This document shows positions 1-64,000 of a DNA stretch of 64,000 bases, one piece after another (within the stretch, counting starts at the first letter, position 1; each line of letters opens with the position of its first letter). The DNA is from Lachnospiraceae bacterium (GTDB lineage Bacteria > Bacillota > Clostridia > Lachnospirales > Lachnospiraceae): the NCBI GenBank assembly GCA_022768465.1, contig JALELZ010000005.1, forward strand, positions 124,001 through 188,000. The letters are read 5' to 3'. Below the pieces are notes generated by a model. It was not told where the DNA came from. It worked only from the letters and a program-made list of their open reading frames with translations, and did not search any database. Made by a program: the position numbers and the translations under genes.

Positions 1-909
1 AGTGTCGGCAATGTACCTTTTGCCGCAACTATAGGTACACCTGTTCCTGCAGTGATCGCAACGGATTACCACGCACTTAAGCACATGAGCGAAAGACGTA
101 CAGGACTTACGACCTTAAGCATAGATACCTCAGGCATGGAGCTTTATGATACCGGTGCCTCAAAGGCATACCTTGAGCTTTTCAGTGAATTCACCAAGGA
201 CTCTCAGGTTTATGATAAAGCTGTAATAGCTAAGGACGAAGCAGCAAAAACTGCCTATAACGGTTACACAGGCATATTAGGTGCAAATCCTATAGATATG
301 AGCAGCCGTGAAATAAAGAGCTTTTTCTCTGACGCACTTTCAAACGACAAAATATGCTGTTTTTCTATGGGAGACGGGCTTGATGCAGTACGTGCTGCAG
401 GCAATATGGCTGAAAACATTGTCGTATCGCCTTCCGGAATAAAAGCTGCTGAGTTTATCAAAAGAAAATTCGGCGTACCTTATAAAATCAGCTTCCCTGG
501 TGCAGAGCATATTTTAAAGGCAGCTGTTAATGCTTTAGGACTTTTTAACACCAAAGATACTGAAGTTAAAGTTAAAGCTACTGCTGACACAGCTTTCTAT
601 AAATGCTTTGATAATAAGAACGTACTTATTATTCACCAGGATGTGCTCTCCTGCGCTCTTAAAGAGCTTATTAACGATCACTCAAATGCAAAGGTCACTA
701 CAGCCTGCTGGTTTAAGACAGTGTCCGATAAAACCATCAAGCTTCATGATGAGCATGACCTTTCAGAGCTTATCAAAAAGCTCAATCCGGATCTTATCAT
801 CGGAGACATAGATATGAAGCCGCTTTGTGACAGTACCGGCATTGAGGTAAGCTTTATTGATCTTCCTCATTTTGCAGTCTCCGGAAGACTCATGGAGGAG
901 CTGTTATGA
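1..909 (+). CDS. Nitrogenase component 1-like protein, C-terminal part (5' end outside window)
   Basis: The reading frame is open from base 1, so the gene begins upstream; about 302 residues are visible. The pattern of alternating strands and helices, with a Gly-Thr-Pro segment near the visible start (TIGTPVPAV) and a final LIIGD / FIDLPH stretch, is that of the C-terminal Rossmann-like domains of the NifD/NifK superfamily. It resembles the other two component-1-like proteins at 6476 and 8050 in type, not in close sequence. The stop codon overlaps the hypF start (ATGA at 906-909), so the two are probably translationally coupled. The P-cluster-type cysteines would lie in the missing N-terminus and cannot be judged. 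The family call is by eye; the function is unknown. Confidence 0.7.
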   Translation, partial: SVGNVPFAATIGTPVPAVIATDYHALKHMSERRTGLTTLSIDTSGMELYDTGASKAYLELFSEFTKDSQVYDKAVIAKDEAAKTAYNGYTGILGANPIDMSSREIKSFFSDALSNDKICCFSMGDGLDAVRAAGNMAENIVVSPSGIKAAEFIKRKFGVPYKISFPGAEHILKAAVNALGLFNTKDTEVKVKATADTAFYKCFDNKNVLIIHQDVLSCALKELINDHSNAKVTTACWFKTVSDKTIKLHDEHDLSELIKKLNPDLIIGDIDMKPLCDSTGIEVSFIDLPHFAVSGRLMEELL

Positions 910-3518
910 CAGCCGAAGTCATTACCAGAAGGATAAGAGTATACGGAATAGTTCAGGGCGTAGGCTTTAGACCCACAGTAGCCCGTCATGCCAATGTCTC
1001 CGGCATAAATGGCACTGTCATCAATAAGGGCTCATACGTTGAGATAATAGCTCAGGGCTCTGAAAAAGCATGTGACTTATTTCTGGAGCTGCTAAAAAAA
1101 GAGCCTCCAATAAGAGCTTATATTATTAAGATAAGTGTACAGGAGCTTGGAAAATTCAAATTTGAAGATAACGCTAATGAAGCCGCCGCTTCTGAAGAAA
1201 GCAACAACCTTCCGCTTTATAACAGCTTCACGATAGAAGAAAGTGAGCATACAGACGGAGATATTTACATCTCCCCTGATATCGCCATATGTGATGACTG
1301 CAAGCGTGAGCTTTACGACAAAAATAACCGCAGATATCTGCATCCTTTTATAAACTGCACTAACTGCGGGCCACGTATGACCATACTTGATGCACTTCCT
1401 TATGACAGAGAGCGTACTAGCATGAAGGTCTTTCCTATGTGCCCGGAATGCTCAAAGGAATACCATTCCCGCGGCAACAGGCGCTTTGATGCTCAGCCGG
1501 TCTGCTGCAATAACTGCGGCCCTGAGGTATATATCCTTAATAAGGAAAGCGGAAAGCCTGATGAGGCTCTTACAGGCAGTGCAGCTATAACGTATTCAAG
1601 ACGTATCATAAGTAACGGCGGTATCATTGCCGTAAAGGGCATAGGCGGCTTTCATCTTTGCTGTGATGCTTCTAATGAAAATGCCGTAAAACTGCTGAGA
1701 GAAAGAAAGCATCGGCCTTCAAAGCCCTTTGCTGTAATGATGCATGATATCAATACCGTTAAACGCGAATGTGTGGTTACCGACAATGAAGCTAAGGAGC
1801 TTGAAGGTCACAGAAAGCCTATAGTTCTCCTTGAAGGCAGAAAAGATGCACATTGCCGCATTGCTTCGTCGGTTGCTCCCGGCAATCCAAAGCTTGGAGT
1901 CATGCTTCCGTATGCACCTGTACAGCTGCTGCTTTTTGATTATAATGACGGTATAGCAATGCCTGACTGTCTCGTTATGACAAGTGCCAATGAATCCGGC
2001 GCACCTATATGCCGTGATGACAATGACGCATTAAATGAGCTTTCAGAGCTTGCTGATGCTATACTCTCAAACAACCGACTTATAAGAGTCCGCGCAGACG
2101 ACACGGTTACAGACTTTTTTGAAGATAAGCCTTACATGATAAGACGTTCAAGAGGCTTTGCCCCTCTCCCTGTCATGTTTACAGGAACTACTGACGAGAC
2201 ATTGTCAGAGTCAGCTAAGAATGATGCTGAAAATGCCTCATGTGCTTTACCTGCATCACAGGTCAGTGATATCTGCGAAATCAGAAAGCACTCTGTGCTC
2301 GGCATAGGCGGTGAGCTTAAGAACAGCTTTTGTATAGGAACCGGCAATCTTTTCTATAGCTCTCCTTACATAGGCGATTTAGGAGATATAAGGACCATCA
2401 CTGCCTTAAGAGAAACCATCAGCCGTTTTATGACATTACTTGAGACAAGCCCTGAGGCTATTGCCTGCGACATGCATCCGCTTTATCAGTCAAGAAATCT
2501 TGCCTATGAAATTTGCAGGGAATTGGAAAGCGCAAAAGTCCGAGACAGTAAGCACTCGTCAATAAGGCTCTTTGAGCTCCAGCACCATTATGCACATGTG
2601 CTTTCCTGTATGGCAGAAAACAATGTCGATGAGGCAGTAATAGGTGTTTCATTTGACGGAACAGGCTATGGCACCGATAAAACGATATGGGGCGGCGAGC
2701 TTCTTATAAGTGACTGGAACGGCTTTCTTCGTGCCGGACACATTTCGCCCTTTATACAGGTCGGCGGAGATGCATCCTCCAAGGAAGGCTGGCGCATAGC
2801 TGCTCAGATGATATCAGACCTATATAAAGAGTCAGCCGCCTCTGAAAAGTCAGCTTTCTTCGCATCATCGGAGTATTCTGATGCTGATAAAAACATTTCT
2901 GATATAAGCGGTAACGAAGTTATAAAGAATTTGGAGCTTTGCTCAGAGCAGGAGTTTAAGCTCATAGGCACAATGGCTAAACGAGGCATAAACTCTGTTC
3001 GCTCAACAAGTGCAGGACGTCTCTTTGATGCTGTAAGTGCAGTTCTTAATATTAAAAGGGCTTCAAGCTTTGAGGGTGAGGCCTCAACAGCTCTTATGTA
3101 TGCCGCATCAGCGTATCATAAGAAACATGAAGATTACTGTAATACAGACTTTCCTTACAGTCTTATCGATGTAAATGATGACGGCAGCATTGAAATGAAT
3201 ACAAGAGCCTTATTCAGATATATAACGGATGGAATACTTAACGGTAAAGATATAGGTAAGCTCGCTTATGATTTCCACTTAATACTGTCGGATATGACAG
3301 CTGCAGCCGTTATCAAAATATCAGAGCTTACAGGCATCAGAAAAGCCGCTTTGAGCGGGGGCGTTTTCCAGAATACACTGCTCCTTTCTCTTGTAAAGGA
3401 TGCTCTCACAAAATCCGGTATAACTGTACTTACCCATAGTCTTATACCTCCTAATGACGGAGGCATAGGCTTAGGTCAGGCCGTATATGCCATGAAACAA
3501 TTAAATAAAGATTCATAA
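906..3518 (+). CDS. hypF: Carbamoyltransferase HypF
   Basis: HypF makes the carbamoyl group, from carbamoyl phosphate, that becomes the cyanide ligands of [NiFe] hydrogenases; it passes it to the C-terminal cysteine of HypE. Domains in order: acylphosphatase-like (about 8-100, motif YGIVQGVGFRP), two zinc fingers (C129/C132 with C151/C154; C179/C182 with C201/C204), a YrdC-like nucleotide-binding domain (about 220-410) and a Kae1-like carbamoyltransferase domain with the HHYAH metal motif near residue 561. At 870 residues it is longer than the usual roughly 750; the excess is Ser/Ala/Glu-rich inserts near 90-105, 425-455 and 640-675. It overlaps the upstream gene by 4 bases and is followed by hypC after 42 bases. 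Confidence 0.95.
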   Translation: MTAEVITRRIRVYGIVQGVGFRPTVARHANVSGINGTVINKGSYVEIIAQGSEKACDLFLELLKKEPPIRAYIIKISVQELGKFKFEDNANEAAASEESNNLPLYNSFTIEESEHTDGDIYISPDIAICDDCKRELYDKNNRRYLHPFINCTNCGPRMTILDALPYDRERTSMKVFPMCPECSKEYHSRGNRRFDAQPVCCNNCGPEVYILNKESGKPDEALTGSAAITYSRRIISNGGIIAVKGIGGFHLCCDASNENAVKLLRERKHRPSKPFAVMMHDINTVKRECVVTDNEAKELEGHRKPIVLLEGRKDAHCRIASSVAPGNPKLGVMLPYAPVQLLLFDYNDGIAMPDCLVMTSANESGAPICRDDNDALNELSELADAILSNNRLIRVRADDTVTDFFEDKPYMIRRSRGFAPLPVMFTGTTDETLSESAKNDAENASCALPASQVSDICEIRKHSVLGIGGELKNSFCIGTGNLFYSSPYIGDLGDIRTITALRETISRFMTLLETSPEAIACDMHPLYQSRNLAYEICRELESAKVRDSKHSSIRLFELQHHYAHVLSCMAENNVDEAVIGVSFDGTGYGTDKTIWGGELLISDWNGFLRAGHISPFIQVGGDASSKEGWRIAAQMISDLYKESAASEKSAFFASSEYSDADKNISDISGNEVIKNLELCSEQEFKLIGTMAKRGINSVRSTSAGRLFDAVSAVLNIKRASSFEGEASTALMYAASAYHKKHEDYCNTDFPYSLIDVNDDGSIEMNTRALFRYITDGILNGKDIGKLAYDFHLILSDMTAAAVIKISELTGIRKAALSGGVFQNTLLLSLVKDALTKSGITVLTHSLIPPNDGGIGLGQAVYAMKQLNKDS

Positions 3519-3560
3519 TCATTTTCAGATATAAAATCATTTGCTTCGGAGGATAAAAAA

Positions 3561-3782
3561 ATGTGTGTAGGATTATCAGCTAAGGTCGTAAAGGTGCAGG
3601 ACGGAATGGCGCTTATCGATGCAGACGGCGCAAGACGTGAGGTTTCCGCCAAGATGCTCGACAGCCTTGAGCCGGGTGACTATGTAATGGTTCACGCCGG
3701 CATTGCTATAGCAAAGATAACCGAGGATGACGATGAGCAGTCAGACGAGCTCATCGAAGAACTTAATGAGGGGATCATCTGA
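3561..3782 (+). CDS. hypC: Hydrogenase assembly chaperone HypC
   Basis: This is a small OB-fold chaperone of 73 residues that holds the Fe(CN)2CO unit with HypD and hands it to the hydrogenase large subunit. The essential Cys2 is present (MCVGL, where most HypC proteins have MCLG), followed by the usual beta-strand pattern and the GDYVMVHAGIAI segment. The tail is acidic (EDDDEQSDE). A good ribosome site (GGAGG) lies 9 bases before the ATG. The stop codon overlaps the hypD start by one base (TGATG), typical of tightly coupled hyp operons. Confidence 0.93.
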   Translation: MCVGLSAKVVKVQDGMALIDADGARREVSAKMLDSLEPGDYVMVHAGIAIAKITEDDDEQSDELIEELNEGII

Positions 3783-4825
3783 TGAAAAACGAACAGCTCA
3801 AAGCTATTATTGAAAATTACAACGGCCCTAAGCTCCGTATAATGGAGGTCTGCGGTACACATACACATGAGATTTTCAGACTCGGCATCAGGAAAATACT
3901 TCCGCCTTCAATAGAGCTTATATCAGGTCCCGGATGTCCTGTATGTGTAACACCTGTCAGCTTCATTGATGAGGCTGTCATGCTTGCTCTTGAATATAGC
4001 TGTACCGTCTGCACCTTCGGTGACCTTGTCAGAGTTCCCGGAACCAAGATGAGCCTTGCCGGTGCAAGAGCTGAGGGCGGCAAAATACATATAGTATACA
4101 GTCCTATGGATGCAGAAATCCATGCCAAGGAGCATCCTGAGGAGCAGGTCGTATTCCTTTCTGTCGGATTTGAGACTACTACCCCGGCAAGCTGCCTTGC
4201 AGTATCTATGGCTGAGGAGGACGGCATAGATAACTTCTCACTGCTAACGGCAAATAAGACCATGCCTTCTGCTTATGAAATGCTAAAAGACTTCGTTGAC
4301 GTTTACCTATATCCTGGACATGTCAATGCTGTAATGGGCAATGCAGAATGCAGAAAGCTTGCAGAACAGGGCATCAGCGGAGTAGTATCCGGCTTTACAG
4401 CAAATGAGCTGCTCTCTGCACTTGCCGTATCAGTCGTAAAGTCACAGCAGGGAAAACCTTTCTTTGTTAATGCCTATCCGAGAGTAGTTACTGAAGAAGG
4501 AAGTCCGGCGGCAAGGGCTATGATGGATAAATATTTAGAGACCTATGACTGTGAATGGCGCGGTCTCGGTATCATCCCTGCTTCCGGCAAGAGACTTAAG
4601 GATGAATATGCTGCATATGATGCAAGAAAAAAATATTCTCTTCCTAAGGTAGAAGGTCACGGCAATCCGGCCTGCCGCTGCGGCGAGGTACTGCAGGGCA
4701 AAATAAAGCCTTCAGACTGCCCTTGCTTCGGTAAAGCCTGCAACCCTATGCATCCTGTCGGAGCCTGCATGGTTTCTAACGAAGGTGCCTGCTCTGCCTA
4801 CTATCAGTACGGCGAGGAACTGTAA
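3782..4825 (+). CDS. hypD: Fe-S protein HypD of [NiFe] hydrogenase ligand assembly
   Basis: HypD is the [4Fe-4S] scaffold on which the iron receives its CN and CO ligands. Signature motifs are all visible: CGTHTH at residues 24-29, GPGCPVCVT with C52 and C55, and the cysteine-rich C-terminal cluster segment (CRCGEVLQG, DCPCFGKAC, GACMVS). Length is 347 residues, normal for the family. It lies one base inside hypC and 39 bases before hypE, so hypC-hypD-hypE form one unit. No defect is seen; all residues known to be essential for the scaffold appear to be kept. Confidence 0.95.
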   Translation: MKNEQLKAIIENYNGPKLRIMEVCGTHTHEIFRLGIRKILPPSIELISGPGCPVCVTPVSFIDEAVMLALEYSCTVCTFGDLVRVPGTKMSLAGARAEGGKIHIVYSPMDAEIHAKEHPEEQVVFLSVGFETTTPASCLAVSMAEEDGIDNFSLLTANKTMPSAYEMLKDFVDVYLYPGHVNAVMGNAECRKLAEQGISGVVSGFTANELLSALAVSVVKSQQGKPFFVNAYPRVVTEEGSPAARAMMDKYLETYDCEWRGLGIIPASGKRLKDEYAAYDARKKYSLPKVEGHGNPACRCGEVLQGKIKPSDCPCFGKACNPMHPVGACMVSNEGACSAYYQYGEEL

Positions 4826-4864
4826 GCATTTTAAGCACAATTAAAGATAAACGGAGAAATTATC

Positions 4865-5884
4865 ATGGATAATAAAAATACTGCCGAAGTCATAACTCTT
4901 GCACACGGTGCCGGAGGACATCAAACTTCAGAGCTGATAGATAAAGTATTTAAAGCACATTTTTCAAATCCTGACCTTACCGCAGATGATGCGGCAGTAC
5001 TTGCTGCACCTAAGGGACGTATGGCAATGACTACTGATGGCTTCATCGTCTCTCCTGCATTTTTCCCGGGAGGAAATATAGGAAAGCTCTCCATATGTGG
5101 CACGGTTAATGACCTTGCCTGCATGGGAGCAAAGCCATTATACCTTTCCTGCGCCTTTGTAATTGAAGAAGGCTTTCCGATGGAAAAGCTTGAGGAAATA
5201 GCTGCAGCCATGGAAAAAACTGCTGCCGAGGCAGGTGTCAGAGTTGTATCAGGAGATACCAAGGTTGCAGGTAAAGGACAGGTCGACGGAGTATTCATAA
5301 CAACTACAGGAGTCGGTGAGATAAGAGAAGGCGTTGAAACCTCAGGAACACTTGCAAAGCCTGGCGATGCAGTAATTGTTACCGGAGACATCGGAAGACA
5401 CGGCTGCACAATACTGCTGCAGAGAGAAGATTTCGGTATTGAAGCAAATGTGACCAGCGACTGCGCACCGCTTTGGGGCACAGTAAATGCACTGCTTGAT
5501 GCAACAAATGACATACATGTAATCCGAGATGCCACAAGAGGCGGTGTAGGAACAGTGCTCTATGAAATAACAGGACAGAGCAACGTCGGCATAGAACTTA
5601 ATGCATCAGCAATCCCGGTAGCACCGGAAGTAAAGGGAGTATGCGGAATGCTTGGACTTGAGCCGCTCTACCTTGCCTGCGAAGGCCGTCTGGTCATCAT
5701 CGCACCAAACGACAAGGCCGAGCTCATACTTGAAACACTAAGGAAACAGCCATACTCACAAAACGCTGCAATCATAGGAACAATAACCGCAGACCATCCG
5801 GGCAAGGTAGTAATGGAAACAGAAATAGGCGCAAAAACCGTCCTCTCCCAGCCGGGCGGAGAACTCCTGCCGAGGATATGTTAA
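4865..5884 (+). CDS. hypE: Carbamoyl-dehydratase HypE
   Basis: HypE takes the carbamoyl group from HypF on its C-terminal cysteine and dehydrates it with ATP to a thiocyanate, the CN donor. The sequence ends in PRIC, so the required terminal Cys339 is present. The N-terminal glycine-rich HGAGG motif, DDAAV and the VSGDTKV segment are those of the PurM/AIR-synthase fold. Length 339 residues is typical. The gene is the last of the hyp block; eight bases after its stop a complex inverted-repeat element begins. hypA and hypB (nickel insertion) are not in the window. Confidence 0.95.
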   Translation: MDNKNTAEVITLAHGAGGHQTSELIDKVFKAHFSNPDLTADDAAVLAAPKGRMAMTTDGFIVSPAFFPGGNIGKLSICGTVNDLACMGAKPLYLSCAFVIEEGFPMEKLEEIAAAMEKTAAEAGVRVVSGDTKVAGKGQVDGVFITTTGVGEIREGVETSGTLAKPGDAVIVTGDIGRHGCTILLQREDFGIEANVTSDCAPLWGTVNALLDATNDIHVIRDATRGGVGTVLYEITGQSNVGIELNASAIPVAPEVKGVCGMLGLEPLYLACEGRLVIIAPNDKAELILETLRKQPYSQNAAIIGTITADHPGKVVMETEIGAKTVLSQPGGELLPRIC

Positions 5885-5892
5885 AGCTTTGA

Positions 5893-6021
5893 GAAGAGCA
5901 TCCGGTGATTTAAATAAGTATGGAGGGAAGCTTGCTTACCGAAATACTTATTTAAATCACCAGTTGTTCGGCGAATGCCGAACAACGAGAAAAATCTGAA
6001 AGATTTTTCGAGATGCTCTTC
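5893..6021 (+). repeat. Three-armed structured intergenic element (copy A)
   Basis: The outer inverted repeat is GAAGAGCATC (5893-5902) with its complement at 6012-6021. Inside are three hairpins. Arm 1 is a perfect 18-bp stem (5904-5921 with 5944-5961) with tip GGAGGGAAGCTTGCTTACCGAA. Arm 2 is a perfect 10-bp stem (5963-5972 with 5977-5986, loop GAAT). Arm 3 is a 9-bp stem (5989-5997 with 6001-6009, loop GAA). The arm order and tips correspond to the elements at 25033 and 37674. It sits directly downstream of hypE. There is no coding potential and no terminal T-run, so it is not a simple terminator. Confidence 0.75.
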
Positions 6022-6176
6022 GTCATCAACCACATAGCCTTATGTTTTGCAAATGCGAAGCAACGAAAAAATCTGAAAGATTTTTTGAGATGCTCTTCGC
6101 CATAAAACACATAACTTTACGTTTTTGCAAATGCGAAGCAGCGAGGAAACCTGAAAGGTTTTTCGAGATGCTCCCC
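5973..6176 (+). repeat. 78-bp tandem repeat, about 2.6 copies
   Basis: The right half of the preceding element (second half of arm 2, arm 3, outer arm, then an AT-rich spacer) is repeated with an exact 78-bp period: units start at 5973, 6051 and 6129. The small hairpin is kept in all three. In the third unit its stem has changed on both sides (AATCT-GAA-AGATT to AACCT-GAA-AGGTT), a compensatory change that keeps pairing. The last unit degrades into the leader of the next gene. This fills most of the gene-free stretch 5885-6207. Confidence 0.8.
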
Positions 6177-6207
6177 TTCTCTATTTTAATGAAGAAAAGG
6201 ATCACCA

Positions 6208-6471
6208 ATGTGCACTGAAGACTCAAAAACCCGTGTCGCAGTTATCGCAGTCATAGTTGAAAATAACGCAGCGACCGATTCTATCAACGAATTGCTCCAT
6301 GAAGCCGGACAATACATCATTGGCCGCATGGGCATACCATACAGAGAAAAAAATATAAATATTATAAGCATTGCCATCGATGCTCCGCAGGATATCATCA
6401 GCTCGCTCAGCGGCAGGTTAGGGCGCATCGAAGGAGTTTCAGTAAAAACCGCTTATTCAAACATTTTCTGA
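6208..6471 (+). CDS. TM1266-type small protein (putative iron-only hydrogenase system regulator)
   Basis: This 87-residue protein has a beta-alpha-beta ACT/ferredoxin-like pattern: strand RVAVIAVIVE, helix with INELLHEAGQYI, the conserved GRMGIPYREKNINIISIAID block and a final helix SLSGRLGRIEGV. That block is typical of the family annotated as iron-only hydrogenase system putative regulator (TM1266), which commonly lies beside hydE, hydF and hydG. No DNA-binding domain is visible, so regulation is only a family label. The ribosome site AAAGGA lies 9 bases before the ATG. The next gene begins 4 bases after the stop. Confidence 0.85.
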   Translation: MCTEDSKTRVAVIAVIVENNAATDSINELLHEAGQYIIGRMGIPYREKNINIISIAIDAPQDIISSLSGRLGRIEGVSVKTAYSNIF

Positions 6472-6475
6472 TAAT

Positions 6476-8059
6476 ATGAACGATAATACATCGCCAACAA
6501 AAGAATATTCTGTATCCGCCCGTGATGCGGCTTTTCCAAAGCCGTTTTATCAGGGGCTTGAATTTAATTCTCCCGCTCACGGCAATTGGAACATTGTCCA
6601 TATAGGAATGCTTCTGCCTGAGGCAAGACAGATCTATGTATGTGCTGATAACTGCATGCGAGGCGTTGTTCTGACCGCTGCAGAGATGAATGCAGAGGAC
6701 AGATTTTCCTTTGTTCTTCTTGATGAGGCAGACATGACAGTAGGCAATCTTGAAGATGTAACGATTGAAGGTGTTTCAGCCTGTATAGATAAATTGGACT
6801 CACATCCTCCCGTTGTCCTGCTTTTTACTGTATGCGTGCATCATTTCTTAGGCTGTGATCTGGACTACGTATACCGCAAATTAGGCGAAAAATATCCGGA
6901 TATATATTTTGCGCGCTGTTATATGGATCCTCTCTTACAGAAGACCAGGCCTACTCCGGATCAGAAGCTTAGACTTGCAATGTATGAGCCGATAAAGGCA
7001 TTGCCGGTAAACAGGCACACAATAAGTCTTATAGGCAGTGAGCTTCCGTTATACAAAAGCAGTGACCTATATAAGCTTATAGAGCTTGTCAGCGGAAGCC
7101 CGGCATCAAACGCGGACTCATGCATCTATAACCCTGTGCTAAAGGGTCTCGCTCCCGAATACTTTACCTCTGCAGATAATTTAAGCATTTCCGGCAGTGC
7201 GGCCTTAGGCTCAGCAGCTCAACTCTCCTGCCGCAGCACAGCAGCCGGCAGCGACATAGAAAGTACAGCACCTTCTTCATCTGATTATGAAAATAATATC
7301 GAGCTTAAGGAAATTTCCTCCTGTACAAGCTTTGATGATTATCTGACCATGGGAGAAAGCGCTTTATTTATCGCAGACTTCCCGGGTGCACTTATGGGAC
7401 TTGAGGCATTAGGAAAGCGTTTGGAACGGCCTTATCTTTATCTTCCTATGAGCTTTAGCTTTGATGAGATCAAAGGTCTGTGGAGCAGCTTTGCACAAGC
7501 ACTTTACTCATACTGTATCAAAGGTTCAAAGGCAAACGCGGAATGCACTTTGCCGGATCACATTCAAAAGCTTATCCTTACAGATATTGAAAAGCAAAAA
7601 GCCCTATGTGAAAATGCCCTTTCATCTCTCAGAAGCCTTATCGGCGATACCGAAATACGTATCGACTATGTATTCCATCCGAGACCTTTAGGGCTTGCAA
7701 GACTTCTCCTTGAGCATGGTTTTAATGTAAGTACAGTATACATTGATGTCATAAGCACAGAGGAAGAAGCTGATCTTGATTGGCTTAAGCAAAATGCTCC
7801 TGATATGCTTCTTAGCTCAACGGTGCAGGTCGAAGCCCGTAGCAGGAAAAGAAATCGTCCCGATGTATTGGCTATAGGTCAGAAGGCTGCCTGGTTTTCC
7901 GGCACCGCACATTTTGTAAATGCTGTATACGGCGCAGGGCTCTGGGGCTTTGACGGTATCTTAAGGCTTTGCGATCTCATGGAACAGGCTTACAGAGAGG
8001 AAAAGGATACAAAGGATCTTATTACCCGCAAGGGCTGGGGGTGTGCAAGTTGCGTATAG
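6476..8059 (+). CDS. Nitrogenase component 1-like protein (527 aa)
   Basis: This is a large protein with the NifD/NifK-like arrangement of repeated Rossmann-type domains. Visible are an N-terminal segment with PAHGNWNIVHIGML, a strand PPVVLLFTVCVHHFLGCD followed by an aromatic-rich FARCYMDP, a Ser/Ala-rich linker around 235-275, and a C-terminal domain with FLADFPG/YLPMSF-like strands. It ends in a CxxC tail (C523, C526, then Val). The cysteines do not match the standard NifD ligand set, so a cofactor cannot be predicted. The start has no clear ribosome site and follows the previous stop by 4 bases, suggesting coupling. It overlaps the next gene, its likely partner subunit. Confidence 0.75.
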   Translation: MNDNTSPTKEYSVSARDAAFPKPFYQGLEFNSPAHGNWNIVHIGMLLPEARQIYVCADNCMRGVVLTAAEMNAEDRFSFVLLDEADMTVGNLEDVTIEGVSACIDKLDSHPPVVLLFTVCVHHFLGCDLDYVYRKLGEKYPDIYFARCYMDPLLQKTRPTPDQKLRLAMYEPIKALPVNRHTISLIGSELPLYKSSDLYKLIELVSGSPASNADSCIYNPVLKGLAPEYFTSADNLSISGSAALGSAAQLSCRSTAAGSDIESTAPSSSDYENNIELKEISSCTSFDDYLTMGESALFIADFPGALMGLEALGKRLERPYLYLPMSFSFDEIKGLWSSFAQALYSYCIKGSKANAECTLPDHIQKLILTDIEKQKALCENALSSLRSLIGDTEIRIDYVFHPRPLGLARLLLEHGFNVSTVYIDVISTEEEADLDWLKQNAPDMLLSSTVQVEARSRKRNRPDVLAIGQKAAWFSGTAHFVNAVYGAGLWGFDGILRLCDLMEQAYREEKDTKDLITRKGWGCASCV

Positions 8060-9468
8060 AAAATTCATACAGAATAATTCCCTGCTATACAGCGGACGTT
8101 TCCGGAGTCTGCTCTGCCCTTTATGAGCTTGGCGGTATGGTCGTAATGCACGACCCATCCGGCTGTAATTCTACCTATAATACTCACGACGAAACCCGTT
8201 GGTATGATAATGACAGCCTGATCTATATAACCGGACTTACCGAAATAGATGCCATAATGGGAAATGACAAAAAGGTGGTTAGAGATGTCACAGATGCGGC
8301 TAAAAGACTTTCACCTAAGTTTATAGCTCTGTGCGGCTCGCCTATACCTTTTCTTAACGGTACAGACTATAATGCCATTGCCGCTCTGATAAAAAAGGAA
8401 TGCGGTATATGTACATTTGCAGTTGAAACAAACGGCATGCACGATTATATAAGAGGTGCAGGCGCAGCTTTAAGACGTTACTCCGAATGCGTAATGAAGC
8501 CTCTTTGGGACAAAGTCCTCATTCAAAAAAACATACACCATGGTGCCAATATTGCAGAGAGCACACACTGCTTAAACAAGGATTTTGTCAATGAAAATAT
8601 CTCACAAAAATCCGGGTTTAACTCTGTAAGCAGCTCACCTTTGTACAAAATAAATACCGATATATCGCAAACTTTGTCGGAACATGCCGAAATTTATCCA
8701 CATTGTTTTGATAAATCAAACAAAAATCACAATGTAGTTATCAACATTTTAGGCGCTACTCCGCTTGACTTTGCTGTTGAAAGCTCGGTTTGTTCACTAA
8801 AAAACGCATTAATCAACAGAGATATCCACATTTTGACATGTTTTTCTGCATCTTGTGGTGAAGATGTTGACAAATTGCAAAATGCCGTTCTTGCAGATGT
8901 TAACCTTGTTGTTTCGGCTGTCGGCATGCCTATGGCCGAATATATGTATGAAGAATACGGCATACCTTATGTCATAGGAATACCCGTCGGAGATTTTGCA
9001 GATACGCTCTGCCGTGATATTAAGAGAGCCGCTTCCGATAAGGTTCCGTGCATTGTATCTTATAATGATGCACGAATGCAGTTTGCAAAAAGCAGCTCAG
9101 TACATATAAATGATAATGCTAAGCTTCCTCTTGCCGTAATAGGTGAGGCTGTCACCATGGGTTCATTAGCTGCAGCATTATCCATTCGCTATAATATCCC
9201 GGTCAGCGTGCTTTGCCCGCTTGAGGATTCAGATGCACTGCTTTCATCCTCTGACTTTAAATTCCGCGGTGAAGACCAATGTACCTACCTTATGAAGCGG
9301 TTTGAGCACGTTATAGCAGATCCGTTATATCTTCCTATATGTCCTAAAGAAACTACGCTTTACCGACTTCCGCATGAAGCATTTTCAGGAAGATGCTGCC
9401 GGCAGGAAATGAAGGATATATTTTTATATCCCGATGAATGGCCGGATAAATTTCAAATTAAACTATAG
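8050..9468 (+). CDS. Nitrogenase component 1-like protein (about 473 aa)
   Basis: The N-terminal block PCYTADVSGVCSALYELGG, then HDPSGCNSTYNTHDE, is the clearest component-1 signature in the window. The H-x-P-x-GC element corresponds in position to the NifD/NifK segment carrying a P-cluster cysteine, and SGVCSALYEL holds another cysteine. Later segments (LCGSPIPFLNGTDY, FAVETNGMHDY, AVGMPMAEYMYEEYGIPY) fit the nitrogenase/oxidoreductase component-1 family. I chose TTG at 8050, which has GGGGGTG six bases upstream; GTG at 8041 is the alternative. Either start overlaps the previous gene. Its clostridial relatives are usually labelled nitrogenase component 1, with no established reaction. Residues about 175-225 are low in conservation, a likely linker. 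Confidence 0.85.
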   Translation: MRIENSYRIIPCYTADVSGVCSALYELGGMVVMHDPSGCNSTYNTHDETRWYDNDSLIYITGLTEIDAIMGNDKKVVRDVTDAAKRLSPKFIALCGSPIPFLNGTDYNAIAALIKKECGICTFAVETNGMHDYIRGAGAALRRYSECVMKPLWDKVLIQKNIHHGANIAESTHCLNKDFVNENISQKSGFNSVSSSPLYKINTDISQTLSEHAEIYPHCFDKSNKNHNVVINILGATPLDFAVESSVCSLKNALINRDIHILTCFSASCGEDVDKLQNAVLADVNLVVSAVGMPMAEYMYEEYGIPYVIGIPVGDFADTLCRDIKRAASDKVPCIVSYNDARMQFAKSSSVHINDNAKLPLAVIGEAVTMGSLAAALSIRYNIPVSVLCPLEDSDALLSSSDFKFRGEDQCTYLMKRFEHVIADPLYLPICPKETTLYRLPHEAFSGRCCRQEMKDIFLYPDEWPDKFQIKL

Positions 9469-9478
9469 AGGATAAAAA

Positions 9479-10738
9479 ATGGGACTTAACGATACACCTT
9501 CCGGAGAGCGTGTACATATAGGCTTCTTCGGATGCAGAAACGCCGGCAAATCAAGCCTTGTAAATGCCGTAACAGGTCAGGAGCTTTCTGTGGTTTCAGA
9601 CATTCTCGGCACTACTACGGATCCGGTTAAAAAGACAATGGAGCTTCTGCCTTTAGGCCCTGTCGTCATAATCGACACTCCGGGTTTTGACGACAGCGGC
9701 AGTCTCGGAGAGCTGAGAGTAAAGAAAACAAGACAGATACTCGGTCAGACAGATATTGCAGTATTGGTGACCGACGCCTCAAGAGCGCCTAATGCATGCG
9801 AAAATGAGCTGATTGCTCTTTTTAATGAGCTCAGCATTCCTTATATAATTGCATACAATAAGTGCGATCTGCTTGAAAACAATGTACCTGATACATTTTC
9901 AGCAGTTCCTAAAGAGCGAAAGATATGTGTGAGTGCTCTTAAGGGTCAAAATATATACGAGCTTAAGGAGCTTATCGCATGGCTCATTAAGCCTGATAAA
10001 AATGAAGTATTCCTGTGCGGAGATCTGATTAAGCCCGGAGATATCGTGCTTCTTGTAATCCCTATTGATAAGGCCGCGCCTAAGGGAAGGCTCATACTTC
10101 CGGAGCAGATGGTCATCAGAGATGTTTTGGACAATGACGCCATACCGGTCTGCATCAAGGAAGACCGATTGGCTGAGTTTCTGGAAAGGCCGGGCTTTAA
10201 GCCGTCTATAGTGATTACAGACAGCCAGGTCTTTGGTCCGGTATCCAAAATAGTGCCTGAGGATATCCCGCTTACCTCCTTTTCAATACTTATGGCAAGA
10301 CATAAGGGACTTTTAAAAGAAGCAGTAAGAGGTGCAGCTGCACTTAAGGCAATGCATGATAGGACAGTAATGCCAAAGGATCATACCGAACCTACATCTA
10401 AGCCTTACCGCATACTTATCTCAGAGGGATGTACACATCACAGACAGTGCGATGATATCGGCACAGTCAAGATCCCACGCTGGCTTGATGAATATATCGG
10501 AGGTCCTTTAGATGTCTCCTTCAGCTCCGGCCAGCAATTTCCGGAGGATGTCAGCGGCTATGACCTCATCATACACTGCGGAGGCTGCATGCTTAATGAA
10601 AAGGAAGTATTGACACGCATGAAAAGAGCCGTGGCTCAGGGTACCGCAATAACCAATTACGGTATTGCCATAGCACAGTTTAAGGGTATCCTTAAGCGTT
10701 CAACGGCAATGCTTCCCGAAGTAAACGATCTGCTTTAA
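9479..10738 (+). CDS. hydF: [FeFe] hydrogenase H-cluster maturation GTPase HydF
   Basis: HydF is the scaffold on which the 2Fe subcluster of the H-cluster is assembled before transfer to HydA. The N-terminal Ras-like GTPase has Walker A GCRNAGKSS (18-26), a G2 threonine region (GTTTDP), G3 DTPG and G4 NKCD. The C-terminal domain has the Fe-S binding CTHH near residue 318 and HCGGC near 366-369, matching the HydF CxH...CxxC pattern. Length 419 residues is normal. It starts 10 bases after the nitrogenase-like gene with a GAGG site and is followed by hydE, so all appear cotranscribed. Confidence 0.96.
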   Translation: MGLNDTPSGERVHIGFFGCRNAGKSSLVNAVTGQELSVVSDILGTTTDPVKKTMELLPLGPVVIIDTPGFDDSGSLGELRVKKTRQILGQTDIAVLVTDASRAPNACENELIALFNELSIPYIIAYNKCDLLENNVPDTFSAVPKERKICVSALKGQNIYELKELIAWLIKPDKNEVFLCGDLIKPGDIVLLVIPIDKAAPKGRLILPEQMVIRDVLDNDAIPVCIKEDRLAEFLERPGFKPSIVITDSQVFGPVSKIVPEDIPLTSFSILMARHKGLLKEAVRGAAALKAMHDRTVMPKDHTEPTSKPYRILISEGCTHHRQCDDIGTVKIPRWLDEYIGGPLDVSFSSGQQFPEDVSGYDLIIHCGGCMLNEKEVLTRMKRAVAQGTAITNYGIAIAQFKGILKRSTAMLPEVNDLL

Positions 10739-10768
10739 GCATTTACATAATTATCAGAATAATTAATT

Positions 10769-11896
10769 ATGGACAGAATAAAACTTATAGATAAATTAAA
10801 TACTGCTCACGATCTTTCAGATGAGGAATTCTATCAGCTTATATTTCCGCTTTGCTCTGCAGGACTTAGTGAGGAGTCATCTCCGGATAATGCAGCATTA
10901 AAGGCTTATACTGATGCCGCTGCATGGACAAAGGATGAAGAAGATCATCTTTATATTACGGCACGTGAGGCAGCTGATGCAAATTACGGAAAAAGCGTAT
11001 TCTTAAGAGGTCTTATAGAATTCACTAATTACTGTAAAAATGACTGCTATTACTGCGGAATACGCTGCTCAAATAAAAATGCCGAGCGTTACCGTCTTAC
11101 GAAGGAAGACATTTTAAACTGCTGCGATCAGGGCTACTATTTAGGCTTCCGCACCTTTGTATTGCAGGGCGGTGAGGATCCGTTCTTTACAGATGAGCGC
11201 ATATGCGATATAGTTTCGGCAATAAAGCTTAAACACCCTGACTGCGCTGTTACGCTTTCCATAGGTGAAAAGGAGAGAGCCAGCTACCAGGCATATTTTG
11301 ATGCCGGTGCTGACAGATATCTTCTTCGTGAGGAGACCTCGGATAATGAGCATTATCATTATCTGCACCCGGATAGCTTAAGTATGAAGCACAGGCAGAA
11401 CTGCCTATTCACTCTTAAAAGCATTGGCTATCAGGTAGGCTGCGGCATAATGGTCGGATCACCTATGCAGACCCCTAAGGCTGTTATAAAGGATCTTCGC
11501 TTTATGCAGGAGCTTAAGCCTCATATGATAGGAATAGGCCCGTTTATCCCGCACAAGGATACAAAGTTTGCAAATATGCCCGCAGGTACTCTGACCGATA
11601 CACTGCATCTTCTCAGCATTTTAAGACTCATGTTCCCTGATATTCTGCTTCCGGCTACTACAGCTTTAGGCACCATACATCCGTTGGGGCGTGAAATGGG
11701 CATAAAAGCCGGTGCAAATGTAGTTATGCCAAATCTTTCTCCTACCGGAGTCAGAGGCAAATACCTGCTTTATGACGGTAAAATATGCACCGGAGATGAA
11801 GCTGCTGAATGCCGTATGTGCATGCAGCGACGCATAGAAAGTACAGGCTGTCACGTTGAGATCTCAAGAGGCGATCATTGCTCAGTATCACACTAA
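10769..11896 (+). CDS. hydE: [FeFe] hydrogenase radical SAM maturase HydE
   Basis: HydE is a radical S-adenosylmethionine enzyme that acts on the HydG-made iron-cysteine complex during formation of the H-cluster 2Fe unit. The CxxxCxxC cluster motif is at about residues 89-96 (CKNDCYYC), preceded by RGLIEFTNY. LQGGEDPFF, GIGPFIPH and PNLSPTGVRGKY are typical HydE blocks. Length 375 residues fits. The weak ribosome site and 30-base gap suggest translation coupled to hydF. HydG, the usual third maturase, is not in the window. Confidence 0.95.
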   Translation: MDRIKLIDKLNTAHDLSDEEFYQLIFPLCSAGLSEESSPDNAALKAYTDAAAWTKDEEDHLYITAREAADANYGKSVFLRGLIEFTNYCKNDCYYCGIRCSNKNAERYRLTKEDILNCCDQGYYLGFRTFVLQGGEDPFFTDERICDIVSAIKLKHPDCAVTLSIGEKERASYQAYFDAGADRYLLREETSDNEHYHYLHPDSLSMKHRQNCLFTLKSIGYQVGCGIMVGSPMQTPKAVIKDLRFMQELKPHMIGIGPFIPHKDTKFANMPAGTLTDTLHLLSILRLMFPDILLPATTALGTIHPLGREMGIKAGANVVMPNLSPTGVRGKYLLYDGKICTGDEAAECRMCMQRRIESTGCHVEISRGDHCSVSH

Positions 11897-11942
11897 GCTT
11901 ATAAAATATATATTTATATATAAATTACAATGAAAGGAAATT

Positions 11943-11968
11943 CGGTCATTTTATCTCAACAATGACCG
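11943..11968 (+). promoter_or_regulatory. Leader hairpin before the EIIC-like gene
   Basis: A perfect 8-bp inverted repeat (CGGTCATT at 11943-11950, AATGACCG at 11961-11968) lies between a GAAAGGA purine run (about 11931-11938) and the ATG at 11982. No ribosome site is found in the normal place, so folding of this hairpin may bring the purine run closer to the start. It has no T-run and is not a terminator. Role inferred only. Confidence 0.4.
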
Positions 11969-11981
11969 GACACAAACGCAA

Positions 11982-13040
11982 ATGGATACTATCAAAAGCT
12001 TTCTCAGAAAAAAGGACATCATTTTTTCTGCTCACCGCTACGGCATAGATGCCATGGGAGCTATGGCACAGGGACTTTTTGCCAGTCTTCTTATCGGTAC
12101 TATCATAAAGACCCTCGGGGAACAGACAGGTATCAGCTTTCTGACAGATGCCGGAGTTTTTGCTCAGGGTATGGCAGGTCCTGCAATGGCTGCATCCATA
12201 GGCTATGCTCTTCATACGCCTCCGCTTGTACTGTTCTCACTTATAGCTGTCGGCAGTGCAGCAAATTCCCTGGGTGGGGCAGGTGGACCTCTGGCAGTAT
12301 ACTTTATTGCCATTATCGCAGCTGAATTTGGAAAATTAGTAAGCAAGGAAACCAAGGTAGATATAATCGTTACTCCTGCCGTAACAATACTGGTCGGAGC
12401 TGCCTTAAGTATGCTGTTTGCTCCTTCTATCGGCCGTGCGGCTTCATCGATTGGTAATGTCATCATGTGGGCTACTGAGCTTCAGCCTTTCCTCATGGGA
12501 ATACTGGTATCTGTTCTTGTTGGTATTGCGCTTACACTTCCTATTTCAAGTGCTGCAATATGCGCTGCACTCGGTCTTACCGGCCTTGCCGGCGGAGCTG
12601 CCGTTGCAGGCTGCTGCGCTCAGATGATAGGCTTTGCTGCGCTCAGCTATAAGGATAACGGAGTCGGCGGTATTGTCAGCCAGGGACTCGGAACCAGTAT
12701 GCTGCAGATGCCGAATATCCTTAAAAAGCCTGTAGTATGGCTTCCTGCAATCATCACATCTGCCATAACAGGTCCTATAGCAACCTGTGTATTCAAGCTT
12801 CAGATGAACGGCCCTGCTGTTTCCTCAGGTATGGGAACCTGCGGACTTGTTGGCCAGATCGGAGTATATACAGGCTGGGCTTCAGATGTTGCCCAGGGCT
12901 TAAAGTCAGGCATCACAGCCTCTGACTGGATCGGGCTCATTCTTATAAGCTTCGTGCTTCCTGCTGTTTTATGCCTGCTGTTCGGACTTTTCTTCCGCAA
13001 AAACGGCTGGATAAAGGAAGGCGACCTTAAGTTAAGTTAA
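11982..13040 (+). CDS. PTS EIIC-type membrane permease (PTS_EIIC_2-like), stand-alone
   Basis: This is a 352-residue integral membrane protein with about 8-10 hydrophobic segments and many small-residue motifs (GIDAMGAMAQGLFASLLIGTI near the start, GSAANSLGGAGGPLAVYFIAI). This is the pattern of the stand-alone EIIC-like family PF13303, annotated as PTS sugar transporter subunit IIC. Conserved GxGGxxG-type and MNGPAVSSGMGTCGLVG segments support it. No EIIA or EIIB domain or gene is nearby, so phosphotransfer is unproven and the substrate is unknown. It starts 86 bases after hydE and may be a read-through partner of that operon or an independent gene. The ATG lacks a normal ribosome site. Confidence 0.75.
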   Translation: MDTIKSFLRKKDIIFSAHRYGIDAMGAMAQGLFASLLIGTIIKTLGEQTGISFLTDAGVFAQGMAGPAMAASIGYALHTPPLVLFSLIAVGSAANSLGGAGGPLAVYFIAIIAAEFGKLVSKETKVDIIVTPAVTILVGAALSMLFAPSIGRAASSIGNVIMWATELQPFLMGILVSVLVGIALTLPISSAAICAALGLTGLAGGAAVAGCCAQMIGFAALSYKDNGVGGIVSQGLGTSMLQMPNILKKPVVWLPAIITSAITGPIATCVFKLQMNGPAVSSGMGTCGLVGQIGVYTGWASDVAQGLKSGITASDWIGLILISFVLPAVLCLLFGLFFRKNGWIKEGDLKLS

Positions 13041-13129
13041 ACAAGCGTATTTCATATCACTTATTTTTATGATATGCTGATAAAATCTTAACCACTAAGT
13101 TTAAGTCAAATTGCGAAGAGAGGTATTTT

Positions 13130-13894
13130 ATGGAAATGAATCTGAAGCTTGATGCTTTTGACGCAGTGCTTTTCGATCTCGACGGTACTATCTACTGGGG
13201 CTCAGAGCTTATCCCGGGTGCCAATGACACCATAGCGTTTTTCAGACATCATGGTAAGAGAGTATTCTTCACGACAAACAACTCTACAAAGACAAGAGAA
13301 CAGATATATGAGCGTCTCAACAAGATGGGTGTAGATGCCAAATATGATGAGGTCCTTACCAGCGGCTATGTTGCAGCCGATTACGCTCACCGCAATAACA
13401 TGAAGGATATCCATATATTCGGTTCAGCCAACCTGATAAATGAATTCAGAGCATTCAATATTGAAGTTAATCAGGATGAGGATGCAGAGAATCTGCTGAT
13501 AGGCTATGATCCGGGTATGACCTATGAGGATCTTACCAAGGCAATCAGAGTCGCCATGCACTGCAAGACCATCATGGTCTGCAACAGAGAAAGGATCTTC
13601 GCCGGTGAAGGTGCCAAGCCTTTCCCGGGCTGCGGTGCAATGACAGCTCCTGTAGAATGGTGTGCAAACCGTACAGCAGATATAGTAATAGGAAAGCCTA
13701 ATACAATGATCGTAGAGTTCTTGGAGACAGCCTATAATATCGTCCCTGCAAGAGCACTCGTTATAGGTGATACATATGAAAGTGACGTTGCCATGGCCAA
13801 GAATGCCGGCTGTCCATCCATATGCATTACCAAAAAGGAATATGATGATACGATCTGTGTGAAGACTATAGCCAGCATACCGGCTCTGTTTTGA
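13130..13894 (+). CDS. HAD-superfamily IIA hydrolase (NagD/AraL-like phosphatase)
   Basis: This 254-residue phosphatase has the HAD motifs FDLDGTIYWG (motif I, nucleophile Asp near residue 16), TTNNSTKT (motif II), the motif III lysine region (IGKPNT) and IGDTYESDVAMAKNAGC (motif IV). The cap inserted between motifs II and III is of the C2 type, as in NagD and p-nitrophenyl phosphatases. Substrates are likely small phosphate esters; the exact one cannot be told. The ribosome site GAGAGG is 8 bases before the ATG. An EamA exporter follows with overlap or near-overlap, suggesting cotranscription. Confidence 0.88.
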   Translation: MEMNLKLDAFDAVLFDLDGTIYWGSELIPGANDTIAFFRHHGKRVFFTTNNSTKTREQIYERLNKMGVDAKYDEVLTSGYVAADYAHRNNMKDIHIFGSANLINEFRAFNIEVNQDEDAENLLIGYDPGMTYEDLTKAIRVAMHCKTIMVCNRERIFAGEGAKPFPGCGAMTAPVEWCANRTADIVIGKPNTMIVEFLETAYNIVPARALVIGDTYESDVAMAKNAGCPSICITKKEYDDTICVKTIASIPALF

Positions 13895-13905
13895 GGCAAA
13901 TTAAA

Positions 13906-14829
13906 TTGGACAACGATAAAAAAAGCGAACAAAGCAAAAGCTCTGCCGCTGTAACAAATGAAAACTACAATATAAAAAAAGGCATTATTTGCATACTTAT
14001 AGCAGGCATGGGTTTTTCACTCATGACTGCTTTTGTACGTCTTTCAGGCTCACTTCCGACCTTTGAAAAAGCCTTTTTCAGAAACTTTGTAGCAGCCATA
14101 GTTTCCATATACCTGATCATAAAAAAAGGTGAGCTGAATGCCGGTGCGCTTAAGCTTCAAAGCAAAAGCTATCTGCCGCTTCTGGTTCGATGCACTGCCG
14201 GAACTGTCGGCATTATCTGTAATTTCTGGGCAGTGGATCACATAGCGCTTGCAGATGCCAATATGCTAAATAAAATGTCGCCATTTTTCTGCATGATATT
14301 TGCAGCTATACTGCTTAAGGATATGCCTAAGCACACGGATATCTTATGCATTATTATGGCAATATTCGGCGCAGTATTTGTTGTAAAGCCGGGAAGCAGT
14401 CTGTTTCAGCCGGGTTCATTAGTAGGTCTTTTAGGCGGCCTCGGAGCGGGACTTGCCTATTGCTGTGTGCGTATACTCGGTATGCAGCATGTTAAGGGTG
14501 AGGTCATAGTTGCAGCCTTCTCGATATTTTCGTCTTTGGTGTGCCTGCCGATTATTATCATCGATCATGAGCCAATGAGCCTTTATCAGCTCAGTATGCT
14601 GATACTTGCCGGATGCTCTGCAGCAGCAGCACAGCTTGCCATTACCGCTGCCTACACCTACGCACCGCCTAAGGAAATATCCGTATACGACTATTCTCAG
14701 GTCATCTACGCCGCATTAATTGCCTTTATCGTTTGGGGTGAAATACCTGATTATTACAGCATTGCCGGCTACATTATCATCATAGCCGCAGCTATACTTC
14801 ACTGGCGCATTCAGCTTAACGATAAATAA
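13906..14829 (+). CDS. DMT-superfamily transporter with two EamA domains
   Basis: About 307 residues with ten predicted membrane helices arranged as two EamA repeats (about 25-155 and 165-300), the drug/metabolite transporter layout. Typical segments are GFSLMTAFVRL, the ANMLNKMSPFF helix and GAVFVVKPG. I chose TTG at 13906 because GAGG lies nine bases upstream; TTG at 13891 would overlap the preceding stop. The substrate is not predictable. A convergent pst/phoU operon lies just downstream, separated by a short hairpin. Confidence 0.85.
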   Translation: MDNDKKSEQSKSSAAVTNENYNIKKGIICILIAGMGFSLMTAFVRLSGSLPTFEKAFFRNFVAAIVSIYLIIKKGELNAGALKLQSKSYLPLLVRCTAGTVGIICNFWAVDHIALADANMLNKMSPFFCMIFAAILLKDMPKHTDILCIIMAIFGAVFVVKPGSSLFQPGSLVGLLGGLGAGLAYCCVRILGMQHVKGEVIVAAFSIFSSLVCLPIIIIDHEPMSLYQLSMLILAGCSAAAAQLAITAAYTYAPPKEISVYDYSQVIYAALIAFIVWGEIPDYYSIAGYIIIIAAAILHWRIQLNDK

Positions 14830-14843
14830 TTTTTCAAAATAAC

Positions 14844-14868
14844 ATGGCTGGAAATTGCATAAAGCCAT
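14844..14868. terminator. Short convergent terminator-like hairpin
   Basis: ATGGCT (14844-14849) pairs with AGCCAT (14863-14868), followed by TTCTTT on the + strand and a TTATTTTG run on the - strand. It lies in the 43-base gap between the convergent EamA and phoU genes. The stem is only 6 bp, so this is tentative. Confidence 0.4.
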
Positions 14869-14872
14869 TTCT

Positions 14873-15526
14873 TTAGCTGAGCTCGTCACTTTTATGAACA
14901 CCGGTCACTGAAAATACAGCCCATTCGGCTATATTGGTTGCATGATCACCGATCCTTTCGAGATATTTTGCTATCATCAGCAGATCGACAGCCTTTTCGG
15001 CATCATCGTTTTTCTTTGCTATGATATCAATTATCTCGTTTTTCATTTCATTGAAAAGATCATCGACCTCATCATCATATTTTATTATGTTCTGAGCAAG
15101 TGTGACATCCTTTTTAACGTAGGCATTTACACTTTCCGTAACCATATAGATAACGTGCTTTGCCATGTCTCCTATCTTTGTCATGTTAATGATAGGGTCA
15201 CCGTCTATGTATTTCACAAGCTCGGCTATGTCAGCTGCCTGATCACCGATTCGCTCCATATCCGTTATCATTTTGAGTGCTGCCGATATCTGTCTTAAAT
15301 CGCTTGCGACCGGCTGCTGCTGCAAAAGGAGCTTTAGGCACAATGACTCAATGTCTCTTTCCTGATGATCTATATCTGTATCAAGCACCGAAACACTTTC
15401 GGCTCCTGCCTTATTGTTATTGATAAGTGCATCCGTCGCCATGGTTATGACACTTTCGCACTGCTCTCCCATCTCTATAAGTCCTTTATGCAGACTTTTA
15501 AGCTGTCCGGTAAATCTATCTCTCAT
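14873..15526 (-). CDS. phoU: Phosphate transport system regulator PhoU
   Basis: PhoU couples the Pst transporter to phosphate signalling and restrains phosphate uptake. The 217-residue all-helical protein has two three-helix repeats, each with the metal-binding E/D-x-x-x-D pattern (ITDMERIGDQAADIAE at about 92-107, and YLERIGDHATNIAEW near 190-204). It is the last gene of the pstSCAB-phoU cluster, 82 bases after pstB. No defect is visible. Confidence 0.95.
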   Translation of the reverse strand: MRDRFTGQLKSLHKGLIEMGEQCESVITMATDALINNNKAGAESVSVLDTDIDHQERDIESLCLKLLLQQQPVASDLRQISAALKMITDMERIGDQAADIAELVKYIDGDPIINMTKIGDMAKHVIYMVTESVNAYVKKDVTLAQNIIKYDDEVDDLFNEMKNEIIDIIAKKNDDAEKAVDLLMIAKYLERIGDHATNIAEWAVFSVTGVHKSDELS

Positions 15527-15608
15527 TTATCTTTCTCCCGATAAGTAATTTTAGGTTTCTGCGGTAAATATAAATCTCCGTCTTTTATCCTTCTGCTGAT
15601 ACTTTCGC

Positions 15609-16364
15609 TTAGCCGAAACGTCCGGTGATATAGTCCTCTGTACGCTTATCCTTAGGTGTTGAGAACAGCTTATCCGTATCATCAAACTCAACCATCTCTC
15701 CCAAGAGGAAAAATGCTGTCTTATCTGATATTCTCACAGCCTGCTGCATGTTATGAGTAACTATAATTATCGTATATTTTTCCTTGAGCTCTAACGCCAG
15801 ATCCTCAATTCTTGATGTTGAGATAGGATCAAGCGCACTTGTAGGCTCATCCATAAGAAGGATGTCAGGTTCTACAGCAAGCGCTCTTGCAATGCAGAGT
15901 CTCTGCTGCTGTCCTCCTGAAAGACCGAGTGCAGATTTTTTAAGTCTGTCCTTGACCTCATCCCAGATGCCGGCACCGGAAAGGGAGCGCTCAACTATCT
16001 CGTCAAGCTCGGCTCTGTTATTTACTCCGTGTGTTCTCGGACCGTAAGCGATATTGTCATAAATGCTCATTGGGAATGGATTAGGCTTCTGGAATACCAT
16101 GCCAATCTGATGTCTTAATTCATTTACATCTACAGAGCTGTCATAAATCTCATTGCCTTTATACTGAATGCTTCCTGTTATCTTAACTCCCGGTATGAGA
16201 TCATTCATACGGTTTAAGGATTTTAAAAATGTTGATTTGCCGCAGCCTGAAGGTCCTATAAGAGCCGTAATAGCCTTTTCCGGTATATTGAGACTTATAT
16301 TCTTAAGTGCCTGGGTCTGTCCGTACCAGAGGCACATGTCCTTTACTGTAATAATATCGCTCAT
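15609..16364 (-). CDS. pstB: Phosphate ABC transporter ATP-binding protein PstB
   Basis: This is the ATPase of the high-affinity phosphate importer. Walker [10 protein letters not shown], the Q-loop ([17 protein letters not shown]), signature LSGGQQQR, Walker [13 protein letters not shown] and the H-loop THNM are all present. PFPMSIYDN is characteristic of PstB. I chose the ATG at 16364 because AGGAGAAG lies 8 bases upstream; a longer start at 16397 would lie inside pstA. It begins one base after the pstA stop. Confidence 0.96.
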
Positions 16365-16365
16365 A

Positions 16366-17394
16366 TCAATAACTTCTCCTTTTTTTGAAATATACACTCA
16401 CTAAGGTTGCCGCAATATTTAAAACAAGTGTAAGCAGCATAAGTATTGCCGCAATGGCAAAGGCAACCTCGAATTCTCCCTGCTCCTTGGCATATACATA
16501 AAGCGCAACTGTAAGTGTAGCCCCGGCACTCTTAAGCCCGTCAATAACACCGTTTACGGCATGAGCAAATCCAGCAGTAAATAAAAGTGCTGCAGATTCT
16601 CCCAGGATTCTTCCCGTTGCAAGAATGCATCCCGTAATAATACCGTCCACACAGTTTGGAAGAACGACTGTCCTTATAACTCTCCATTTACCTGCACCAA
16701 GTCCGAATGCACCTTCTCTGTAGCTCTGAGGCACAGTCTTTAAGCTCTCCTGAGTCGTACGCATTATCGTAGGAAGATTCATTATTACAAGTGTAAGAGC
16801 ACCGGCCAATAAGGATGTCTGCATTCCCATAAACCGGCAGAAGAACATCATTCCGACAAGACCGTAGATAATTGAAGGAATTCCTGATAATGTCTCAGCT
16901 GCGTATTCAATAACTCCTACAAGTCTTTTGTCCTTTGCATATTCTGTAAGATACACCGCAGCACCAACACCGAGTGGTAAAACAATGATAAGTGATGCAA
17001 GTACGATATAAAGAGTGTTAAGAATGTCCGGAAGGATTCCGATTGAGTCACTTAAGTAACTCGGCTTGGTAGAAAGAAGCTCCCAGGTCACATTCGGAAG
17101 TCCTTTAGCAAGCACATATCCCACCATGAATATTACAAGCGCACATGTAATTCCTGCACAAAGCCACATAAGAACGGTCATAAGCCTGATATAAGCCTGT
17201 CTCTTAAAGGAAGTGCCGCTCTCTCTGCTTTCATAAATGCTGTCTGCATGTGTATGGCTCTTTGCATTTCCCGCTGCCTGAGCCGAGCAAATTGGCTTCA
17301 TATCGGCTGTGTAAGCTTTTTTATTAATACTGCCTGCTTTTTTATTCCCTGCCGCAGCAGTTATATCGGATACATATACTCCGGAATTTTTCAT
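16366..17394 (-). CDS. pstA: Phosphate ABC transporter permease PstA
   Basis: This is an inner permease of the Pst importer with six membrane helices and the EAA-type cytoplasmic loop ([23 protein letters not shown]). It is 342 residues long, with an extra hydrophilic N-terminal tail of about 65 residues (Ala/Lys/Ser/His-rich) before the first membrane helix near residue 70. PstA proteins usually start close to that helix. The start is placed at 17394, two bases from the pstC end; a later start inside the tail cannot be excluded. Confidence 0.93.
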
Positions 17395-17395
17395 T

Positions 17396-18265
17396 TTAAT
17401 TATCCTTCTCCCTCTTCATTAAGAAATTCAGTGTGGCGTTTATAAGCATAATAAATAAGAACAGAACAAGTGCTATTGAAAATAATGCCTGTCTCTGAAG
17501 CCCTGCCGAATAGGACATTTCACTCGCTACCGCAGTGGTAAGAAATCTTACACTTTGGAAGAGTCCCGGCATATTCGGCACATTACCTGAAACCATCATG
17601 ACAGCCATAGCCTCTCCTATGGCACGTCCTACTCCAAGCACCACAGCTGCAGCGATTCCGCTTTTTGCAGCCGGCACAGATACCTTAAAGTAGGTTTCCA
17701 CCGGAGTTGCTCCAAGCGCAAGAGACGCGTCCTCATATTCCTTTGGAACTGCCTCAAGCGCAGTGAGCGACACCTTTATGATCGAAGGGAGGATCATTAT
17801 TGCTAAAACTATGATGGCCGCCAGTAAGCTGGAGCCGTCCGGTATATGAAAAATACTTCTGATTCCCGGTACCAGCACCAGCATACCTACAAGACCGTAA
17901 ACAACGGACGGAATACCTGCCAATAAACTCACGGCCTCTTCTACAATACTTCTGATCTTTGCCGGTGCCATTTTTGCAAGAAAGACCGCTGTCATAAATC
18001 CAATCGGCACTCCAAGTACTATTGCTCCGGCAGTACCGTATACACTTGTTAATATAAACGGCAATATGCCGTACTGAGGCTCTGCTGCAGTCGATGCCCA
18101 GGTCTTTCCGAAAAGGAACTTAATAAGTCCGATTTCCCTTAACGCAGGAATTCCTGCGATTACAAGATATACGGTTATCAGGAGCACGCATCCTACCGTT
18201 ATCAGTCCGAGGATCAGAAAAATTCCGTGAACAAAATTTTCAAATGCCTGATTTTTATTTTTCAT
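17396..18265 (-). CDS. pstC: Phosphate ABC transporter permease PstC
   Basis: This is the partner permease of PstA, 289 residues, six membrane helices. It carries the EAA loop (PKEYEDASLALGATPVETYFKVSVP) and the GIPSVVYGLVGMLVLVP segment shared by PstC and PstA. The ribosome site AGGAG lies about 13 bases before the ATG. A stem-loop stands between pstS and this gene. It ends one base before pstA starts. Confidence 0.95.
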   Translation of the reverse strand: MKNKNQAFENFVHGIFLILGLITVGCVLLITVYLVIAGIPALREIGLIKFLFGKTWASTAAEPQYGILPFILTSVYGTAGAIVLGVPIGFMTAVFLAKMAPAKIRSIVEEAVSLLAGIPSVVYGLVGMLVLVPGIRSIFHIPDGSSLLAAIIVLAIMILPSIIKVSLTALEAVPKEYEDASLALGATPVETYFKVSVPAAKSGIAAAVVLGVGRAIGEAMAVMMVSGNVPNMPGLFQSVRFLTTAVASEMSYSAGLQRQALFSIALVLFLFIMLINATLNFLMKREKDN

Positions 18266-18527
18266 TTTCTTTTCATCTCTCCTAAAGCTTAATGCTGTAT
18301 TTAAGGGCTTTCGTCAAGCTATATAAAAGTCCTCATGAAAATTTAAAACATTATCCTAAATACAGATATAATCTAATTCTTTTATGTAAAGCCAATTATC
18401 GGAGAAACGTAAAATCCAGTTAAAATACTATATTCGTTTTTTATTAAAGCAAGGGGTGCGTATATTCAGGCAGAACACTTTTTGTCCTATAACACTCCTA
18501 TAACCCCACTTTTTGTATAAACAGTAA

Positions 18528-18563
18528 GAGAGCCTCCGCTGCTTTTTTGCAGCAGAAGCTCTC
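18528..18563 (-). promoter_or_regulatory. Stem-loop between pstS and pstC (possible attenuator)
   Basis: Bases 18528-18542 and 18549-18563 form a 15-bp stem (two wobble pairs in RNA) with a six-base A/T loop. On the transcribed strand it is followed only by a weak T-rich stretch (CTTACTGTTTATAC). It lies about 85-120 bases beyond the pstS stop in the 381-base pstS-pstC gap, a place where partial termination or RNA stabilisation would give more PstS than permease. The rest of the gap (18266-18527, 18564-18646) is AT-rich with nothing else recognised. Confidence 0.6.
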
Positions 18564-18646
18564 CCGGGCATTATATATTTAATTCGAATGAAAGGCCTTT
18601 GGTTAAAACCGTTTTATTAAAGTTGTTTAATCTCAATTGAATTCTA

Positions 18647-19549
18647 TCAGTTGACAGCTACAGCTCCTGCCTTAGCGATGAGGTCATTGGCATCTGATGA
18701 CATTGCATAATCGTAGAATGCCTGTGCCTGCTCTGAAAGCTCAGCTCCGTCCTTTGTTACAAGTACGAATGGTCTCTGGATCTTGTAGCTTCCGTCCTTA
18801 ACTGTTTCCTCTGTCGGCTCAACACCATCGATCTTGACAGCCTTTACTGAATCCTTTATTGCTGCAAGTGAAGCATAGCCGATGGCTGCAGGATTCTGTG
18901 AAACAGTTGTGATAACGTCACCTGTTGATGTAAGCTCCTGACGATACTTGCAGGCATCCTTTGTATCCGTGATAGACTCAAATCCGTCTCTTGTACCTGA
19001 ACCTGCCTCACGTCCTATAAGAACGATCTCCTCATCATTTCCGCCGAGATCCTTCCAGTTTGTGATCTCGCCCTTGTAAATCTTTGCAAGATCATCAAGT
19101 AAAATGTCCTCTATAGTATTCTCATTGTTTACAATAATAGCAATACCGTCAAGGCAGAGTGTTTCTTCCTTAAGGCATGATTTCTTTTCCTCATCCTTTA
19201 ATGCACGGCTCGAAAGTCCGATATCGCAGCGGCCTTCCTGTACTGCCTGAATTCCTGAACCTGATCCTGTTGGGTTATATGTAAATGTTACTCCCTTGTT
19301 TGCTTCCATGAAAGCCTCTCCGAGAGCACCGATAACCTTTTCCATTGATGTTGAACCATCAGTTGCAACTGTTCCTGAAAGCTCTGATCCTGATGCTTCC
19401 TTTGCCTCCTCTGTTGATTCAGCCTGAGTGCTCTCAGCCTCTGCGCTTGTCCCTGCAGCTGTTGTCTCTGTTGAGCTTGATGATGAACATCCTGTAAGTG
19501 CTGCGGCTGCCATGAATCCTGTTAAAATAAGTGCTATAGTCTTTTTCAT
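18647..19549 (-). CDS. pstS: Phosphate-binding lipoprotein PstS
   Basis: This is the extracytoplasmic phosphate receptor of the Pst importer. It is 300 residues with a lipoprotein signal peptide ending in the lipobox LTGC (Cys21), then a Ser/Thr/Glu-rich linker to about residue 55. Phosphate-binding segments are visible: GSTSME (about 65-70), GSGSGI (112-117) and REAGSGTRDGF (about 200-210). It is the first gene of pstSCAB-phoU. Expression under phosphate starvation is expected for this family. Confidence 0.96.
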   Translation of the reverse strand: MKKTIALILTGFMAAAALTGCSSSSSTETTAAGTSAEAESTQAESTEEAKEASGSELSGTVATDGSTSMEKVIGALGEAFMEANKGVTFTYNPTGSGSGIQAVQEGRCDIGLSSRALKDEEKKSCLKEETLCLDGIAIIVNNENTIEDILLDDLAKIYKGEITNWKDLGGNDEEIVLIGREAGSGTRDGFESITDTKDACKYRQELTSTGDVITTVSQNPAAIGYASLAAIKDSVKAVKIDGVEPTEETVKDGSYKIQRPFVLVTKDGAELSEQAQAFYDYAMSSDANDLIAKAGAVAVN

Positions 19550-19710
19550 AATGTTTGCTCCTTTTGCGCCTTCGCGCTCTTTTTATGCGTACACCGCGCA
19601 TATCCTGTCGTATGCGCTGTACGGTGTACCTTTGACACGCTGTAATTCCCGTGTCTTACCATGCTGCCTGTCATGCAGCTCTTTCAAACATCTATAATCT
19701 ACAGTACTTA

Positions 19711-19739
19711 TGTAAAGGAATTTATCCCGAAATTGTAAA
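19711..19739 (-). promoter_or_regulatory. Possible Pho-box direct repeats upstream of pstS
   Basis: On the strand of pstS, TTTACA occurs at 19739-19734 and again at 19716-19711, 23 bases apart, close to two turns of DNA. PhoP/PhoB-type boxes in Firmicutes are TT(A/T)ACA repeats at about 11-base spacing, so this is only a partial match about 160 bases before the gene. The remainder of 19550-19789 shows no other clear signal. Confidence 0.3.
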
Positions 19740-19789
19740 ATCGATGCAAAACAATATATTCAAAGTTCTTTTTTGCAATGGTCAAATTT

Positions 19790-19826
19790 ATATAAACAAC
19801 ACGGCGGCCCCATTTAAGGACCGCCG
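19790..19826 (-). terminator. Terminator of the nifS-nifU unit
   Basis: Stem 19818-19826 with 19802-19810 (nine pairs, one wobble, GC-rich CGGCGG core), loop of seven, followed on the - strand by TGTTGTTTATATAAATTT. It lies 110 bases after the nifU stop and before pstS. Confidence 0.65.
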
Positions 19827-19935
19827 CATCATAGCTGTATATTTTAAAAATACGATATTCAACAAATATCAGAAAACTGCATTTGTTTTCAAATCTCGTT
19901 TTCCTATGTCTGTATAAGATCCGACCTGGTAATTT

Positions 19936-20376
19936 TTATACCATCGGAACTTCTTCTCCCTCTTCTGCCTCAGGGAAATCCTTAGGATCGTAAGGGATGT
20001 TGTTCTTATCATAGTAATCCTTAACTGCTGCCTTGATAGACTCCTCAGCAAGTACAGAGCAATGAAGCTTGAACGCAGGAAGTCCGCCAAGTGCATCTAC
20101 AACTTCCTTATTTGTAAGCTTTAAAGCCTCGTCTATAGTCTTTCCCTTGATCATCTCTGTAGCGATAGAGGTTGAAGCTATTGCTGAACCACAACCGAAG
20201 GTCTCGAACTTAACATCCTTGATAACCTTAGTCTCAGGATCTACATCAAGATACATCTTCATGATGTCTCCGCACTTAGCGTTTCCGACCTCGCCGACTC
20301 CTGATGCATTCTCTATCTCACCAACATTTCTGGGATGCATGAAATGATCCATTACTGTATCTGTATATAAAGCCAT
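19936..20376 (-). CDS. nifU: Fe-S cluster scaffold NifU/IscU-type
   Basis: This is a scaffold on which [2Fe-2S] or [4Fe-4S] clusters are built from sulfur supplied by the cysteine desulfurase encoded just upstream. The three cluster cysteines are at C35, C62 and C106, with the conserved Asp37 (KCGD) and the GCGSAIASTS segment. At 146 residues it has the IscU-like domain plus a short acidic C-terminal tail (PEAEEGEEVP), as in NifU-like proteins of anaerobic Firmicutes. The name does not imply nitrogen fixation. The ribosome site is AAAGGAG. Confidence 0.93.
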   Translation of the reverse strand: MALYTDTVMDHFMHPRNVGEIENASGVGEVGNAKCGDIMKMYLDVDPETKVIKDVKFETFGCGSAIASTSIATEMIKGKTIDEALKLTNKEVVDALGGLPAFKLHCSVLAEESIKAAVKDYYDKNNIPYDPKDFPEAEEGEEVPMV

Positions 20377-20461
20377 GATTAACTCCTTTTTAGCTAAAAT
20401 TTATATTACAAAATCTGATTTTAAAACTCAGGATCTCTACGATCATTATTTAAATTCAAAA

Positions 20462-21655
20462 TCAAAGAATGAACTGTCTCTTTCCTCTTATAAGATCCTT
20501 CCATACCGGAGACATATTTCTCAGGTATTCAACGATTTGCGGAAGCTCCTGAAGGATATAATCTATTTCCTCTTCTGTGTTCCACTCGCAGAGACTGAGT
20601 CTGAGTGATCCGTGTGCAACCTCATGAGGACGTCCTATAGCTAAAAGTACATGGCTCGGATCAAGTGATCCTGATGTACAGGCACTTCCTGAAGAAGCGC
20701 AGATTCCCTTAAGATCAAGAAGAAGCAGCATGCTCTCTCCCTCAATTCCTTCAAAGCAGAAGTTAACATTACCAGGAAGTCTGTTCACGGGATCACCGTT
20801 AAGTGCGCTGTGAGGTATCTTGCTGATTCCTTCGATAAGCTTATCTCTGAGCTTTGAAACCTTTGCTGCATTCTCATCGATATGAGCACATGCCTCTTCT
20901 AAGGCTGCGGCAAGGCCTCTGATGCCCGCCATATTCTCAGTACCCGCACGCTTACCTCTTTCCTGAGCACCGCCTTCGATAATGTTTGTAAGCATGATTC
21001 CCTGTCTTGCATAGAGAACACCTGTTCCCTTAGGGCCATGGAACTTATGACCTGACAGTGAAAGCATGTCAATATTCTGGTCCTTAACATCTATATGAAG
21101 ATGTCCTGCTGCCTGAACTGCATCTGTATGGAACAAAACTCCTGCTTCCTTACATACGGCACCAATTTCCTTGATCGGCATGATAGAACCGATCTCATTG
21201 TTAGCGTACATAATGGTAACAAGACATGTATCCGGACGAATAGCCTTCTTAACCTGCTCAGCTGTGATAGTTCCTGTAGGACCTACAGGAAGAAGCTCTA
21301 TATCAAAGCCCTCTTTTCTGAGCTTTTCAAGAGTATGAAGAATTGCATGATGCTCAAAGGCAGAAGAGATGATGTGCTTCTTACCCTTTCTCTCGCCTAT
21401 TCTTGCAGCTGACACTAAAGCCTGATTATCGGCCTCAGATCCGCCTGATGTAAATGTTATTTCCTTCGGTGAGCAGCCTAAGCATTTTGCTACTCTTTCT
21501 CTTGCATCCTCAAGACCTTCCTTTGCTCTCTGTCCGAGAGTATAAAGGCTTGACGGATTTCCGAACTCTTCATCAAAATATGGGAGCATAGCATTAATAG
21601 CTGTCTTGCTCATCTTTGTTGTTGCAGCATTATCCGCATAAACAAACATAGTCAT
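20462..21655 (-). CDS. nifS: Cysteine desulfurase NifS/IscS-type
   Basis: This PLP enzyme converts cysteine to alanine and persulfide for Fe-S cluster assembly. The PLP lysine is K204 in SGHKFHGPKG; the persulfide cysteine is C326 in SSGSACTSGS, on the long loop of group I enzymes; YADNAATTK is at the N-terminus. It is 397 residues, complete. It is followed after 85 bases by nifU and preceded by an Rrf2 regulator, the usual isc-like arrangement in Clostridia. Confidence 0.95.
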   Translation of the reverse strand: MTMFVYADNAATTKMSKTAINAMLPYFDEEFGNPSSLYTLGQRAKEGLEDARERVAKCLGCSPKEITFTSGGSEADNQALVSAARIGERKGKKHIISSAFEHHAILHTLEKLRKEGFDIELLPVGPTGTITAEQVKKAIRPDTCLVTIMYANNEIGSIMPIKEIGAVCKEAGVLFHTDAVQAAGHLHIDVKDQNIDMLSLSGHKFHGPKGTGVLYARQGIMLTNIIEGGAQERGKRAGTENMAGIRGLAAALEEACAHIDENAAKVSKLRDKLIEGISKIPHSALNGDPVNRLPGNVNFCFEGIEGESMLLLLDLKGICASSGSACTSGSLDPSHVLLAIGRPHEVAHGSLRLSLCEWNTEEEIDYILQELPQIVEYLRNMSPVWKDLIRGKRQFIL

Positions 21656-21752
21656 TTCCCCTTAAATACTAATTTATACTGCATTAATCGATGTTACTGT
21701 TTATAGACTGACATCTAAGATCCTGCTGCTTAGGATGTCTGTTATTTCATAT

Positions 21753-21784
21753 ATGCATGCAAAACCCACTTATTTTGTATGCAT
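21753..21784 (-). promoter_or_regulatory. Candidate Rrf2 operator in front of nifS
   Basis: A 12-bp inverted repeat with one mismatch (21753-21764 and 21773-21784, ATGCATRCAAAA half-sites, 8-base centre) sits in the rrf2-nifS gap. It lies about where transcription would start from the promoter-like TTGACA (21817-21812) and TAGACT (21794-21789), 17 bases apart. A repressor at this site would block nifS-nifU. The nearest candidate is the Rrf2 protein encoded next door. Confidence 0.5.
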
Positions 21785-21813
21785 TTGAAGTCTACTATCA
21801 TAAACATACTTTG

Positions 21814-22233
21814 TCAATGGGTATTTTGCATTTCCTGCTCCATGATATCTTCAAGAGACACCGAGTCAAGATAATCATTTATAAGGTTCTCTAATTTCTC
21901 CCAAACAGGCAGTGATTTGCATAAACCTGCTCTTGGGCAGACATTATCGCTTTCAAGGCAGGAAACCGGTGCCAGTGAGCCTTCTGAGATACGAAGGATC
22001 TCGCCAACCGAATAGCTTTCTGCCGGTCTTGACAGACGGTAGCCTCCCTTTTTTCCTCTGAGACCTTCCACAAGACCTGCCTTGACCATCATTGAAATAA
22101 TACTCTCAAGATATTTTTCCGAAATACCCTGATTCTCCGCAATCAGCGGCAGCGGCATATAACTTCCTTTTTCAAACTGAGCCAGCTCCTCCATTATACG
22201 AAGGGCATAGCGTCCTTTTGTTGAAATAAGCAC
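21814..22233 (-). CDS. Rrf2/IscR-family transcription regulator
   Basis: This is a winged-helix regulator of 139 residues. The N-terminal MLISTKGRYALR block and the GLRGKKGGYRL wing are typical of Rrf2 proteins. Cysteines C92, C99 and C105 sit in the region that binds a [2Fe-2S] cluster in IscR, so Fe-S sensing is likely. It is directly upstream of nifS-nifU and probably regulates them. It lies 17 bases downstream of an M20 peptidase gene and may be partly cotranscribed with it. Confidence 0.93.
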   Translation of the reverse strand: MLISTKGRYALRIMEELAQFEKGSYMPLPLIAENQGISEKYLESIISMMVKAGLVEGLRGKKGGYRLSRPAESYSVGEILRISEGSLAPVSCLESDNVCPRAGLCKSLPVWEKLENLINDYLDSVSLEDIMEQEMQNTH

Positions 22234-22250
22234 TTAATATCCTCCATTTA

Positions 22251-23525
22251 TCAAACGTAATTAACTTCCTTATAAAGCTCGTCCGGTGTAGATTCATACT
22301 CCTTGAATTCAATCTTCCCATTATAAGCAATGAAATCAAATGCATACTGTGCATACAATGCTGCTCCTACCGTAAGCGCATTCTCATCGATATCAAAGAA
22401 TGGACTGTGGTTATCTGCTCCGGATCCAAGCTCATCGTTTTCTATTCCTATAAATGCCATTGCTCCCGGATACAGTTTTGTAGCAGCCGAAAAGCTCTCC
22501 GATGCAGTCCAGCGCTTAAAACCTACCTGTATGCCATCACCCAATTTTCTTGCAGCATTTCTTGCAATCTCTGCGCACTGCTCGTTGTTTACAGTTGGTA
22601 TAACCGGTCCGATCTGTTTTTTCACCTCATATTCACATCCATATGTTCGGCATATATCCGCAAGCATCTGATGGAATTTATCATGAACCAGCTTGCCGAC
22701 CTCCTGCTCATAATACCTGTACGAACCTGCAAATGTAAGCTTATCCGGAATTATATTCCATACCTGACCGGCTGAAACCAGTCCCAAGGAGAATGAACAG
22801 GTCTTATCTGCCGGAATAAATCTTACAGGAATCTCACTGACCGCCTGATATACTGCTGCAAAGCAGTCTATCGGATTGTTTGCGATATAAGGAGTAGAGC
22901 CGTGTCCGCCTTTGCCGTATATATCAATCTCAAAGCCAAATGCTCCGGCCGTGACAGGCCCGTCCAGTATAGCTGCAGTTCCGGCCTTGAGTCCTGTTCC
23001 TCTTACATGCTCTGCAAAGCATCCATGAACTTTTATATTATTATGGTACAGAAATTCTAAAAGATCGCAGAGATTTCCACCTGTTTCCTCACCTCGTTCA
23101 AAAGCAAGGATAACTCTCATATTATTTTTATCAAGCTCGTCCACATGCTCCTTTATAAGCTTTGCAGCACCTAAAAGCATCGCTGTATGTGCATCATGTC
23201 CGCAAAGATGTGCCGCTCCCTTGACCTTTGATACGCACTGCTTTTTTCTTGCAAGATTCTTTTCACTTTCAAGTATCTCAAGTGCATCTATATCCGCACG
23301 AAGCAGAACAGTTTTAGGCTCATTTTCTGTAGCCGAGCTGCCAATTATGCCTAAAATACCACCTCTTGGAACAGCAATATATTTGATACCAAGCTCTTTA
23401 AGTCTGTCGCATATAAATTTGACAGTATTTTCCTCCTCATTGGAAAGCTCCGGGTTTTCGTGCAGATATCTTCTGTCTGCAATAAGCGAATCCTTTATTT
23501 TATTTGCCTCATCGAGGAAGTTCAT
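22251..23525 (-). CDS. M20-family amidohydrolase/peptidase
   Basis: This is a zinc hydrolase of 424 residues related to N-acyl-amino-acid amidohydrolases and aminobenzoyl-glutamate utilisation proteins (M20D type). Metal and catalytic residues: ADIDALE (about 77-83), HLCGHDAHTAML (the cysteine and histidines around 107-115), FERGEETGGN and HSP near residue 385. The dimerisation domain between about 190 and 300 begins with GKGGHGSTPY. The substrate is not predictable. The ribosome site is AAAGGAG. It lies upstream of rrf2 on the same strand. Confidence 0.88.
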   Translation of the reverse strand: MNFLDEANKIKDSLIADRRYLHENPELSNEEENTVKFICDRLKELGIKYIAVPRGGILGIIGSSATENEPKTVLLRADIDALEILESEKNLARKKQCVSKVKGAAHLCGHDAHTAMLLGAAKLIKEHVDELDKNNMRVILAFERGEETGGNLCDLLEFLYHNNIKVHGCFAEHVRGTGLKAGTAAILDGPVTAGAFGFEIDIYGKGGHGSTPYIANNPIDCFAAVYQAVSEIPVRFIPADKTCSFSLGLVSAGQVWNIIPDKLTFAGSYRYYEQEVGKLVHDKFHQMLADICRTYGCEYEVKKQIGPVIPTVNNEQCAEIARNAARKLGDGIQVGFKRWTASESFSAATKLYPGAMAFIGIENDELGSGADNHSPFFDIDENALTVGAALYAQYAFDFIAYNGKIEFKEYESTPDELYKEVNYV

Positions 23526-23593
23526 AAGCTCTCATCTCCTTTATTTTGAATTAAAAATTTAATATAGCCATCAGCATAATGCTGACAGGCAAA

Positions 23594-24958
23594 TCAGTCA
23601 ATAACCGCATCCTCTCTCGGATATCCGGCCCTGACCTTTTTATAATAGAAATAATAAATTACGATAATCAGTATCCAGCTTGCAGGCCATGCCAGCAGAA
23701 TGACGAAATAATGTCTGAAAATGCGGAAAACTGTCTTAAGCCACAGGACTCTGAATCCGCATATCGCACAAACTGAAATGATCATAGATTCCTTTGCCTT
23801 TCCAAGGCCTCTTAAGGCTGCGGAATAAGCACCCATAGCTGTATCCATCCATGTTAAAAGAGCTATTATGCTGAGTCTGTAGCATCCGAGCTCGATAATC
23901 TCAGGCGTCTGCGAATACAGTGACATTATTGGTGTCCTGAATACAAATATAATACCACCTGCCGCAAATGTCGCAACAATACCTATTATCATTGCGGATT
24001 TAAATACAAGCTCAATCCTGCTGTATTTCTTTCCTCCTATATTCTGGCTCATAAAGGTCAGCATAACATTACCTGTTATAGTTGAAAGAATATACATGAA
24101 GTTCTCAACATTTGCAGCTGCCGCACTTCCGGCAATAACTACAGCACCGAAGGAATTTATAGCTGACTGAATAAGAATATTTGTAATTCCGTACATACTG
24201 CTCTGTACTGCGCTCGGCACACCTGTATTAACAATTTCCGAAAAACTTCTTTTATCTATACACAGCTTTGACGGAATAAACTTAAGAGATCCTTCTTCAT
24301 TAAGCATAGCCTTGATCATGAGAAAGCATGAAAGATAGTTGGATACAGTTGTCGCAATAGCAACACCTTCAACATTCATGCCCATAACTATAACAAAATA
24401 CAGGTTAAGGATAACATTCACAATGCCCGCTGCAACCAGATAATACATCGGTCGCTTTGTATCACCTATTGATCTGACGATGGATGCTCCGGCATTATAA
24501 AGAGAAATGCCCGGAAGACCTCCGAAATAAATAGAAAGATAAAGAGCTGCCTGATCAATAATATCCTCAGGTGTATTAATAAGCTCAAGAATCCCTCTAG
24601 ACCCTATTATACCCAAAAAGCCAATAACAGAGCCAAAAAGCAGTGAAGAAAGCATTGCCGTGTGAACATCTCTGGAAACATACTCATCATTTCCCGATGC
24701 AACATCCTTCGCCACCGCATAATTGATTCCCACAGTGAATCCGATAAAAAAATTAACCACTAAAGCAACAGTTGCCCCGGTCGCCCCTACCGCAGCAAGC
24801 GAATTACCGCCTGCATAACGGCCTACAACAATAACATCTGCCGCATTAAACAAAAGCTGCAAAGCACTGCTCAAAAAAAGCGGAATCATAAATGCGACCA
24901 TCTTGCCGTAAAGCGGCCCGTGAAGCATGTCGACTTCTCTTGAATTACCCTTACCCAT
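23594..24958 (-). CDS. MATE-family efflux transporter
   Basis: This is a multidrug/toxic-compound exporter with twelve membrane helices in two similar halves, about 454 residues. Typical segments are PLFLSSALQLLFNAADVIVVGRYAG near the start and AVGATGATVALVVNFFIGFTVG. I chose the ATG at 24958, preceded by AAGAGG; GTG at 24976 adds six residues. Export would be driven by Na+ or H+; the substrate is unknown. It is preceded by the terminator of the icd operon, so it has its own promoter. Confidence 0.9.
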   Translation of the reverse strand: MGKGNSREVDMLHGPLYGKMVAFMIPLFLSSALQLLFNAADVIVVGRYAGGNSLAAVGATGATVALVVNFFIGFTVGINYAVAKDVASGNDEYVSRDVHTAMLSSLLFGSVIGFLGIIGSRGILELINTPEDIIDQAALYLSIYFGGLPGISLYNAGASIVRSIGDTKRPMYYLVAAGIVNVILNLYFVIVMGMNVEGVAIATTVSNYLSCFLMIKAMLNEEGSLKFIPSKLCIDKRSFSEIVNTGVPSAVQSSMYGITNILIQSAINSFGAVVIAGSAAAANVENFMYILSTITGNVMLTFMSQNIGGKKYSRIELVFKSAMIIGIVATFAAGGIIFVFRTPIMSLYSQTPEIIELGCYRLSIIALLTWMDTAMGAYSAALRGLGKAKESMIISVCAICGFRVLWLKTVFRIFRHYFVILLAWPASWILIIVIYYFYYKKVRAGYPREDAVID

Positions 24959-24999
24959 AACGCCTCTTACACACACATAAAACTAATAGAATTACCGCA

Positions 25000-25029
25000 A
25001 AAGAAAAACCGCTGTAATACTACAGCGGT
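25000..25029 (-). terminator. Terminator downstream of the icd operon
   Basis: A perfect 9-bp stem (25021-25029 with 25008-25016, ACCGCTGTA, 4-base loop) is followed on the - strand by TTTTTCTTTT. It is a textbook intrinsic terminator. It lies about 200 bases after the icd stop, just beyond the structured element at 25033-25202. Confidence 0.85.
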
Positions 25030-25032
25030 CAT

Positions 25033-25202
25033 TATATCATGAAAGTCCAGACAGCAGATGTAAATTTGCATTGCTTGCATATGCAAATTTATATATGTTG
25101 GATGGACAAGACAGATGAGTAAGTAGGGCGATAGCCCGGATTACGAATCTGTCGGCAGCTGCGAGAGCACGTGAGTGCGCAGCAGCTGGCTTTCATGATA
25201 TA
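25033..25202 (+). repeat. Three-armed structured intergenic element (copy B)
   Basis: The outer 13-bp perfect inverted repeat is 25033-25045 with 25190-25202 (TATATCATGAAAG). Arm 1: 11-bp stem 25061-25071 with 25081-25091, tip TTGCTTGCAT. Arm 2: 25110-25116 with 25147-25153, holding GGGC-GATA-GCCC then GGATTACGAAT. Arm 3: CAGCTGC/GCAGCTG (25156-25162, 25182-25188), holding GAGAGCACGTGAGTGCG. Arm order and tips match the element at 37674 read on the + strand. Here it is antisense to the icd and MATE genes that flank it. Confidence 0.75.
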
Positions 25203-25226
25203 TGTAAATTTTTATTTTCAGCCTTC

Positions 25227-26384
25227 TCAAATCTTCTTCAAGGTCTCAATTACATAATCAGTAAATGTCTTTGCATCGGCACCGTCGGCATGTCCTGTCA
25301 TAACGACCTTCTTTTCTGTTTCAAGACAAATATCCATAGCCTTCTTAAGCTTATCCGCCTTATCTGTAAGTGCAATGTGGCGAAGCAGCATCTCCAATGC
25401 TCTTATGATGCTTGACGGATTTGCGTATTCACCCTCGCCTCGTTCCATCTTTCTCGGAGCTGAACCATGAATAGCCTCAAACATAGCATAGCGGTCTCCG
25501 GTATTTGAGCTTCCCGCAGTACCTACTCCGCCCTGAAGCTGTGCAGCCTCATCCGTGATAATGTCTCCGTAAAGATTCGGAAGGATAAATACCTGGAAGG
25601 TATTTCTGATTCGAGGATTTACAAGATTAGCTGTCATTATATCAATGTAGTAATCATCAACAGTGATTCCCGGATAATCTTTAGCCACCTCATGACATAT
25701 CTCTGAAAATCTTCCGTCAGTCTTTTTAAGAATGTTTGCCTTTGTCACTATAGCAACATTAGTCTTGCCGTTATTCTTTGCAAACTCAAAGGCAGTTCTT
25801 GCTATTCTTCTTGTTCCTGACTCTGTCGTAACCTTGAAATCCATGTTTAGCTTTCCCGGAATGCTTATGCCTCTGCTTCCGAGTGCATATTCGCCCTCAG
25901 TATTCTCACGGAAAAAGGTCCAGTCTATACCTTCCTCAGGAATGCTTACAGGTCTGACATTGGCATATAAGTCAAGCTCACGGCGAAGCGCAACATTGGC
26001 ACTCTCAAGAGTACCGCCCTTAAGAGTTGTTGTCGGTCCCTTTAAGAGAACATCACAGGTCTTTATCTCCGCAAGAACATCATCCGGTACAGCCTTACCC
26101 TTTGCCTCACGGTTCTCAATGGTAAGTCCTTCTATGTTCTTTATTACGATCTTTCCTGACTCGATTTCTTCCTTAAGGAGTTCATCCATAACACGCATGG
26201 TTTCTCTGGTGATGATAGGCCCAATACCGTCTCCTCCGCATACCCCGACAGTTATCTGCTCCATAGCTGCAAAATCCTTTGGTGCATCGGCCTTCTCCAT
26301 GCGGTTCTCACGCTCTATCTGCTCTAAAAGCAGGTTTCTGAAATGCTCGACTGCTTTATCAACTGATACATTTATCTCGTCCAT
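25227..26384 (-). CDS. icd: Isocitrate/isopropylmalate-family dehydrogenase, probably isocitrate dehydrogenase
   Basis: This is a beta-decarboxylating dehydrogenase of 385 residues. GGDGIGP is at about 50-56, the substrate arginines lie in ALRRELDLYANVRP, FFRENTEGEY holds the Tyr of the active site, and NLYGDIITDEAA the metal-binding aspartates; HGSAPR is the cofactor loop. An extra N-terminal helix of about 45 residues precedes the core. LeuB-type activity is possible from sequence, but the operon with a putative Re-citrate synthase points to isocitrate oxidation to 2-oxoglutarate. Aconitase is not in the window. Confidence 0.82.
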   Translation of the reverse strand: MDEINVSVDKAVEHFRNLLLEQIERENRMEKADAPKDFAAMEQITVGVCGGDGIGPIITRETMRVMDELLKEEIESGKIVIKNIEGLTIENREAKGKAVPDDVLAEIKTCDVLLKGPTTTLKGGTLESANVALRRELDLYANVRPVSIPEEGIDWTFFRENTEGEYALGSRGISIPGKLNMDFKVTTESGTRRIARTAFEFAKNNGKTNVAIVTKANILKKTDGRFSEICHEVAKDYPGITVDDYYIDIMTANLVNPRIRNTFQVFILPNLYGDIITDEAAQLQGGVGTAGSSNTGDRYAMFEAIHGSAPRKMERGEGEYANPSSIIRALEMLLRHIALTDKADKLKKAMDICLETEKKVVMTGHADGADAKTFTDYVIETLKKI

Positions 26385-26440
26385 GTCTCTATTCTCCGGT
26401 CATATTTATATAATATTCAAATTAACAGCTGTATTAACAT

Positions 26441-27103
26441 TTACTCCGTATCCGGAAGCTCTTTTATTCTGTCTCTTGCATCTACAGTATGCTGAGTAAC
26501 TCTTTCTCTTGTGAGATCCGGATCGTGAAGCTTAAGAGCCTCATAGATAGCAAAATGCTCATGCAGAGATTCTTCAGCTCTCGACTTCTTACTTATAGAG
26601 GCTTTTCTGAACTTCGTCATCTTTCTGTGTATCTGAAGCAGTACGTCCTTATATGCCTGACTTCCGCAGCTGTCATAAAGAACTGCATGGAACTGTGAAT
26701 CCAGATCCTTTATATTGTCGGCATTATCCTTTGGATCGCCCTTTTCAATATAATACTTCTGCAGATCAAGGATCTCGCCCATCTTCTTAAGATCCTCATC
26801 AGTGATATTTACAGCTGCTCTTGCACCGGCATTACCCTCGAGACCGATTCTTATCTCATACATATCGAGCATATCCGTTTTACTGATGCCTACTACTGTA
26901 AGACCCTTGCCGCTGTCTTTAAGGATGTGCTCCTGCTCAAGTCTTCTAATTGCCTCTCTTACAGGAGTGCGGCTGACTCCCAGCTCCTCTGAAAGCTTCA
27001 TTTCGCTTAAGATTTCGCCTCTTTTGTATTTTCCTGATAATATTTCCTTTTCAAGCTGTTCAAATATCTGATCAGCTATAGATATAGTTCTGTGATCTCT
27101 CAT
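26441..27103 (-). CDS. GntR-family regulator, FadR/FCD subfamily
   Basis: This is a 220-residue repressor-type protein. The N-terminal winged helix has the GntR pattern (LEKEILSGKYKRGEILSEMKLSEELGVSRTPVREAIRRLE). The C-terminal all-helical FCD domain has the metal/ligand residues in EIRIGLEGNAGARA, DSQFHAVLY and HEHFAIYEAL. It starts two bases after the citrate synthase-like gene and is followed by icd, so it likely controls this operon, perhaps in response to an organic acid. A matching palindrome lies at the operon promoter (28657-28668). Confidence 0.93.
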   Translation of the reverse strand: MRDHRTISIADQIFEQLEKEILSGKYKRGEILSEMKLSEELGVSRTPVREAIRRLEQEHILKDSGKGLTVVGISKTDMLDMYEIRIGLEGNAGARAAVNITDEDLKKMGEILDLQKYYIEKGDPKDNADNIKDLDSQFHAVLYDSCGSQAYKDVLLQIHRKMTKFRKASISKKSRAEESLHEHFAIYEALKLHDPDLTRERVTQHTVDARDRIKELPDTE

Positions 27104-27105
27104 GA

Positions 27106-28485
27106 TTATGCCTGTCTCTTATACTTTCCGTTTGAAAACTCTTCTATCTTTGTCTCTATCTCTTCTGTAGAAAGTGTGGCTGTTCTTCCACCCTCATACT
27201 CACTGTCTACCCAAGCCTTGAGCTTTATTACTACCTCGTCCTTCTTATCGACCTCGGCATCACCCTTAAGACGGTAGTTCTGATTCATCCAATAAGCAAT
27301 TCCGGCAAGTCCTGAATTTTTATTGATCATAACCATAGCAGGTCTGTTAAGTATTTTTTCTGTATTAAAGATATTGTATATCTCTTCGTCCTTAAGAAGT
27401 CCGTCTGCATGGATGCCTGCTCTTGTAACATTAAAGTTTCTGCCTACAAAAGGAGTCATCGGAGGTATGTTATAGCCGATCTCATTCTTATAATAATCTG
27501 CAATCTCGGTTATTACTGTAGGATCCATTCCGTCAAGAGAACCTCTTAATGAGGCATATTCAAATACCATTGCCTCAAGCGGAACATTTCCGGTGCGCTC
27601 TCCTATTCCGAGCAGCGAGCAGTTAACCGCGCATGCTCCGTAGAGCCATGCTGTAGCTGCATTTGAAACCGCCTTATAAAAATCATTATGTCCATGCCAC
27701 TCTAAGAGCTCACTCTTAACATCAGAATAGTGCTGAAGTCCGTAAATAATACCCGGAACACTTCGTGGAAGCGAAACCTCAGTATATGGAATTCCGTAGC
27801 CCATAGTATCGCAGGCTCTGATTCTTACCGGTATTCCTGCTTCATCAGAAAGCTTCATAAGCTCATTTACAAAAGGCACTACAAAGCCGTAGAAATCAGC
27901 TCTTGTAATATCCTCAAGATGACAGCGCGGCATAACACCCGCATCAAATGCATCTCTTACTGTTGCAAGATACATATCCATAGCCTGACGTCTGGTCATC
28001 TTAAGCTTATTAAAGATATGGTAATCCGAACATGAAACAAGGATTCCTGTCTCTCTGATACCCATGTCCTTTACGAGCTTGAAGTCCTCTCTGCTCGCCC
28101 TTATCCATGTTGTTATCTCAGGGAATTTAAGGCCCAGGTCCTGACAGCGGCGAACCGCCTCTCTGTCCTTTTCACTGTATATAAAGAATTCTGTCTGTCT
28201 GATAATACCGTATGGACCTCCGAGTCTGCTCATAAGCTTATAAAGGTCTACTATCTGCTGAACGGTATAAGGATTTATTGACTGCTGCCCATCACGGAAT
28301 GTAGTATCGGTTATCCATATTTCCTCAGGCATATTCATAGGAACACGTCTGTGGTTGAATGCCACCTTCGGTACCTCGTCATAGCTGAAATATGTACGAT
28401 AAAGATTAGGCTCCGCAACGTCCTGAAGCGAATACCTGTATTCATTTTCCTCAAGAAGATTTGTTTTTGTTGAAATATCAAGCAT
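27106..28485 (-). CDS. Putative Re-citrate synthase (homocitrate/isopropylmalate synthase family)
   Basis: This is a DRE-TIM metallolyase-type condensing enzyme. It has the TTFRDGQQSINPY active-site motif near residue 40, the metal-binding HGHND (WHGHNDFYKAV) near residue 240, and GIGERTGNVPLEAMV. Length is about 459 residues without the LeuA regulatory domain. The close family in Clostridia includes the Re-face citrate synthase of Clostridium kluyveri and is often misnamed isopropylmalate synthase or histone-lysine methyltransferase. Cotranscription with an isocitrate dehydrogenase-type gene supports citrate synthesis. I chose the ATG at 28485, with GGGAGG upstream. Confidence 0.72.
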   Translation of the reverse strand: MLDISTKTNLLEENEYRYSLQDVAEPNLYRTYFSYDEVPKVAFNHRRVPMNMPEEIWITDTTFRDGQQSINPYTVQQIVDLYKLMSRLGGPYGIIRQTEFFIYSEKDREAVRRCQDLGLKFPEITTWIRASREDFKLVKDMGIRETGILVSCSDYHIFNKLKMTRRQAMDMYLATVRDAFDAGVMPRCHLEDITRADFYGFVVPFVNELMKLSDEAGIPVRIRACDTMGYGIPYTEVSLPRSVPGIIYGLQHYSDVKSELLEWHGHNDFYKAVSNAATAWLYGACAVNCSLLGIGERTGNVPLEAMVFEYASLRGSLDGMDPTVITEIADYYKNEIGYNIPPMTPFVGRNFNVTRAGIHADGLLKDEEIYNIFNTEKILNRPAMVMINKNSGLAGIAYWMNQNYRLKGDAEVDKKDEVVIKLKAWVDSEYEGGRTATLSTEEIETKIEEFSNGKYKRQA

Positions 28486-28656
28486 AGTCTGCCTCCCTGT
28501 CATGTATCCCACAGTGAAAACTAATAGTATCCTTATATAAATGATGTATTCGCTTATTTTGGGCCATTGCGTTTAAGCTTTAACATCAAATTAATATATG
28601 CTTATTTATTTATATAATATATAACAAAAGTGCGTGTACTCATGTTTTATATAGTT

Positions 28657-28702
28657 CATGTATACATGTGTACCATTATAGCCATATGTTTTTCTTTGTC
28701 CA
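28657..28702 (-). promoter_or_regulatory. Promoter and GntR-type operator of the citrate synthase operon
   Basis: On the - strand TGGACA (28702-28697) and TATAAT (28680-28675) are 16 bases apart. Six bases downstream lies a perfect 12-bp palindrome CATGTATACATG (28668-28657), with the GTATAC core common in FCD-type GntR operators. A protein bound there would cover the start of transcription. The rest of 28486-28831 is very AT-rich leader and spacer with no gene. Confidence 0.6.
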
Positions 28703-28831
28703 TAATTTTTTTATTTTTTTCTTTGTATATTTTCGTATTTTTTTAAATCCACTTCACTTACCATATTTTCTGCTTTCAAATTTCAATACAAATAATCTGC
28801 TTTGAATACTTTAAGCCTCTCAATATTATTT

Positions 28832-28866
28832 AACAAAAATAAGGCCGATGCATTAAGCACCAGCCT
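28832..28866 (-). terminator. Terminator of the M28 peptidase gene
   Basis: Stem 28857-28866 with 28842-28851 (ten pairs, two wobbles; AGGCTGGTGC on the - strand), loop of five, followed by TTATTTTTGTT. It lies about 105 bases after the stop codon of the peptidase gene. Confidence 0.7.
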
Positions 28867-28971
28867 CAACTAAATTTTGGAATTTTTCACTTCTGCCAAC
28901 AACAGCCTTCCCCTTTAGCAGCTGCCGTAAATCTTTGGGAACCACATAAAACTTTAAAGACATTTTTTATA

Positions 28972-31200
28972 TTAAAATGCCTCTGCAAAGTCATTCATAG
29001 CTTCAACTTCCTTTTCCACGCTTTCCTTATAAAGGATCCTCTGAGCATCTAGTGCAGCCTCATATACCGCCTTTTCTGCAGTCAAATCAAGCTCCTTTTC
29101 TCCTGACATGACTTTTTCAAGTATTGATCTTGTAGCGCCCTTGGTATCGGCATAAACAAAACCTTTTCCGGTTCCGTAATTTCTTGTCTTTGAAGGATCT
29201 GTAAGCATGTCATCTACTACCGCTACTGTCTCAGGATTGAAATAATACTTACTATATTCCCCGCCTCCGTTAAGCATATAGGCAATATCAAGTACTCCGT
29301 CTTCATCATTCGCAAGCTCCCCCTCATCAATAGCAGCTATTATCGCTTCTAATAATGCAGTGTTATCCTGATAAGCCGAATGAAAACTTGCCACCTCTTC
29401 TGTGTTTATTATATTTACAAAATTATCCTGAACATACTTAAATGCCTTCAATGTGGATGCATTTATTACTCTTTCCTCTTCATAAAGCTTTGCAAGCTCT
29501 TCATCTGAAGCCCCATCGGCAACCGCCTTTTTATATCTGTTGTTTACATCGTTTATTTTATTATTTTGTGCCTCAGCTGCTTCACGCATTACGTTTAGAC
29601 CCTTTTCGTAGGACGATACATCAATTCCTGCAGTTTCAGCAATATCACTGTCAAAAAATCCTTCCATGTCATCTGCGCTTAATGAAAGATCAAGCTCAAG
29701 TGCGGGCATCCTATCAATGTAAATGGCAAGCGCTCCATAGGTAGTGATATTTGCAGTCATTACCTCCTTTGAATAGGTATCGCTGTCATCATGAGCAGTA
29801 TGATATCTCTGCTGATACCATCCTTCAGGTCCATCCTGCGAGAAAGGAACATTTACTATATAAGGTACTACTGCCAATCTGTATGAAATTCCGTCCTCCT
29901 GAACTCCGCTAGGTGTTATTTCGTCTGAAATTCCCTCTGTATATGCATCTGTTACACCAGGTGCAAGCTCTGCCTTAACAAATGATTTTATAAGATTTTC
30001 AAACTCCGGAACACTTTGAAATTCAAGCATATCGGCTCCATCATTAATTGCCGGGAGCTCAAAATTAAGCATTCCTATAATTTTGCCCTGCCATTCCGGT
30101 CTTGCATGATTTATCATCTCCCATGCACCTGTGGTGTAGTCGGACTGGGTTCCTGAGGTACCCCATTCCTCTGCTGCATGAGCTATAAAATAAATATCAT
30201 TTTGCGGCTCATAGCCTGACTCTTTCATTGCCTTTGCTATGGACATAATAAGTCCGATAGCGGTTGAATCATCCTGAAACCCCCAGAAATATTTATCGTA
30301 ATGTCCGGAAAGAACTATTATCTGATCTGAATTTTTTCCTTTTATTCTGCCAATGACATTATAAGCTTTTCCGTCACCGATACTGATTTTATTATCAAGA
30401 ATAAGTGTGGCCTTATCCTTTCCTTCCTTAATAGCCTCCTGAATTGCCTTTGCCTCATTTCTGGAAATAGATACACACGGCATAATATCACTATCACATA
30501 CATCATGAACATTCGCATCATCATCACTGAGTGTCGCATAGCCTTCATTTCCAATCGGATATGTTACGATAGCCGCCGCACCATGAACATCTGCCTCATC
30601 CATGTACACATCTATCCACTGCTCGTTGTATTGATCAACACCAACAAGCACTATTTTATTCTTTACATCAAGCCCTTCATATTCATCCATAGTACCGGTT
30701 CCGACATCAACTATCTCTGCAGTAAGTCCGTTTTCATCAGTACCATTTGTCGCGTATGGGTAAGGAACCATTTCAAGCTCTGTGCCGTCTATAGTTAGGC
30801 TTCCTCCTCTGAAGTCCCAGCTGTCAACTGATATAGGGACCTTCTCAACATCCTCAAGTCCTATATCTTTCATTAAATCACTGAGATAATTTGCTGCCTT
30901 ATGCTCTGCCTCACTGCCCGCCATACGCCAGCCATATTCAGGGGTACTCTGCAGCTCCTTATCATATGCCAACTTGCATGCAACATCATATCCGAAGCTT
31001 TCATCAGCCTTTTGGACAAATGCTGCTATGGCTTCATTAATAATTTCAAGCCCCGCTTCAGCCGCTTCTTCCGCCTTTTCGGCATCAGTTGTCTGTGTTT
31101 CTGCCGAGGTTCCTTCAACATTGCCATTTGTCCCGCATGCACTCATACTGAGCACAAATGCTGCCGCTAAAAAAGCAGCCCACAATTTTGTTTTTCTCAT
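28972..31200 (-). CDS. M28-family zinc peptidase, secreted lipoprotein
   Basis: This is a 742-residue extracellular aminopeptidase-like protein. The signal peptide ends in the lipobox SMSAC (Cys22). A protease-associated domain (about 165-250, with the DVHGAAAIVTYP segment) is inserted before the catalytic core. Core metal residues are in LSGHYDKYF and DDSTAIGL, with the catalytic pair in HAAEEWG and a later His in YHTAHDDSD. A helical C-terminal region of about 230 residues is Glu/Ala-rich. The substrate is unknown; peptide scavenging is likely. A membrane LuxR-type regulator lies immediately upstream on the same strand. Confidence 0.9.
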   Translation of the reverse strand: MRKTKLWAAFLAAAFVLSMSACGTNGNVEGTSAETQTTDAEKAEEAAEAGLEIINEAIAAFVQKADESFGYDVACKLAYDKELQSTPEYGWRMAGSEAEHKAANYLSDLMKDIGLEDVEKVPISVDSWDFRGGSLTIDGTELEMVPYPYATNGTDENGLTAEIVDVGTGTMDEYEGLDVKNKIVLVGVDQYNEQWIDVYMDEADVHGAAAIVTYPIGNEGYATLSDDDANVHDVCDSDIMPCVSISRNEAKAIQEAIKEGKDKATLILDNKISIGDGKAYNVIGRIKGKNSDQIIVLSGHYDKYFWGFQDDSTAIGLIMSIAKAMKESGYEPQNDIYFIAHAAEEWGTSGTQSDYTTGAWEMINHARPEWQGKIIGMLNFELPAINDGADMLEFQSVPEFENLIKSFVKAELAPGVTDAYTEGISDEITPSGVQEDGISYRLAVVPYIVNVPFSQDGPEGWYQQRYHTAHDDSDTYSKEVMTANITTYGALAIYIDRMPALELDLSLSADDMEGFFDSDIAETAGIDVSSYEKGLNVMREAAEAQNNKINDVNNRYKKAVADGASDEELAKLYEEERVINASTLKAFKYVQDNFVNIINTEEVASFHSAYQDNTALLEAIIAAIDEGELANDEDGVLDIAYMLNGGGEYSKYYFNPETVAVVDDMLTDPSKTRNYGTGKGFVYADTKGATRSILEKVMSGEKELDLTAEKAVYEAALDAQRILYKESVEKEVEAMNDFAEAF

Positions 31201-31377
31201 AGCTTCCTCCCTAAAATATATTTTGGAGCAGTTACTTACCGGATTATTGGCTGCTTAAGCATTTATTTCATAATTCAATTATCTTTTTCACATTTTAACA
31301 GGCTTTGCTCATACTGATCTGCGGACTTATGCTTTATTCAGATAAGCTATATCCTCAATACCGCGGATCTGCTTACA

Positions 31378-32499
31378 TTACTTTAGATTCTGATCAGTCC
31401 TGACTTCATAAGTAGCAAACACATTCATGAGCTGACTGCGTCTGGTAACCTCAAGCTTTCCGTAAATACTGTGTACATGAGCTTTAACTGTGCCTATAGA
31501 TATGAGCAAACGATCAGCTATTTCCTGATTTGACTTTCCTTCAAGCAACAGCCTCAGTATTTCGCCCTCTCTTTCTGTTATACCGAAACTTCTGCAGAAA
31601 TCAAACAGCTGTATTGAATCACTGCAGATCTGCATAACCGCTGCTTTATCTGAATTGACAGAACGCCTGGCATTTCTCTCTGTCAGATCCTTAAGCTCCG
31701 CCTCCTTCTGCGAAAGCTTCTGCTGTATAGGCAGTAAATGCTGTCGTACAGCATCTTCGATGCCTTCTGTCATATGTTCGTCTACAAAGCGTCCGGTGAT
31801 CCACATTACACTCAATCCCAGTATAACGGAAAATATATCATCGCACCAACACACACGTCTTTCCAAAAAATGTAATGCTTTACTAGTTTCATTTTCATAA
31901 ATAAAGAACTCGCAAACAAGATTTTCTGCCAAGATCATAAGTGAACATATTCCGCAGATATTTATAATATATCTGAATTTAAGCGCCTCGAGTCTCTGCG
32001 GCATTTCACATTTACGTATTTCATGCCAGAAATACATTACAGCTGCAAGCATAGGTATGCTATACAGATTAAATATGATGAGATTACCAATCATATTATT
32101 CAAAAAATACCCTGCTGCAGTCATTAATATAACCGCACAAAAAGCTCCCGCAGCTCTGAGCCTGCAGCTTTTTCCAAACAGCCCATCAATGAACACAACA
32201 AATATGTACACTTCTGCAGCTGTAATCAATCCCAATATATAGATATCAATTCCGTTGTTTAACAGAATAGTTGCTTCCGGAGATATTTCATAAAATATTT
32301 CTACAAGCTCTACATAAACAGACTCAATAATATATACTAAAAAAAGCTCTTCAAGCCTTTTAAAGCTGCCACGCTGCGTCATACCGTAGGTCATGCTGCA
32401 TCTGCTCATGACTACTGCGAAAAAGATTATGAAGCATACATTATAAGTGTATTTGAAAATACTCATAAGATTTATATAATCATCCTCTAAAATATTCAT
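31378..32499 (-). CDS. LuxR-type regulator with seven-helix membrane domain
   Basis: The first 220 or so residues contain about seven hydrophobic helices. A linker with coiled-coil character (QQKLSQKEAELKDLTER) leads to a C-terminal LuxR/GerE DNA-binding domain (about 305-360, ITEREGEILRLLLEGKSNQEIA, then IGTVKAHVHSIYGKL). It therefore appears to be a one-component membrane sensor that binds DNA directly. The signal is unknown. It lies 177 bases upstream of the M28 peptidase on the same strand and may control it. The ATG at 32499 has no good ribosome site; Met12 is an alternative. Confidence 0.85.
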   Translation of the reverse strand: MNILEDDYINLMSIFKYTYNVCFIIFFAVVMSRCSMTYGMTQRGSFKRLEELFLVYIIESVYVELVEIFYEISPEATILLNNGIDIYILGLITAAEVYIFVVFIDGLFGKSCRLRAAGAFCAVILMTAAGYFLNNMIGNLIIFNLYSIPMLAAVMYFWHEIRKCEMPQRLEALKFRYIINICGICSLMILAENLVCEFFIYENETSKALHFLERRVCWCDDIFSVILGLSVMWITGRFVDEHMTEGIEDAVRQHLLPIQQKLSQKEAELKDLTERNARRSVNSDKAAVMQICSDSIQLFDFCRSFGITEREGEILRLLLEGKSNQEIADRLLISIGTVKAHVHSIYGKLEVTRRSQLMNVFATYEVRTDQNLK

Positions 32500-32759
32500 A
32501 TATGTACATTTTTTTCTTATAATATATACTTGTTTTTGAAATTATGTAACTGCTGTCGTGCAGATTTGCTCCTTTAAGCTGAAAGAAACCTCCATTTCCA
32601 TCTGCACCTTGACCAATTTTATCCGTGTTTGTATATATTATATTTGTCATTATCCACAATTACTATTTATCGAAGGTTGATTTTATTGTGATAAAGTTTA
32701 TAACTTAAGTTTAGTTTTTGTGTACTGTTTATAAATTAAATAAAAGATTTTTGTGATAT

Positions 32760-33440
32760 ATGGAAAAGAAAAAAGATATTAGCAGCTCTGACAATTCTAT
32801 AAAAGGCGTTCCTTGTTATATTCCTTCAAAGGACCTGGTTCGCAATAAGGCTAAGGCTCTTAGGAAAAACCTCGCCACAGATGATAAAGCATCGCTTGAT
32901 AAGGGCGTATATGAAAATACAATTAAGCTTCTTTCTGAGCTTAATGATAATAAAGCTATCAAATGCATATACACCTATGCAAGCTATGGAAAGGAAGCCG
33001 ACACCATTAAGCTTATCGAGCATTTTTTGAACCGGTCAGTAAATATTGCCGTTCCAAAGGTGCTCAGTGACGGGATTATGGATTTTTATCGTATAGGTTC
33101 TATGGAGGATCTGACCTCCGGCTATATGGGTATACCAGAACCAAATTCAAACTGTCAGCTCTGCCCTCATGATGAGTTTAATAGCTATGAAACCCTTATG
33201 CTTATGCCCGGGCTTGCTTTTACAAGAGACGGAAAGCGCTGCGGCTACGGCGGCGGTTATTATGACAGATTCTTACAAACTGAGCCTATGCATTTAAGAG
33301 TAGCACTTTGCTATTCATGGCAGCTTTTTGATGACTTTAAAACAGAAAATACAGATATGTATGTTGACTACATAGTCACCGAAAAGGAGATCATTAAATG
33401 TTCCGTGCCGCATGCAGACAGCAATGAAGAGCAGACATGA
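32760..33440 (+). CDS. 5-formyltetrahydrofolate cyclo-ligase
   Basis: This enzyme converts 5-formyl-THF to 5,10-methenyl-THF with ATP, recovering a stored and inhibitory folate. It is 226 residues; the family signature near 150-175 is clear (LMLMPGLAFTRDG, CGYGGGYYDRFL). The N-terminal 25 residues before the conserved KDLVRNKAKALRK are extra and hydrophilic, and the ATG has no ribosome site, so the true start may differ. It stands between divergent luxR and convergent glyA, an enzyme of the same one-carbon pathway; 5-formyl-THF is a known inhibitor of GlyA. Confidence 0.9.
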   Translation: MEKKKDISSSDNSIKGVPCYIPSKDLVRNKAKALRKNLATDDKASLDKGVYENTIKLLSELNDNKAIKCIYTYASYGKEADTIKLIEHFLNRSVNIAVPKVLSDGIMDFYRIGSMEDLTSGYMGIPEPNSNCQLCPHDEFNSYETLMLMPGLAFTRDGKRCGYGGGYYDRFLQTEPMHLRVALCYSWQLFDDFKTENTDMYVDYIVTEKEIIKCSVPHADSNEEQT

Positions 33441-33492
33441 TCCTTTTCCAGTTATCATAGCTTTATCATGAACTTAACCATTACTTTTAACC

Positions 33493-33526
33493 AAAAAATC
33501 CGAGGCAGCTAAGGCTTCGGATTTTT
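33493..33526. terminator. Convergent terminator between the cyclo-ligase and glyA genes
   Basis: AAAAATCCGAGGC pairs with GCTTCGGATTTTT around a short loop. The A-run and T-run on either side make it able to work in both directions. It lies 50 bases after the cyclo-ligase stop and about 95 bases after the glyA stop. Confidence 0.85.
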
Positions 33527-33622
33527 CGGTAAGGTAATATATGATCAAAACTTTTGATATTATGGCAATTTATAATTTTATTTCATTCTGTTTTTACACA
33601 CGGTAACAAGCCATTTGTTCTA

Positions 33623-34870
33623 TCACTCATAGAGCGGATATTTATTGCAGAGCTTTGTTACTTCTTCTCTGATATAATCTCTCTTATTTTCGAAGTCGGT
33701 TGCAGCCAGCCATATGCATTCAGCAACCTTCGGCATATCCTCTTCCTTTAAGCCTCTGGATGTAACTGCAGGTGTTCCGATACGAACTCCTGAGGTAACA
33801 AACGGACTGCGAGGATCATTTGGCACAGTATTTTTATTAAGTGTTATATATGCCTCATCACAACGGATCTGGAGCTCTTTTCCTGAAATGTCCATATTTC
33901 TGAGATCCACAAGCATAAGGTGATTATCGGTTCCTCCTGAAACTATGTCAAAGCCCTGCTTCATAAGCTCTGAGCAAAGTGCTGCGGCATTAAGCTTTAT
34001 CTGATGCTGATATGTCTTAAACTCAGGCTTAAGCGCCTCTCCGAAGCAAACAGCCTTAGCTGCGATAACATGCTCTAAAGGACCGCCCTGTGTTCCCGGG
34101 AATACAGCCTTATTGAAGTTGAATTTCTCAGCCGCTTCCTTATTGGCAAGGATAAGACCGCCTCTTGGACCTCTAAGTGTTTTATGTGTAGTAGTTGTTA
34201 CCACATCTGCATATGGGAACGGACTCTGATGCTCGCCAGCGGCAACAAGTCCTGCGATATGTGCTATGTCACACATGAGGTACGCTCCGCACTTATCTGC
34301 AATCTCTCTGAAACGCTTAAAATCTATGGTTCTTGCATAAGCTGAAGCTCCAGCAAGAATAAGCTTAGGATGGTGCTCCATAGCTAACTTTTCAACCGCG
34401 TCATAATCAATGAAACCGTCATCATTTACACCATAAGGAACTATATTAAAGAAAATTCCGGAGAAATTGACAGGGCTTCCGTGTGAAAGATGTCCGCCGT
34501 GATCAAGACTCATGCTGAGTACTGTGTCGCCAGGCTTAAGCATTGCAATGAATACAGCCATATTTGCCTGAGCTCCGCTGTGCGGCTGAACATTGGCATA
34601 GTCACAGCCAAAAAGCTTTTTTGCACGCTCTATCGCTATATTCTCAACTACGTCTACACACTCACAGCCACCGTAATAACGTTTTCCGGAATAACCTTCT
34701 GCATATTTATTTGTAAGAACTGTTCCCATTGCAGCCATAACCGGCTCAGAAACTATATTTTCAGATGCGATGAGCTCAAGATTTCTTCTCTGTCTTGCAG
34801 CCTCTGCCTCAATAGCCTTGCCCACCTCAGGATCATAGTCTGTAATAAATTTCATCACTTCATTTACCAT
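33623..34870 (-). CDS. glyA: Serine hydroxymethyltransferase
   Basis: This PLP enzyme interconverts serine + THF and glycine + 5,10-methylene-THF. The PLP lysine is in [16 protein letters not shown] near residue 229. [18 protein letters not shown] and [11 protein letters not shown] are typical SHMT blocks. It is 415 residues, complete; AAGGAGG lies 9 bases before the ATG. A glycine riboswitch lies in its leader, so expression appears linked to glycine level. Confidence 0.97.
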
Positions 34871-34929
34871 ATTCGTTTTCCTCCTTGCAATGATCTTTGA
34901 TAAGCCGCTGTACGGTCAGCCCCAAAGGT

Positions 34930-34955
34930 AAAAAAAAGAACCGTCTTTAGCGGCT
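34930..34955 (-). terminator. Terminator-like expression platform in the glyA leader
   Basis: On the - strand AGCCG (34955-34951) pairs with CGGTT (34943-34939), one wobble, directly followed by CTTTTTTTTAC. It lies between the glycine aptamer and the glyA start, where a riboswitch-controlled terminator would be expected. The stem as I can see it is short, so the exact pairing is uncertain. Confidence 0.5.
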
Positions 34956-35003
34956 CCGGAAAATTTTAAGACAAATGATATAAGCACAAAAAATGCTTCT
35001 TCG

Positions 35004-35115
35004 TCTCTGTCCTTTCGCCTGAGAGATTCGGCAGCCGTAATGCTCTGTACTGATAGATATTCGCAATTACCTGCCTTACACCTTCGGCACCCTATAAAGG
35101 GATTCTCCAGAGTTC
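35004..35115 (-). ncRNA. Glycine riboswitch upstream of glyA
   Basis: The - strand has the conserved aptamer core: GGTGCCGAAGG (near 35090), a variable stem, then CTGCCGAATCTCTCAGGCG and AAAGGACAGAG at the 3' end (35004-35014). The P1 strands CTCTGGAGAA and TCTCTCAG...CAGAG enclose it. Only one full aptamer is seen. It lies 134 bases before glyA, with a terminator-like structure between them. Direction of control (on or off with glycine) cannot be read from sequence alone. Confidence 0.92.
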
Positions 35116-35287
35116 CCTCCGCATTCAGTTTCATTTAATGATTCTTAATGCTTCATTGGGAGCTATATGTTTTGTTGCTCTAAAAGATACACCTATTATA
35201 CTTAAAATTCAACAGCTTTTAGTTTCGTTTATTGTATAATTTAATGTGCATCATTATTAAAATCGATTTTTGTGAGTTTTTATTGTT

Positions 35288-35803
35288 TCATCCTCCGTAC
35301 TTCATTTTAAGTACTGCTTTATCCAATATATGCCCTTCTATGGAATTCCTCATGTCTGCGTAGAAAAAGCCATCTTTTAACTCAGGCACATTATCAAGTG
35401 CATAAATAGTAAGCTCGTATGTATGGCAGCGTCCCGGAGCAGGTCCTCCGTAACCCGTTTTATATTTATCAGGAATATGCTCGTAAGGTCCGTAAGGAAG
35501 TGCCCAGCTGTTATGTCCCTGAATAATGTCGGTGCCGTATGCCTCTCCTTCGGCAAATTCATGTTTGTCAGCAGGAATTCCCGCCGCTATCCAGTGTATC
35601 CATATGACACCCTCATCCTCGGCATTATCATAGTCCATATACTCTATGGCATATGATTTTGTACCTTCAGGTTCCCCGGACCATTCGAACGGAAATGAGA
35701 TCTGCGGAATGCCTTCTTCAATCATAGAGGCATCATCTGAATTACTGCCATATCTGATATCCAATCGTCCGTTATCAACAGCTGTGCTTGTGAGTTTAAA
35801 CAT
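35288..35803 (-). CDS. YbhB/YbcL-family (Raf kinase inhibitor-like, PEBP) protein
   Basis: This is a phosphatidylethanolamine-binding-like fold protein of 171 residues. Motifs: IPQISFPFEWSGEPEGTKSYAI early, VIWIHWIAAGIP in the middle, then GHNSWALPYGPY and the ligand-site GYGGPAPGRCHTYELTIYAL. It is a cytoplasmic family widespread in bacteria with no firm function. I chose the ATG at 35803 because AAAGGAGG is placed correctly before it; an upstream frame extension to 35872 is not needed. It is a single gene with no obvious operon partner. Confidence 0.92.
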   Translation of the reverse strand: MFKLTSTAVDNGRLDIRYGSNSDDASMIEEGIPQISFPFEWSGEPEGTKSYAIEYMDYDNAEDEGVIWIHWIAAGIPADKHEFAEGEAYGTDIIQGHNSWALPYGPYEHIPDKYKTGYGGPAPGRCHTYELTIYALDNVPELKDGFFYADMRNSIEGHILDKAVLKMKYGG

Positions 35804-35928
35804 TACAAACCTCCTTTGCGGTGCCCTTTCCTCAGTTAAAAGCCTTCGTTTAAATCCTATATCCGGCTGCAAACCCTCCTGATATTCGGAAAATGTTCTT
35901 TTGTGTATTTTATATTATTTCTCAGATT

Positions 35929-36279
35929 TTAATGGTCACTTTTTATGCGAAGTGCAGCATCAGTCATAAGCTCTTTCTGAGATCTTACCTCTGCGACAAT
36001 GCCTCTCTTAGTAAGCTCTGCTTTAGCCGCCTCAAGATCAGCCTCTCTCACCTTCACGAAATATACATCATGATCGATTTTACCCTTAGCCCCAAAGTCT
36101 CTCGGGTCAAGCTTTGCTCCGCAGCCTCCTGCCATAACAGAATCCTGCAGATAATGTCCGCTGCTGACTCCCTTAAATCCGGCCTCTCTTAACGCAGACT
36201 TAACCTTAAGCCAAGTCTCTTTATCCTTTTTTCTGAAAATATCTATTTTCTTTTCAAATAATCCTGAAAATATGCTCAT
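35929..36279 (-). CDS. Small conserved-looking hypothetical protein (116 aa)
   Basis: I do not recognise this protein with confidence. It starts with an amphipathic Lys/Phe-rich segment (residues 1-25), then a Gly-rich, Cys-containing middle (SSGHYLQDS, GGCGAKLDPRDFG). It ends in a beta-alpha-beta-like pattern (HDVYFVKVREADLEAAKAELTKRGIVAEVRSQ) that resembles a ferredoxin-like signal domain of the DUF2007 type. It has a good ribosome site (GGAGG, 7 bases) and codon use like its neighbours, so it is real. It sits between msrA and the YbhB-like gene on the same strand. Confidence 0.7.
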   Translation of the reverse strand: MSIFSGLFEKKIDIFRKKDKETWLKVKSALREAGFKGVSSGHYLQDSVMAGGCGAKLDPRDFGAKGKIDHDVYFVKVREADLEAAKAELTKRGIVAEVRSQKELMTDAALRIKSDH

Positions 36280-36354
36280 ACTGATACCTCCGATTTATGC
36301 TATTCATTATAACGTAATTTAATGTCATAATTAACATAGACGTTAAAAATCCAA

Positions 36355-36879
36355 TCATCTTTTTGCTTTTTCCGAGTCATTCAGCTTGAAATATTTCGGA
36401 AAGATATGACAATAGCCTCCCGGATTCTTATAAAGATACTTCTGGTGTTCTTCCTCTGCCGGATAAAAGCACTCCAACGGCTTAAGCTCAACTGCAAAAT
36501 ACTCCCCTGACTGCCTAAGCTCATCCTGTTCAAGCTTATTATAATAAGCTTCTATCACCGGCAGATCCTCAGCATCTGTATAATATATGCCTGTGCGATA
36601 CTGTATGCCGCTGTCTGCCCCTTGTCTGTTATATGATACAGGATCTATTATCATGAAATAATATTTAAGAAGAGCTTCAAGTCCTATAACATTCTCATCA
36701 TAAACAACCTTTACTGTTTCCGCATGACCGCTTGCGTGACACACATCAAAATAACTGGGATCACGCTTTTCGCCGTTTGCATATCCGACTTCAGTCTCTA
36801 TAACACCATCAAACTGATCAAAAAATTTCTGAACTCCCCAGAAACATCCTCCTGCAAAATAAATAGTTTTATATTTCAT
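36355..36879 (-). CDS. msrA: Peptide-methionine (S)-S-oxide reductase MsrA
   Basis: MsrA repairs oxidised methionine (S-sulfoxide) in proteins. The catalytic GGCFWG motif has C12; GYANGEKRDPSYFDVC, HAETVKVVYDE and the later YCH segment near 156 complete the family pattern. It is 174 residues, MsrA only, with no fused MsrB domain. It is followed after 75 bases by the small unknown protein on the same strand. Confidence 0.96.
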   Translation of the reverse strand: MKYKTIYFAGGCFWGVQKFFDQFDGVIETEVGYANGEKRDPSYFDVCHASGHAETVKVVYDENVIGLEALLKYYFMIIDPVSYNRQGADSGIQYRTGIYYTDAEDLPVIEAYYNKLEQDELRQSGEYFAVELKPLECFYPAEEEHQKYLYKNPGGYCHIFPKYFKLNDSEKAKR

Positions 36880-37118
36880 TTTTTATACCTCGTATATTTA
36901 GTTTTAGAATTGTTTTAATTTTATATCTTTTTATATAAAAAGAAAAGACAATTTTTATCATCAATAAACTCAATTACATTATTTTTTTAGAAATATGCAT
37001 GGCAACATCTGATCAATATTATCTTTAGTCTTCAAAATTAACAGCCTATAGTATAAATCAACTGTATAAAAAGCATTATCAGTTCAAAATATATCGAAAA
37101 ATATAATAACAAATAGCC

Positions 37119-37178
37119 TTGCTATATACCCGGTGAGGGTATATAATTCAAATCGTCAAACATACCCCATGTGGGTAT
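37119..37178 (+). promoter_or_regulatory. csoR-copA promoter with two CsoR-type operators
   Basis: TTGCTA (37119-37124) and TATAAT (37142-37147) are 17 bases apart. Filling the space between them is an inverted repeat ATATACCC-GGTGA-GGGTATAT (37124-37144). A second, ATACCC-CATGT-GGGTAT (37162-37178), lies 36 bases further on. The TACCC-n5-GGGTA form is that of copper-responsive CsoR sites. Their position predicts strong repression without copper. The rest of 36880-37326 is AT-rich; the leader from 37179 shows no other signal. Confidence 0.8.
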
Positions 37179-37326
37179 ATTGTGTACAAGGTAAGTAAAT
37201 GCAAACATGACAGTCCCATACGGAACTATTTCATGAAAATGAATACTAAAGAGAAAAAAACAATCATTAAAGCAAAGCCAATATAAAAAAATAATACCGA
37301 CCTTTGTAAAACTATACGGAGCGACT

Positions 37327-37686
37327 ATGAAAGAAAAAAAACAGACAGAAACACAAATAGACATCACAGAAAACACAGAAACCGTCTGTTCGTCCTGCTG
37401 TGAGCATTGCCGTCACAAGGAACGATCCGAAAAAGAGTATAAGGACCTTATCTCAAGACTAAACCGAATTGAAGGACAGATACGCGGCATAAAGGGTATG
37501 GTAGACAACAGCTCATACTGCATAGACATACTTACACAAGTAAGCGCGGCCACATCAGCTCTCAACAGCTTCTCAAAAATACTATTGGCAAGCCACATAA
37601 AAAGCTGCGTAGCTGATGACATAAGAGACGGAAACGAAGACAAACTGGACGAACTCGTCCACTTCCTCCCGAAGATGATGAGATAA
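37327..37686 (+). CDS. csoR: CsoR-family copper-sensing repressor
   Basis: This is an all-helical repressor that releases DNA on binding Cu(I). The copper ligands C65, H90 and C94 match the Cys-His-Cys triad of CsoR. It is 119 residues with an extra N-terminal tail of about 30 residues that carries a Cys/His cluster (CSSCCEHCRHK), possibly another metal site. The ribosome site is GGAG. It is preceded by its own operators and followed by copA, separated by a repeated element. The 3' end of the gene forms one arm of that element. Confidence 0.93.
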   Translation: MKEKKQTETQIDITENTETVCSSCCEHCRHKERSEKEYKDLISRLNRIEGQIRGIKGMVDNSSYCIDILTQVSAATSALNSFSKILLASHIKSCVADDIRDGNEDKLDELVHFLPKMMR

Positions 37687-37846
37687 ATCCGTCAAGCAGA
37701 TAAACGAAGTGACTGCTCGCAGGCAACGAAGTTTATCTATTTGACGGATAAAACAACATGAGCAAAAAAGCACGATAGTGCGATTTGCGAATGATGTTTT
37801 AGGAATGTGAGAGTACGAAGTACGGAACATTCCTTATCTCATCATC
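37674..37846 (+). repeat. Three-armed structured intergenic element (copy C)
   Basis: The outer 13-bp perfect inverted repeat is 37674-37686 with 37834-37846; the left arm is the last four codons and stop of csoR. Arm 1 pairs ATCCGTCAA..AGATAAAC with GTTTATCT..TTGACGGAT, tip GAAGTGACTGCTCGCAGGCA. Arm 2 pairs AAAACA(A)CAT with GATGTTTT and holds GCAC-GATA-GTGC then GATTTGCGAAT. Arm 3 pairs AGGAATGT with ACATTCCT and holds GAGAGTACGAAGTACGG. Tips match the element at 25033; stems do not. Confidence 0.78.
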
Positions 37847-37859
37847 GAGGTTTGCTTCA

Positions 37860-37978
37860 CGTCAAGCAGATAAACGAAGTGACTGCTCGCAGGCAACGAA
37901 GTTTATCTATTTGACGGATAAAACAACATGAGCAAAAAAGCACGATAGTGCGATTTGCGAATGATGTTTTAGGAATGT
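37860..37978 (+). repeat. Second copy of a perfect 119-bp direct repeat
   Basis: These 119 bases are identical to 37690-37808, with an offset of 170 bases. The copy holds arms 1 and 2 and the first strand of arm 3 of the element before it, then breaks off 27 bases before the copA start. The identity implies a recent duplication. Together with copy C it fills the gene-free stretch 37687-38005. Confidence 0.95.
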
Positions 37979-38005
37979 ATTTTTTTGTAATGAAAGGAAT
38001 TTTAT

Positions 38006-40648
38006 ATGGAACAATACACTGTTACCGGCATGAGCTGTGCCGCCTGCCAGGCACGAGTTGAAAAAGCCGTTTCCAAGGTCCCGGGAGTGACAGAATGTTC
38101 AGTCAGTCTCCTTACTAACACGATGGGCGTCGAGGGAACAGCCTCCGAAGCCGACATCATAAAGGCCGTGACAGACGCGGGCTACGGCGCCAAACCCCAA
38201 ACCCAGACTTCAGCTTCCCGTGACAGCAATTCCAGGCTTGCTGCCGAAGAGGATGCATTAAAGGATACTGAAACACCTTTGCTGAAAAAGAGATTGTTTT
38301 CTTCCATCGGCTTCCTTATCATTCTCATGTATTTTTCTATGGGACATATGATGTTCGGATGGCCGCTGCCGCACTGGTTTGACGGAAATCACGTTGCGAT
38401 GGGTCTTGTTCAGCTTATTCTTTCTGCCATCATAATAATCATCAACGGTAAATTTTTCGTAAGCGGAATAAAAGGACTTCTTCATCGTGCGCCGAATATG
38501 GACACACTTGTTGCATTAGGCTCCGGCGCTTCATTTATATACAGCACCTTTGCATTATTCATGATGACTGATGCGGTCGTTAAGACTGATGATGCTCTCG
38601 TCATGCACTATATGGATGAGTTTTATTTTGAATCCGCAGCAATGATCCTCACTCTCATCACAGTCGGAAAAATGCTGGAAGCCAGATCAAAGGGTAAAAC
38701 TACCGATGCACTTAAGGGTCTTATGAAGCTTGCTCCAAAAACAGCTACCGTCATCAGAAATGATGCTGAGCAGGTAATACCTATCGCAGAGCTTAAGACC
38801 GGTGAGATATTCGTTGTAAGACCGGGTGAAAGCATTCCTGTGGATGGTGTTGTACTTGAAGGAAGCTCCGCTGTAAATGAGGCTGCTCTTACCGGTGAAA
38901 GCATTCCTGCCGACAAGGCTGCCGGCGACAATGTAAGTGCTGCAACCATCAACCAATCCGGCTTTCTCAAATGTCGGGCAACGCGCATCGGTGAGGATAC
39001 TATACTTTCACAGATAATAAAAATGGTCAGCGATGCCGCAGCTACCAAAGCTCCAATAGCTAAGATCGCCGATAAGGTTTCCGGCATCTTCGTACCTGTA
39101 GTTATCGCTATTTCCATGATCACTATCGTCGTTTGGCTCATACTTGGTGCAGATTTCGGATATGCACTTGCCCGCGGCATTTCCGTCCTGGTTATCAGCT
39201 GCCCGTGTGCACTCGGACTTGCCACTCCGGTTGCCATTATGGTCGGAAACGGAATCGGTGCTAAAAACGGTATAATGTTTAAGACCGCCGTGTCCCTCGA
39301 AGAAACAGGACGTGCTCAGATAGCTGTGCTCGATAAAACCGGTACTATAACACAGGGAACCCCAAGAGTCACTCACGTTGAAGCCGCTGACGGTGTTTCA
39401 TTCGACAAGCTTCTTATTACAGCAAATGCCTTAGAGGCCCAATCGGAGCACCCTCTTGCAAAAGCTGTAACAGCATATTTTACTGAGCTTTCAGACAAAC
39501 CATCCACAGCCTCCGTCGATCAGAAATTAAGCGTTACGGATTTCAGTGCATTGCCGGGCAACGGTTTAAGAGCTGTTATTAACGGAATGAACTGCTGCGG
39601 CGGAAATGCCGATTTTATAAATACGATATGCCGGATTCCGAATAAGCTTCTGGATAAGGCAAATGCATTTTCCGAAAACGGAGAAACGCCTCTCTTTTTC
39701 ACGGAAAACGGTCAGATATTAGGTCTTATTGCTGTTGCCGATACTGTAAAGCCCGAAAGCCTGTCAGCAATAAAAATGCTTCAGAATATGGGTATCCATG
39801 TTGTTATGCTTACCGGAGATAATGAACGCACAGCAAGAGCCATAGGCAGACAGGTCGGTGTCAACGAGGTTATTGCCGGTGTTCTTCCTGACGGTAAGGA
39901 AAATGTTATAAAAGAACTTAAGAAATATGGTAAAACTATCATGGTCGGTGACGGCATAAATGATGCTCCTGCACTTACAAGAGCAGACATAGGCATTGCT
40001 ATCGGTGCCGGTGCCGATGTCGCCATAGACGCTGCAGATGTTGTTCTTATGAAGAGCCGTCTCAGCGATGTTCCGGCAGCCGTTCGACTCAGCAGAGCTA
40101 CACTAAGAAATATTCATGAAAATCTTTTCTGGGCATTTTTCTACAATGTTTTAGGCATCCCGCTTGCGGCCGGCTGTTATGTACATCTGTTTGGTTGGTC
40201 ACTAAACCCTATGATAGGGGCTGCTGCCATGAGCCTTTCAAGCTTCTTCGTTGTAAGCAATGCCCTAAGGCTTAATCTTTTTAAGGTCTTTGACGATGCA
40301 AAGGACAAGCCGCTTAAGAACAAAGTGATTATAAATATAACCACAGATAAGCCTATAAATTCCGAGCCTGCAAATTACTGCTGCCCGGATAATAATAGTA
40401 GCAAAGAAAATGATATTAATAAGGAGGATAAGATAATGAAGAAAACTATGAATATTGAAGGTATGATGTGCCACCACTGCGAGAAGGCGGTAAAGACTGC
40501 ACTTGAATCTATTTCAGGAGTTGAAAATGCAGAAGTAAGCCATGAAAGCGGTACCGCTATAGTAAGTCTCAGCTCTGATGTTTCCGATGACGTTCTTAAA
40601 AAGGCAGTTGAGGACAAGGACTATACAGTTAAATCTATTGTTGACTGA
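38006..40648 (+). CDS. copA: Copper-exporting P1B-type ATPase CopA with C-terminal CopZ-like domain
   Basis: This membrane ATPase pumps Cu(I) out of the cell. The N-terminal heavy-metal domain has MSCAACQ (C11, C14), followed by the membrane helices. The metal-site CPC is near residue 398 (ISCPCALGLATPV), the phosphorylated Asp in DKTGT near 443, SEHPLAKA as the HP motif, and GDGINDAPAL as the hinge. The final helices have the Cu-type YNVLG and MSLSS motifs. It is 880 residues; the last 70 (811-880) are a second heavy-metal domain, MMCHHC, after a hydrophilic linker. That domain has its own in-frame start (see 40436). Confidence 0.96.
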   Translation: MEQYTVTGMSCAACQARVEKAVSKVPGVTECSVSLLTNTMGVEGTASEADIIKAVTDAGYGAKPQTQTSASRDSNSRLAAEEDALKDTETPLLKKRLFSSIGFLIILMYFSMGHMMFGWPLPHWFDGNHVAMGLVQLILSAIIIIINGKFFVSGIKGLLHRAPNMDTLVALGSGASFIYSTFALFMMTDAVVKTDDALVMHYMDEFYFESAAMILTLITVGKMLEARSKGKTTDALKGLMKLAPKTATVIRNDAEQVIPIAELKTGEIFVVRPGESIPVDGVVLEGSSAVNEAALTGESIPADKAAGDNVSAATINQSGFLKCRATRIGEDTILSQIIKMVSDAAATKAPIAKIADKVSGIFVPVVIAISMITIVVWLILGADFGYALARGISVLVISCPCALGLATPVAIMVGNGIGAKNGIMFKTAVSLEETGRAQIAVLDKTGTITQGTPRVTHVEAADGVSFDKLLITANALEAQSEHPLAKAVTAYFTELSDKPSTASVDQKLSVTDFSALPGNGLRAVINGMNCCGGNADFINTICRIPNKLLDKANAFSENGETPLFFTENGQILGLIAVADTVKPESLSAIKMLQNMGIHVVMLTGDNERTARAIGRQVGVNEVIAGVLPDGKENVIKELKKYGKTIMVGDGINDAPALTRADIGIAIGAGADVAIDAADVVLMKSRLSDVPAAVRLSRATLRNIHENLFWAFFYNVLGIPLAAGCYVHLFGWSLNPMIGAAAMSLSSFFVVSNALRLNLFKVFDDAKDKPLKNKVIINITTDKPINSEPANYCCPDNNSSKENDINKEDKIMKKTMNIEGMMCHHCEKAVKTALESISGVENAEVSHESGTAIVSLSSDVSDDVLKKAVEDKDYTVKSIVD
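40436..40648 (+). CDS. copZ: CopZ-like copper chaperone from an internal in-frame start in copA
   Basis: An ATG at 40436, in frame with copA (codon 811), is preceded by AAGGAGGA eight to nine bases upstream, as strong a ribosome site as any in the window. From there 70 residues form a complete heavy-metal-associated domain (MMCHHC copper site, GVENAEVSHESGTA). No stop codon separates it from copA, so the cell could make both a fused CopA and free CopZ. Expression from the internal start is inferred from sequence only. Confidence 0.65.
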   Translation: MKKTMNIEGMMCHHCEKAVKTALESISGVENAEVSHESGTAIVSLSSDVSDDVLKKAVEDKDYTVKSIVD

Positions 40649-40685
40649 TCGTTCCATAGCTGACAGCTTATAATTGATTGCTTAC

Positions 40686-40730
40686 AAAAATCGCTGCAGG
40701 TGGCTTTTAAAGCCGCTTACAGCGATTTTT
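40686..40730. terminator. Convergent terminator between copA and trmB
   Basis: An 11-bp perfect stem (AAAAATCGCTG 40686-40696, CAGCGATTTTT 40720-40730) encloses a smaller GGC/GCC hairpin. A- and T-runs at its ends let it serve both copA and trmB. Confidence 0.85.
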
Positions 40731-40843
40731 CTGTTATAATCTCTCTTTCGTTATTTATCAGCAAAATCAATAATAAGATTTTTATTCAGCAAAAATATTT
40801 ATGCCTCGCATAATTTTTCTTATAATTTAAAAACATCTGCAGT

Positions 40844-41518
40844 TTATGCGCGCTCGGCAATGAGCTTAAATATAGGATTTCCCTTAGCTGAGAACTTTGC
40901 CTCATACTCAGTCATGATATTTCCTTCATTCATAACCGCATCATTATGCAGATCATAGGTGATTGCTTTAATAGCCCAATTATTTGCAGGCAATGTCTCA
41001 ACTGAGTAATCAAACAATCCGCGGTTATCTGTCTTAAACTCTATAACACCGTCTTTTTTAAGTATTCTGTCATACAGCTTTAAAAACTGCGGTGAGGTAA
41101 GACGCTTATTCTCATTCTTATCCTTCGGCCACGGATCCGAGAAATTAAGATATATTCTGTCGACCTCGCCGTCTGCAAAATAATCGCAAAGAAGTCTCGC
41201 ATCATTTCTTATAAAGCGCAGATTACAGTCCTTTGCATCAAGGCTCATGCCTCGCTCAGTAAGCTCTTTTTCGTAGCGCTTCATGGATTTATAAAGAACC
41301 GTTGTATTAAGCTCAAAGCCTATATAATCCTTATCCGGGTGCAGGAAGCTATTCTCTCTTATAAATGTTCCCATACCCATTCCTACCTCTAAAAAGAGCT
41401 CTGCATCATTTCCGAAAACTTCCTTCTTCCAGTTTCCTCTGAATTTTTCCGGCTCCTGTATAACATACTGACTTGCTGCTACCGCTTCGTCAGATCCCTT
41501 GATGTGTCTGATCCTCAT
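40844..41518 (-). CDS. trmB: tRNA (guanine-46-N7)-methyltransferase TrmB
   Basis: This is a SAM-dependent enzyme that makes m7G46 in tRNA variable loops. EVGMGMGTF is the SAM-binding glycine motif (about 44-52), IGFEL the acidic end of strand 2, NFSDPWPK the catalytic Asp-Pro-Trp-Pro motif, and FKTDN near the end. It is 224 residues. It overlaps the 3' end of the histidine kinase gene by 29 bases, so it is translated as part of that operon, though its function is unrelated. Confidence 0.96.
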   Translation of the reverse strand: MRIRHIKGSDEAVAASQYVIQEPEKFRGNWKKEVFGNDAELFLEVGMGMGTFIRENSFLHPDKDYIGFELNTTVLYKSMKRYEKELTERGMSLDAKDCNLRFIRNDARLLCDYFADGEVDRIYLNFSDPWPKDKNENKRLTSPQFLKLYDRILKKDGVIEFKTDNRGLFDYSVETLPANNWAIKAITYDLHNDAVMNEGNIMTEYEAKFSAKGNPIFKLIAERA

Positions 41519-43790
41519 CTATATTATTTTCCTTCTCTGTAAAAATGTCTAAAATGACGTTGGCCTTATATAGATCTCCATCTATTTCTATCACAAGCTC
41601 TCCGCCCATAAGTCTTGTCAGACTTGTGGCAATATTAAGTCCTAGTCCGGAGCCTTCCGTATTTCTTGATACATCACCTCTTACGAATCTCTCTGTAAGC
41701 TCCTCCGGGCTGATGTTAAGCTTGTCGGCAGATATATTTTTAATTGTAAATTTTGCCTTGTTGTCCTCTTCCTCTACGGAAACATACACTCTCGTACCTT
41801 CAAGTGCATATTTCGCCGCATTGTTGTAGAGGTTTTCAAGCACTCTCCAAAGATGTCTGCCATCTGCCAGGACATAAACCGGATTCTCAGGCACAGAAAG
41901 CTCCAGATCAAGCTTTCGCTTTAAGAATTTGTCCTCAAGCTCACCGCCTGCCTGAATAACCAGCTCGACCATATCAATGCGCTGCATATCCATCTTGATA
42001 TTGCCTGAACTTGCTTTGGAGGCCTCCAAAAGATCCTCTGTCAGGTTTTTAAGGCGCTCAGACTTTTTCTCAAGCACCTCTATGTATTCCTTAAGCTTCG
42101 GATCCTGTATATTTTCACGCTTCATCAGATCCACATAGTTGATTATGGATGTAAGCGGTGTTCTGATATCGTGTGAAACATTGGTGATAAGATCAGCCTT
42201 AAGCTTATCGGCCTTGACCTGCTCATTTATAGCGGTCTGAAGACCTACTGAGATATTATTCATGCTGCGTGCGATTTCCAGAGTAACTCCGGTAAACTGG
42301 CTTTCGTCCATCTCACAGTCTATGCTGCCGCCTGCAATATCCTTTATGGCTTTCCTGATAATACCCCTCTGCTTAAATGTTCGGCATCTTATAGTATATA
42401 TGAAAATGTCAAAGGCTGTCAGCAGTACAAGCCCTATAACCATAGCTATCGTATAGATAGGCCCTTCGATCCTTGAGCTGTAGCAGTTCACGATCAAAAG
42501 TACTGCAGCAATATTAATAAATATGAATGACGCATATCCCTTTAGCGCAGCCCATGCCGCACGTCCGTCCTCTTCATTACTGAGTGCCTTGAATAAGCCG
42601 TTTATAAGTGAATATTTAAAGCATCCTCCGTTTATTTCACGTCTGTACATTGAGCCGGCGATGGCTGCGCAGAGGAACCAGATGATCACACCCTTTGCCA
42701 TATCGCGCCAGTATTCCCATTCGTTGTATTCTAACAGCTCCTCAAAGGCAAAATTGACAGTAAGCTTAAATACTACATATATGATCAGTGACAAGCAGCT
42801 AAACAAAAATACCAGTGCTTCAAGAGGAATCTTATCCATAACAAGCTCTTTCTTGTCATTTTCATCAAATCCTCTGATGCAAAGAACAAGGCTCGCTACT
42901 GCTGCAACACTGCATAAGGCCATTACAACAAGCCAGTTTCTGACAGTTCTTATGTCATTGTCAAAATTATCTGCGGCCTTTTTGTATCTGTCGTTAAAAA
43001 TATATGTGGTATCTATACCTATAGCAATTGGATTGCCGTCATAGGAGCTTAATTCAAAGCTATTGTCTGAGGAAAGCAGATTTTCCGGCTGCGGTGAGAT
43101 ATTAGTCTCAACAGTTCTGTCCTCAGTAACGATAAGATACTTTCCGAGAGACCTTATCTCATCGGTCGTTCTTGAAGAATTGCTGAGCTGTATATCATAA
43201 TGATTCGGAGACTCAAAGTTTATGTTGTAGATAAAGTTGCTGAGCTCAGGATCATATATAGCTCTGAGTCTGTAATACTCTGAAAGCGCCTTAAGTGCCT
43301 CCAAACTTATATCTCTGATGTTTGTAATTCCCTGTGAAGGTCCCGGTTCCAGATTATCAAAATAGTACGGGTCGAATGCCTTGTATGTAACTCTAAGCTC
43401 GTACGGCTGTTCCTGTTCCCTGATATCCCCGGCAGTTATCCTGTGAGTATTCTCATCCATAGTATAGCCGTATCGTGCAGCTGCTGCGATAAGATCACTC
43501 AGCTTGTAAAAGGTCTTTCCGTTTTTGGTCTGTGCCGTAACGACCATCGCGGAGGTGTCAAGCTCACCGTCACCCTCGTCTTCAAACGCATCCTTTAATA
43601 CCGCAAGTCTTTTAAGATGTGCAATATCATCAGCTACCATTTCCGAAAATAAGGCTGAATTTTCAAAGGTCGTCCGGCTCATCCAGGTTATGCCGGTCTC
43701 ACTTCTTGAATATCCGTGCAAAACACCAAGTCCTGCCACAAAAAGCAGGACTGCAAATATATGTATTAATATCGTCAGATTCTTTTTCAT
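41490..43790 (-). CDS. Membrane sensor histidine kinase
   Basis: This 766-residue kinase has one N-terminal membrane helix (about 8-28), an extracellular region of roughly 250 residues, and then about five membrane helices between 285 and 465. A short HAMP-like linker leads to HisKA with the phospho-accepting His in NVSHDIRTPL near residue 537 and an ATPase domain (N box ENLYNNAAKYA, G boxes GSGLGLNIA). The ligand is unknown; neighbouring wall enzymes suggest an envelope signal. It lies 16 bases after the response regulator. Confidence 0.93.
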   Translation of the reverse strand: MKKNLTILIHIFAVLLFVAGLGVLHGYSRSETGITWMSRTTFENSALFSEMVADDIAHLKRLAVLKDAFEDEGDGELDTSAMVVTAQTKNGKTFYKLSDLIAAAARYGYTMDENTHRITAGDIREQEQPYELRVTYKAFDPYYFDNLEPGPSQGITNIRDISLEALKALSEYYRLRAIYDPELSNFIYNINFESPNHYDIQLSNSSRTTDEIRSLGKYLIVTEDRTVETNISPQPENLLSSDNSFELSSYDGNPIAIGIDTTYIFNDRYKKAADNFDNDIRTVRNWLVVMALCSVAAVASLVLCIRGFDENDKKELVMDKIPLEALVFLFSCLSLIIYVVFKLTVNFAFEELLEYNEWEYWRDMAKGVIIWFLCAAIAGSMYRREINGGCFKYSLINGLFKALSNEEDGRAAWAALKGYASFIFINIAAVLLIVNCYSSRIEGPIYTIAMVIGLVLLTAFDIFIYTIRCRTFKQRGIIRKAIKDIAGGSIDCEMDESQFTGVTLEIARSMNNISVGLQTAINEQVKADKLKADLITNVSHDIRTPLTSIINYVDLMKRENIQDPKLKEYIEVLEKKSERLKNLTEDLLEASKASSGNIKMDMQRIDMVELVIQAGGELEDKFLKRKLDLELSVPENPVYVLADGRHLWRVLENLYNNAAKYALEGTRVYVSVEEEDNKAKFTIKNISADKLNISPEELTERFVRGDVSRNTEGSGLGLNIATSLTRLMGGELVIEIDGDLYKANVILDIFTEKENNIDEDQTHQGI

Positions 43791-43806
43791 GGCAGGACTT
43801 TTCTTA

Positions 43807-44505
43807 TTACTGCTTCTCTATCTTGTATCCGACGCCCCATACTACCTTTAGGTATCTGGGCTCTCTCGGATTGATCTCGATCTTTTCTCTGATATGTCTG
43901 ATGTGAACAGCTACGGTATTATCCGCACCTATGGCCTCTTCATTCCATATCTGCTCAAATATCTCGTCTATGGAGAATACCTTCCCGGCATTTTTAACGA
44001 GCAGCAGGAGAATATTGTATTCGATAGGCGTAAGCTTAATAAGCTCTCCGTCTACAAATACCTCTTTATTATCGTCGTTTATAGTAAGGCCGCCGCACTT
44101 ATATACAGCCTGTGAGGTATTGCCTCCGATGTTTCCAAGCTGCATATAGCGTCTGAGCTGTGACTTTACTCTGGCTACAAGCTCAAGCGGGTTGAACGGC
44201 TTTGTAATATAGTCATCCGCTCCGATATTAAGTCCGAGTATTTTGTCAGTGTCCTCAGATTTTGCTGAAAGAATGATAATAGGCACATCCATCTTTTCTC
44301 TTATCTTAAGTGTTGCATGTATACCGTCAAGTCCCGGCATCATTACATCAATAATAATAAGATCAACCTTGTTCTTTTCTAATACCTCTAAAGCCTCATT
44401 ACCGTCATAGGCTTTGATGACCTTGAAGCCGTCCGTCTCAAGATATATTGATATCGCTTCTACTATTTCCTTCTCATCATCACATACAAGTATAGTCTGC
44501 TGCAT
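43807..44505 (-). CDS. OmpR/PhoB-family response regulator
   Basis: The receiver domain has the acidic pair D9-D10, phosphorylated Asp53 (IIDVMMPG), Thr/Ser in ILSAKSE and Lys in YITKPFNPLEL. The C-terminal winged-helix DNA-binding domain ends in RGVGYKI-like VWGVGYKIE. I chose the ATG at 44505, with GGAGG correctly placed upstream. It is about 232 residues and partners the histidine kinase that follows. It lies 21 bases downstream of the NlpC/P60 gene, so the wall enzyme and the two-component system are probably cotranscribed. Confidence 0.95.
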   Translation of the reverse strand: MQQTILVCDDEKEIVEAISIYLETDGFKVIKAYDGNEALEVLEKNKVDLIIIDVMMPGLDGIHATLKIREKMDVPIIILSAKSEDTDKILGLNIGADDYITKPFNPLELVARVKSQLRRYMQLGNIGGNTSQAVYKCGGLTINDDNKEVFVDGELIKLTPIEYNILLLLVKNAGKVFSIDEIFEQIWNEEAIGADNTVAVHIRHIREKIEINPREPRYLKVVWGVGYKIEKQ

Positions 44506-44526
44506 AAGCACCTCCATACGGCGTAA

Positions 44527-46131
44527 TTATGCAAATATACGCCATGCTACTATAAAGTTGTTTCTCCACCAGTTTGAAAGCGAACGATGAACGACACGTC
44601 CGTTTGATGACGATGCATCAATGACTGTTCCACCGCCTGCTGCAATGCCGACATGTCCGTGTACTACGACAATGTCTCCGGCCTGTATGCTGTCAAAATT
44701 CGATATTCTCTGATATCTGCCCGGATTTCTCCATCCGCTTGATGTCAGGTAGGACTGTCCTACACCTGCCTGATTGAGGCACCAGTAAACAAATCCTGAG
44801 CAGTCAAATGAGTTCGGTCCCTTGGATCCCCATACATAAGGGCAGCCAAGCTTTGATGAGGCAATTCCTATGAGGTTTCCTGCAGAACCGCTTACCGTAG
44901 CTCCGCCTGATCCCACACTCACAGATCCCTTATTGCTTCCGCTTCCCGCATTTCCTGAGCTTGAAGCACTGTTGTTTCCGGTTACGGAAGGTGCGCTTGC
45001 CGGCTTCTTCTTTGAATTAGATGCCTCAAGCTTTGCCATTGTCTGTGTTCCTACAGTTCCGTCCTGAGTCAGGTTATTATATTTCTGGAACTGCTTTACA
45101 GCAGCCTCTGTAGCCGAGCCGTAATATCCGGTTACAAGTCTTGACGGGAGATATCCGTAATGTGCAAGTCTCTTCTGCGCTGTTGTTACACTTGCAGAGC
45201 TGTCACCGACTCTGAGACCGAAAGGCTTGGCATTTGAGCTCTGAAGTGCCTGAATAGTTCCCGGTCCCAGATAACCGTCAACGATCTGGTCATTTCGTGA
45301 CTGGAATTCACGAACAGCTCTTTCAGTAGCTCCGCCAAAGTTTCCGTCAGCCTCTGTACCTCTTAAATAGCCAAGTGCTATAAGTCTCTGCTGGTAAGTC
45401 TTGACCATTTCGGACTGTTCTCCGAGTCCGATAACATTTGCCTTTACCTCATCTGAATAGAGAAGGTTAATGCTTTCCTTTCCGACTGTACCGTCTACAG
45501 CAATGCTGTTTCTCTCCTGCATTTTTTTTACTGCAGTCTCTGTTGTATCACCAAAATGTCCGGTAACAGAATCGGCTGAAAGATAACCAAGCTCATAAAG
45601 TCTCTGCTGTATCCTCAGGATATCATCACCGTCATCGCCGTTGCTGACCTTATAATATGGTACATCGGCCGCAAACAGCTTATCCCAGGTCTCTATTCCG
45701 CAGATACCGTCCTGAGTCATTTTCTGCTGTCTCTGAAAACGCTTAACCGACTCTGCAGTAGCATTTCCGTAATAGGTCGTAGCTTCATCGTTATCCATAT
45801 AGCCGTAAGCCATAAGCTGTTCCTGGAGGATCTTTACTACCTGATGCTTGTCTCCTGCCTTAAGATAGGCCGGGGCAAGTACGGAGTTATCCTCGGCAGT
45901 TGTCACATCTCCAAGGATAGGGAGAATGTCTCCGTCGGCCTCCATCCTTATAACAGGCTTTGTTTCCTCTTCGGTATCCTGCTGTATGGATAAAAGTGAT
46001 TCCTCTTCTGTTTCTGACTCTGCTGCAGTTCTTCCTTCCGCGCCGCTTTTGCTGCATGCGGAAAGTGAAAGGCACAGCGCAGCCACAACAGTCGTTTTAT
46101 TTATTATTTTTAAAAGTTTTCTGCTGTTCAA
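44527..46131 (-). CDS. Lipoprotein with four peptidoglycan-binding repeats and an NlpC/P60 domain
   Basis: This is a secreted cell-wall hydrolase of 534 residues. The signal peptide ends in the lipobox LSAC (Cys26). Four PG_binding_1 repeats of about 65 residues lie between roughly 90 and 365 (each with LQ..L..LGY, G.....T..AVK.FQ and DG..G). A Ser/Gly/Asn-rich linker (about 370-415) leads to NlpC/P60. In that domain DCSGFVYW holds the catalytic Cys, GHVGIAAG the His, and VIDASS the third residue. It probably cleaves peptide stems of peptidoglycan while anchored to the membrane. It is followed by a two-component system. Confidence 0.94.
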   Translation of the reverse strand: MNSRKLLKIINKTTVVAALCLSLSACSKSGAEGRTAAESETEEESLLSIQQDTEEETKPVIRMEADGDILPILGDVTTAEDNSVLAPAYLKAGDKHQVVKILQEQLMAYGYMDNDEATTYYGNATAESVKRFQRQQKMTQDGICGIETWDKLFAADVPYYKVSNGDDGDDILRIQQRLYELGYLSADSVTGHFGDTTETAVKKMQERNSIAVDGTVGKESINLLYSDEVKANVIGLGEQSEMVKTYQQRLIALGYLRGTEADGNFGGATERAVREFQSRNDQIVDGYLGPGTIQALQSSNAKPFGLRVGDSSASVTTAQKRLAHYGYLPSRLVTGYYGSATEAAVKQFQKYNNLTQDGTVGTQTMAKLEASNSKKKPASAPSVTGNNSASSSGNAGSGSNKGSVSVGSGGATVSGSAGNLIGIASSKLGCPYVWGSKGPNSFDCSGFVYWCLNQAGVGQSYLTSSGWRNPGRYQRISNFDSIQAGDIVVVHGHVGIAAGGGTVIDASSSNGRVVHRSLSNWWRNNFIVAWRIFA

Positions 46132-46163
46132 TGTTTTTAGTTATTCCTTTTTATAGCAACACC

Positions 46164-46191
46164 GCTGATATTACCACCGGTTAATATTAGC
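46164..46191 (-). promoter_or_regulatory. Inverted repeat between dacA and the NlpC/P60 gene
   Basis: GCTGATATTA (46164-46173) and TAATATTAGC (46182-46191) form a nearly perfect 10-bp inverted repeat around ACCGG. It stands 33 bases before the NlpC/P60 start with no T-run, so an operator or processing site fits better than a terminator. Confidence 0.35.
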
Positions 46192-46203
46192 ACATTCTGA
46201 AAA

Positions 46204-47829
46204 TTATCTTTTTCTTTTTCTTTTAGTTTTTCTTAATCTTCGGCGTTCTGTGCTGTATGCAGTACCTTCTCCGACGATTTTCCCGGTCTCACTTCGTTTT
46301 CTGCCTGACATTCGGCGTCTTCTGCGTTTTTTTTGCCTGTTATTGCTTATGCTTCTGACAATGCCTATGAGCGCAATAAGCACTGCTGCACCAGCCAGTA
46401 CCTTTGCGGCAGTCCCTATAATATTGCTTATGTCAGCTGCCTTTTTATGTGCCATGGCCTGAGCGGGTTCCGATATAGACGGGGCTTCACTTAAACTGCT
46501 GCCTTCTGTCATATTTGCGGTATCATCAGGCTCTGCCTGAGACACAGTATTGTCATCGTCAGCTCCTTCAGCCGTCTTAGCCTTACTCATACCGAGTATA
46601 TCGGCAAGCAGCGGATCCTTTTCTGCCTCTGACTCATATTCAGCCATGCCTCCGATACTCATCAGCTTTATCTGTGCACTTCCAACAGTCCTGTCTCCGT
46701 AGCTGAAGCTCATGACTGCATTAGTGCCCTTCTCTGTCTGCTGAACATCGAGCTTTCTGCCTACCTCCACATAGCTTGCAGACTTAGGTATAGTCACTCT
46801 GGTGTCAGGATCTATTCCGACCGTATAGGCATCGATAAGCGTCGTTCCGCCGATGGAAAAATCTCGCTTTATAATGCTGTTTATATCCTCGTATTCATTT
46901 ACTCTTATCGATGAGAAATTATCGAAGCCGAAGTTCATGAGACGGATGGTATCATTGTAATGATTAGCATGAGCATTGAGTACGCAGGTAACAAGAGTCA
47001 TTCCGTCTCTCTTGGCAGCGGTGACCAAAGTATTGCCGGCGTTCATGGTATATCCGGTCTTTCCTGCTATAGCGCCCTTATAATACTGGCTCGAATTTCT
47101 TTTAAGCATGAGATGCTTCGGATATACAGTATTCCACGGATCATCTGCATTAGGATAACGTGAAATAGGTGCATGCGTCCAGTAGGTGTGCTTTTCTATA
47201 TCCAGAAACTGCTTGTTCTCGATAGCAGCGGCCATTATAAGACACATGTCATAAGCAGTAGTATAGTGATTGGAATCCGTAAGACCTGACGGGTTATTAA
47301 AATGTGAACCCCGGCAGCCCAGCTCCTCAGCCTTAATGTTCATCATTTTGACAAACACATCTCTGTCTGACATGCCTTCTTCCTTAAGCTCATTGTGCTG
47401 TGCGCCTATATGCTCTGCAAGTGCATTTGCAACCTCATTTGCAGACTGAAACAAAAGACTGTAGAGACAGTCAAGCACCGAAAGTCTGTCGCCCTCGGAT
47501 GCGCCTATTATAGTTGAGTTTTCCTCTTCTATGTGCACCGCATCATAGGAAAATACCACCTGCTCACTTAGGTTTTTGCAGTTCTCCAAAACTACCAGTG
47601 CCGTAAGCACCTTCGTAATAGATGCCGGATAATAAGCACTGTGCTCATCCTTTCCGAAAAGCACTGTCTTAGAGTCCGCATCCATCAGGCATGCTCCTTC
47701 TGAGGCAACATAAACACCCTCCGGCCAGCTCTCAATAGCATAGGCTCGAAGATTCAACCCTGAAAATGAAATAGACAGTACCAAAAAAAGGCATATTATA
47801 TTTTTTAGAATATGCTTGAATCTTTCCAT
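46204..47829 (-). CDS. dacA: D-alanyl-D-alanine carboxypeptidase (S11, DacA/PBP5-like)
   Basis: This enzyme trims the terminal D-Ala of peptidoglycan stems. It has a signal peptide (residues 1-31, ending AYA), the SxxK motif S70-I-T-K73, SAN at 129-131 and KTG near 236. The C-terminal region has a membrane helix (about 477-500) followed by a strikingly basic tail of about 45 residues rich in Arg and Lys. I chose the ATG at 47829 since it gives a clean signal peptide; 47895 is the alternative. A hairpin at about 47836-47868 lies just before this start. It forms a wall-enzyme cluster with the NlpC/P60 lipoprotein. Confidence 0.92.
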   Translation of the reverse strand: MERFKHILKNIICLFLVLSISFSGLNLRAYAIESWPEGVYVASEGACLMDADSKTVLFGKDEHSAYYPASITKVLTALVVLENCKNLSEQVVFSYDAVHIEEENSTIIGASEGDRLSVLDCLYSLLFQSANEVANALAEHIGAQHNELKEEGMSDRDVFVKMMNIKAEELGCRGSHFNNPSGLTDSNHYTTAYDMCLIMAAAIENKQFLDIEKHTYWTHAPISRYPNADDPWNTVYPKHLMLKRNSSQYYKGAIAGKTGYTMNAGNTLVTAAKRDGMTLVTCVLNAHANHYNDTIRLMNFGFDNFSSIRVNEYEDINSIIKRDFSIGGTTLIDAYTVGIDPDTRVTIPKSASYVEVGRKLDVQQTEKGTNAVMSFSYGDRTVGSAQIKLMSIGGMAEYESEAEKDPLLADILGMSKAKTAEGADDDNTVSQAEPDDTANMTEGSSLSEAPSISEPAQAMAHKKAADISNIIGTAAKVLAGAAVLIALIGIVRSISNNRQKKRRRRRMSGRKRSETGKIVGEGTAYSTERRRLRKTKRKRKR

Positions 47830-47914
47830 ATTAAAATGACATCTGTATTTATCATACACAGATGCCATTTTACTATAAAATATTCTATTAGTCAAAAATT
47901 TGTCTATCCTGTAA

Positions 47915-49327
47915 TTATTTGTTATACAGCGGCTCTATCTCAACCTTGAAAATGTGTCTGATGAACACGGTGCTAAGTGTAAGTGAAGCAAGCTCAGCTA
48001 TAGGGAATGAAAGCCATACTGCATTTAATCCGAACAGCTTTGCAAGTATAAATGCTGCAGGAAGCAGTACGATAAGCTGTCTTACAAGTGATACCCACAA
48101 ACTTTTAAGTCCATGTCCGAGTGCCTGGAACATTGATGAGCATATGATATCATAGCCAGCAAATATAAAATGTACCGCAATGATCCTAAGACCAAGCGTA
48201 CCTATGTAATAAAGATTATCTGAAGCATTAAACAGTTTTAAAAGAGGTCCCGGAAGGAATTCAAAGATAAGCATTCCGCACACCATTATTCCAGTCGCAT
48301 ACATTACCGCAAGCTTAAAGGTCTCCTTTATACGATCCGGTTTTCTTGCTCCGAAGTTGAAGGCAATGATAGGAACAACACCGTTATTCATTCCGAATAT
48401 TGGCATGAATACAAAGCTCTGGAGCTTGAAATATATTCCGAATGCCGCCGCAGCTGTGCTTGAAAACTGCAGAAGGATCTTATTCATTCCGAAATTCATA
48501 ACTGATGAAATGGACTGCATTACTATAGACGGAAGTCCTACGGCATATATAGCTTTTATAGTTTCTGCTTCAGGCTTAAGATACTTTGTATCAAACTTTA
48601 TCTCTTTATTCACCTTAAGGTTAAAGAAAACACCAAGCATCGCCGCTATGCACTGACCGGCAACCGTTGCAATAGCCGCACCCTTTGTACCCATTGCCGG
48701 AAAACCTAAGAGTCCGAATATGAGAATAGGGTCCATGATTATATTAAATATAGCTCCTACACCCTGCGTTATCATTGAATATATAGTTTTACCTGTAGAC
48801 TGCAGGAGTCTTTCTCCTGTCATCTGGAAGATGAGTGCAAAGCCGAATGAAAGTACGACATAAATATAATCAACGCCATACTGTCTGATTTCTGCATCTG
48901 ACGTCATTGCCTTATAGAAAGGTCCGCAGATCAACTGACCGAGTACAGCAAATATTACGGCATAGATAATAGCGATCAGTATAGCATTGCCCGCAGTAGT
49001 ATTGACCTCTTCCTGATTCTTCTCACCGAGCTTTCTTGAAAGTCTGGCATTGATACCGACTCCGGTTCCCGCTCCCACAGCAATAAGAAATGACTGAATA
49101 GGAAATGCAAGTGATACTGCCGTAAGGGCATTCTCATTAAGCTGTGCAACGAATATAGAGTCAACTATGTTATAAAGTGCCTGTACCATCATTGACAGCA
49201 TCATAGGAAGTGACAAGGTCAGCAGCAGTTTATTGCACGGCATATAGCCCATGATGTTCTGTTTTGTCTCTTCGCCTTTCGATGAAGTATTCATCTTATC
49301 ATTTTCAATATTCTCTTCTCTCTCCAT
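47915..49327 (-). CDS. MATE-family efflux transporter
   Basis: This is a second MATE protein, distinct from that at 23594, of about 470 residues with twelve membrane helices. Typical blocks are LPMMLSMMVQALYNIVDSIFVAQL, GAGTGVGINARLSRKLG and FNFGARKPDRIKETF in the second half. I chose the ATG at 49327, with AGAGAGG upstream; earlier in-frame starts lack ribosome sites. A hydrophilic, charged N-terminal tail of about 30 residues precedes the first helix. It lies 85 bases before dacA on the same strand. Confidence 0.92.
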   Translation of the reverse strand: MEREENIENDKMNTSSKGEETKQNIMGYMPCNKLLLTLSLPMMLSMMVQALYNIVDSIFVAQLNENALTAVSLAFPIQSFLIAVGAGTGVGINARLSRKLGEKNQEEVNTTAGNAILIAIIYAVIFAVLGQLICGPFYKAMTSDAEIRQYGVDYIYVVLSFGFALIFQMTGERLLQSTGKTIYSMITQGVGAIFNIIMDPILIFGLLGFPAMGTKGAAIATVAGQCIAAMLGVFFNLKVNKEIKFDTKYLKPEAETIKAIYAVGLPSIVMQSISSVMNFGMNKILLQFSSTAAAAFGIYFKLQSFVFMPIFGMNNGVVPIIAFNFGARKPDRIKETFKLAVMYATGIMVCGMLIFEFLPGPLLKLFNASDNLYYIGTLGLRIIAVHFIFAGYDIICSSMFQALGHGLKSLWVSLVRQLIVLLPAAFILAKLFGLNAVWLSFPIAELASLTLSTVFIRHIFKVEIEPLYNK

Positions 49328-49604
49328 ATATCCTCTCTTCCCCAACATAATACACATGCTAATGATACTCATGTGCTTGTGATTTTTTTGAGCCTGTTCT
49401 TAAAGTATTTTTATTGTAAATATTTTTATAAGGCTAAGCGTGCCGGTCACCCGACAGACATAGGACCAATGCATCGATATCAGCATATAAATGCCTATAT
49501 ACAGCAGTCCTGCATCCGACGAATTTTTTTCTTTTTGCGTTTTTACTATGGTCACTTACAGATCAGGATTCTTCATATAAATGGCTATATAGCAGACATG
49601 CATA

Positions 49605-49643
49605 TAAAGAAAAGAATACATGGGCGTTTATCTTAGCGCCCAT
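49605..49643 (-). terminator. Terminator of hppA
   Basis: On the - strand ATGGGCG (49643-49637) pairs with CGCCCAT (49626-49620), followed by GTATTCTTTTCTTTA. It is 30 bases after the hppA stop. The rest of 49328-49604 holds an imperfect direct repeat, CATATAAATGSCTATATA (at 49483 and 49574), with no other signal. Confidence 0.75.
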
Positions 49644-49672
49644 GCATTCAATTAAAAATTCTATATGATCAA

Positions 49673-51670
49673 TTATCTGAACATGTTTGTAAGGATTCCG
49701 CCGTACTGTGCGATAAGCGGAGCGAATACAAGTGAAATAACAGTCATAAGCTTGATAAGGATGTTGATAGAAGGTCCTGAAGTATCCTTGAAAGGATCAC
49801 CTACAGTATCACCAACTACTGCAGCCTTGTGGTTATCTGAACCCTTTCCTCCGAAGTTTCCGTTCTCGATGTACTTCTTAGCATTATCCCATGCACCGCC
49901 GGCATTTGAAAGGAAGATAGCCATAAGAACACCTGTAACAAGTGCTCCTGCAAGCATTCCGCCGAGTGCCTCTGTTCCGAGAAGAAGTCCCATAGCGATA
50001 GGAGCGATTACTGCCATAACACCCGGACGAACCATCTCTCTGAGAGCTGCTCTTGTAGAGATATCTACACACTTTGTATAGTCAGGCTTTGCCTTCTCTT
50101 CCATGATACCCGGAATTTCTCTGAACTGACGTCTAACTTCCTCGATCATGCTGTGTGCTGCCTTAGAAACTGAAGACATTGTCCATGCTGAGAATACGAA
50201 TGGAAGCATACCGCCAACGAAAAGTCCGATGATAACAAGCGGATCCATGATGTTCATGTTTGTGATGTCAGCAACCTCTGCGTATGAAACGAAGAGAGCA
50301 AGTGCTGTAAGAGCTGCTGAACCGATAGCAAATCCCTTACCCATAGCTGCTGTTGTGTTACCTACAGCATCAAGTGAGTCTGTGATTTCTCTTACGCTCT
50401 CATCAAGGTGGCTCATCTCTGCGATACCGCCGGCATTATCAGCGATAGGGCCGTAAGCATCAACTGCTACAGTGATACCTGTTGTTGAAAGCATACCTAC
50501 TGCTGCAAGAGCGATTCCGAATACGCCTGCGCAGATGTAAGCAACGAAAATACCTACTGCAACGAAGAGGATAGGAAGTGCTGTTGAAAGCATACCTACT
50601 GAAACACCTGTGATAATAACTGTAGCTGAACCTGTCTCTGAAGACTCTGCGATCTCCTTAACAGAATTGTAGTCTCCTGAAGTGTAAACCTCAGTGATCT
50701 TACCGATAGCAAGACCAACAACAAGACCGGCAATGATGGCTACAGCAAATCTCATGCTGCCCATAAGGCTCATTGAAAGTGCGATAGATGCAACAAGCAC
50801 AACTGCTGCTGCGAAATATGATCCTGTGTTAAGAGCCTTTGCAGGATTTGATCCCTCTCCGCCCTTAACGAACATTGAACCGATGATAGAAGCAATAATT
50901 CCTACGCCTGCAAGAATAAGAGGGAAGAATACTGCATTTGGCTGAAGGTATTCAGCTGCGAAAACAAGACCAAGAGTTACAGCAGAAACGATAGCTCCTA
51001 CGTAAGACTCGAAAAGGTCAGCTCCCATACCTGCAACGTCACCTACGTTATCACCAACGTTATCGGCAATAACGGCAGGGTTACGTGGGTCATCCTCAGG
51101 AATACCTGCCTCAACCTTACCTACAAGGTCAGCTCCTACGTCAGCAGCCTTAGTATAGATACCGCCGCCTACACGAGCGAAAAGAGCGATTGAAGAAGCT
51201 CCGAGTGAGAATCCCATCATAACGTTTGCATCACCTGTGATGATGAATACGAGAGATGTTCCTAAAAGACCGAGACCTGCAACGCACATACCCATAACAG
51301 AACCACCTCTGAATGCTACGTTCAGAGCCTTTGTCATTCCGCCTTCTTTTGCTGCGTTAGCAGTTCTTACGTTTGCCTTTGTTGCTACGTTCATTCCTAC
51401 GTATCCGGCAAGAACTGAGAAGAGAGCACCTGCTACAAAGCAGATAGCTGTGATCCAGCTGATACCGAGACCGATGCAGATGAAAAGTACTGCTACGAAA
51501 ATAACAAGTACTCTGTACTCTGCAAACAGGAATGCCTTTGCTCCGCCATGGATAGCATCAGCAAGCTCTGCCATCCTGTCTGTTCCTACAGACTGCTTTG
51601 TTACGTATGATGCCATTGCAAATGCAAACACCAGTGCGCAGACAGCAGCTGCAACTGAAAAATAAGCCAT
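49673..51670 (-). CDS. hppA: Membrane-bound ion-pumping pyrophosphatase
   Basis: This integral membrane enzyme couples pyrophosphate hydrolysis to Na+ and/or H+ export. It is 665 residues with about 16 membrane helices. The catalytic segments [37 protein letters not shown] and the C-terminal [21 protein letters not shown] are all intact. Alanine in [16 protein letters not shown], at the position that is Lys in K+-independent enzymes, predicts the K+-dependent class, many of which pump Na+. The ribosome site is AAGGAG. It is monocistronic with its own terminator. Confidence 0.95.
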
Positions 51671-51751
51671 TTCCTTTTCTCCTTAAAAATATAATACAAC
51701 TTGGAAAATACATGTGTCCTGCAAAACACGGCTTAAGTGTTTCGCACAAAA

Positions 51752-51779
51752 ACATGCATGGACATAAGCCCATACATGT
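51752..51779 (-). promoter_or_regulatory. Inverted repeat in the hppA leader
   Basis: Two 12-base arms (51752-51763, ACATGCATGGAC; 51768-51779, GCCCATACATGT) pair with two mismatches or wobbles around ATAA, about 80-110 bases before hppA. No T-run follows on the hppA strand. It could be a leader hairpin or an operator. Confidence 0.35.
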
Positions 51780-51892
51780 AAGCACCTAAACTATTTTACA
51801 CAAAAATACAATTTTGAAAACCCAAAAATGAAAAAACTATGAATTTTTGTGTTTTTTTATAACAATCTGCGGTAAAACTGCACTTTTTTGAG

Positions 51893-53272
51893 TTATATCA
51901 TTTCCTCAGGCTTAAATATTTCGTCAAATTTCTCCTCTTTAAGGAACCCAAGCTTAAGGCAGGCCTCCTTTAAGGATATGTTTTCCTTATATGCAAGCTT
52001 CGCTGTCTTTGCCGCATTTTCATATCCTATATAAGGATTTAGTGCAGTTACCAGCATCAGTGAGTTATAAAGATTATGATGCATCTTCTCACGGTTTGCC
52101 TTAATGCCTACAGCACAGTTATTATTGAAGGAGGTAAGTGAATCAGCTATAAGTCTTGCCGACTGTATGAAATTATACGCTGTCACAGGCATAAATACAT
52201 TTAATTCAAAATTACCCTGACTTGCCGCCATTCCTATGGCAGCATCATTTCCCATTACCTGTACCGCTACCATAGTCATCTGTTCGCACTGTGTAGGATT
52301 GACCTTGCCCGGCATTATGGATGAGCCCGGCTCATTTTCAGGGATAAAGATCTCTCCCAATCCGTCCCTCGGACCTGATGCCAGCCATCTGACATCATTT
52401 GCTATTTTCATCATGTCAGCCGCAAGTGCTTTGAGAGCACCATGAGCAAATACGATCTCATCCTTTGAAGTAAGTGCATGGAACTTATTGGCTGCAGTCA
52501 CAAAGGCCTTGCCCGTAAGCTCGGATATCTTTTCTGCAACTAATGTATCAAAGCCTTCAGGGGCATTGAGTCCGGTTCCTACCGCAGTTCCGCCGAGTGC
52601 AAGCTCACTGAGAGGCTTTATAGATGCCGCTACAAGCTCTCTGTCACGCTCAAGGCTTGATCTCCAGCCCGATATCTCCTGTGAAAAGCTTATCGGAGTG
52701 GCATCCTGAAGGTGAGTACGGCCGGATTTAACTATGCCGTCATTTTCAGCCTCAAGTCTCCTCATTGTAGCGATAAGCAGATCCAATGCCGGAAGCACCT
52801 TATCATTAAGGACAGTTACAGCAGCTATATGCATTGCCGTTGGATAAGTATCATTGGAAGACTGTGACATATTGACGTCATCGTTTGGATGCAGAAGCCT
52901 TTTGCCTGCGATCTCATTTCCTCTATTAGCTATTACCTCGTTGGCATTCATATTGGACTGTGTACCTGAACCTGTCTGCCATACCACGAGAGGAAAATGC
53001 TCCATAAGTTTTCCTTCGGCAACCTCGCCGGCAGCTTTTCTGATAGCTTCTAATTTTTCTGCTGTCAGCTTCTCCGGGCGAAGCCTTGCATTTGCCATTG
53101 CCGCGGCCGCCTTTAGTATTCCGAAAGCATGAATTATTTCCTCAGGCATAGTCTCATGGCCTACTCCTATGCGGAAATTGTTGCAGCTTCTTTCTGTCTG
53201 AGCGCCCCAGTATTTATCGGCAGGAACCTTAACCTCACCCATAGAATCATGTTCGATACGATATTCTTCCAT
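51893..53272 (-). CDS. fumC: Class II fumarate hydratase
   Basis: This enzyme interconverts fumarate and malate. The superfamily signature GSSIMPGKVNPTQCE holds the flexible catalytic Ser loop; QTGSGTQSNMNANEV and SGRTHLQDATP are FumC blocks. It is 459 residues, oxygen-stable type (no Fe-S cluster cysteines). It lies upstream on the same - strand map as malic enzyme (53383), which is transcribed first; the gap of 110 bases is filled by a 32-bp tandem repeat. Together they would convert fumarate to malate to pyruvate. Confidence 0.95.
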   Translation of the reverse strand: MEEYRIEHDSMGEVKVPADKYWGAQTERSCNNFRIGVGHETMPEEIIHAFGILKAAAAMANARLRPEKLTAEKLEAIRKAAGEVAEGKLMEHFPLVVWQTGSGTQSNMNANEVIANRGNEIAGKRLLHPNDDVNMSQSSNDTYPTAMHIAAVTVLNDKVLPALDLLIATMRRLEAENDGIVKSGRTHLQDATPISFSQEISGWRSSLERDRELVAASIKPLSELALGGTAVGTGLNAPEGFDTLVAEKISELTGKAFVTAANKFHALTSKDEIVFAHGALKALAADMMKIANDVRWLASGPRDGLGEIFIPENEPGSSIMPGKVNPTQCEQMTMVAVQVMGNDAAIGMAASQGNFELNVFMPVTAYNFIQSARLIADSLTSFNNNCAVGIKANREKMHHNLYNSLMLVTALNPYIGYENAAKTAKLAYKENISLKEACLKLGFLKEEKFDEIFKPEEMI

Positions 53273-53290
53273 TTTATGCCCTCCGAATTG

Positions 53291-53386
53291 TCAAGCTGCA
53301 TCTGCAGCTGATTTCTTGATTATCAAACCGCATCTACAGCTGATTTCTTAGTCATCAAGCCGCAGCCGGAGCTGATATCTGATTAT
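53291..53386. repeat. 32-bp imperfect tandem repeat, three units
   Basis: Units at 53291-53322, 53323-53354 and 53355-53386 share the pattern TCAARCYGCATCTRCAGCTGATTTCTT. The last unit runs into the stop codon of the malic enzyme gene. Each unit contains a small CAGCTG-type palindrome. It fills most of the malic enzyme-fumC gap. Confidence 0.85.
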
Positions 53387-54558
53387 ATGCGAGCAACTCC
53401 GCTTTCTCTTGCGGCCTCCTCAACAGCCTTTGCAACCGCATCCTTAACTCTCGGATCAAAAGCCTTAGGAAGGATATAGTCTGCATTTAATTCTTCATCT
53501 GAAATAAGTCCTGCAAGTGCCTTTGCTGCTGCGATCTTCATCTCATCATTTATATCGCTCGCTCTGCAGTCAAGCGCGCCTCTGAAGATTCCCGGGAATG
53601 CAAGTACATTATTGACCTGATTAGGATAATCGCTTCGGCCTGTAGCAACGACCTTTGCTCCGCCGGCCTTTGCATCCTCAGGGAATATCTCAGGTGTAGG
53701 ATTTGCGCAGGCAAATATGATAGCATCCTTTGCCATAGTCGCAACGATCTTAGTTGTAAGCATATTAGGCGCTGATACTCCTATGAATGCATCGGCTCCC
53801 TTTATAACCTCTGCAAGAGTTCCCTTTTCCATGCCGCGGTTTGTAAGCTTAGCTATCTCTTCCTTGACAGGATTCATATTTTCAGGACGGCCCTCGTAGA
53901 TAGCACCCTTTCTGTCGCAAAGAATAACATTCTTAAGACCTGCAGAAACTAAAAGCTTGGTTATAGCTATAGCTGCAGCTCCTGCTCCGTTGACCACGAG
54001 CTTGATCTCATCCAGCTTCTTTCCTACTACCTTTAATGCATTCATAAGTGCAGCCAGTGAAATAACTGCTGTACCATGCTGATCATCATGGAAAATAGGA
54101 ATATCACAGCGCTCCTTAAGCTTTTTCTCGATCTCAAAGCAGCGTGGTGCGGCGATATCCTCAAGGTTAACTCCTCCGAAGGAACCTGCAAGCAGTGCTA
54201 CCGTGTTGACGATCTCATCAACATCCTTTGAACGAACGCAAAGAGGTATTGCATCAACTCCGCCAAAGGCCTTGAAAAGCACACATTTTCCTTCCATGAC
54301 CGGCATTCCTGCTTCCGGGCCGATATCTCCTAAGCCAAGAACAGCTGTTCCGTCAGTTACAACAGCTACGGTATTCCATCTGCGTGTAAGCTCATAGCTC
54401 TTATTCACATCCTTCTGTATCTCAAGGCAAGGCTGTGCAACTCCAGGTGTATATGCAAGTGAAAGCGCCTCACTGCTGTCTACAGAAGCTCTCGGTGTAA
54501 CCTCAAGCTTACCCTTCCACTCGTAATGCTTCTTCAGAGATTCCTCAGCGTAGTTCAT
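53383..54558 (-). CDS. Malic enzyme (NAD(P)-dependent, oxaloacetate-decarboxylating)
   Basis: This enzyme converts malate to pyruvate and CO2. It is 391 residues, the short bacterial form without a phosphotransacetylase domain. SLAYTPGVAQPC holds the catalytic Tyr, FHDDQHGTAVISLAAL the metal ligands, and VVNGAGAAAIAI the nucleotide-binding loop. The ribosome site is AAAGGAG. It is transcribed ahead of fumC. Its end carries part of a tandem repeat, so the C-terminal residues may vary between strains. Confidence 0.94.
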   Translation of the reverse strand: MNYAEESLKKHYEWKGKLEVTPRASVDSSEALSLAYTPGVAQPCLEIQKDVNKSYELTRRWNTVAVVTDGTAVLGLGDIGPEAGMPVMEGKCVLFKAFGGVDAIPLCVRSKDVDEIVNTVALLAGSFGGVNLEDIAAPRCFEIEKKLKERCDIPIFHDDQHGTAVISLAALMNALKVVGKKLDEIKLVVNGAGAAAIAITKLLVSAGLKNVILCDRKGAIYEGRPENMNPVKEEIAKLTNRGMEKGTLAEVIKGADAFIGVSAPNMLTTKIVATMAKDAIIFACANPTPEIFPEDAKAGGAKVVATGRSDYPNQVNNVLAFPGIFRGALDCRASDINDEMKIAAAKALAGLISDEELNADYILPKAFDPRVKDAVAKAVEEAARESGVARI

Positions 54559-54710
54559 CTATTACTCCTTTCAATGATCGGCAGTACCAATACTCAAATT
54601 TAATTAATTCATATCTTATATATTTTATAGTAAAAGCCCCTGATATTACAATACAGGCAGAGTCCTTTTAAAGCACTCCGCCTGCATTTTTATTTAAGCA
54701 ACATTACTTA

Positions 54711-55415
54711 TTAATAAAGTCCGGCAAATAAAGCCATGGTGATGACCGTCATAAGACCGGCTACAGCTATAGAAAGCCCTGACATAGCGCCTTCTATTTC
54801 TCCCATCTCAAGAGCCTTTGCCGTGCCTAAGGCATGTGATGCAGTACCTATGCCGATTCCTCTTGCAACAGGCTCAGTTATCCTGAACAGCCTGCATACA
54901 GGGACTGCGACAACATTTCCGGTTATTCCGCTTACCACTATTCCTGCTACTGCGATAGAAACATAGCCCTCATACTGCTCCGCAAGCGCCATTCCCATAG
55001 CTGTCGTTATAGCATGAGGAATCAGCGTTACATATTCGGTGTGGCTGAATTTAAATATAATGGCAAATATCAACAGTGTTAAGCCTGTTGTCAAAACTCC
55101 TGACAGTATTCCGAGCAGTATAGCCAGATAATTCTTCTTAAGCGCCTCAAACTGTTCATAAAGCAGGATAGCCAGACTGATCGTCGCAAGATTAAGGAAA
55201 TATGATACGTACTTTCCGCCCTGATTATATGCCTCATAGTCTATATTGAATATTTTCAAAAATGCTATACATATAAGAAGTCCTACAAGGATAGGATTAA
55301 AAAGTATAAAGCCTGTTTTCTTCTGCAGCCAGCGTCCGAACATAAATGCTCCTATTGTAAGCGCGGCACCGAAATAGGCTGAGCCTAAGAAAATTTCATT
55401 CATTGTCTCATTCAT
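54711..55415 (-). CDS. lrgB: LrgB/CidB-family membrane protein
   Basis: This is the 234-residue partner of a holin-like protein. Several membrane helices are visible; the family block IPHAITTAMGMALAEQYEG and GIGTASHALGTAKALEMGE are clear. LrgAB/CidAB proteins have been linked to control of wall hydrolases and to pyruvate or glycolate transport. The start overlaps the lrgA stop by 8 bases. It is followed by malic enzyme and preceded by pyruvate kinase, both around pyruvate. Confidence 0.93.
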   Translation of the reverse strand: MNETMNEIFLGSAYFGAALTIGAFMFGRWLQKKTGFILFNPILVGLLICIAFLKIFNIDYEAYNQGGKYVSYFLNLATISLAILLYEQFEALKKNYLAILLGILSGVLTTGLTLLIFAIIFKFSHTEYVTLIPHAITTAMGMALAEQYEGYVSIAVAGIVVSGITGNVVAVPVCRLFRITEPVARGIGIGTASHALGTAKALEMGEIEGAMSGLSIAVAGLMTVITMALFAGLY

Positions 55416-55776
55416 TGCTGCTGCCTCCCTTTTTAGTACATCTTATAATGAACTGTGTAACTCTGCCGGAAACAGCCATAATTATAATCGTGGATACCAT
55501 GCATACAATAATATATTTAATTATTGAATCCTTGACCTCACTCCATATAACAATAAGACCTACTCCTGCAGGAACAAACATTATAGGCTGAACGTCTATA
55601 AGAAATCTTGCCGCATCCTTTATGGCATCCAGCTTCAAAAGTCCTGTGAAAAGCAGTAAGAATAATATAACTATTCCGTAGATACAGGTTGGGATCGGTG
55701 CCGGAATGATTGCGTTAAGCAGCTCCGACATAAAGCCGATGATAAGGATAATTAGATACTGACTGATGTACTTCAT
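55408..55776 (-). CDS. lrgA: LrgA/CidA-family holin-like protein
   Basis: This is a small membrane protein of 122 residues with four hydrophobic helices. The family pattern PAPIPTCIYGIVILFLLL and FLIDVQPIMFVPAGVGLI is present. I chose the ATG at 55776, preceded by AAAGGGG; TTG at 55785 would add three residues. The gene overlaps lrgB, and both are cotranscribed. Hairpin 55886-55917 upstream ends the pyk transcript. Confidence 0.92.
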   Translation of the reverse strand: MKYISQYLIILIIGFMSELLNAIIPAPIPTCIYGIVILFLLLFTGLLKLDAIKDAARFLIDVQPIMFVPAGVGLIVIWSEVKDSIIKYIIVCMVSTIIIMAVSGRVTQFIIRCTKKGGSSNE

Positions 55777-55879
55777 GCAAAACAACCCCTTTGTTTTATA
55801 GTCGGGCTTCCCCTCACCGCTATAACGATATCAGCTAAAGCTCCTGCCGGTAATACCTGCCGCTGTTAATGATATACGT

Positions 55880-55917
55880 ATAACAAAAGTCCGTGTGAAT
55901 GATAACACACGGACTTT
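55880..55917 (-). terminator. Terminator of pyruvate kinase gene
   Basis: A perfect 12-bp stem (55906-55917 with 55886-55897, AAAGTCCGTGTG) with an eight-base loop is followed on the - strand by TTGTTATA after a terminal CTTTT. It is 125 bases after the pyk stop. Confidence 0.75.
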
Positions 55918-56040
55918 ACTACAAATTGTATACCTTTTCAATATTTCAGCTATTCAAATCTTTGCCAAAAATTAATTTTGGCAAAACGAACAAATTAAAG
56001 CTCTATTTTTCACATTGAGCTGTATTTATATTCTGCTTAT

Positions 56041-57465
56041 TTACAGCCTGTCAGCTGTCATAACTCTGATAGTATTGGTCCTTGAGGAATTTCCTAAAGG
56101 AAGTCCTGCTGTAAGAACGGCAGATTTACCGATACGTACAAAGCCTGTGCCGATAGCCTTGTTAAAGGCGCTGTCGAACAGCATATCCGAATCCTCGATG
56201 TGCTCAAGCATCTGCGGTGTAACGCCCCATACAAGATTGAGCTGATAGTAGGTCTTTTCACTCGGAGTGCAGCCAACTATCGGGCATGACGGCTTATACT
56301 TTGATATCATTCTTGCCGTATATCCTGACTGTGTTACGGTTATGATGGCATCAGCCTTGATGTCTATAGCTGTAAGGCCGCTCGCATGAGAGATCGCATT
56401 GGTCACGCTATCATTAAAATCATGCTCTGTCTCTCTGAAACGCTTCTCATAATCTATATCGCCCTCAGTAAATTCAGCAATGTCTGCCATAGTCTTAACT
56501 GCCTCGACAGGATACTGGCCGGCAGCAGTCTCTCCTGAAAGCATGATAGCGCCTGTGCCGTCATAAATCGCATTGGCAACGTCTGTGGCCTCAGCTCTTG
56601 TAGGTCTAGGATTATGAATCATAGAATCAAGCATCTGTGTAGCTGTAATAACTATCTTGCCTGCTGCCGTAGCCTTCTTGATGATAAGCTTCTGAATAGC
56701 AGGGATCTCTCTGATAGGGATCTCAACGCCGAGGTCACCTCTTGCTACCATGATGCCGTCAGCAACAGCCAGTATCTCATCGATATTTCTTACACCTTCA
56801 CGATTCTCTATCTTAGCTATAATAGCTGTTTTTTCTCCGTGGTGCTCCTTAAGCAGGAACTTAAGCTCCTTCACGTCATCTGCGCATCTTACAAAGGATG
56901 CAGCAATAAAATCAATGCCGTTTTCTATTCCGAATATAATGTCGCTTCTGTCTTTGTCACTGACAAAAGGAAGTCCGAGACTCACGTCAGGAACATTGAC
57001 ACCCTTATGATTGGAAATGACACCTCCGTTCATGACCTTACAGTTGATATCGTGTCCTACTACCGATTTAACCTTGAGCTCAACCTGTCCGTCATCGATA
57101 AGAATAATGCTTCCCGGTCTTACGTCTCTGTATAAATGCTCATAGGTAATAGCAACCCTTGTCTCATCTCCGAGAATGTCATCAGTTGTTAATGTAAAGT
57201 CCTGCCCGTAATTAAGCTCAACCTTATCATTTTCAAAATCCTTTAATCTGATTTCAGGGCCGCTCGTATCAAGCATAAGCGCTATAGGAAGCTTAAGCTG
57301 CTCACGCATAGTCTTGATCCTGTTTATTGTCTCCAAATGAGATTCGTGTGTTCCGTGAGAAAAATTAAGTCTCGCAACATTCATTCCGCTGAGCATAAGT
57401 GCTCTTAAAACATCATCTGATGCAGTTGCCGGACCCATAGTACATACTATTTTTGTTCTTCTCAT
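56041..57465 (-). CDS. pyk: Pyruvate kinase
   Basis: This is the last ATP-yielding step of glycolysis, phosphoenolpyruvate to pyruvate. It is 474 residues: TIM barrel with B-domain and C-terminal regulatory domain. Motifs: NFSHGTHE, IIAKIENREGVRN with the catalytic Lys and metal-binding Glu, MVARGDLGVE, and ITATQMLDSM. The extra C-terminal PEP-utiliser domain found in many Bacillales enzymes is absent. AAGGAGAG precedes the ATG. Confidence 0.97.
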   Translation of the reverse strand: MRRTKIVCTMGPATASDDVLRALMLSGMNVARLNFSHGTHESHLETINRIKTMREQLKLPIALMLDTSGPEIRLKDFENDKVELNYGQDFTLTTDDILGDETRVAITYEHLYRDVRPGSIILIDDGQVELKVKSVVGHDINCKVMNGGVISNHKGVNVPDVSLGLPFVSDKDRSDIIFGIENGIDFIAASFVRCADDVKELKFLLKEHHGEKTAIIAKIENREGVRNIDEILAVADGIMVARGDLGVEIPIREIPAIQKLIIKKATAAGKIVITATQMLDSMIHNPRPTRAEATDVANAIYDGTGAIMLSGETAAGQYPVEAVKTMADIAEFTEGDIDYEKRFRETEHDFNDSVTNAISHASGLTAIDIKADAIITVTQSGYTARMISKYKPSCPIVGCTPSEKTYYQLNLVWGVTPQMLEHIEDSDMLFDSAFNKAIGTGFVRIGKSAVLTAGLPLGNSSRTNTIRVMTADRL

Positions 57466-57606
57466 TAAATAATCTCTCCTTTCAGTAATGTAACTCTTTC
57501 ATTACCCTTCATATTTCCATTTCTTTTCCGACTCTTATTTTAGCATCACTTTATCAGCTTGTGTTGTGAACTTTTTGTCAATGAAAAGCTGCACATTATA
57601 ACAATA

Positions 57607-57649
57607 GGGCCGTCGCTTAAGAAAACAATCAATCCTAATGCGACGGCCC
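57607..57649 (-). terminator. Stem-loop between the alcohol dehydrogenase gene and pyk
   Basis: A perfect 10-bp GC-rich inverted repeat (GGGCCGTCGC 57607-57616, GCGACGGCCC 57640-57649) with a 23-base AT-rich loop. It lies 40-80 bases after the adh stop. The T-run is poor (CTATTGTTATA), so it may be a weak terminator. Confidence 0.5.
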
Positions 57650-57687
57650 CGATTTCAATTAATTTTAAATATATGATGTTGATATCA

Positions 57688-58836
57688 TCATATCAGTGAT
57701 TTATAAAGCTTCTTGATATCCTCTATTGTAGGCTCCTTAGGGTTGCCCGGACGACATGCATCATCATAAGCTGACTGTGCAAGGAAAGGAATATCCTCTT
57801 CCTTTACTATATCCTTAAGGTCTGCAGGAATATTAACATCTGCAGAAAGCTTCTTAACAGCATCAACCGCTGCCTTTCTGTATTCCTCCTGAGACATCTT
57901 CTCTGTTCCCTCAACGCCCATGGCCTTTGCGATATCTCTGTACTTTTCTCCGGTAGCATCGGCATTCCATTCCATAACTGTAGGAAGAAGGATAGCATTG
58001 GCTACTCCGTGAGGTGTATCATAGAGCGCTCCGAGCGGATGTGCCATTGAATGCACAAGTCCGAGTCCGACGTTAGAGAAGCCCATGCCTGCAACATACT
58101 GTCCGAGAGCCATGCCCTCACGACCTTCAGGTGTATTGTCAACAGCGCCTCTTAAGGAACGGCTGATGATCTCGATTGCCTTTAAATGGAACATATCTGA
58201 AAGCTCCCATGCACCCGCGGTAATGTAACCCTCAATAGCATGTGTCAGCGCATCCATACCTGTTGCTGCAGTAAGTCCCTTCGGCATAGTAGACATCATA
58301 TCAGGATCTACAAATGCAACTACCGGGATATCATTGGTATCTACGCATACCATCTTTCTGTCCTTTTCAGCATCGGTTATAACATAGTTTATAGTAACCT
58401 CTGATGCTGTTCCTGCTGTTGTAGGCACTGCAAAAATAGGAACTGACTTATTCTGTGTAGGTGCAACGCCCTCAAGACTTCTTACATCAGCAAACTCAGG
58501 ATTGTTGATGATAATGCCTACAGCCTTGGCTGTATCCATAGGTGATCCGCCTCCGATAGCGATTATAAAATCAGCTCCCGACTTCTTGTAGGCTTCAACA
58601 GCTGCCTGAACATTCTCAATTGTAGGGTTTGGCTTTATGTCTGTAAATGTTTCATACGGCATGTCTATTGTTGCAAGAACATCAAGTATCTTCTGCAGAA
58701 GTCCGTGCTTTGCTACAGTAGGACCGGAGCATATGAATGCTTTCTTAAAATGACGCTTCTTTGCCTCAGGAGCTATCTCCTTTATCGCACCTGCTCCGTG
58801 ATATGATGTTTCGTTGAGTACAAATCTGTTAGCCAT
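57688..58836 (-). CDS. Iron-containing alcohol dehydrogenase
   Basis: This is a group III (Fe-dependent) dehydrogenase of 382 residues, acting on alcohols or aldehydes in fermentation. The NAD-binding GGGSPMDTAKA is at about 95-105; metal ligands are Asp/His in TAATGMDALTHAIEGY and the two His blocks GLVHSMAHPLGALYDTPHG. Lactaldehyde, butanol, ethanol and methanol enzymes share these motifs, so the substrate is open. AAGGAG precedes the ATG. Confidence 0.93.
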   Translation of the reverse strand: MANRFVLNETSYHGAGAIKEIAPEAKKRHFKKAFICSGPTVAKHGLLQKILDVLATIDMPYETFTDIKPNPTIENVQAAVEAYKKSGADFIIAIGGGSPMDTAKAVGIIINNPEFADVRSLEGVAPTQNKSVPIFAVPTTAGTASEVTINYVITDAEKDRKMVCVDTNDIPVVAFVDPDMMSTMPKGLTAATGMDALTHAIEGYITAGAWELSDMFHLKAIEIISRSLRGAVDNTPEGREGMALGQYVAGMGFSNVGLGLVHSMAHPLGALYDTPHGVANAILLPTVMEWNADATGEKYRDIAKAMGVEGTEKMSQEEYRKAAVDAVKKLSADVNIPADLKDIVKEEDIPFLAQSAYDDACRPGNPKEPTIEDIKKLYKSLI

Positions 58837-58895
58837 AATAATAACATCTCCTTCTTTTTTGTCAGAACTGCTTTAAGCTCTAAACCTTATGATAT

Positions 58896-59609
58896 TTAAA
58901 TATTATTCTGTCTGTTGTAGGCATTGCATATAGCATTTGAATTCTTTATAAGGATATGCATTGCCACGAAAGGTCCTAAACAGCAGAGGAATGCGCCTAC
59001 GATGTCCCAGAGAAGTATGGTCGTACCGTTTTCCTGGAATGAAAGTCCAAAGCGCGGTGCATTTGTCGCAAGTCTGTTTCCCAACTTATACTGCCAATAG
59101 AAAGAATAAAGTCCGCAGGTTACAAATGATAAAAGTATGAACGGCACAAGTCCTGCCGTAGTTTCATCATCTCCCTCACAGGCAATATTAACATCGTGAG
59201 CCATCTTATATACAAAATAGTAACCATAGATACCGCAGGTTATGATGCTTAAAACAATATATGATAACAGACCTCTGTCATCCTTAAGATGCTCCTTCAT
59301 TATACCGGCACCCCCTGTGCCCTCATTTCTTGCAACAGATGTAACATTTGTACTCATGTCTTTTTCATCTGCATGCTCATAAGGCTCATCCTGAACCTTG
59401 CCGGCACCGGTGTCAGGCTCAGGCTTTCTGTCCTTGCCGCTGAGTGTGTCCTGTACCTCGCTTATAGCGCTGTCAAGCTCATTCTCAGCACCTGTAAACG
59501 CCTGCTTTGCTGCATTTTTAATATTCTCTCCCACTCCTACAGCTGCGCCGCAATTAGGGCAGAATTTCGCTCCGTCTTTTATTTCATGACCACATTTACT
59601 GCAAAACAT
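58896..59609 (-). CDS. Zinc-ribbon membrane protein with DUF4234 domain
   Basis: This is a 237-residue protein. The first 25 residues are a zinc ribbon (CSKCG...CPNCG; cysteines 3, 6, 20 and 23). A charged linker of about 80 residues leads to a membrane domain with repeated SIITCGIYGYYFVYKM and SFVTCGLYSFYWQYKLGNR segments, the DUF4234 pattern, and a last pair of helices. I chose the ATG at 59609 behind AAAGGAGG. The function is unknown; the topology suggests a cytoplasmic zinc ribbon on a membrane anchor. Confidence 0.88.
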   Translation of the reverse strand: MFCSKCGHEIKDGAKFCPNCGAAVGVGENIKNAAKQAFTGAENELDSAISEVQDTLSGKDRKPEPDTGAGKVQDEPYEHADEKDMSTNVTSVARNEGTGGAGIMKEHLKDDRGLLSYIVLSIITCGIYGYYFVYKMAHDVNIACEGDDETTAGLVPFILLSFVTCGLYSFYWQYKLGNRLATNAPRFGLSFQENGTTILLWDIVGAFLCCLGPFVAMHILIKNSNAICNAYNRQNNI

Positions 59610-59722
59610 ACCATACCTCCTTTTCCCCTCATTCAATACTAAAAACTATCCTTTAAAACTACCTTTTTACTTATTCAAAACCATCTTCTTTTGTTTCATG
59701 ATAATCATATTTTATGGAAATA

Positions 59723-60220
59723 TCAATAAAATTGGAGAATGTTGTTTACATTTTTTATGAACAATCCATAAATCGTTTTTTCTATAAATCCCTCCGTCGG
59801 TCTGAACACAACAATATCTCCGCAGCCCGAAAGCATTCTGTAAATGTAAACTGCAGTAAATGCGATCACAAGCGCCGTATAAAAGCTGTATCTAAGCCAT
59901 TTAGGGATTTTTTCTCTAAAAAAAATCACTGCCAAAGCAAAAGGTACCGTAAAAAACAACGGATGATAATAAAATGCCGCTTTAAAATCAAGTCTCAGCG
60001 CGCTGAGCCAGGCTCTCGTCATCCCGCAGCCCGCACAGGATACTCCGGTCAGCCATTTTATTGGACAGGTAATGCCGGACATGTACAAAGCCCCATAAAA
60101 AGCTGCGACAGCTATAACTGCCGAAAATAATTCCGTTTTTTCTTTCCATTTTTTTCTCAGCTCTTGTTCCAAATCTGCTTTCTCTGTTCGTTTCGGATTT
60201 TGTTTTAGCTTCTGTTTCAA
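59723..60220 (-). CDS. DUF2752 membrane protein
   Basis: This is a 165-residue protein. The family mark is TCPIKWLTGVSCAGCGMTRAW, with the CxGCGxTR core, between two hydrophobic helices; two more helices follow. The first 30 residues are very basic. TTG at 60220 is the best start seen and has a moderate AGAGAA site; no ATG fits. The function is unknown. It lies 37 bases downstream of the cobA-hemD gene, so it may share its transcript. Confidence 0.82.
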   Translation of the reverse strand: MKQKLKQNPKRTEKADLEQELRKKWKEKTELFSAVIAVAAFYGALYMSGITCPIKWLTGVSCAGCGMTRAWLSALRLDFKAAFYYHPLFFTVPFALAVIFFREKIPKWLRYSFYTALVIAFTAVYIYRMLSGCGDIVVFRPTEGFIEKTIYGLFIKNVNNILQFY

Positions 60221-60257
60221 CTTATGTTCTCTTTTTCTTTCTTTGCCTTATTAAGAT

Positions 60258-61925
60258 TTAACGAATCATATTTATTTTCAAGCTGCTGCCCGATGTCTTA
60301 ATATCTTCTATTATAGCTTTGATTATGCCATCCGCAGATGCTTCCTTGGCAATGATTGGCTCACCGCCTATAAGCTCTCTGTAAGCTGCTGCCGTATATT
60401 CTCCTATACAGACTGCCTTGCCGTAACACTTTATGCGGGGCACAGGTTTCTCTTTTTCATAAATATCATAACCCAGATCTTTAGATGGCTCCGAAGAAAT
60501 ATCATTTTCTTCATAGTTGCTTTTCTTCCTCCGGCACTCATTCCATGCCTTAACCCCTCCGGCACTGCCAAACACTATATAATCATAGCTTCCGCAGTAT
60601 ACATCACCGCAAATAGGCTCTGTCTTATAGATATAAATATCCTCAAAGCTGACCCCGGCTTTCTCAAGCTCCTTTGTAAGAAGCTTCGATCCGTTTTCAG
60701 CACGCAATATTAAAGCTTTTTGACCTTCGTTTACCAAACTTCCGAGCTCTCTTCCAAGGCACTGCGCAGTGAATTCAGACGGTACAAAGTCTGCTTTTAT
60801 CCCGTACTTTCTAAGCTCCGCTTTAGTTCCGTTTCCGATGCAGGCAAAATGCAAGTTTGAAACCGCTCTTATATCTCTGTCTCCAATATAAAGCCGGTCA
60901 AAGAAAACCTTCACACCGTTTGCACTTGTAAAAACTATCCAATCGTAGGCTGAAAACTCTGACGGAACGTTATCATTCTGCGGAACTATCTTTACCGTAG
61001 GATGCTTTTCACACACTGCGCCGCTTTCCGAAAGCATAGATTTAAGCTTACTCGTAAAGCTCTCAGTGCCGGTCACAAGGATCCTTATACCCGAGAGATT
61101 ATTTTTATTACAGCGATTAACATTATCCCCAAGAAGCTTAAAGCCGGCTGTTTCTCCGACCACCAGTATTCCCGGAGTTTCAGCATCCCTTGCCTTTCCG
61201 GCAATATCCCCAAGGCTTCCGTCAACACGCCTTGCATGCTCGGTAAAGCCTCTGCTTATAACAGCGGCCGGTGTTTCCGGAGCTTTTCCGCATTCTATAA
61301 GTCTGTCACATATCTCAGAAATACTCTTTATACCCATGAGGAATACAAGCGTTCCCTTAAGTGCTGCCAATGCTTCATAATTTTCGTTCTCACTGTCTGC
61401 GGTATGACCTGTCACCACAGTAAATGACTGTGCCAGCTTTCTGTGTGTCACCGGTATTCCGACAGACTCAGGAACAGCTATGCATGAGCTTACTCCCGGT
61501 ATTATACTACATTCAATTCCGGCATTTTTAAGCGCAAGAAGCTCTTCGCCGCCTCTTCCGAAAACAAAGCTGTCACCGCCCTTTAAGCGAACAGTCTCAT
61601 ATCCTTCTTTAGCAGCATTAATTATCAGCTCATTAATGACCTCCTGTGAAAAACTGTGTCTTCCCGAGCGTTTTCCGACGTAAATGTATCTGCACTCTTT
61701 AGATTCCGGCAGCTCTAAAAGCTCATCATCTATCAGATCATCATAAATAACGCATTCTGCTTTTCGTAACGCTTCTATCCCTGCTGCGGTTATGAGCCCT
61801 TTCCCGCAGCCTGCGCCCACCAGTGTCACTGCACCTTTTTTTCTGCTTTCTGACAATGTTTCCGGCTCATTTTCTAATTCGCTGAATTTATTGTTTTCAA
61901 AGTCTGAACAAAAGTCTCTTTTCAT
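60258..61925 (-). CDS. Fused uroporphyrinogen-III C-methyltransferase and uroporphyrinogen-III synthase
   Basis: This is a two-domain tetrapyrrole enzyme of 555 residues. The N-terminal half (about 30-270) is CobA/SUMT: TLVGAGCGKG, VYVGKRSG-like YVGKRSGRHSF, LKGGDSFVFGRGGEE, IPGVSSC and PVTHR. The C-terminal half (about 285-530) is HemD: ILVTGTESF, VFTSANGVKVF and the LRAEN segment. Together they close hydroxymethylbilane to uroporphyrinogen III and methylate it to precorrin-2 for cobalamin or siroheme. A 30-residue acidic leader precedes CobA. No other tetrapyrrole gene is in the window, which is unusual for this fusion. Confidence 0.94.
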   Translation of the reverse strand: MKRDFCSDFENNKFSELENEPETLSESRKKGAVTLVGAGCGKGLITAAGIEALRKAECVIYDDLIDDELLELPESKECRYIYVGKRSGRHSFSQEVINELIINAAKEGYETVRLKGGDSFVFGRGGEELLALKNAGIECSIIPGVSSCIAVPESVGIPVTHRKLAQSFTVVTGHTADSENENYEALAALKGTLVFLMGIKSISEICDRLIECGKAPETPAAVISRGFTEHARRVDGSLGDIAGKARDAETPGILVVGETAGFKLLGDNVNRCNKNNLSGIRILVTGTESFTSKLKSMLSESGAVCEKHPTVKIVPQNDNVPSEFSAYDWIVFTSANGVKVFFDRLYIGDRDIRAVSNLHFACIGNGTKAELRKYGIKADFVPSEFTAQCLGRELGSLVNEGQKALILRAENGSKLLTKELEKAGVSFEDIYIYKTEPICGDVYCGSYDYIVFGSAGGVKAWNECRRKKSNYEENDISSEPSKDLGYDIYEKEKPVPRIKCYGKAVCIGEYTAAAYRELIGGEPIIAKEASADGIIKAIIEDIKTSGSSLKINMIR

Positions 61926-62058
61926 CGACCGCTTCCTCGTTATATATCAATGTTGCTGTATCCATCTTATGATGTTGACGTCAAAAGCTCTTTTGCCGCC
62001 AACCTGATATCGGATATATTTTGAGTTTCACCTGCTTAATTTTTGTCCTTTAATATAT

Positions 62059-62077
62059 ACCTACTAATTTATTAGGT
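62059..62077. promoter_or_regulatory. Palindromic operator candidate upstream of the amino-acid importer
   Basis: ACCTACTAATTTATTAGGT is a 19-base palindrome with eight of nine arm pairs intact. It lies in the divergent region between the cobA-hemD gene and the importer, about 170 bases before the importer's promoter. AT-rich palindromes of this size suit Rrf2- or LysR-type regulators. The rest of 61926-62244 shows no gene. Confidence 0.4.
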
Positions 62078-62244
62078 TTATGATATAGCGATATTCAAAC
62101 GTTTGTAGTATGATTTAAAAGCTATCTAAACATAAGGGCAATAGCTGTATCAGGATATCACAGAATTTATGGTATCGGCATTTGCAGTATATTTACTGTA
62201 CAGCTATAAATACAAAAATGCGAGTGTTATTTGGATTAATACTA

Positions 62245-62273
62245 TTGACTCGGTAGGTTGGTTGGTATATTAT
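62245..62273 (+). promoter_or_regulatory. Sigma-A-type promoter of the amino-acid importer
   Basis: TTGACT (62245-62250) and TATTAT (62268-62273) with a 17-base spacer, ending 39 bases before the first ATG. The spacer contains GGTAGGTTGGTTGG. It is the best promoter match in the 386-base gap. Confidence 0.6.
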
Positions 62274-62311
62274 TCCTTCAACATTCGGTTCATTCATTGA
62301 AAGGAGGAAAT

Positions 62312-62971
62312 ATGAACTGGACCGCAATAGCAGATTATCTGCCGTTGTACGAAAAAGCCGCAGTGCTCACAGTTAAACTGGGAGTTCTCGGAATCTTTTT
62401 CGCAATCATCATCGGCCTTATCTGTGCAGTTATTCAGTATTATCATATACCTGTCCTAAAGACCATAGCAGGCTTTTATATTGAGTTAAGCCGCAACACG
62501 CCGCTGCTCATACAGCTTTTCTTTATATATTACGGACTCCCTAAGGTGGGTATCAGCATCTCACCTTCTGTCTGCGGTGTATCGGGTCTCGCCTTCCTGG
62601 GCGGAAGCTATATGGCTGAGGCATTCAGAAGCGGTCTCGAGGCTATAGAGCCTATACAGACAGAAAGCGCCTACAGTCTCGGCATGAGCCGTATACAGAC
62701 AATGCGATATGTAATACTGCCGCAGGCATTTTCCATCAGCGTTCCGGCATTTATGGCCAATGTCATTTTCCTCTTAAAGGAAACCAGCGTATTCAGTGCC
62801 GTAAGCCTTATGGATCTGATGTTCACAGCCAAGGATCTGATAGGATTATACTATAAAACGACAGAATGTCTTTTCCTGCTCGTTGTTTTCTATCTGATAA
62901 TACTGCTTCCGGTATCATTGCTCGGAAGTCTCTTGGAAAGGAGGCTTAAGTATGCAAAACCTGGGGCTTGA
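62312..62971 (+). CDS. Polar amino-acid ABC transporter permease (first)
   Basis: This is a HisM/GlnP-type permease of about 219 residues with five membrane helices. SRNTPLLIQLFFIYYGLPKVG and the EAA loop with SAYSLGMSRIQTMRYVILPQAF are diagnostic. I chose the ATG at 62312 behind AAAGGAGG; an upstream in-frame start at 62258 overlaps the promoter region. It overlaps the second permease by 20 bases. The substrate-binding protein is not upstream, so it must lie beyond the window end or elsewhere. Confidence 0.94.
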   Translation: MNWTAIADYLPLYEKAAVLTVKLGVLGIFFAIIIGLICAVIQYYHIPVLKTIAGFYIELSRNTPLLIQLFFIYYGLPKVGISISPSVCGVSGLAFLGGSYMAEAFRSGLEAIEPIQTESAYSLGMSRIQTMRYVILPQAFSISVPAFMANVIFLLKETSVFSAVSLMDLMFTAKDLIGLYYKTTECLFLLVVFYLIILLPVSLLGSLLERRLKYAKPGA

Positions 62972-63626
62972 GGTACTTTTTAAAGGAAAAAATATGATCC
63001 GTCTTTTAGGCGGACTGTGGGTAGCACTTAAGATAAGCCTTATCTCCGTAGCAATCAGCATTCCTCTCGGAATACTTTTGGGCGCTATGATGACATGGAA
63101 AAATCCTATCGTCAAAGCAATCCTGAGGATCTATCTCGAATTCATACGTATAATGCCTCAGATGGTACTGCTGTTCGTATTCTATTTCGAGACTACCAAG
63201 GCCTTCGGCTGGGATCTTTCCGGAGAAACTGCATCTATAATAGTTTTCATACTGTGGGGGGCCGCCGAAATGAGCGATCTCGTGCGCGGTGCATTTGAAT
63301 CCATCCCGAAGCATCAGTATGAAAGCGCAGAGGCATTAGGCTTTACAAGGGCACAGACACTCACATACATTATTATTCCTCAGACACTGAGGAGACTTCT
63401 GCCGCTGTCCATTAACCTTATTACAAGAATGATAAAGACCACCAGCCTTGTGCTTATGATCGGAGTCGTTGAGGTATTAAAGGTAGCACAGCAGATCATA
63501 GAGGCAAACCGTATGACCAGCCCGAATGCGGCATTCGGTGTTTACCTTACAATATTTATAATGTATTTCCTTGCCTGCTGGCCTATCAGCATGCTTGCAA
63601 GATACCTTGAGAAGAAATGGAGATGA
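62952..63626 (+). CDS. Polar amino-acid ABC transporter permease (second)
   Basis: This is the second HisM-type permease, 224 residues with five membrane helices. It has the EAA loop SAEALGFTRAQTLTYIIIPQTLRRLLP and EFIRIMPQMVLLFVFYF. AAGGAGG precedes the ATG, inside the first permease gene. Two different permeases with one ATPase is the usual glutamate/cystine/histidine importer layout. Its stop overlaps the start of the ATPase gene. Confidence 0.94.
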   Translation: MQNLGLEVLFKGKNMIRLLGGLWVALKISLISVAISIPLGILLGAMMTWKNPIVKAILRIYLEFIRIMPQMVLLFVFYFETTKAFGWDLSGETASIIVFILWGAAEMSDLVRGAFESIPKHQYESAEALGFTRAQTLTYIIIPQTLRRLLPLSINLITRMIKTTSLVLMIGVVEVLKVAQQIIEANRMTSPNAAFGVYLTIFIMYFLACWPISMLARYLEKKWR

Positions 63627-64000
63627 TGAAGATGGCTGAAAATCTGCTGAAGATAGAGCACCTTGTGAAAAAGTACGAGGATAACACCATCCTCAATGAT
63701 ATAAGCTTCAATGTCAAACAGGGTGAGGTCATAGTTATTGTAGGCCCGTCGGGCTGCGGCAAAAGCACGCTGCTTCGATGTATAAATGCTCTTGAACCTA
63801 TTCAGGGCGGCCATATTTATTTAAAGGATGATGAGGTTAAAGCAGGCGGTGCCAATCTGGCAAAGCTCAGACAGCGTATAGGAATGGTTTTCCAGAGCTA
63901 TGAGCTGTTCCCGCATCTTACCGTCATTGAAAATATTACTCTTGCTCCGATGAAGGTACAAAAGCGTGCCAGGGAGGAGGTTGAAAAGGAAGCAGAAGCA
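63626..64000 (+). CDS. Polar amino-acid ABC transporter ATP-binding protein (3' end outside window)
   Basis: The frame from ATG 63626 (or 63632) is open to the window end; about 125 residues are visible. Walker [12 protein letters not shown] is near residue 41-51, and the Q-loop GMVFQSYELFPHLTV near 90-104. These match GlnQ/HisP-type ATPases of the polar amino-acid family. The signature motif and Walker B lie beyond base 64000. The start overlaps the permease stop (ATGATGA), so the three genes are coupled. Confidence 0.93.
   Translation, partial: MKMAENLLKIEHLVKKYEDNTILNDISFNVKQGEVIVIVGPSGCGKSTLLRCINALEPIQGGHIYLKDDEVKAGGANLAKLRQRIGMVFQSYELFPHLTVIENITLAPMKVQKRAREEVEKEAEA

Follow-up and report, generated by a model that had tools for sequence, protein, structure and literature searches.

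Why should maturation genes of both [NiFe] and [FeFe] hydrogenases lie in a single run with genes for nitrogenase-like proteins? HydG is taken as the source of the CO and CN of the H-cluster, while the loading of cyanide onto iron by HypC and HypD is established for [NiFe] enzymes. In the accepted scheme, as given in the available text of PMC11736057, HydG makes [Fe(Cys)(CO)2(CN)], which passes to HydE, proposed to dimerise it, and then to HydF, which completes and delivers the product; according to the same text, the synthetic complex [Fe2(SH)2(CN)2(CO)4] can bypass HydG and HydE. Cyanide formation from carbamoyl phosphate via HypE and HypF is described in PMC6802093, which in its available part provides general HydG and HypEF background only.

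The locus occupies positions 1..11896 of the window, by which we mean the whole 64,000-nucleotide stretch of DNA analysed (Lachnospiraceae bacterium GCA_022768465.1, contig JALELZ010000005.1, 124,001-188,000, forward). The co-directional run of Hyp, Hyd and component-1-like genes reported in the original prediction is real: in the window sequence all of the named genes are intact and on the same strand (+), and seven of their products, namely HypF, HypC, HypD, HypE, TM1266, HydF and HydE, pass the NCBIfam curated cut-offs. The hyp part begins with hypF, encoding the carbamoyltransferase (906..3518; TIGR00143, 669 bits with a cut-off of 466), and continues with the genes for the chaperone HypC, with its N-terminal MC (3561..3782; TIGR00074, 63 bits, cut-off 48), the Fe(CN)2CO scaffold HypD, with its Cys motifs kept (3782..4825; TIGR00075, 361 bits, cut-off 193), and HypE, which retains the C-terminal PRIC (4865..5884; TIGR02124, 429 bits, cut-off 252). 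These are followed by the gene for a TM1266-type putative regulator of the [FeFe]-hydrogenase system (6208..6471; TIGR03959, 115 bits, cut-off 61), by two component-1-like subunit genes, here called A (6476..8059) and B (8050..9468), by hydF, encoding the GTPase scaffold with CxH...HCxxC kept (9479..10738; TIGR03918, 524 bits, cut-off 326), and by hydE, encoding the radical SAM maturase with CxxxCxxC kept (10769..11896; TIGR03956, 554 bits, cut-off 255). From hypF onward the intergenic gaps range from -10 to +42 nt, with the one exception of 323 nt 5' of the TM1266 gene; a known RNA in this gap (5885-6207) was considered and rejected, the Rfam search having given no match there.

Inspection of the bases upstream of the window edge, as had been proposed, revealed a gene for a 252-aa NifH-like ATPase followed, ~1.77 kb 5' of the window, by the start of D-K, an 892-aa protein in which two component-1 domains are fused. 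Of the three component-1-like genes originally described, A and B therefore stand as such, but the first (1..909, +) is the C-terminal part of D-K, in which PF00148 is matched twice in one open frame with no internal stop, so that the cluster holds four component-1 domains as two pairs, together with a single NifH gene. Including this upstream part, the whole unit reads nifH–[D-K]–hypFCDE–TM1266–A–B–hydF–hydE. Neither hypAB nor hydG is present in the 12 kb upstream.

Elsewhere in the window genome (96% complete) no HydG passes the cut-off. The sole HydG-like match is ThiH (515 bits to ThiH with a cut-off of 380; 184 bits to HydG with a cut-off of 312), which led us to reject a hydG elsewhere, and none of the 16 radical SAM matches listed for this genome is HydG. 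The single [FeFe] hydrogenase, of group B1, is encoded on contig 2 (606 bits against a cut-off of 450), while on contig 30 we found the gene for a [NiFe]-type large subunit (360 aa, motifs CGIC and CFSC) together with hypA, hypB and genes for what we take to be antiporter-like subunits. The original observation that the window holds no hydrogenase gene, hypA, hypB or hydG thus extends to the entire genome for hydG, but not for the others, which are found on other contigs. The only hypD found is that of the cluster; because no second copy was found and hypAB and the large subunit are on contig 30, the cluster's HypCDEF probably serves the [NiFe] enzyme there as well. Indeed, HypCDEF may in this genome simply serve that enzyme, which counts against the model developed below. 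Compared with the HydEFG system, HydE, HydF, TM1266 and the HydA target are standard here, but HydG is lacking, and nitrogenase-like complexes, usually with HypCDEF, stand by HydE and HydF. Compared with HypABCDEF, HypC, HypD, HypE and HypF are full-length with their motifs, whereas HypA and HypB lie outside the cluster.

DPOR, CfbCD and NifEN are nitrogenase relatives acting in cofactor synthesis, and the cluster resembles them in combining a NifH-like ATPase with a component-1-like pair, although the context here is H-cluster maturation. Its nitrogenase-like proteins, however, stay far below the cut-offs of the described families. The NifH-like ATPase scores 304 bits against the nitrogenase cut-off of 394, 299 against 402 for CfbC and 200 against 345 for BchL; for NifE (cut-off 505) the best score of D-K, scanned in two pieces, is 77 and that of B 46; B reaches 30 against 268 for CfbD, and A matches no family. 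At the level of fold, A and B both belong with nitrogenase component 1, single-chain models without cofactors having NifEN and DPOR chains, among others, as their best fold matches (for B, model pLDDT 82.6 and a Foldseek E of 5e-14 to NifEN). A has a conserved CxxxC, CxH and C-terminal Cys, and B carries the signature HDxSGCNSTYxTHDExRW.

The survey of linkage across genomes that had been suggested shows that the A and B families recur with hyp and hyd genes in other genera, families and phyla. When B was searched over 246 genomes of one order, 27 genomes matched and 18 neighbourhoods were fetched; 17 of the 27 are weaker matches and are not counted as gene-B genomes. This leaves the B family in 10 genomes, the window's own included, from 6 genera and 3 families, nine of which have HypD (the exception is G151). 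The run itself, whole or partial, is present in 7 of the order neighbourhoods fetched, its complete form being TM1266-hydF-hydE-nifH2-A-B-nifH1-D-K-hypFCDE. In G238, where HydG is again not over the cut-off, the genes are split over three contigs yet present, with H1, D-K, A, HypF, HypC and HypD on one, B and HypE on another and HydE on the third; its D-K, at 592 aa, is shorter than the 892 aa of the window's, and in the stretches fetched we saw no hydF, TM1266 gene or second NifH. A scan of a named genome collection yielded at least 576 relatives of B, of which the best 80 were kept. These best 80 come from Lachnospiraceae, Oscillospiraceae, Coriobacteria/Atopobiaceae and Clostridium, and include C. 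ljungdahlii, C. carboxidivorans, Roseburia faecis and Coprococcus comes. Their neighbourhoods, many of which end at contig edges, contain A in 76 cases, HypE in 58, TM1266 in 51, HydE in 32, HydF in 31 and HydG in 0. At the C. ljungdahlii locus (L121), in a genome without HydG, D-K-hypFCDE-nifH-A-B form one run. Chance juxtaposition was rejected, as the same genes are found together again and again beyond this genus, family and phylum; neither a lack of linkage across genomes nor hypAB and hydG directly upstream, the two findings named beforehand as speaking against a functional association, turned up.

The key comparison concerns HydG. Over the 246 genomes of the order, HydA passes the cut-off in 226, HydE in 126 and HydG in 113; HydA presence alone proves little, given that only 126 genomes have HydE. 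In the 126 HydE-bearing genomes, a count that excludes G018 (HydE below the cut-off), gene B is found in 10 of the 16 without HydG and in 0 of the 110 with it (Fisher p 4e-11, kinship ignored). If nifH-D-K sets of the L065-L070 type are counted as gene B, which adds G156 and G026, the figures become 11/16 against 1/110. The clean exception is G017 (99% complete), which has a TM1266-HydE-HydF operon and neither HydG over the cut-off nor gene B. The other five genomes with HydE but neither HydG over the cut-off nor gene B are G070, whose HydE and truncated HydF lie where a contig stops; G156 and G197, with divergent HydE and weak, sub-cut-off HydG matches; and G162 and G196, which are 58% and 89% complete. 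HypD occurs in one (G197) of the seven HydE-bearing genomes that have neither HydG nor gene B, G018 included, and in 1 of 13 control genomes with HydE and HydG.

The same was seen in a wider set of 60 gene-B genomes, made up of the 10 from the order and 50 chosen from the best 80 of at least 576 loci (19 isolates, 11 loci taken as importer-type or incomplete, and 20 of the other 50). At the level of B, none of the 10 order genomes exceeds 71% identity to any of the best 80, and within the 50 every pair stays below 95%. Within these 60 genomes, 50 of them thus from the best 80 of at least 576, HydA is present in all; HydE in 56, with a HydE fragment at a contig end in one of the other four; and HypD in 47. 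Fifteen encode a [NiFe] large subunit, and the other 45 do not. Eight of these 15 have a further HypD within ~7 kb of the large subunit. HydG was found in four of the 60, a figure to be read in the light of the draft genomes and MAGs, which make absences uncertain. The four are C. drakei, where HydG coexists with H1, D-K, hypFCDE, NifH, A and B, Intestinibacter bartlettii, and the genomes of loci L076 and L123. Because HydG is absent from the window genome and from 56 of the 60 gene-B genomes, the general idea that the nitrogenase-like proteins act as a scaffold becomes a specific one, namely substitution for HydG.

The cyanide-making Hyp proteins are not the invariable part of the set. Ten loci among the best 80 of at least 576 have an importer-type layout, in which A, B and NifH are accompanied by an ABC ATPase (a fusion with a TM1266 domain in the one case examined with Pfam), a FecCD permease and a Peripla_BP_2 lipoprotein; all three importer components together occur in no hyp-bearing locus among those 80. 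Twelve importer-type genomes from the best 80 of at least 576 were searched (two with incomplete loci), of which 11 are without HypD and 10 without HydG over the cut-off, the two with HydG being I. bartlettii and the genome of L123. The B of G151 is nearest to an importer-type B, and a related nifH-D-K set, present in six genomes of the order, adjoins an importer-type binding protein in one tested case. Since the importer-type genomes mostly lack HypD, HypCDEF cannot be the general source of CN and CO. The constant companion of HydE and HydF where HydG is missing is A-B-NifH, not HypCDEF, and the importer layout is the strongest point against a simple reading in which HypCDEF replaces HydG.

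The HydE proteins themselves were compared in a tree of 36 sequences from gene-B genomes or loci (9 of these from genomes outside the HydG search), 20 from HydG-bearing genomes and that of G017. The gene-B label changes 4 times on this tree, with at least 2 changes forced by well-supported branches, and in the alignment no position separates the groups at 80/80, while 67 positions are invariant in both. A gene-B-specific HydE with an altered substrate was therefore rejected, there being neither a separate clade nor a discriminating residue at that threshold. As far as sequence comparison goes, the pattern agrees with HydG having been replaced more than once, upstream of a HydE that itself did not change, with finer differences possible.

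Taken together, these data lead us to favour a HydG-independent route to the [2Fe] precursor via this cluster, to which we assign a probability of roughly 60%. In its favour are the recurrence of the set, the ordinary appearance of HydE and HydF, the presence of HydA and the HydG that is mostly missing. Counted against it are the coexistence of HydG and gene B in 4/60 genomes, the importer-type genomes mostly without HypD, G151 and G017, as well as the 4/60 gene-B genomes without HydE. The proposal that nitrogenase-like proteins help to make a CN/CO-ligated iron unit, as first put forward, fits the data and is in part supported by them. How the labour would be divided within the route is more speculative, and we offer the following scheme tentatively, as one that may well prove wrong in its details. 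By analogy with [NiFe] systems, HypF and HypE would make cyanide from carbamoyl phosphate, and HypC and HypD would load it on iron. Two NifH-fed, ATP-driven component-1-like complexes, H1 with D-K and H2 with A-B, would then provide reduction, a binding site and assembly, converting the Hyp product or another iron source into an Fe(CO)x(CN) unit for HydE; one guess for the origin of the CO is a CO2 or formyl donor reduced at the nitrogenase-like site. HydE and HydF would proceed as usual, with HydF handing the [2Fe] unit to HydA, here of group B1. A-B with NifH would be the constant element, with HypCDEF and H1-D-K as the usual partner and the FecBCD-type importer as an alternative. At its most general, as a second independent pathway to the [2Fe] subsite, in which the Fe(CO)(CN) unit, elsewhere the product of HydG from tyrosine, would come from ATP-driven nitrogenase-like complexes, aided in most cases by HypCDEF and in some by a compound taken up by import, we rate the idea at about even odds.

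A different role for the nitrogenase-like proteins is conceivable, if rather unlikely: A-B (and D-K) would be the end enzyme, a reductase with a CN/CO-ligated iron site made by HypCDEF together with HydE and HydF, and the loss of HydG would be a side event. The alternative in the original prediction, that the cluster may encode an undescribed oxidoreductase needing both the Hyp and the Hyd pathway, is likewise conceivable. Catalytic members of the superfamily (nitrogenase, DPOR, methylthio-alkane reductase) are likewise built from NifH and a pair of component-1 subunits, and A and B both model with the component-1 fold; moreover, the importer of the importer-type layout could bring in a substrate, and four of the six order genomes with the related nifH-D-K set have no HydE over the cut-off. 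Such an enzyme sits poorly, however, with the HydE proteins found next to gene B, which lack any discriminating residue, with the motifs kept in HydF and HydE and with the HydA found in 60/60 gene-B genomes, and the inverse link with HydG would be unexpected if the product were unrelated to the H-cluster.

Somewhat less probable still is that the complexes are iron-handling or regulatory auxiliaries, reducing an imported or stored iron chelate, while CO and CN come from an unrecognised HydG-like radical SAM enzyme. The replacement of the hyp genes by FecCD, the Peripla_BP_2 lipoprotein and the ABC ATPase in one layout would suit such a role, as would the radical SAM proteins with atypical Cys motifs that the available text of a 2022 survey proposes in acetogens (PMC9431212); these atypical HydG candidates, suggested in most of its acetogens, also weigh against the route favoured here. 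On the other side, the radical SAM matches listed in the window genome come no nearer to HydG than ThiH, and this explanation does not say why HypCDEF should accompany the cluster even in genomes that encode no [NiFe] subunit. The same genomes speak against the view, which we consider very improbable, that ordinary [NiFe] and ordinary [FeFe] maturation genes are chance neighbours of unrelated nitrogenase-like genes: although the window genome, where contig 30 encodes a [NiFe] large subunit with HypA and HypB and the cluster's hypD is the only one found, could be read in this way, the association reappears in three of the order's families and well outside the order, and 32 of the 47 HypD-bearing gene-B genomes (from the set that draws on the best 80 of at least 576) are without a [NiFe] large subunit. 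On the genomic evidence, the conserved set of nitrogenase-like and cyanide-making genes is a good candidate for a HydG substitute, and the iron centre of the H-cluster appears to be assembled without HydG in many bacteria of the gut and in many clostridia that ferment gas.

Also in favour of the HydG-independent route are C. ljungdahlii and its relative C. autoethanogenum. An active [FeFe]-hydrogenase complex has been isolated from the latter (PMC6288185), and the former is listed in the available part of the 2022 survey with HydE and HydF without a standard HydG, and with HypCDEF without HypAB (PMC9431212). Of the eight acetogens in which the survey reports both HydE and HydF, just three have a HydG that known motifs identify, one of the three on an atypical motif; HypCDEF without HypAB is reported in five. 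To explain this, its available text offers hypotheses only, which include the HydG-like proteins with atypical Cys motifs and unidentified mechanisms of ligand incorporation. Earlier, Dos Santos et al. 2012 had drawn attention to Coprococcus catus GD/7 and other Firmicutes in which hydrogenase maturation proteins are accompanied by NifHEN-like ones, in C. catus as two linked sets, and had suggested a role in active-site metallocluster assembly (PMC3464626). On that published description, the C. catus GD/7 set is apparently the same association as here; the available text mentions neither the missing HydG, nor a cross-genome profile, nor the importer-type layout. The available main text of a study of essential genes in C. 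autoethanogenum (PMC9004356) does not contain the word nitrogenase or name hyp genes, and PMC12934955 is, in its available part, unrelated to the subject. In the open-access literature searched, as available, we found no statement linking nitrogenase-like genes with the absence of HydG, and nothing on maturases of gut group B hydrogenases. As far as that literature shows, what is new is that known observations are brought together, and that a HydG profile and an importer-type layout are set beside them.

The cluster offers a specific, testable answer to the missing HydG of acetogens with HydE and HydF, in hosts that include genetically tractable, industrially used Clostridium species and common gut genera. 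If the HydG-independent route is real, it would add a new function to the nitrogenase superfamily, place HypCDEF chemistry outside [NiFe] enzymes and provide a new toolkit for producing active [FeFe] hydrogenases; a single pathway, common among bacteria of the gut, would then unite the cofactor worlds of nitrogenase, [NiFe] and [FeFe] enzymes.

Finally, at locus L076 hydF adjoins A and B, followed by an aspartate ammonia-lyase-type gene. Aspartate ammonia-lyase has been tied to synthesis of the H-cluster bridge in the available text of PMC11736057. As the L076 genome also has HydG, all that this neighbour shows is an H-cluster setting for gene B.

A membrane-type [NiFe] hydrogenase large subunit, together with hypA and hypB, is encoded on another contig of the window's own genome (contig 30, locus L176:3611-6108), where antiporter-like genes adjoin this set.

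At ten other loci, genes A and B (the two nitrogenase component-1-like subunits) and the nifH-like ATPase gene adjoin a FecBCD-type importer: L114:3468-4607 and loci L102, L119, L123, L129, L142, L143, L144, L147 and L153. Most of these importer loci also carry hydE or hydF, and no hyp genes were found near A, B and the ATPase gene in any of them. At L114, a TM1266 domain and the importer's ABC ATPase form a single fused protein. A related nifH-D-K set was present in six further neighbourhoods (L065-L070), with two copies in L065. No hyd or hyp genes were labelled near these sets, apart from a weak HydF-like match in L069, and in L067 the set is followed by a Peripla_BP_2 binding protein; two more ORFs, judged solely from their length and arrangement, resemble components of an importer. 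The L065-L070 set probably belongs to a different system.

Turning to H-cluster maturation, genome G017 (99% complete) encodes a TM1266-hydE-hydF operon (L177:10046-12543), and neither HydG over the cut-off, the usual CO/CN source, nor gene B was found in it. This operon may represent a third solution. Approximately 100 of the 246 genomes of the order have an [FeFe] hydrogenase catalytic domain and lack HydE over the cut-off. At L076, in a genome that also encodes HydG, an aspartate ammonia-lyase-type gene (4688-6016) lies immediately 3' of hydF; PMC11736057 links this kind of gene to the synthesis of the H-cluster bridge.

Within the cluster, the sole long gap in the gene run separates hypE from TM1266 (5885-6207). 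It contains three copies of a 21-nt element, its predicted folding is much stronger than that of shuffled sequence (z -8.7), and an Rfam search returned no matching family there. Elsewhere in the window, the same database identified three Clostridiales-1 RNA genes (RF01699; 25037-25198, 37679-37841 and 37853-38013), two of them in tandem, and a glycine riboswitch aptamer on the minus strand (34997-35120), downstream of which a 415-aa ORF lies on the same strand (33623-34870).
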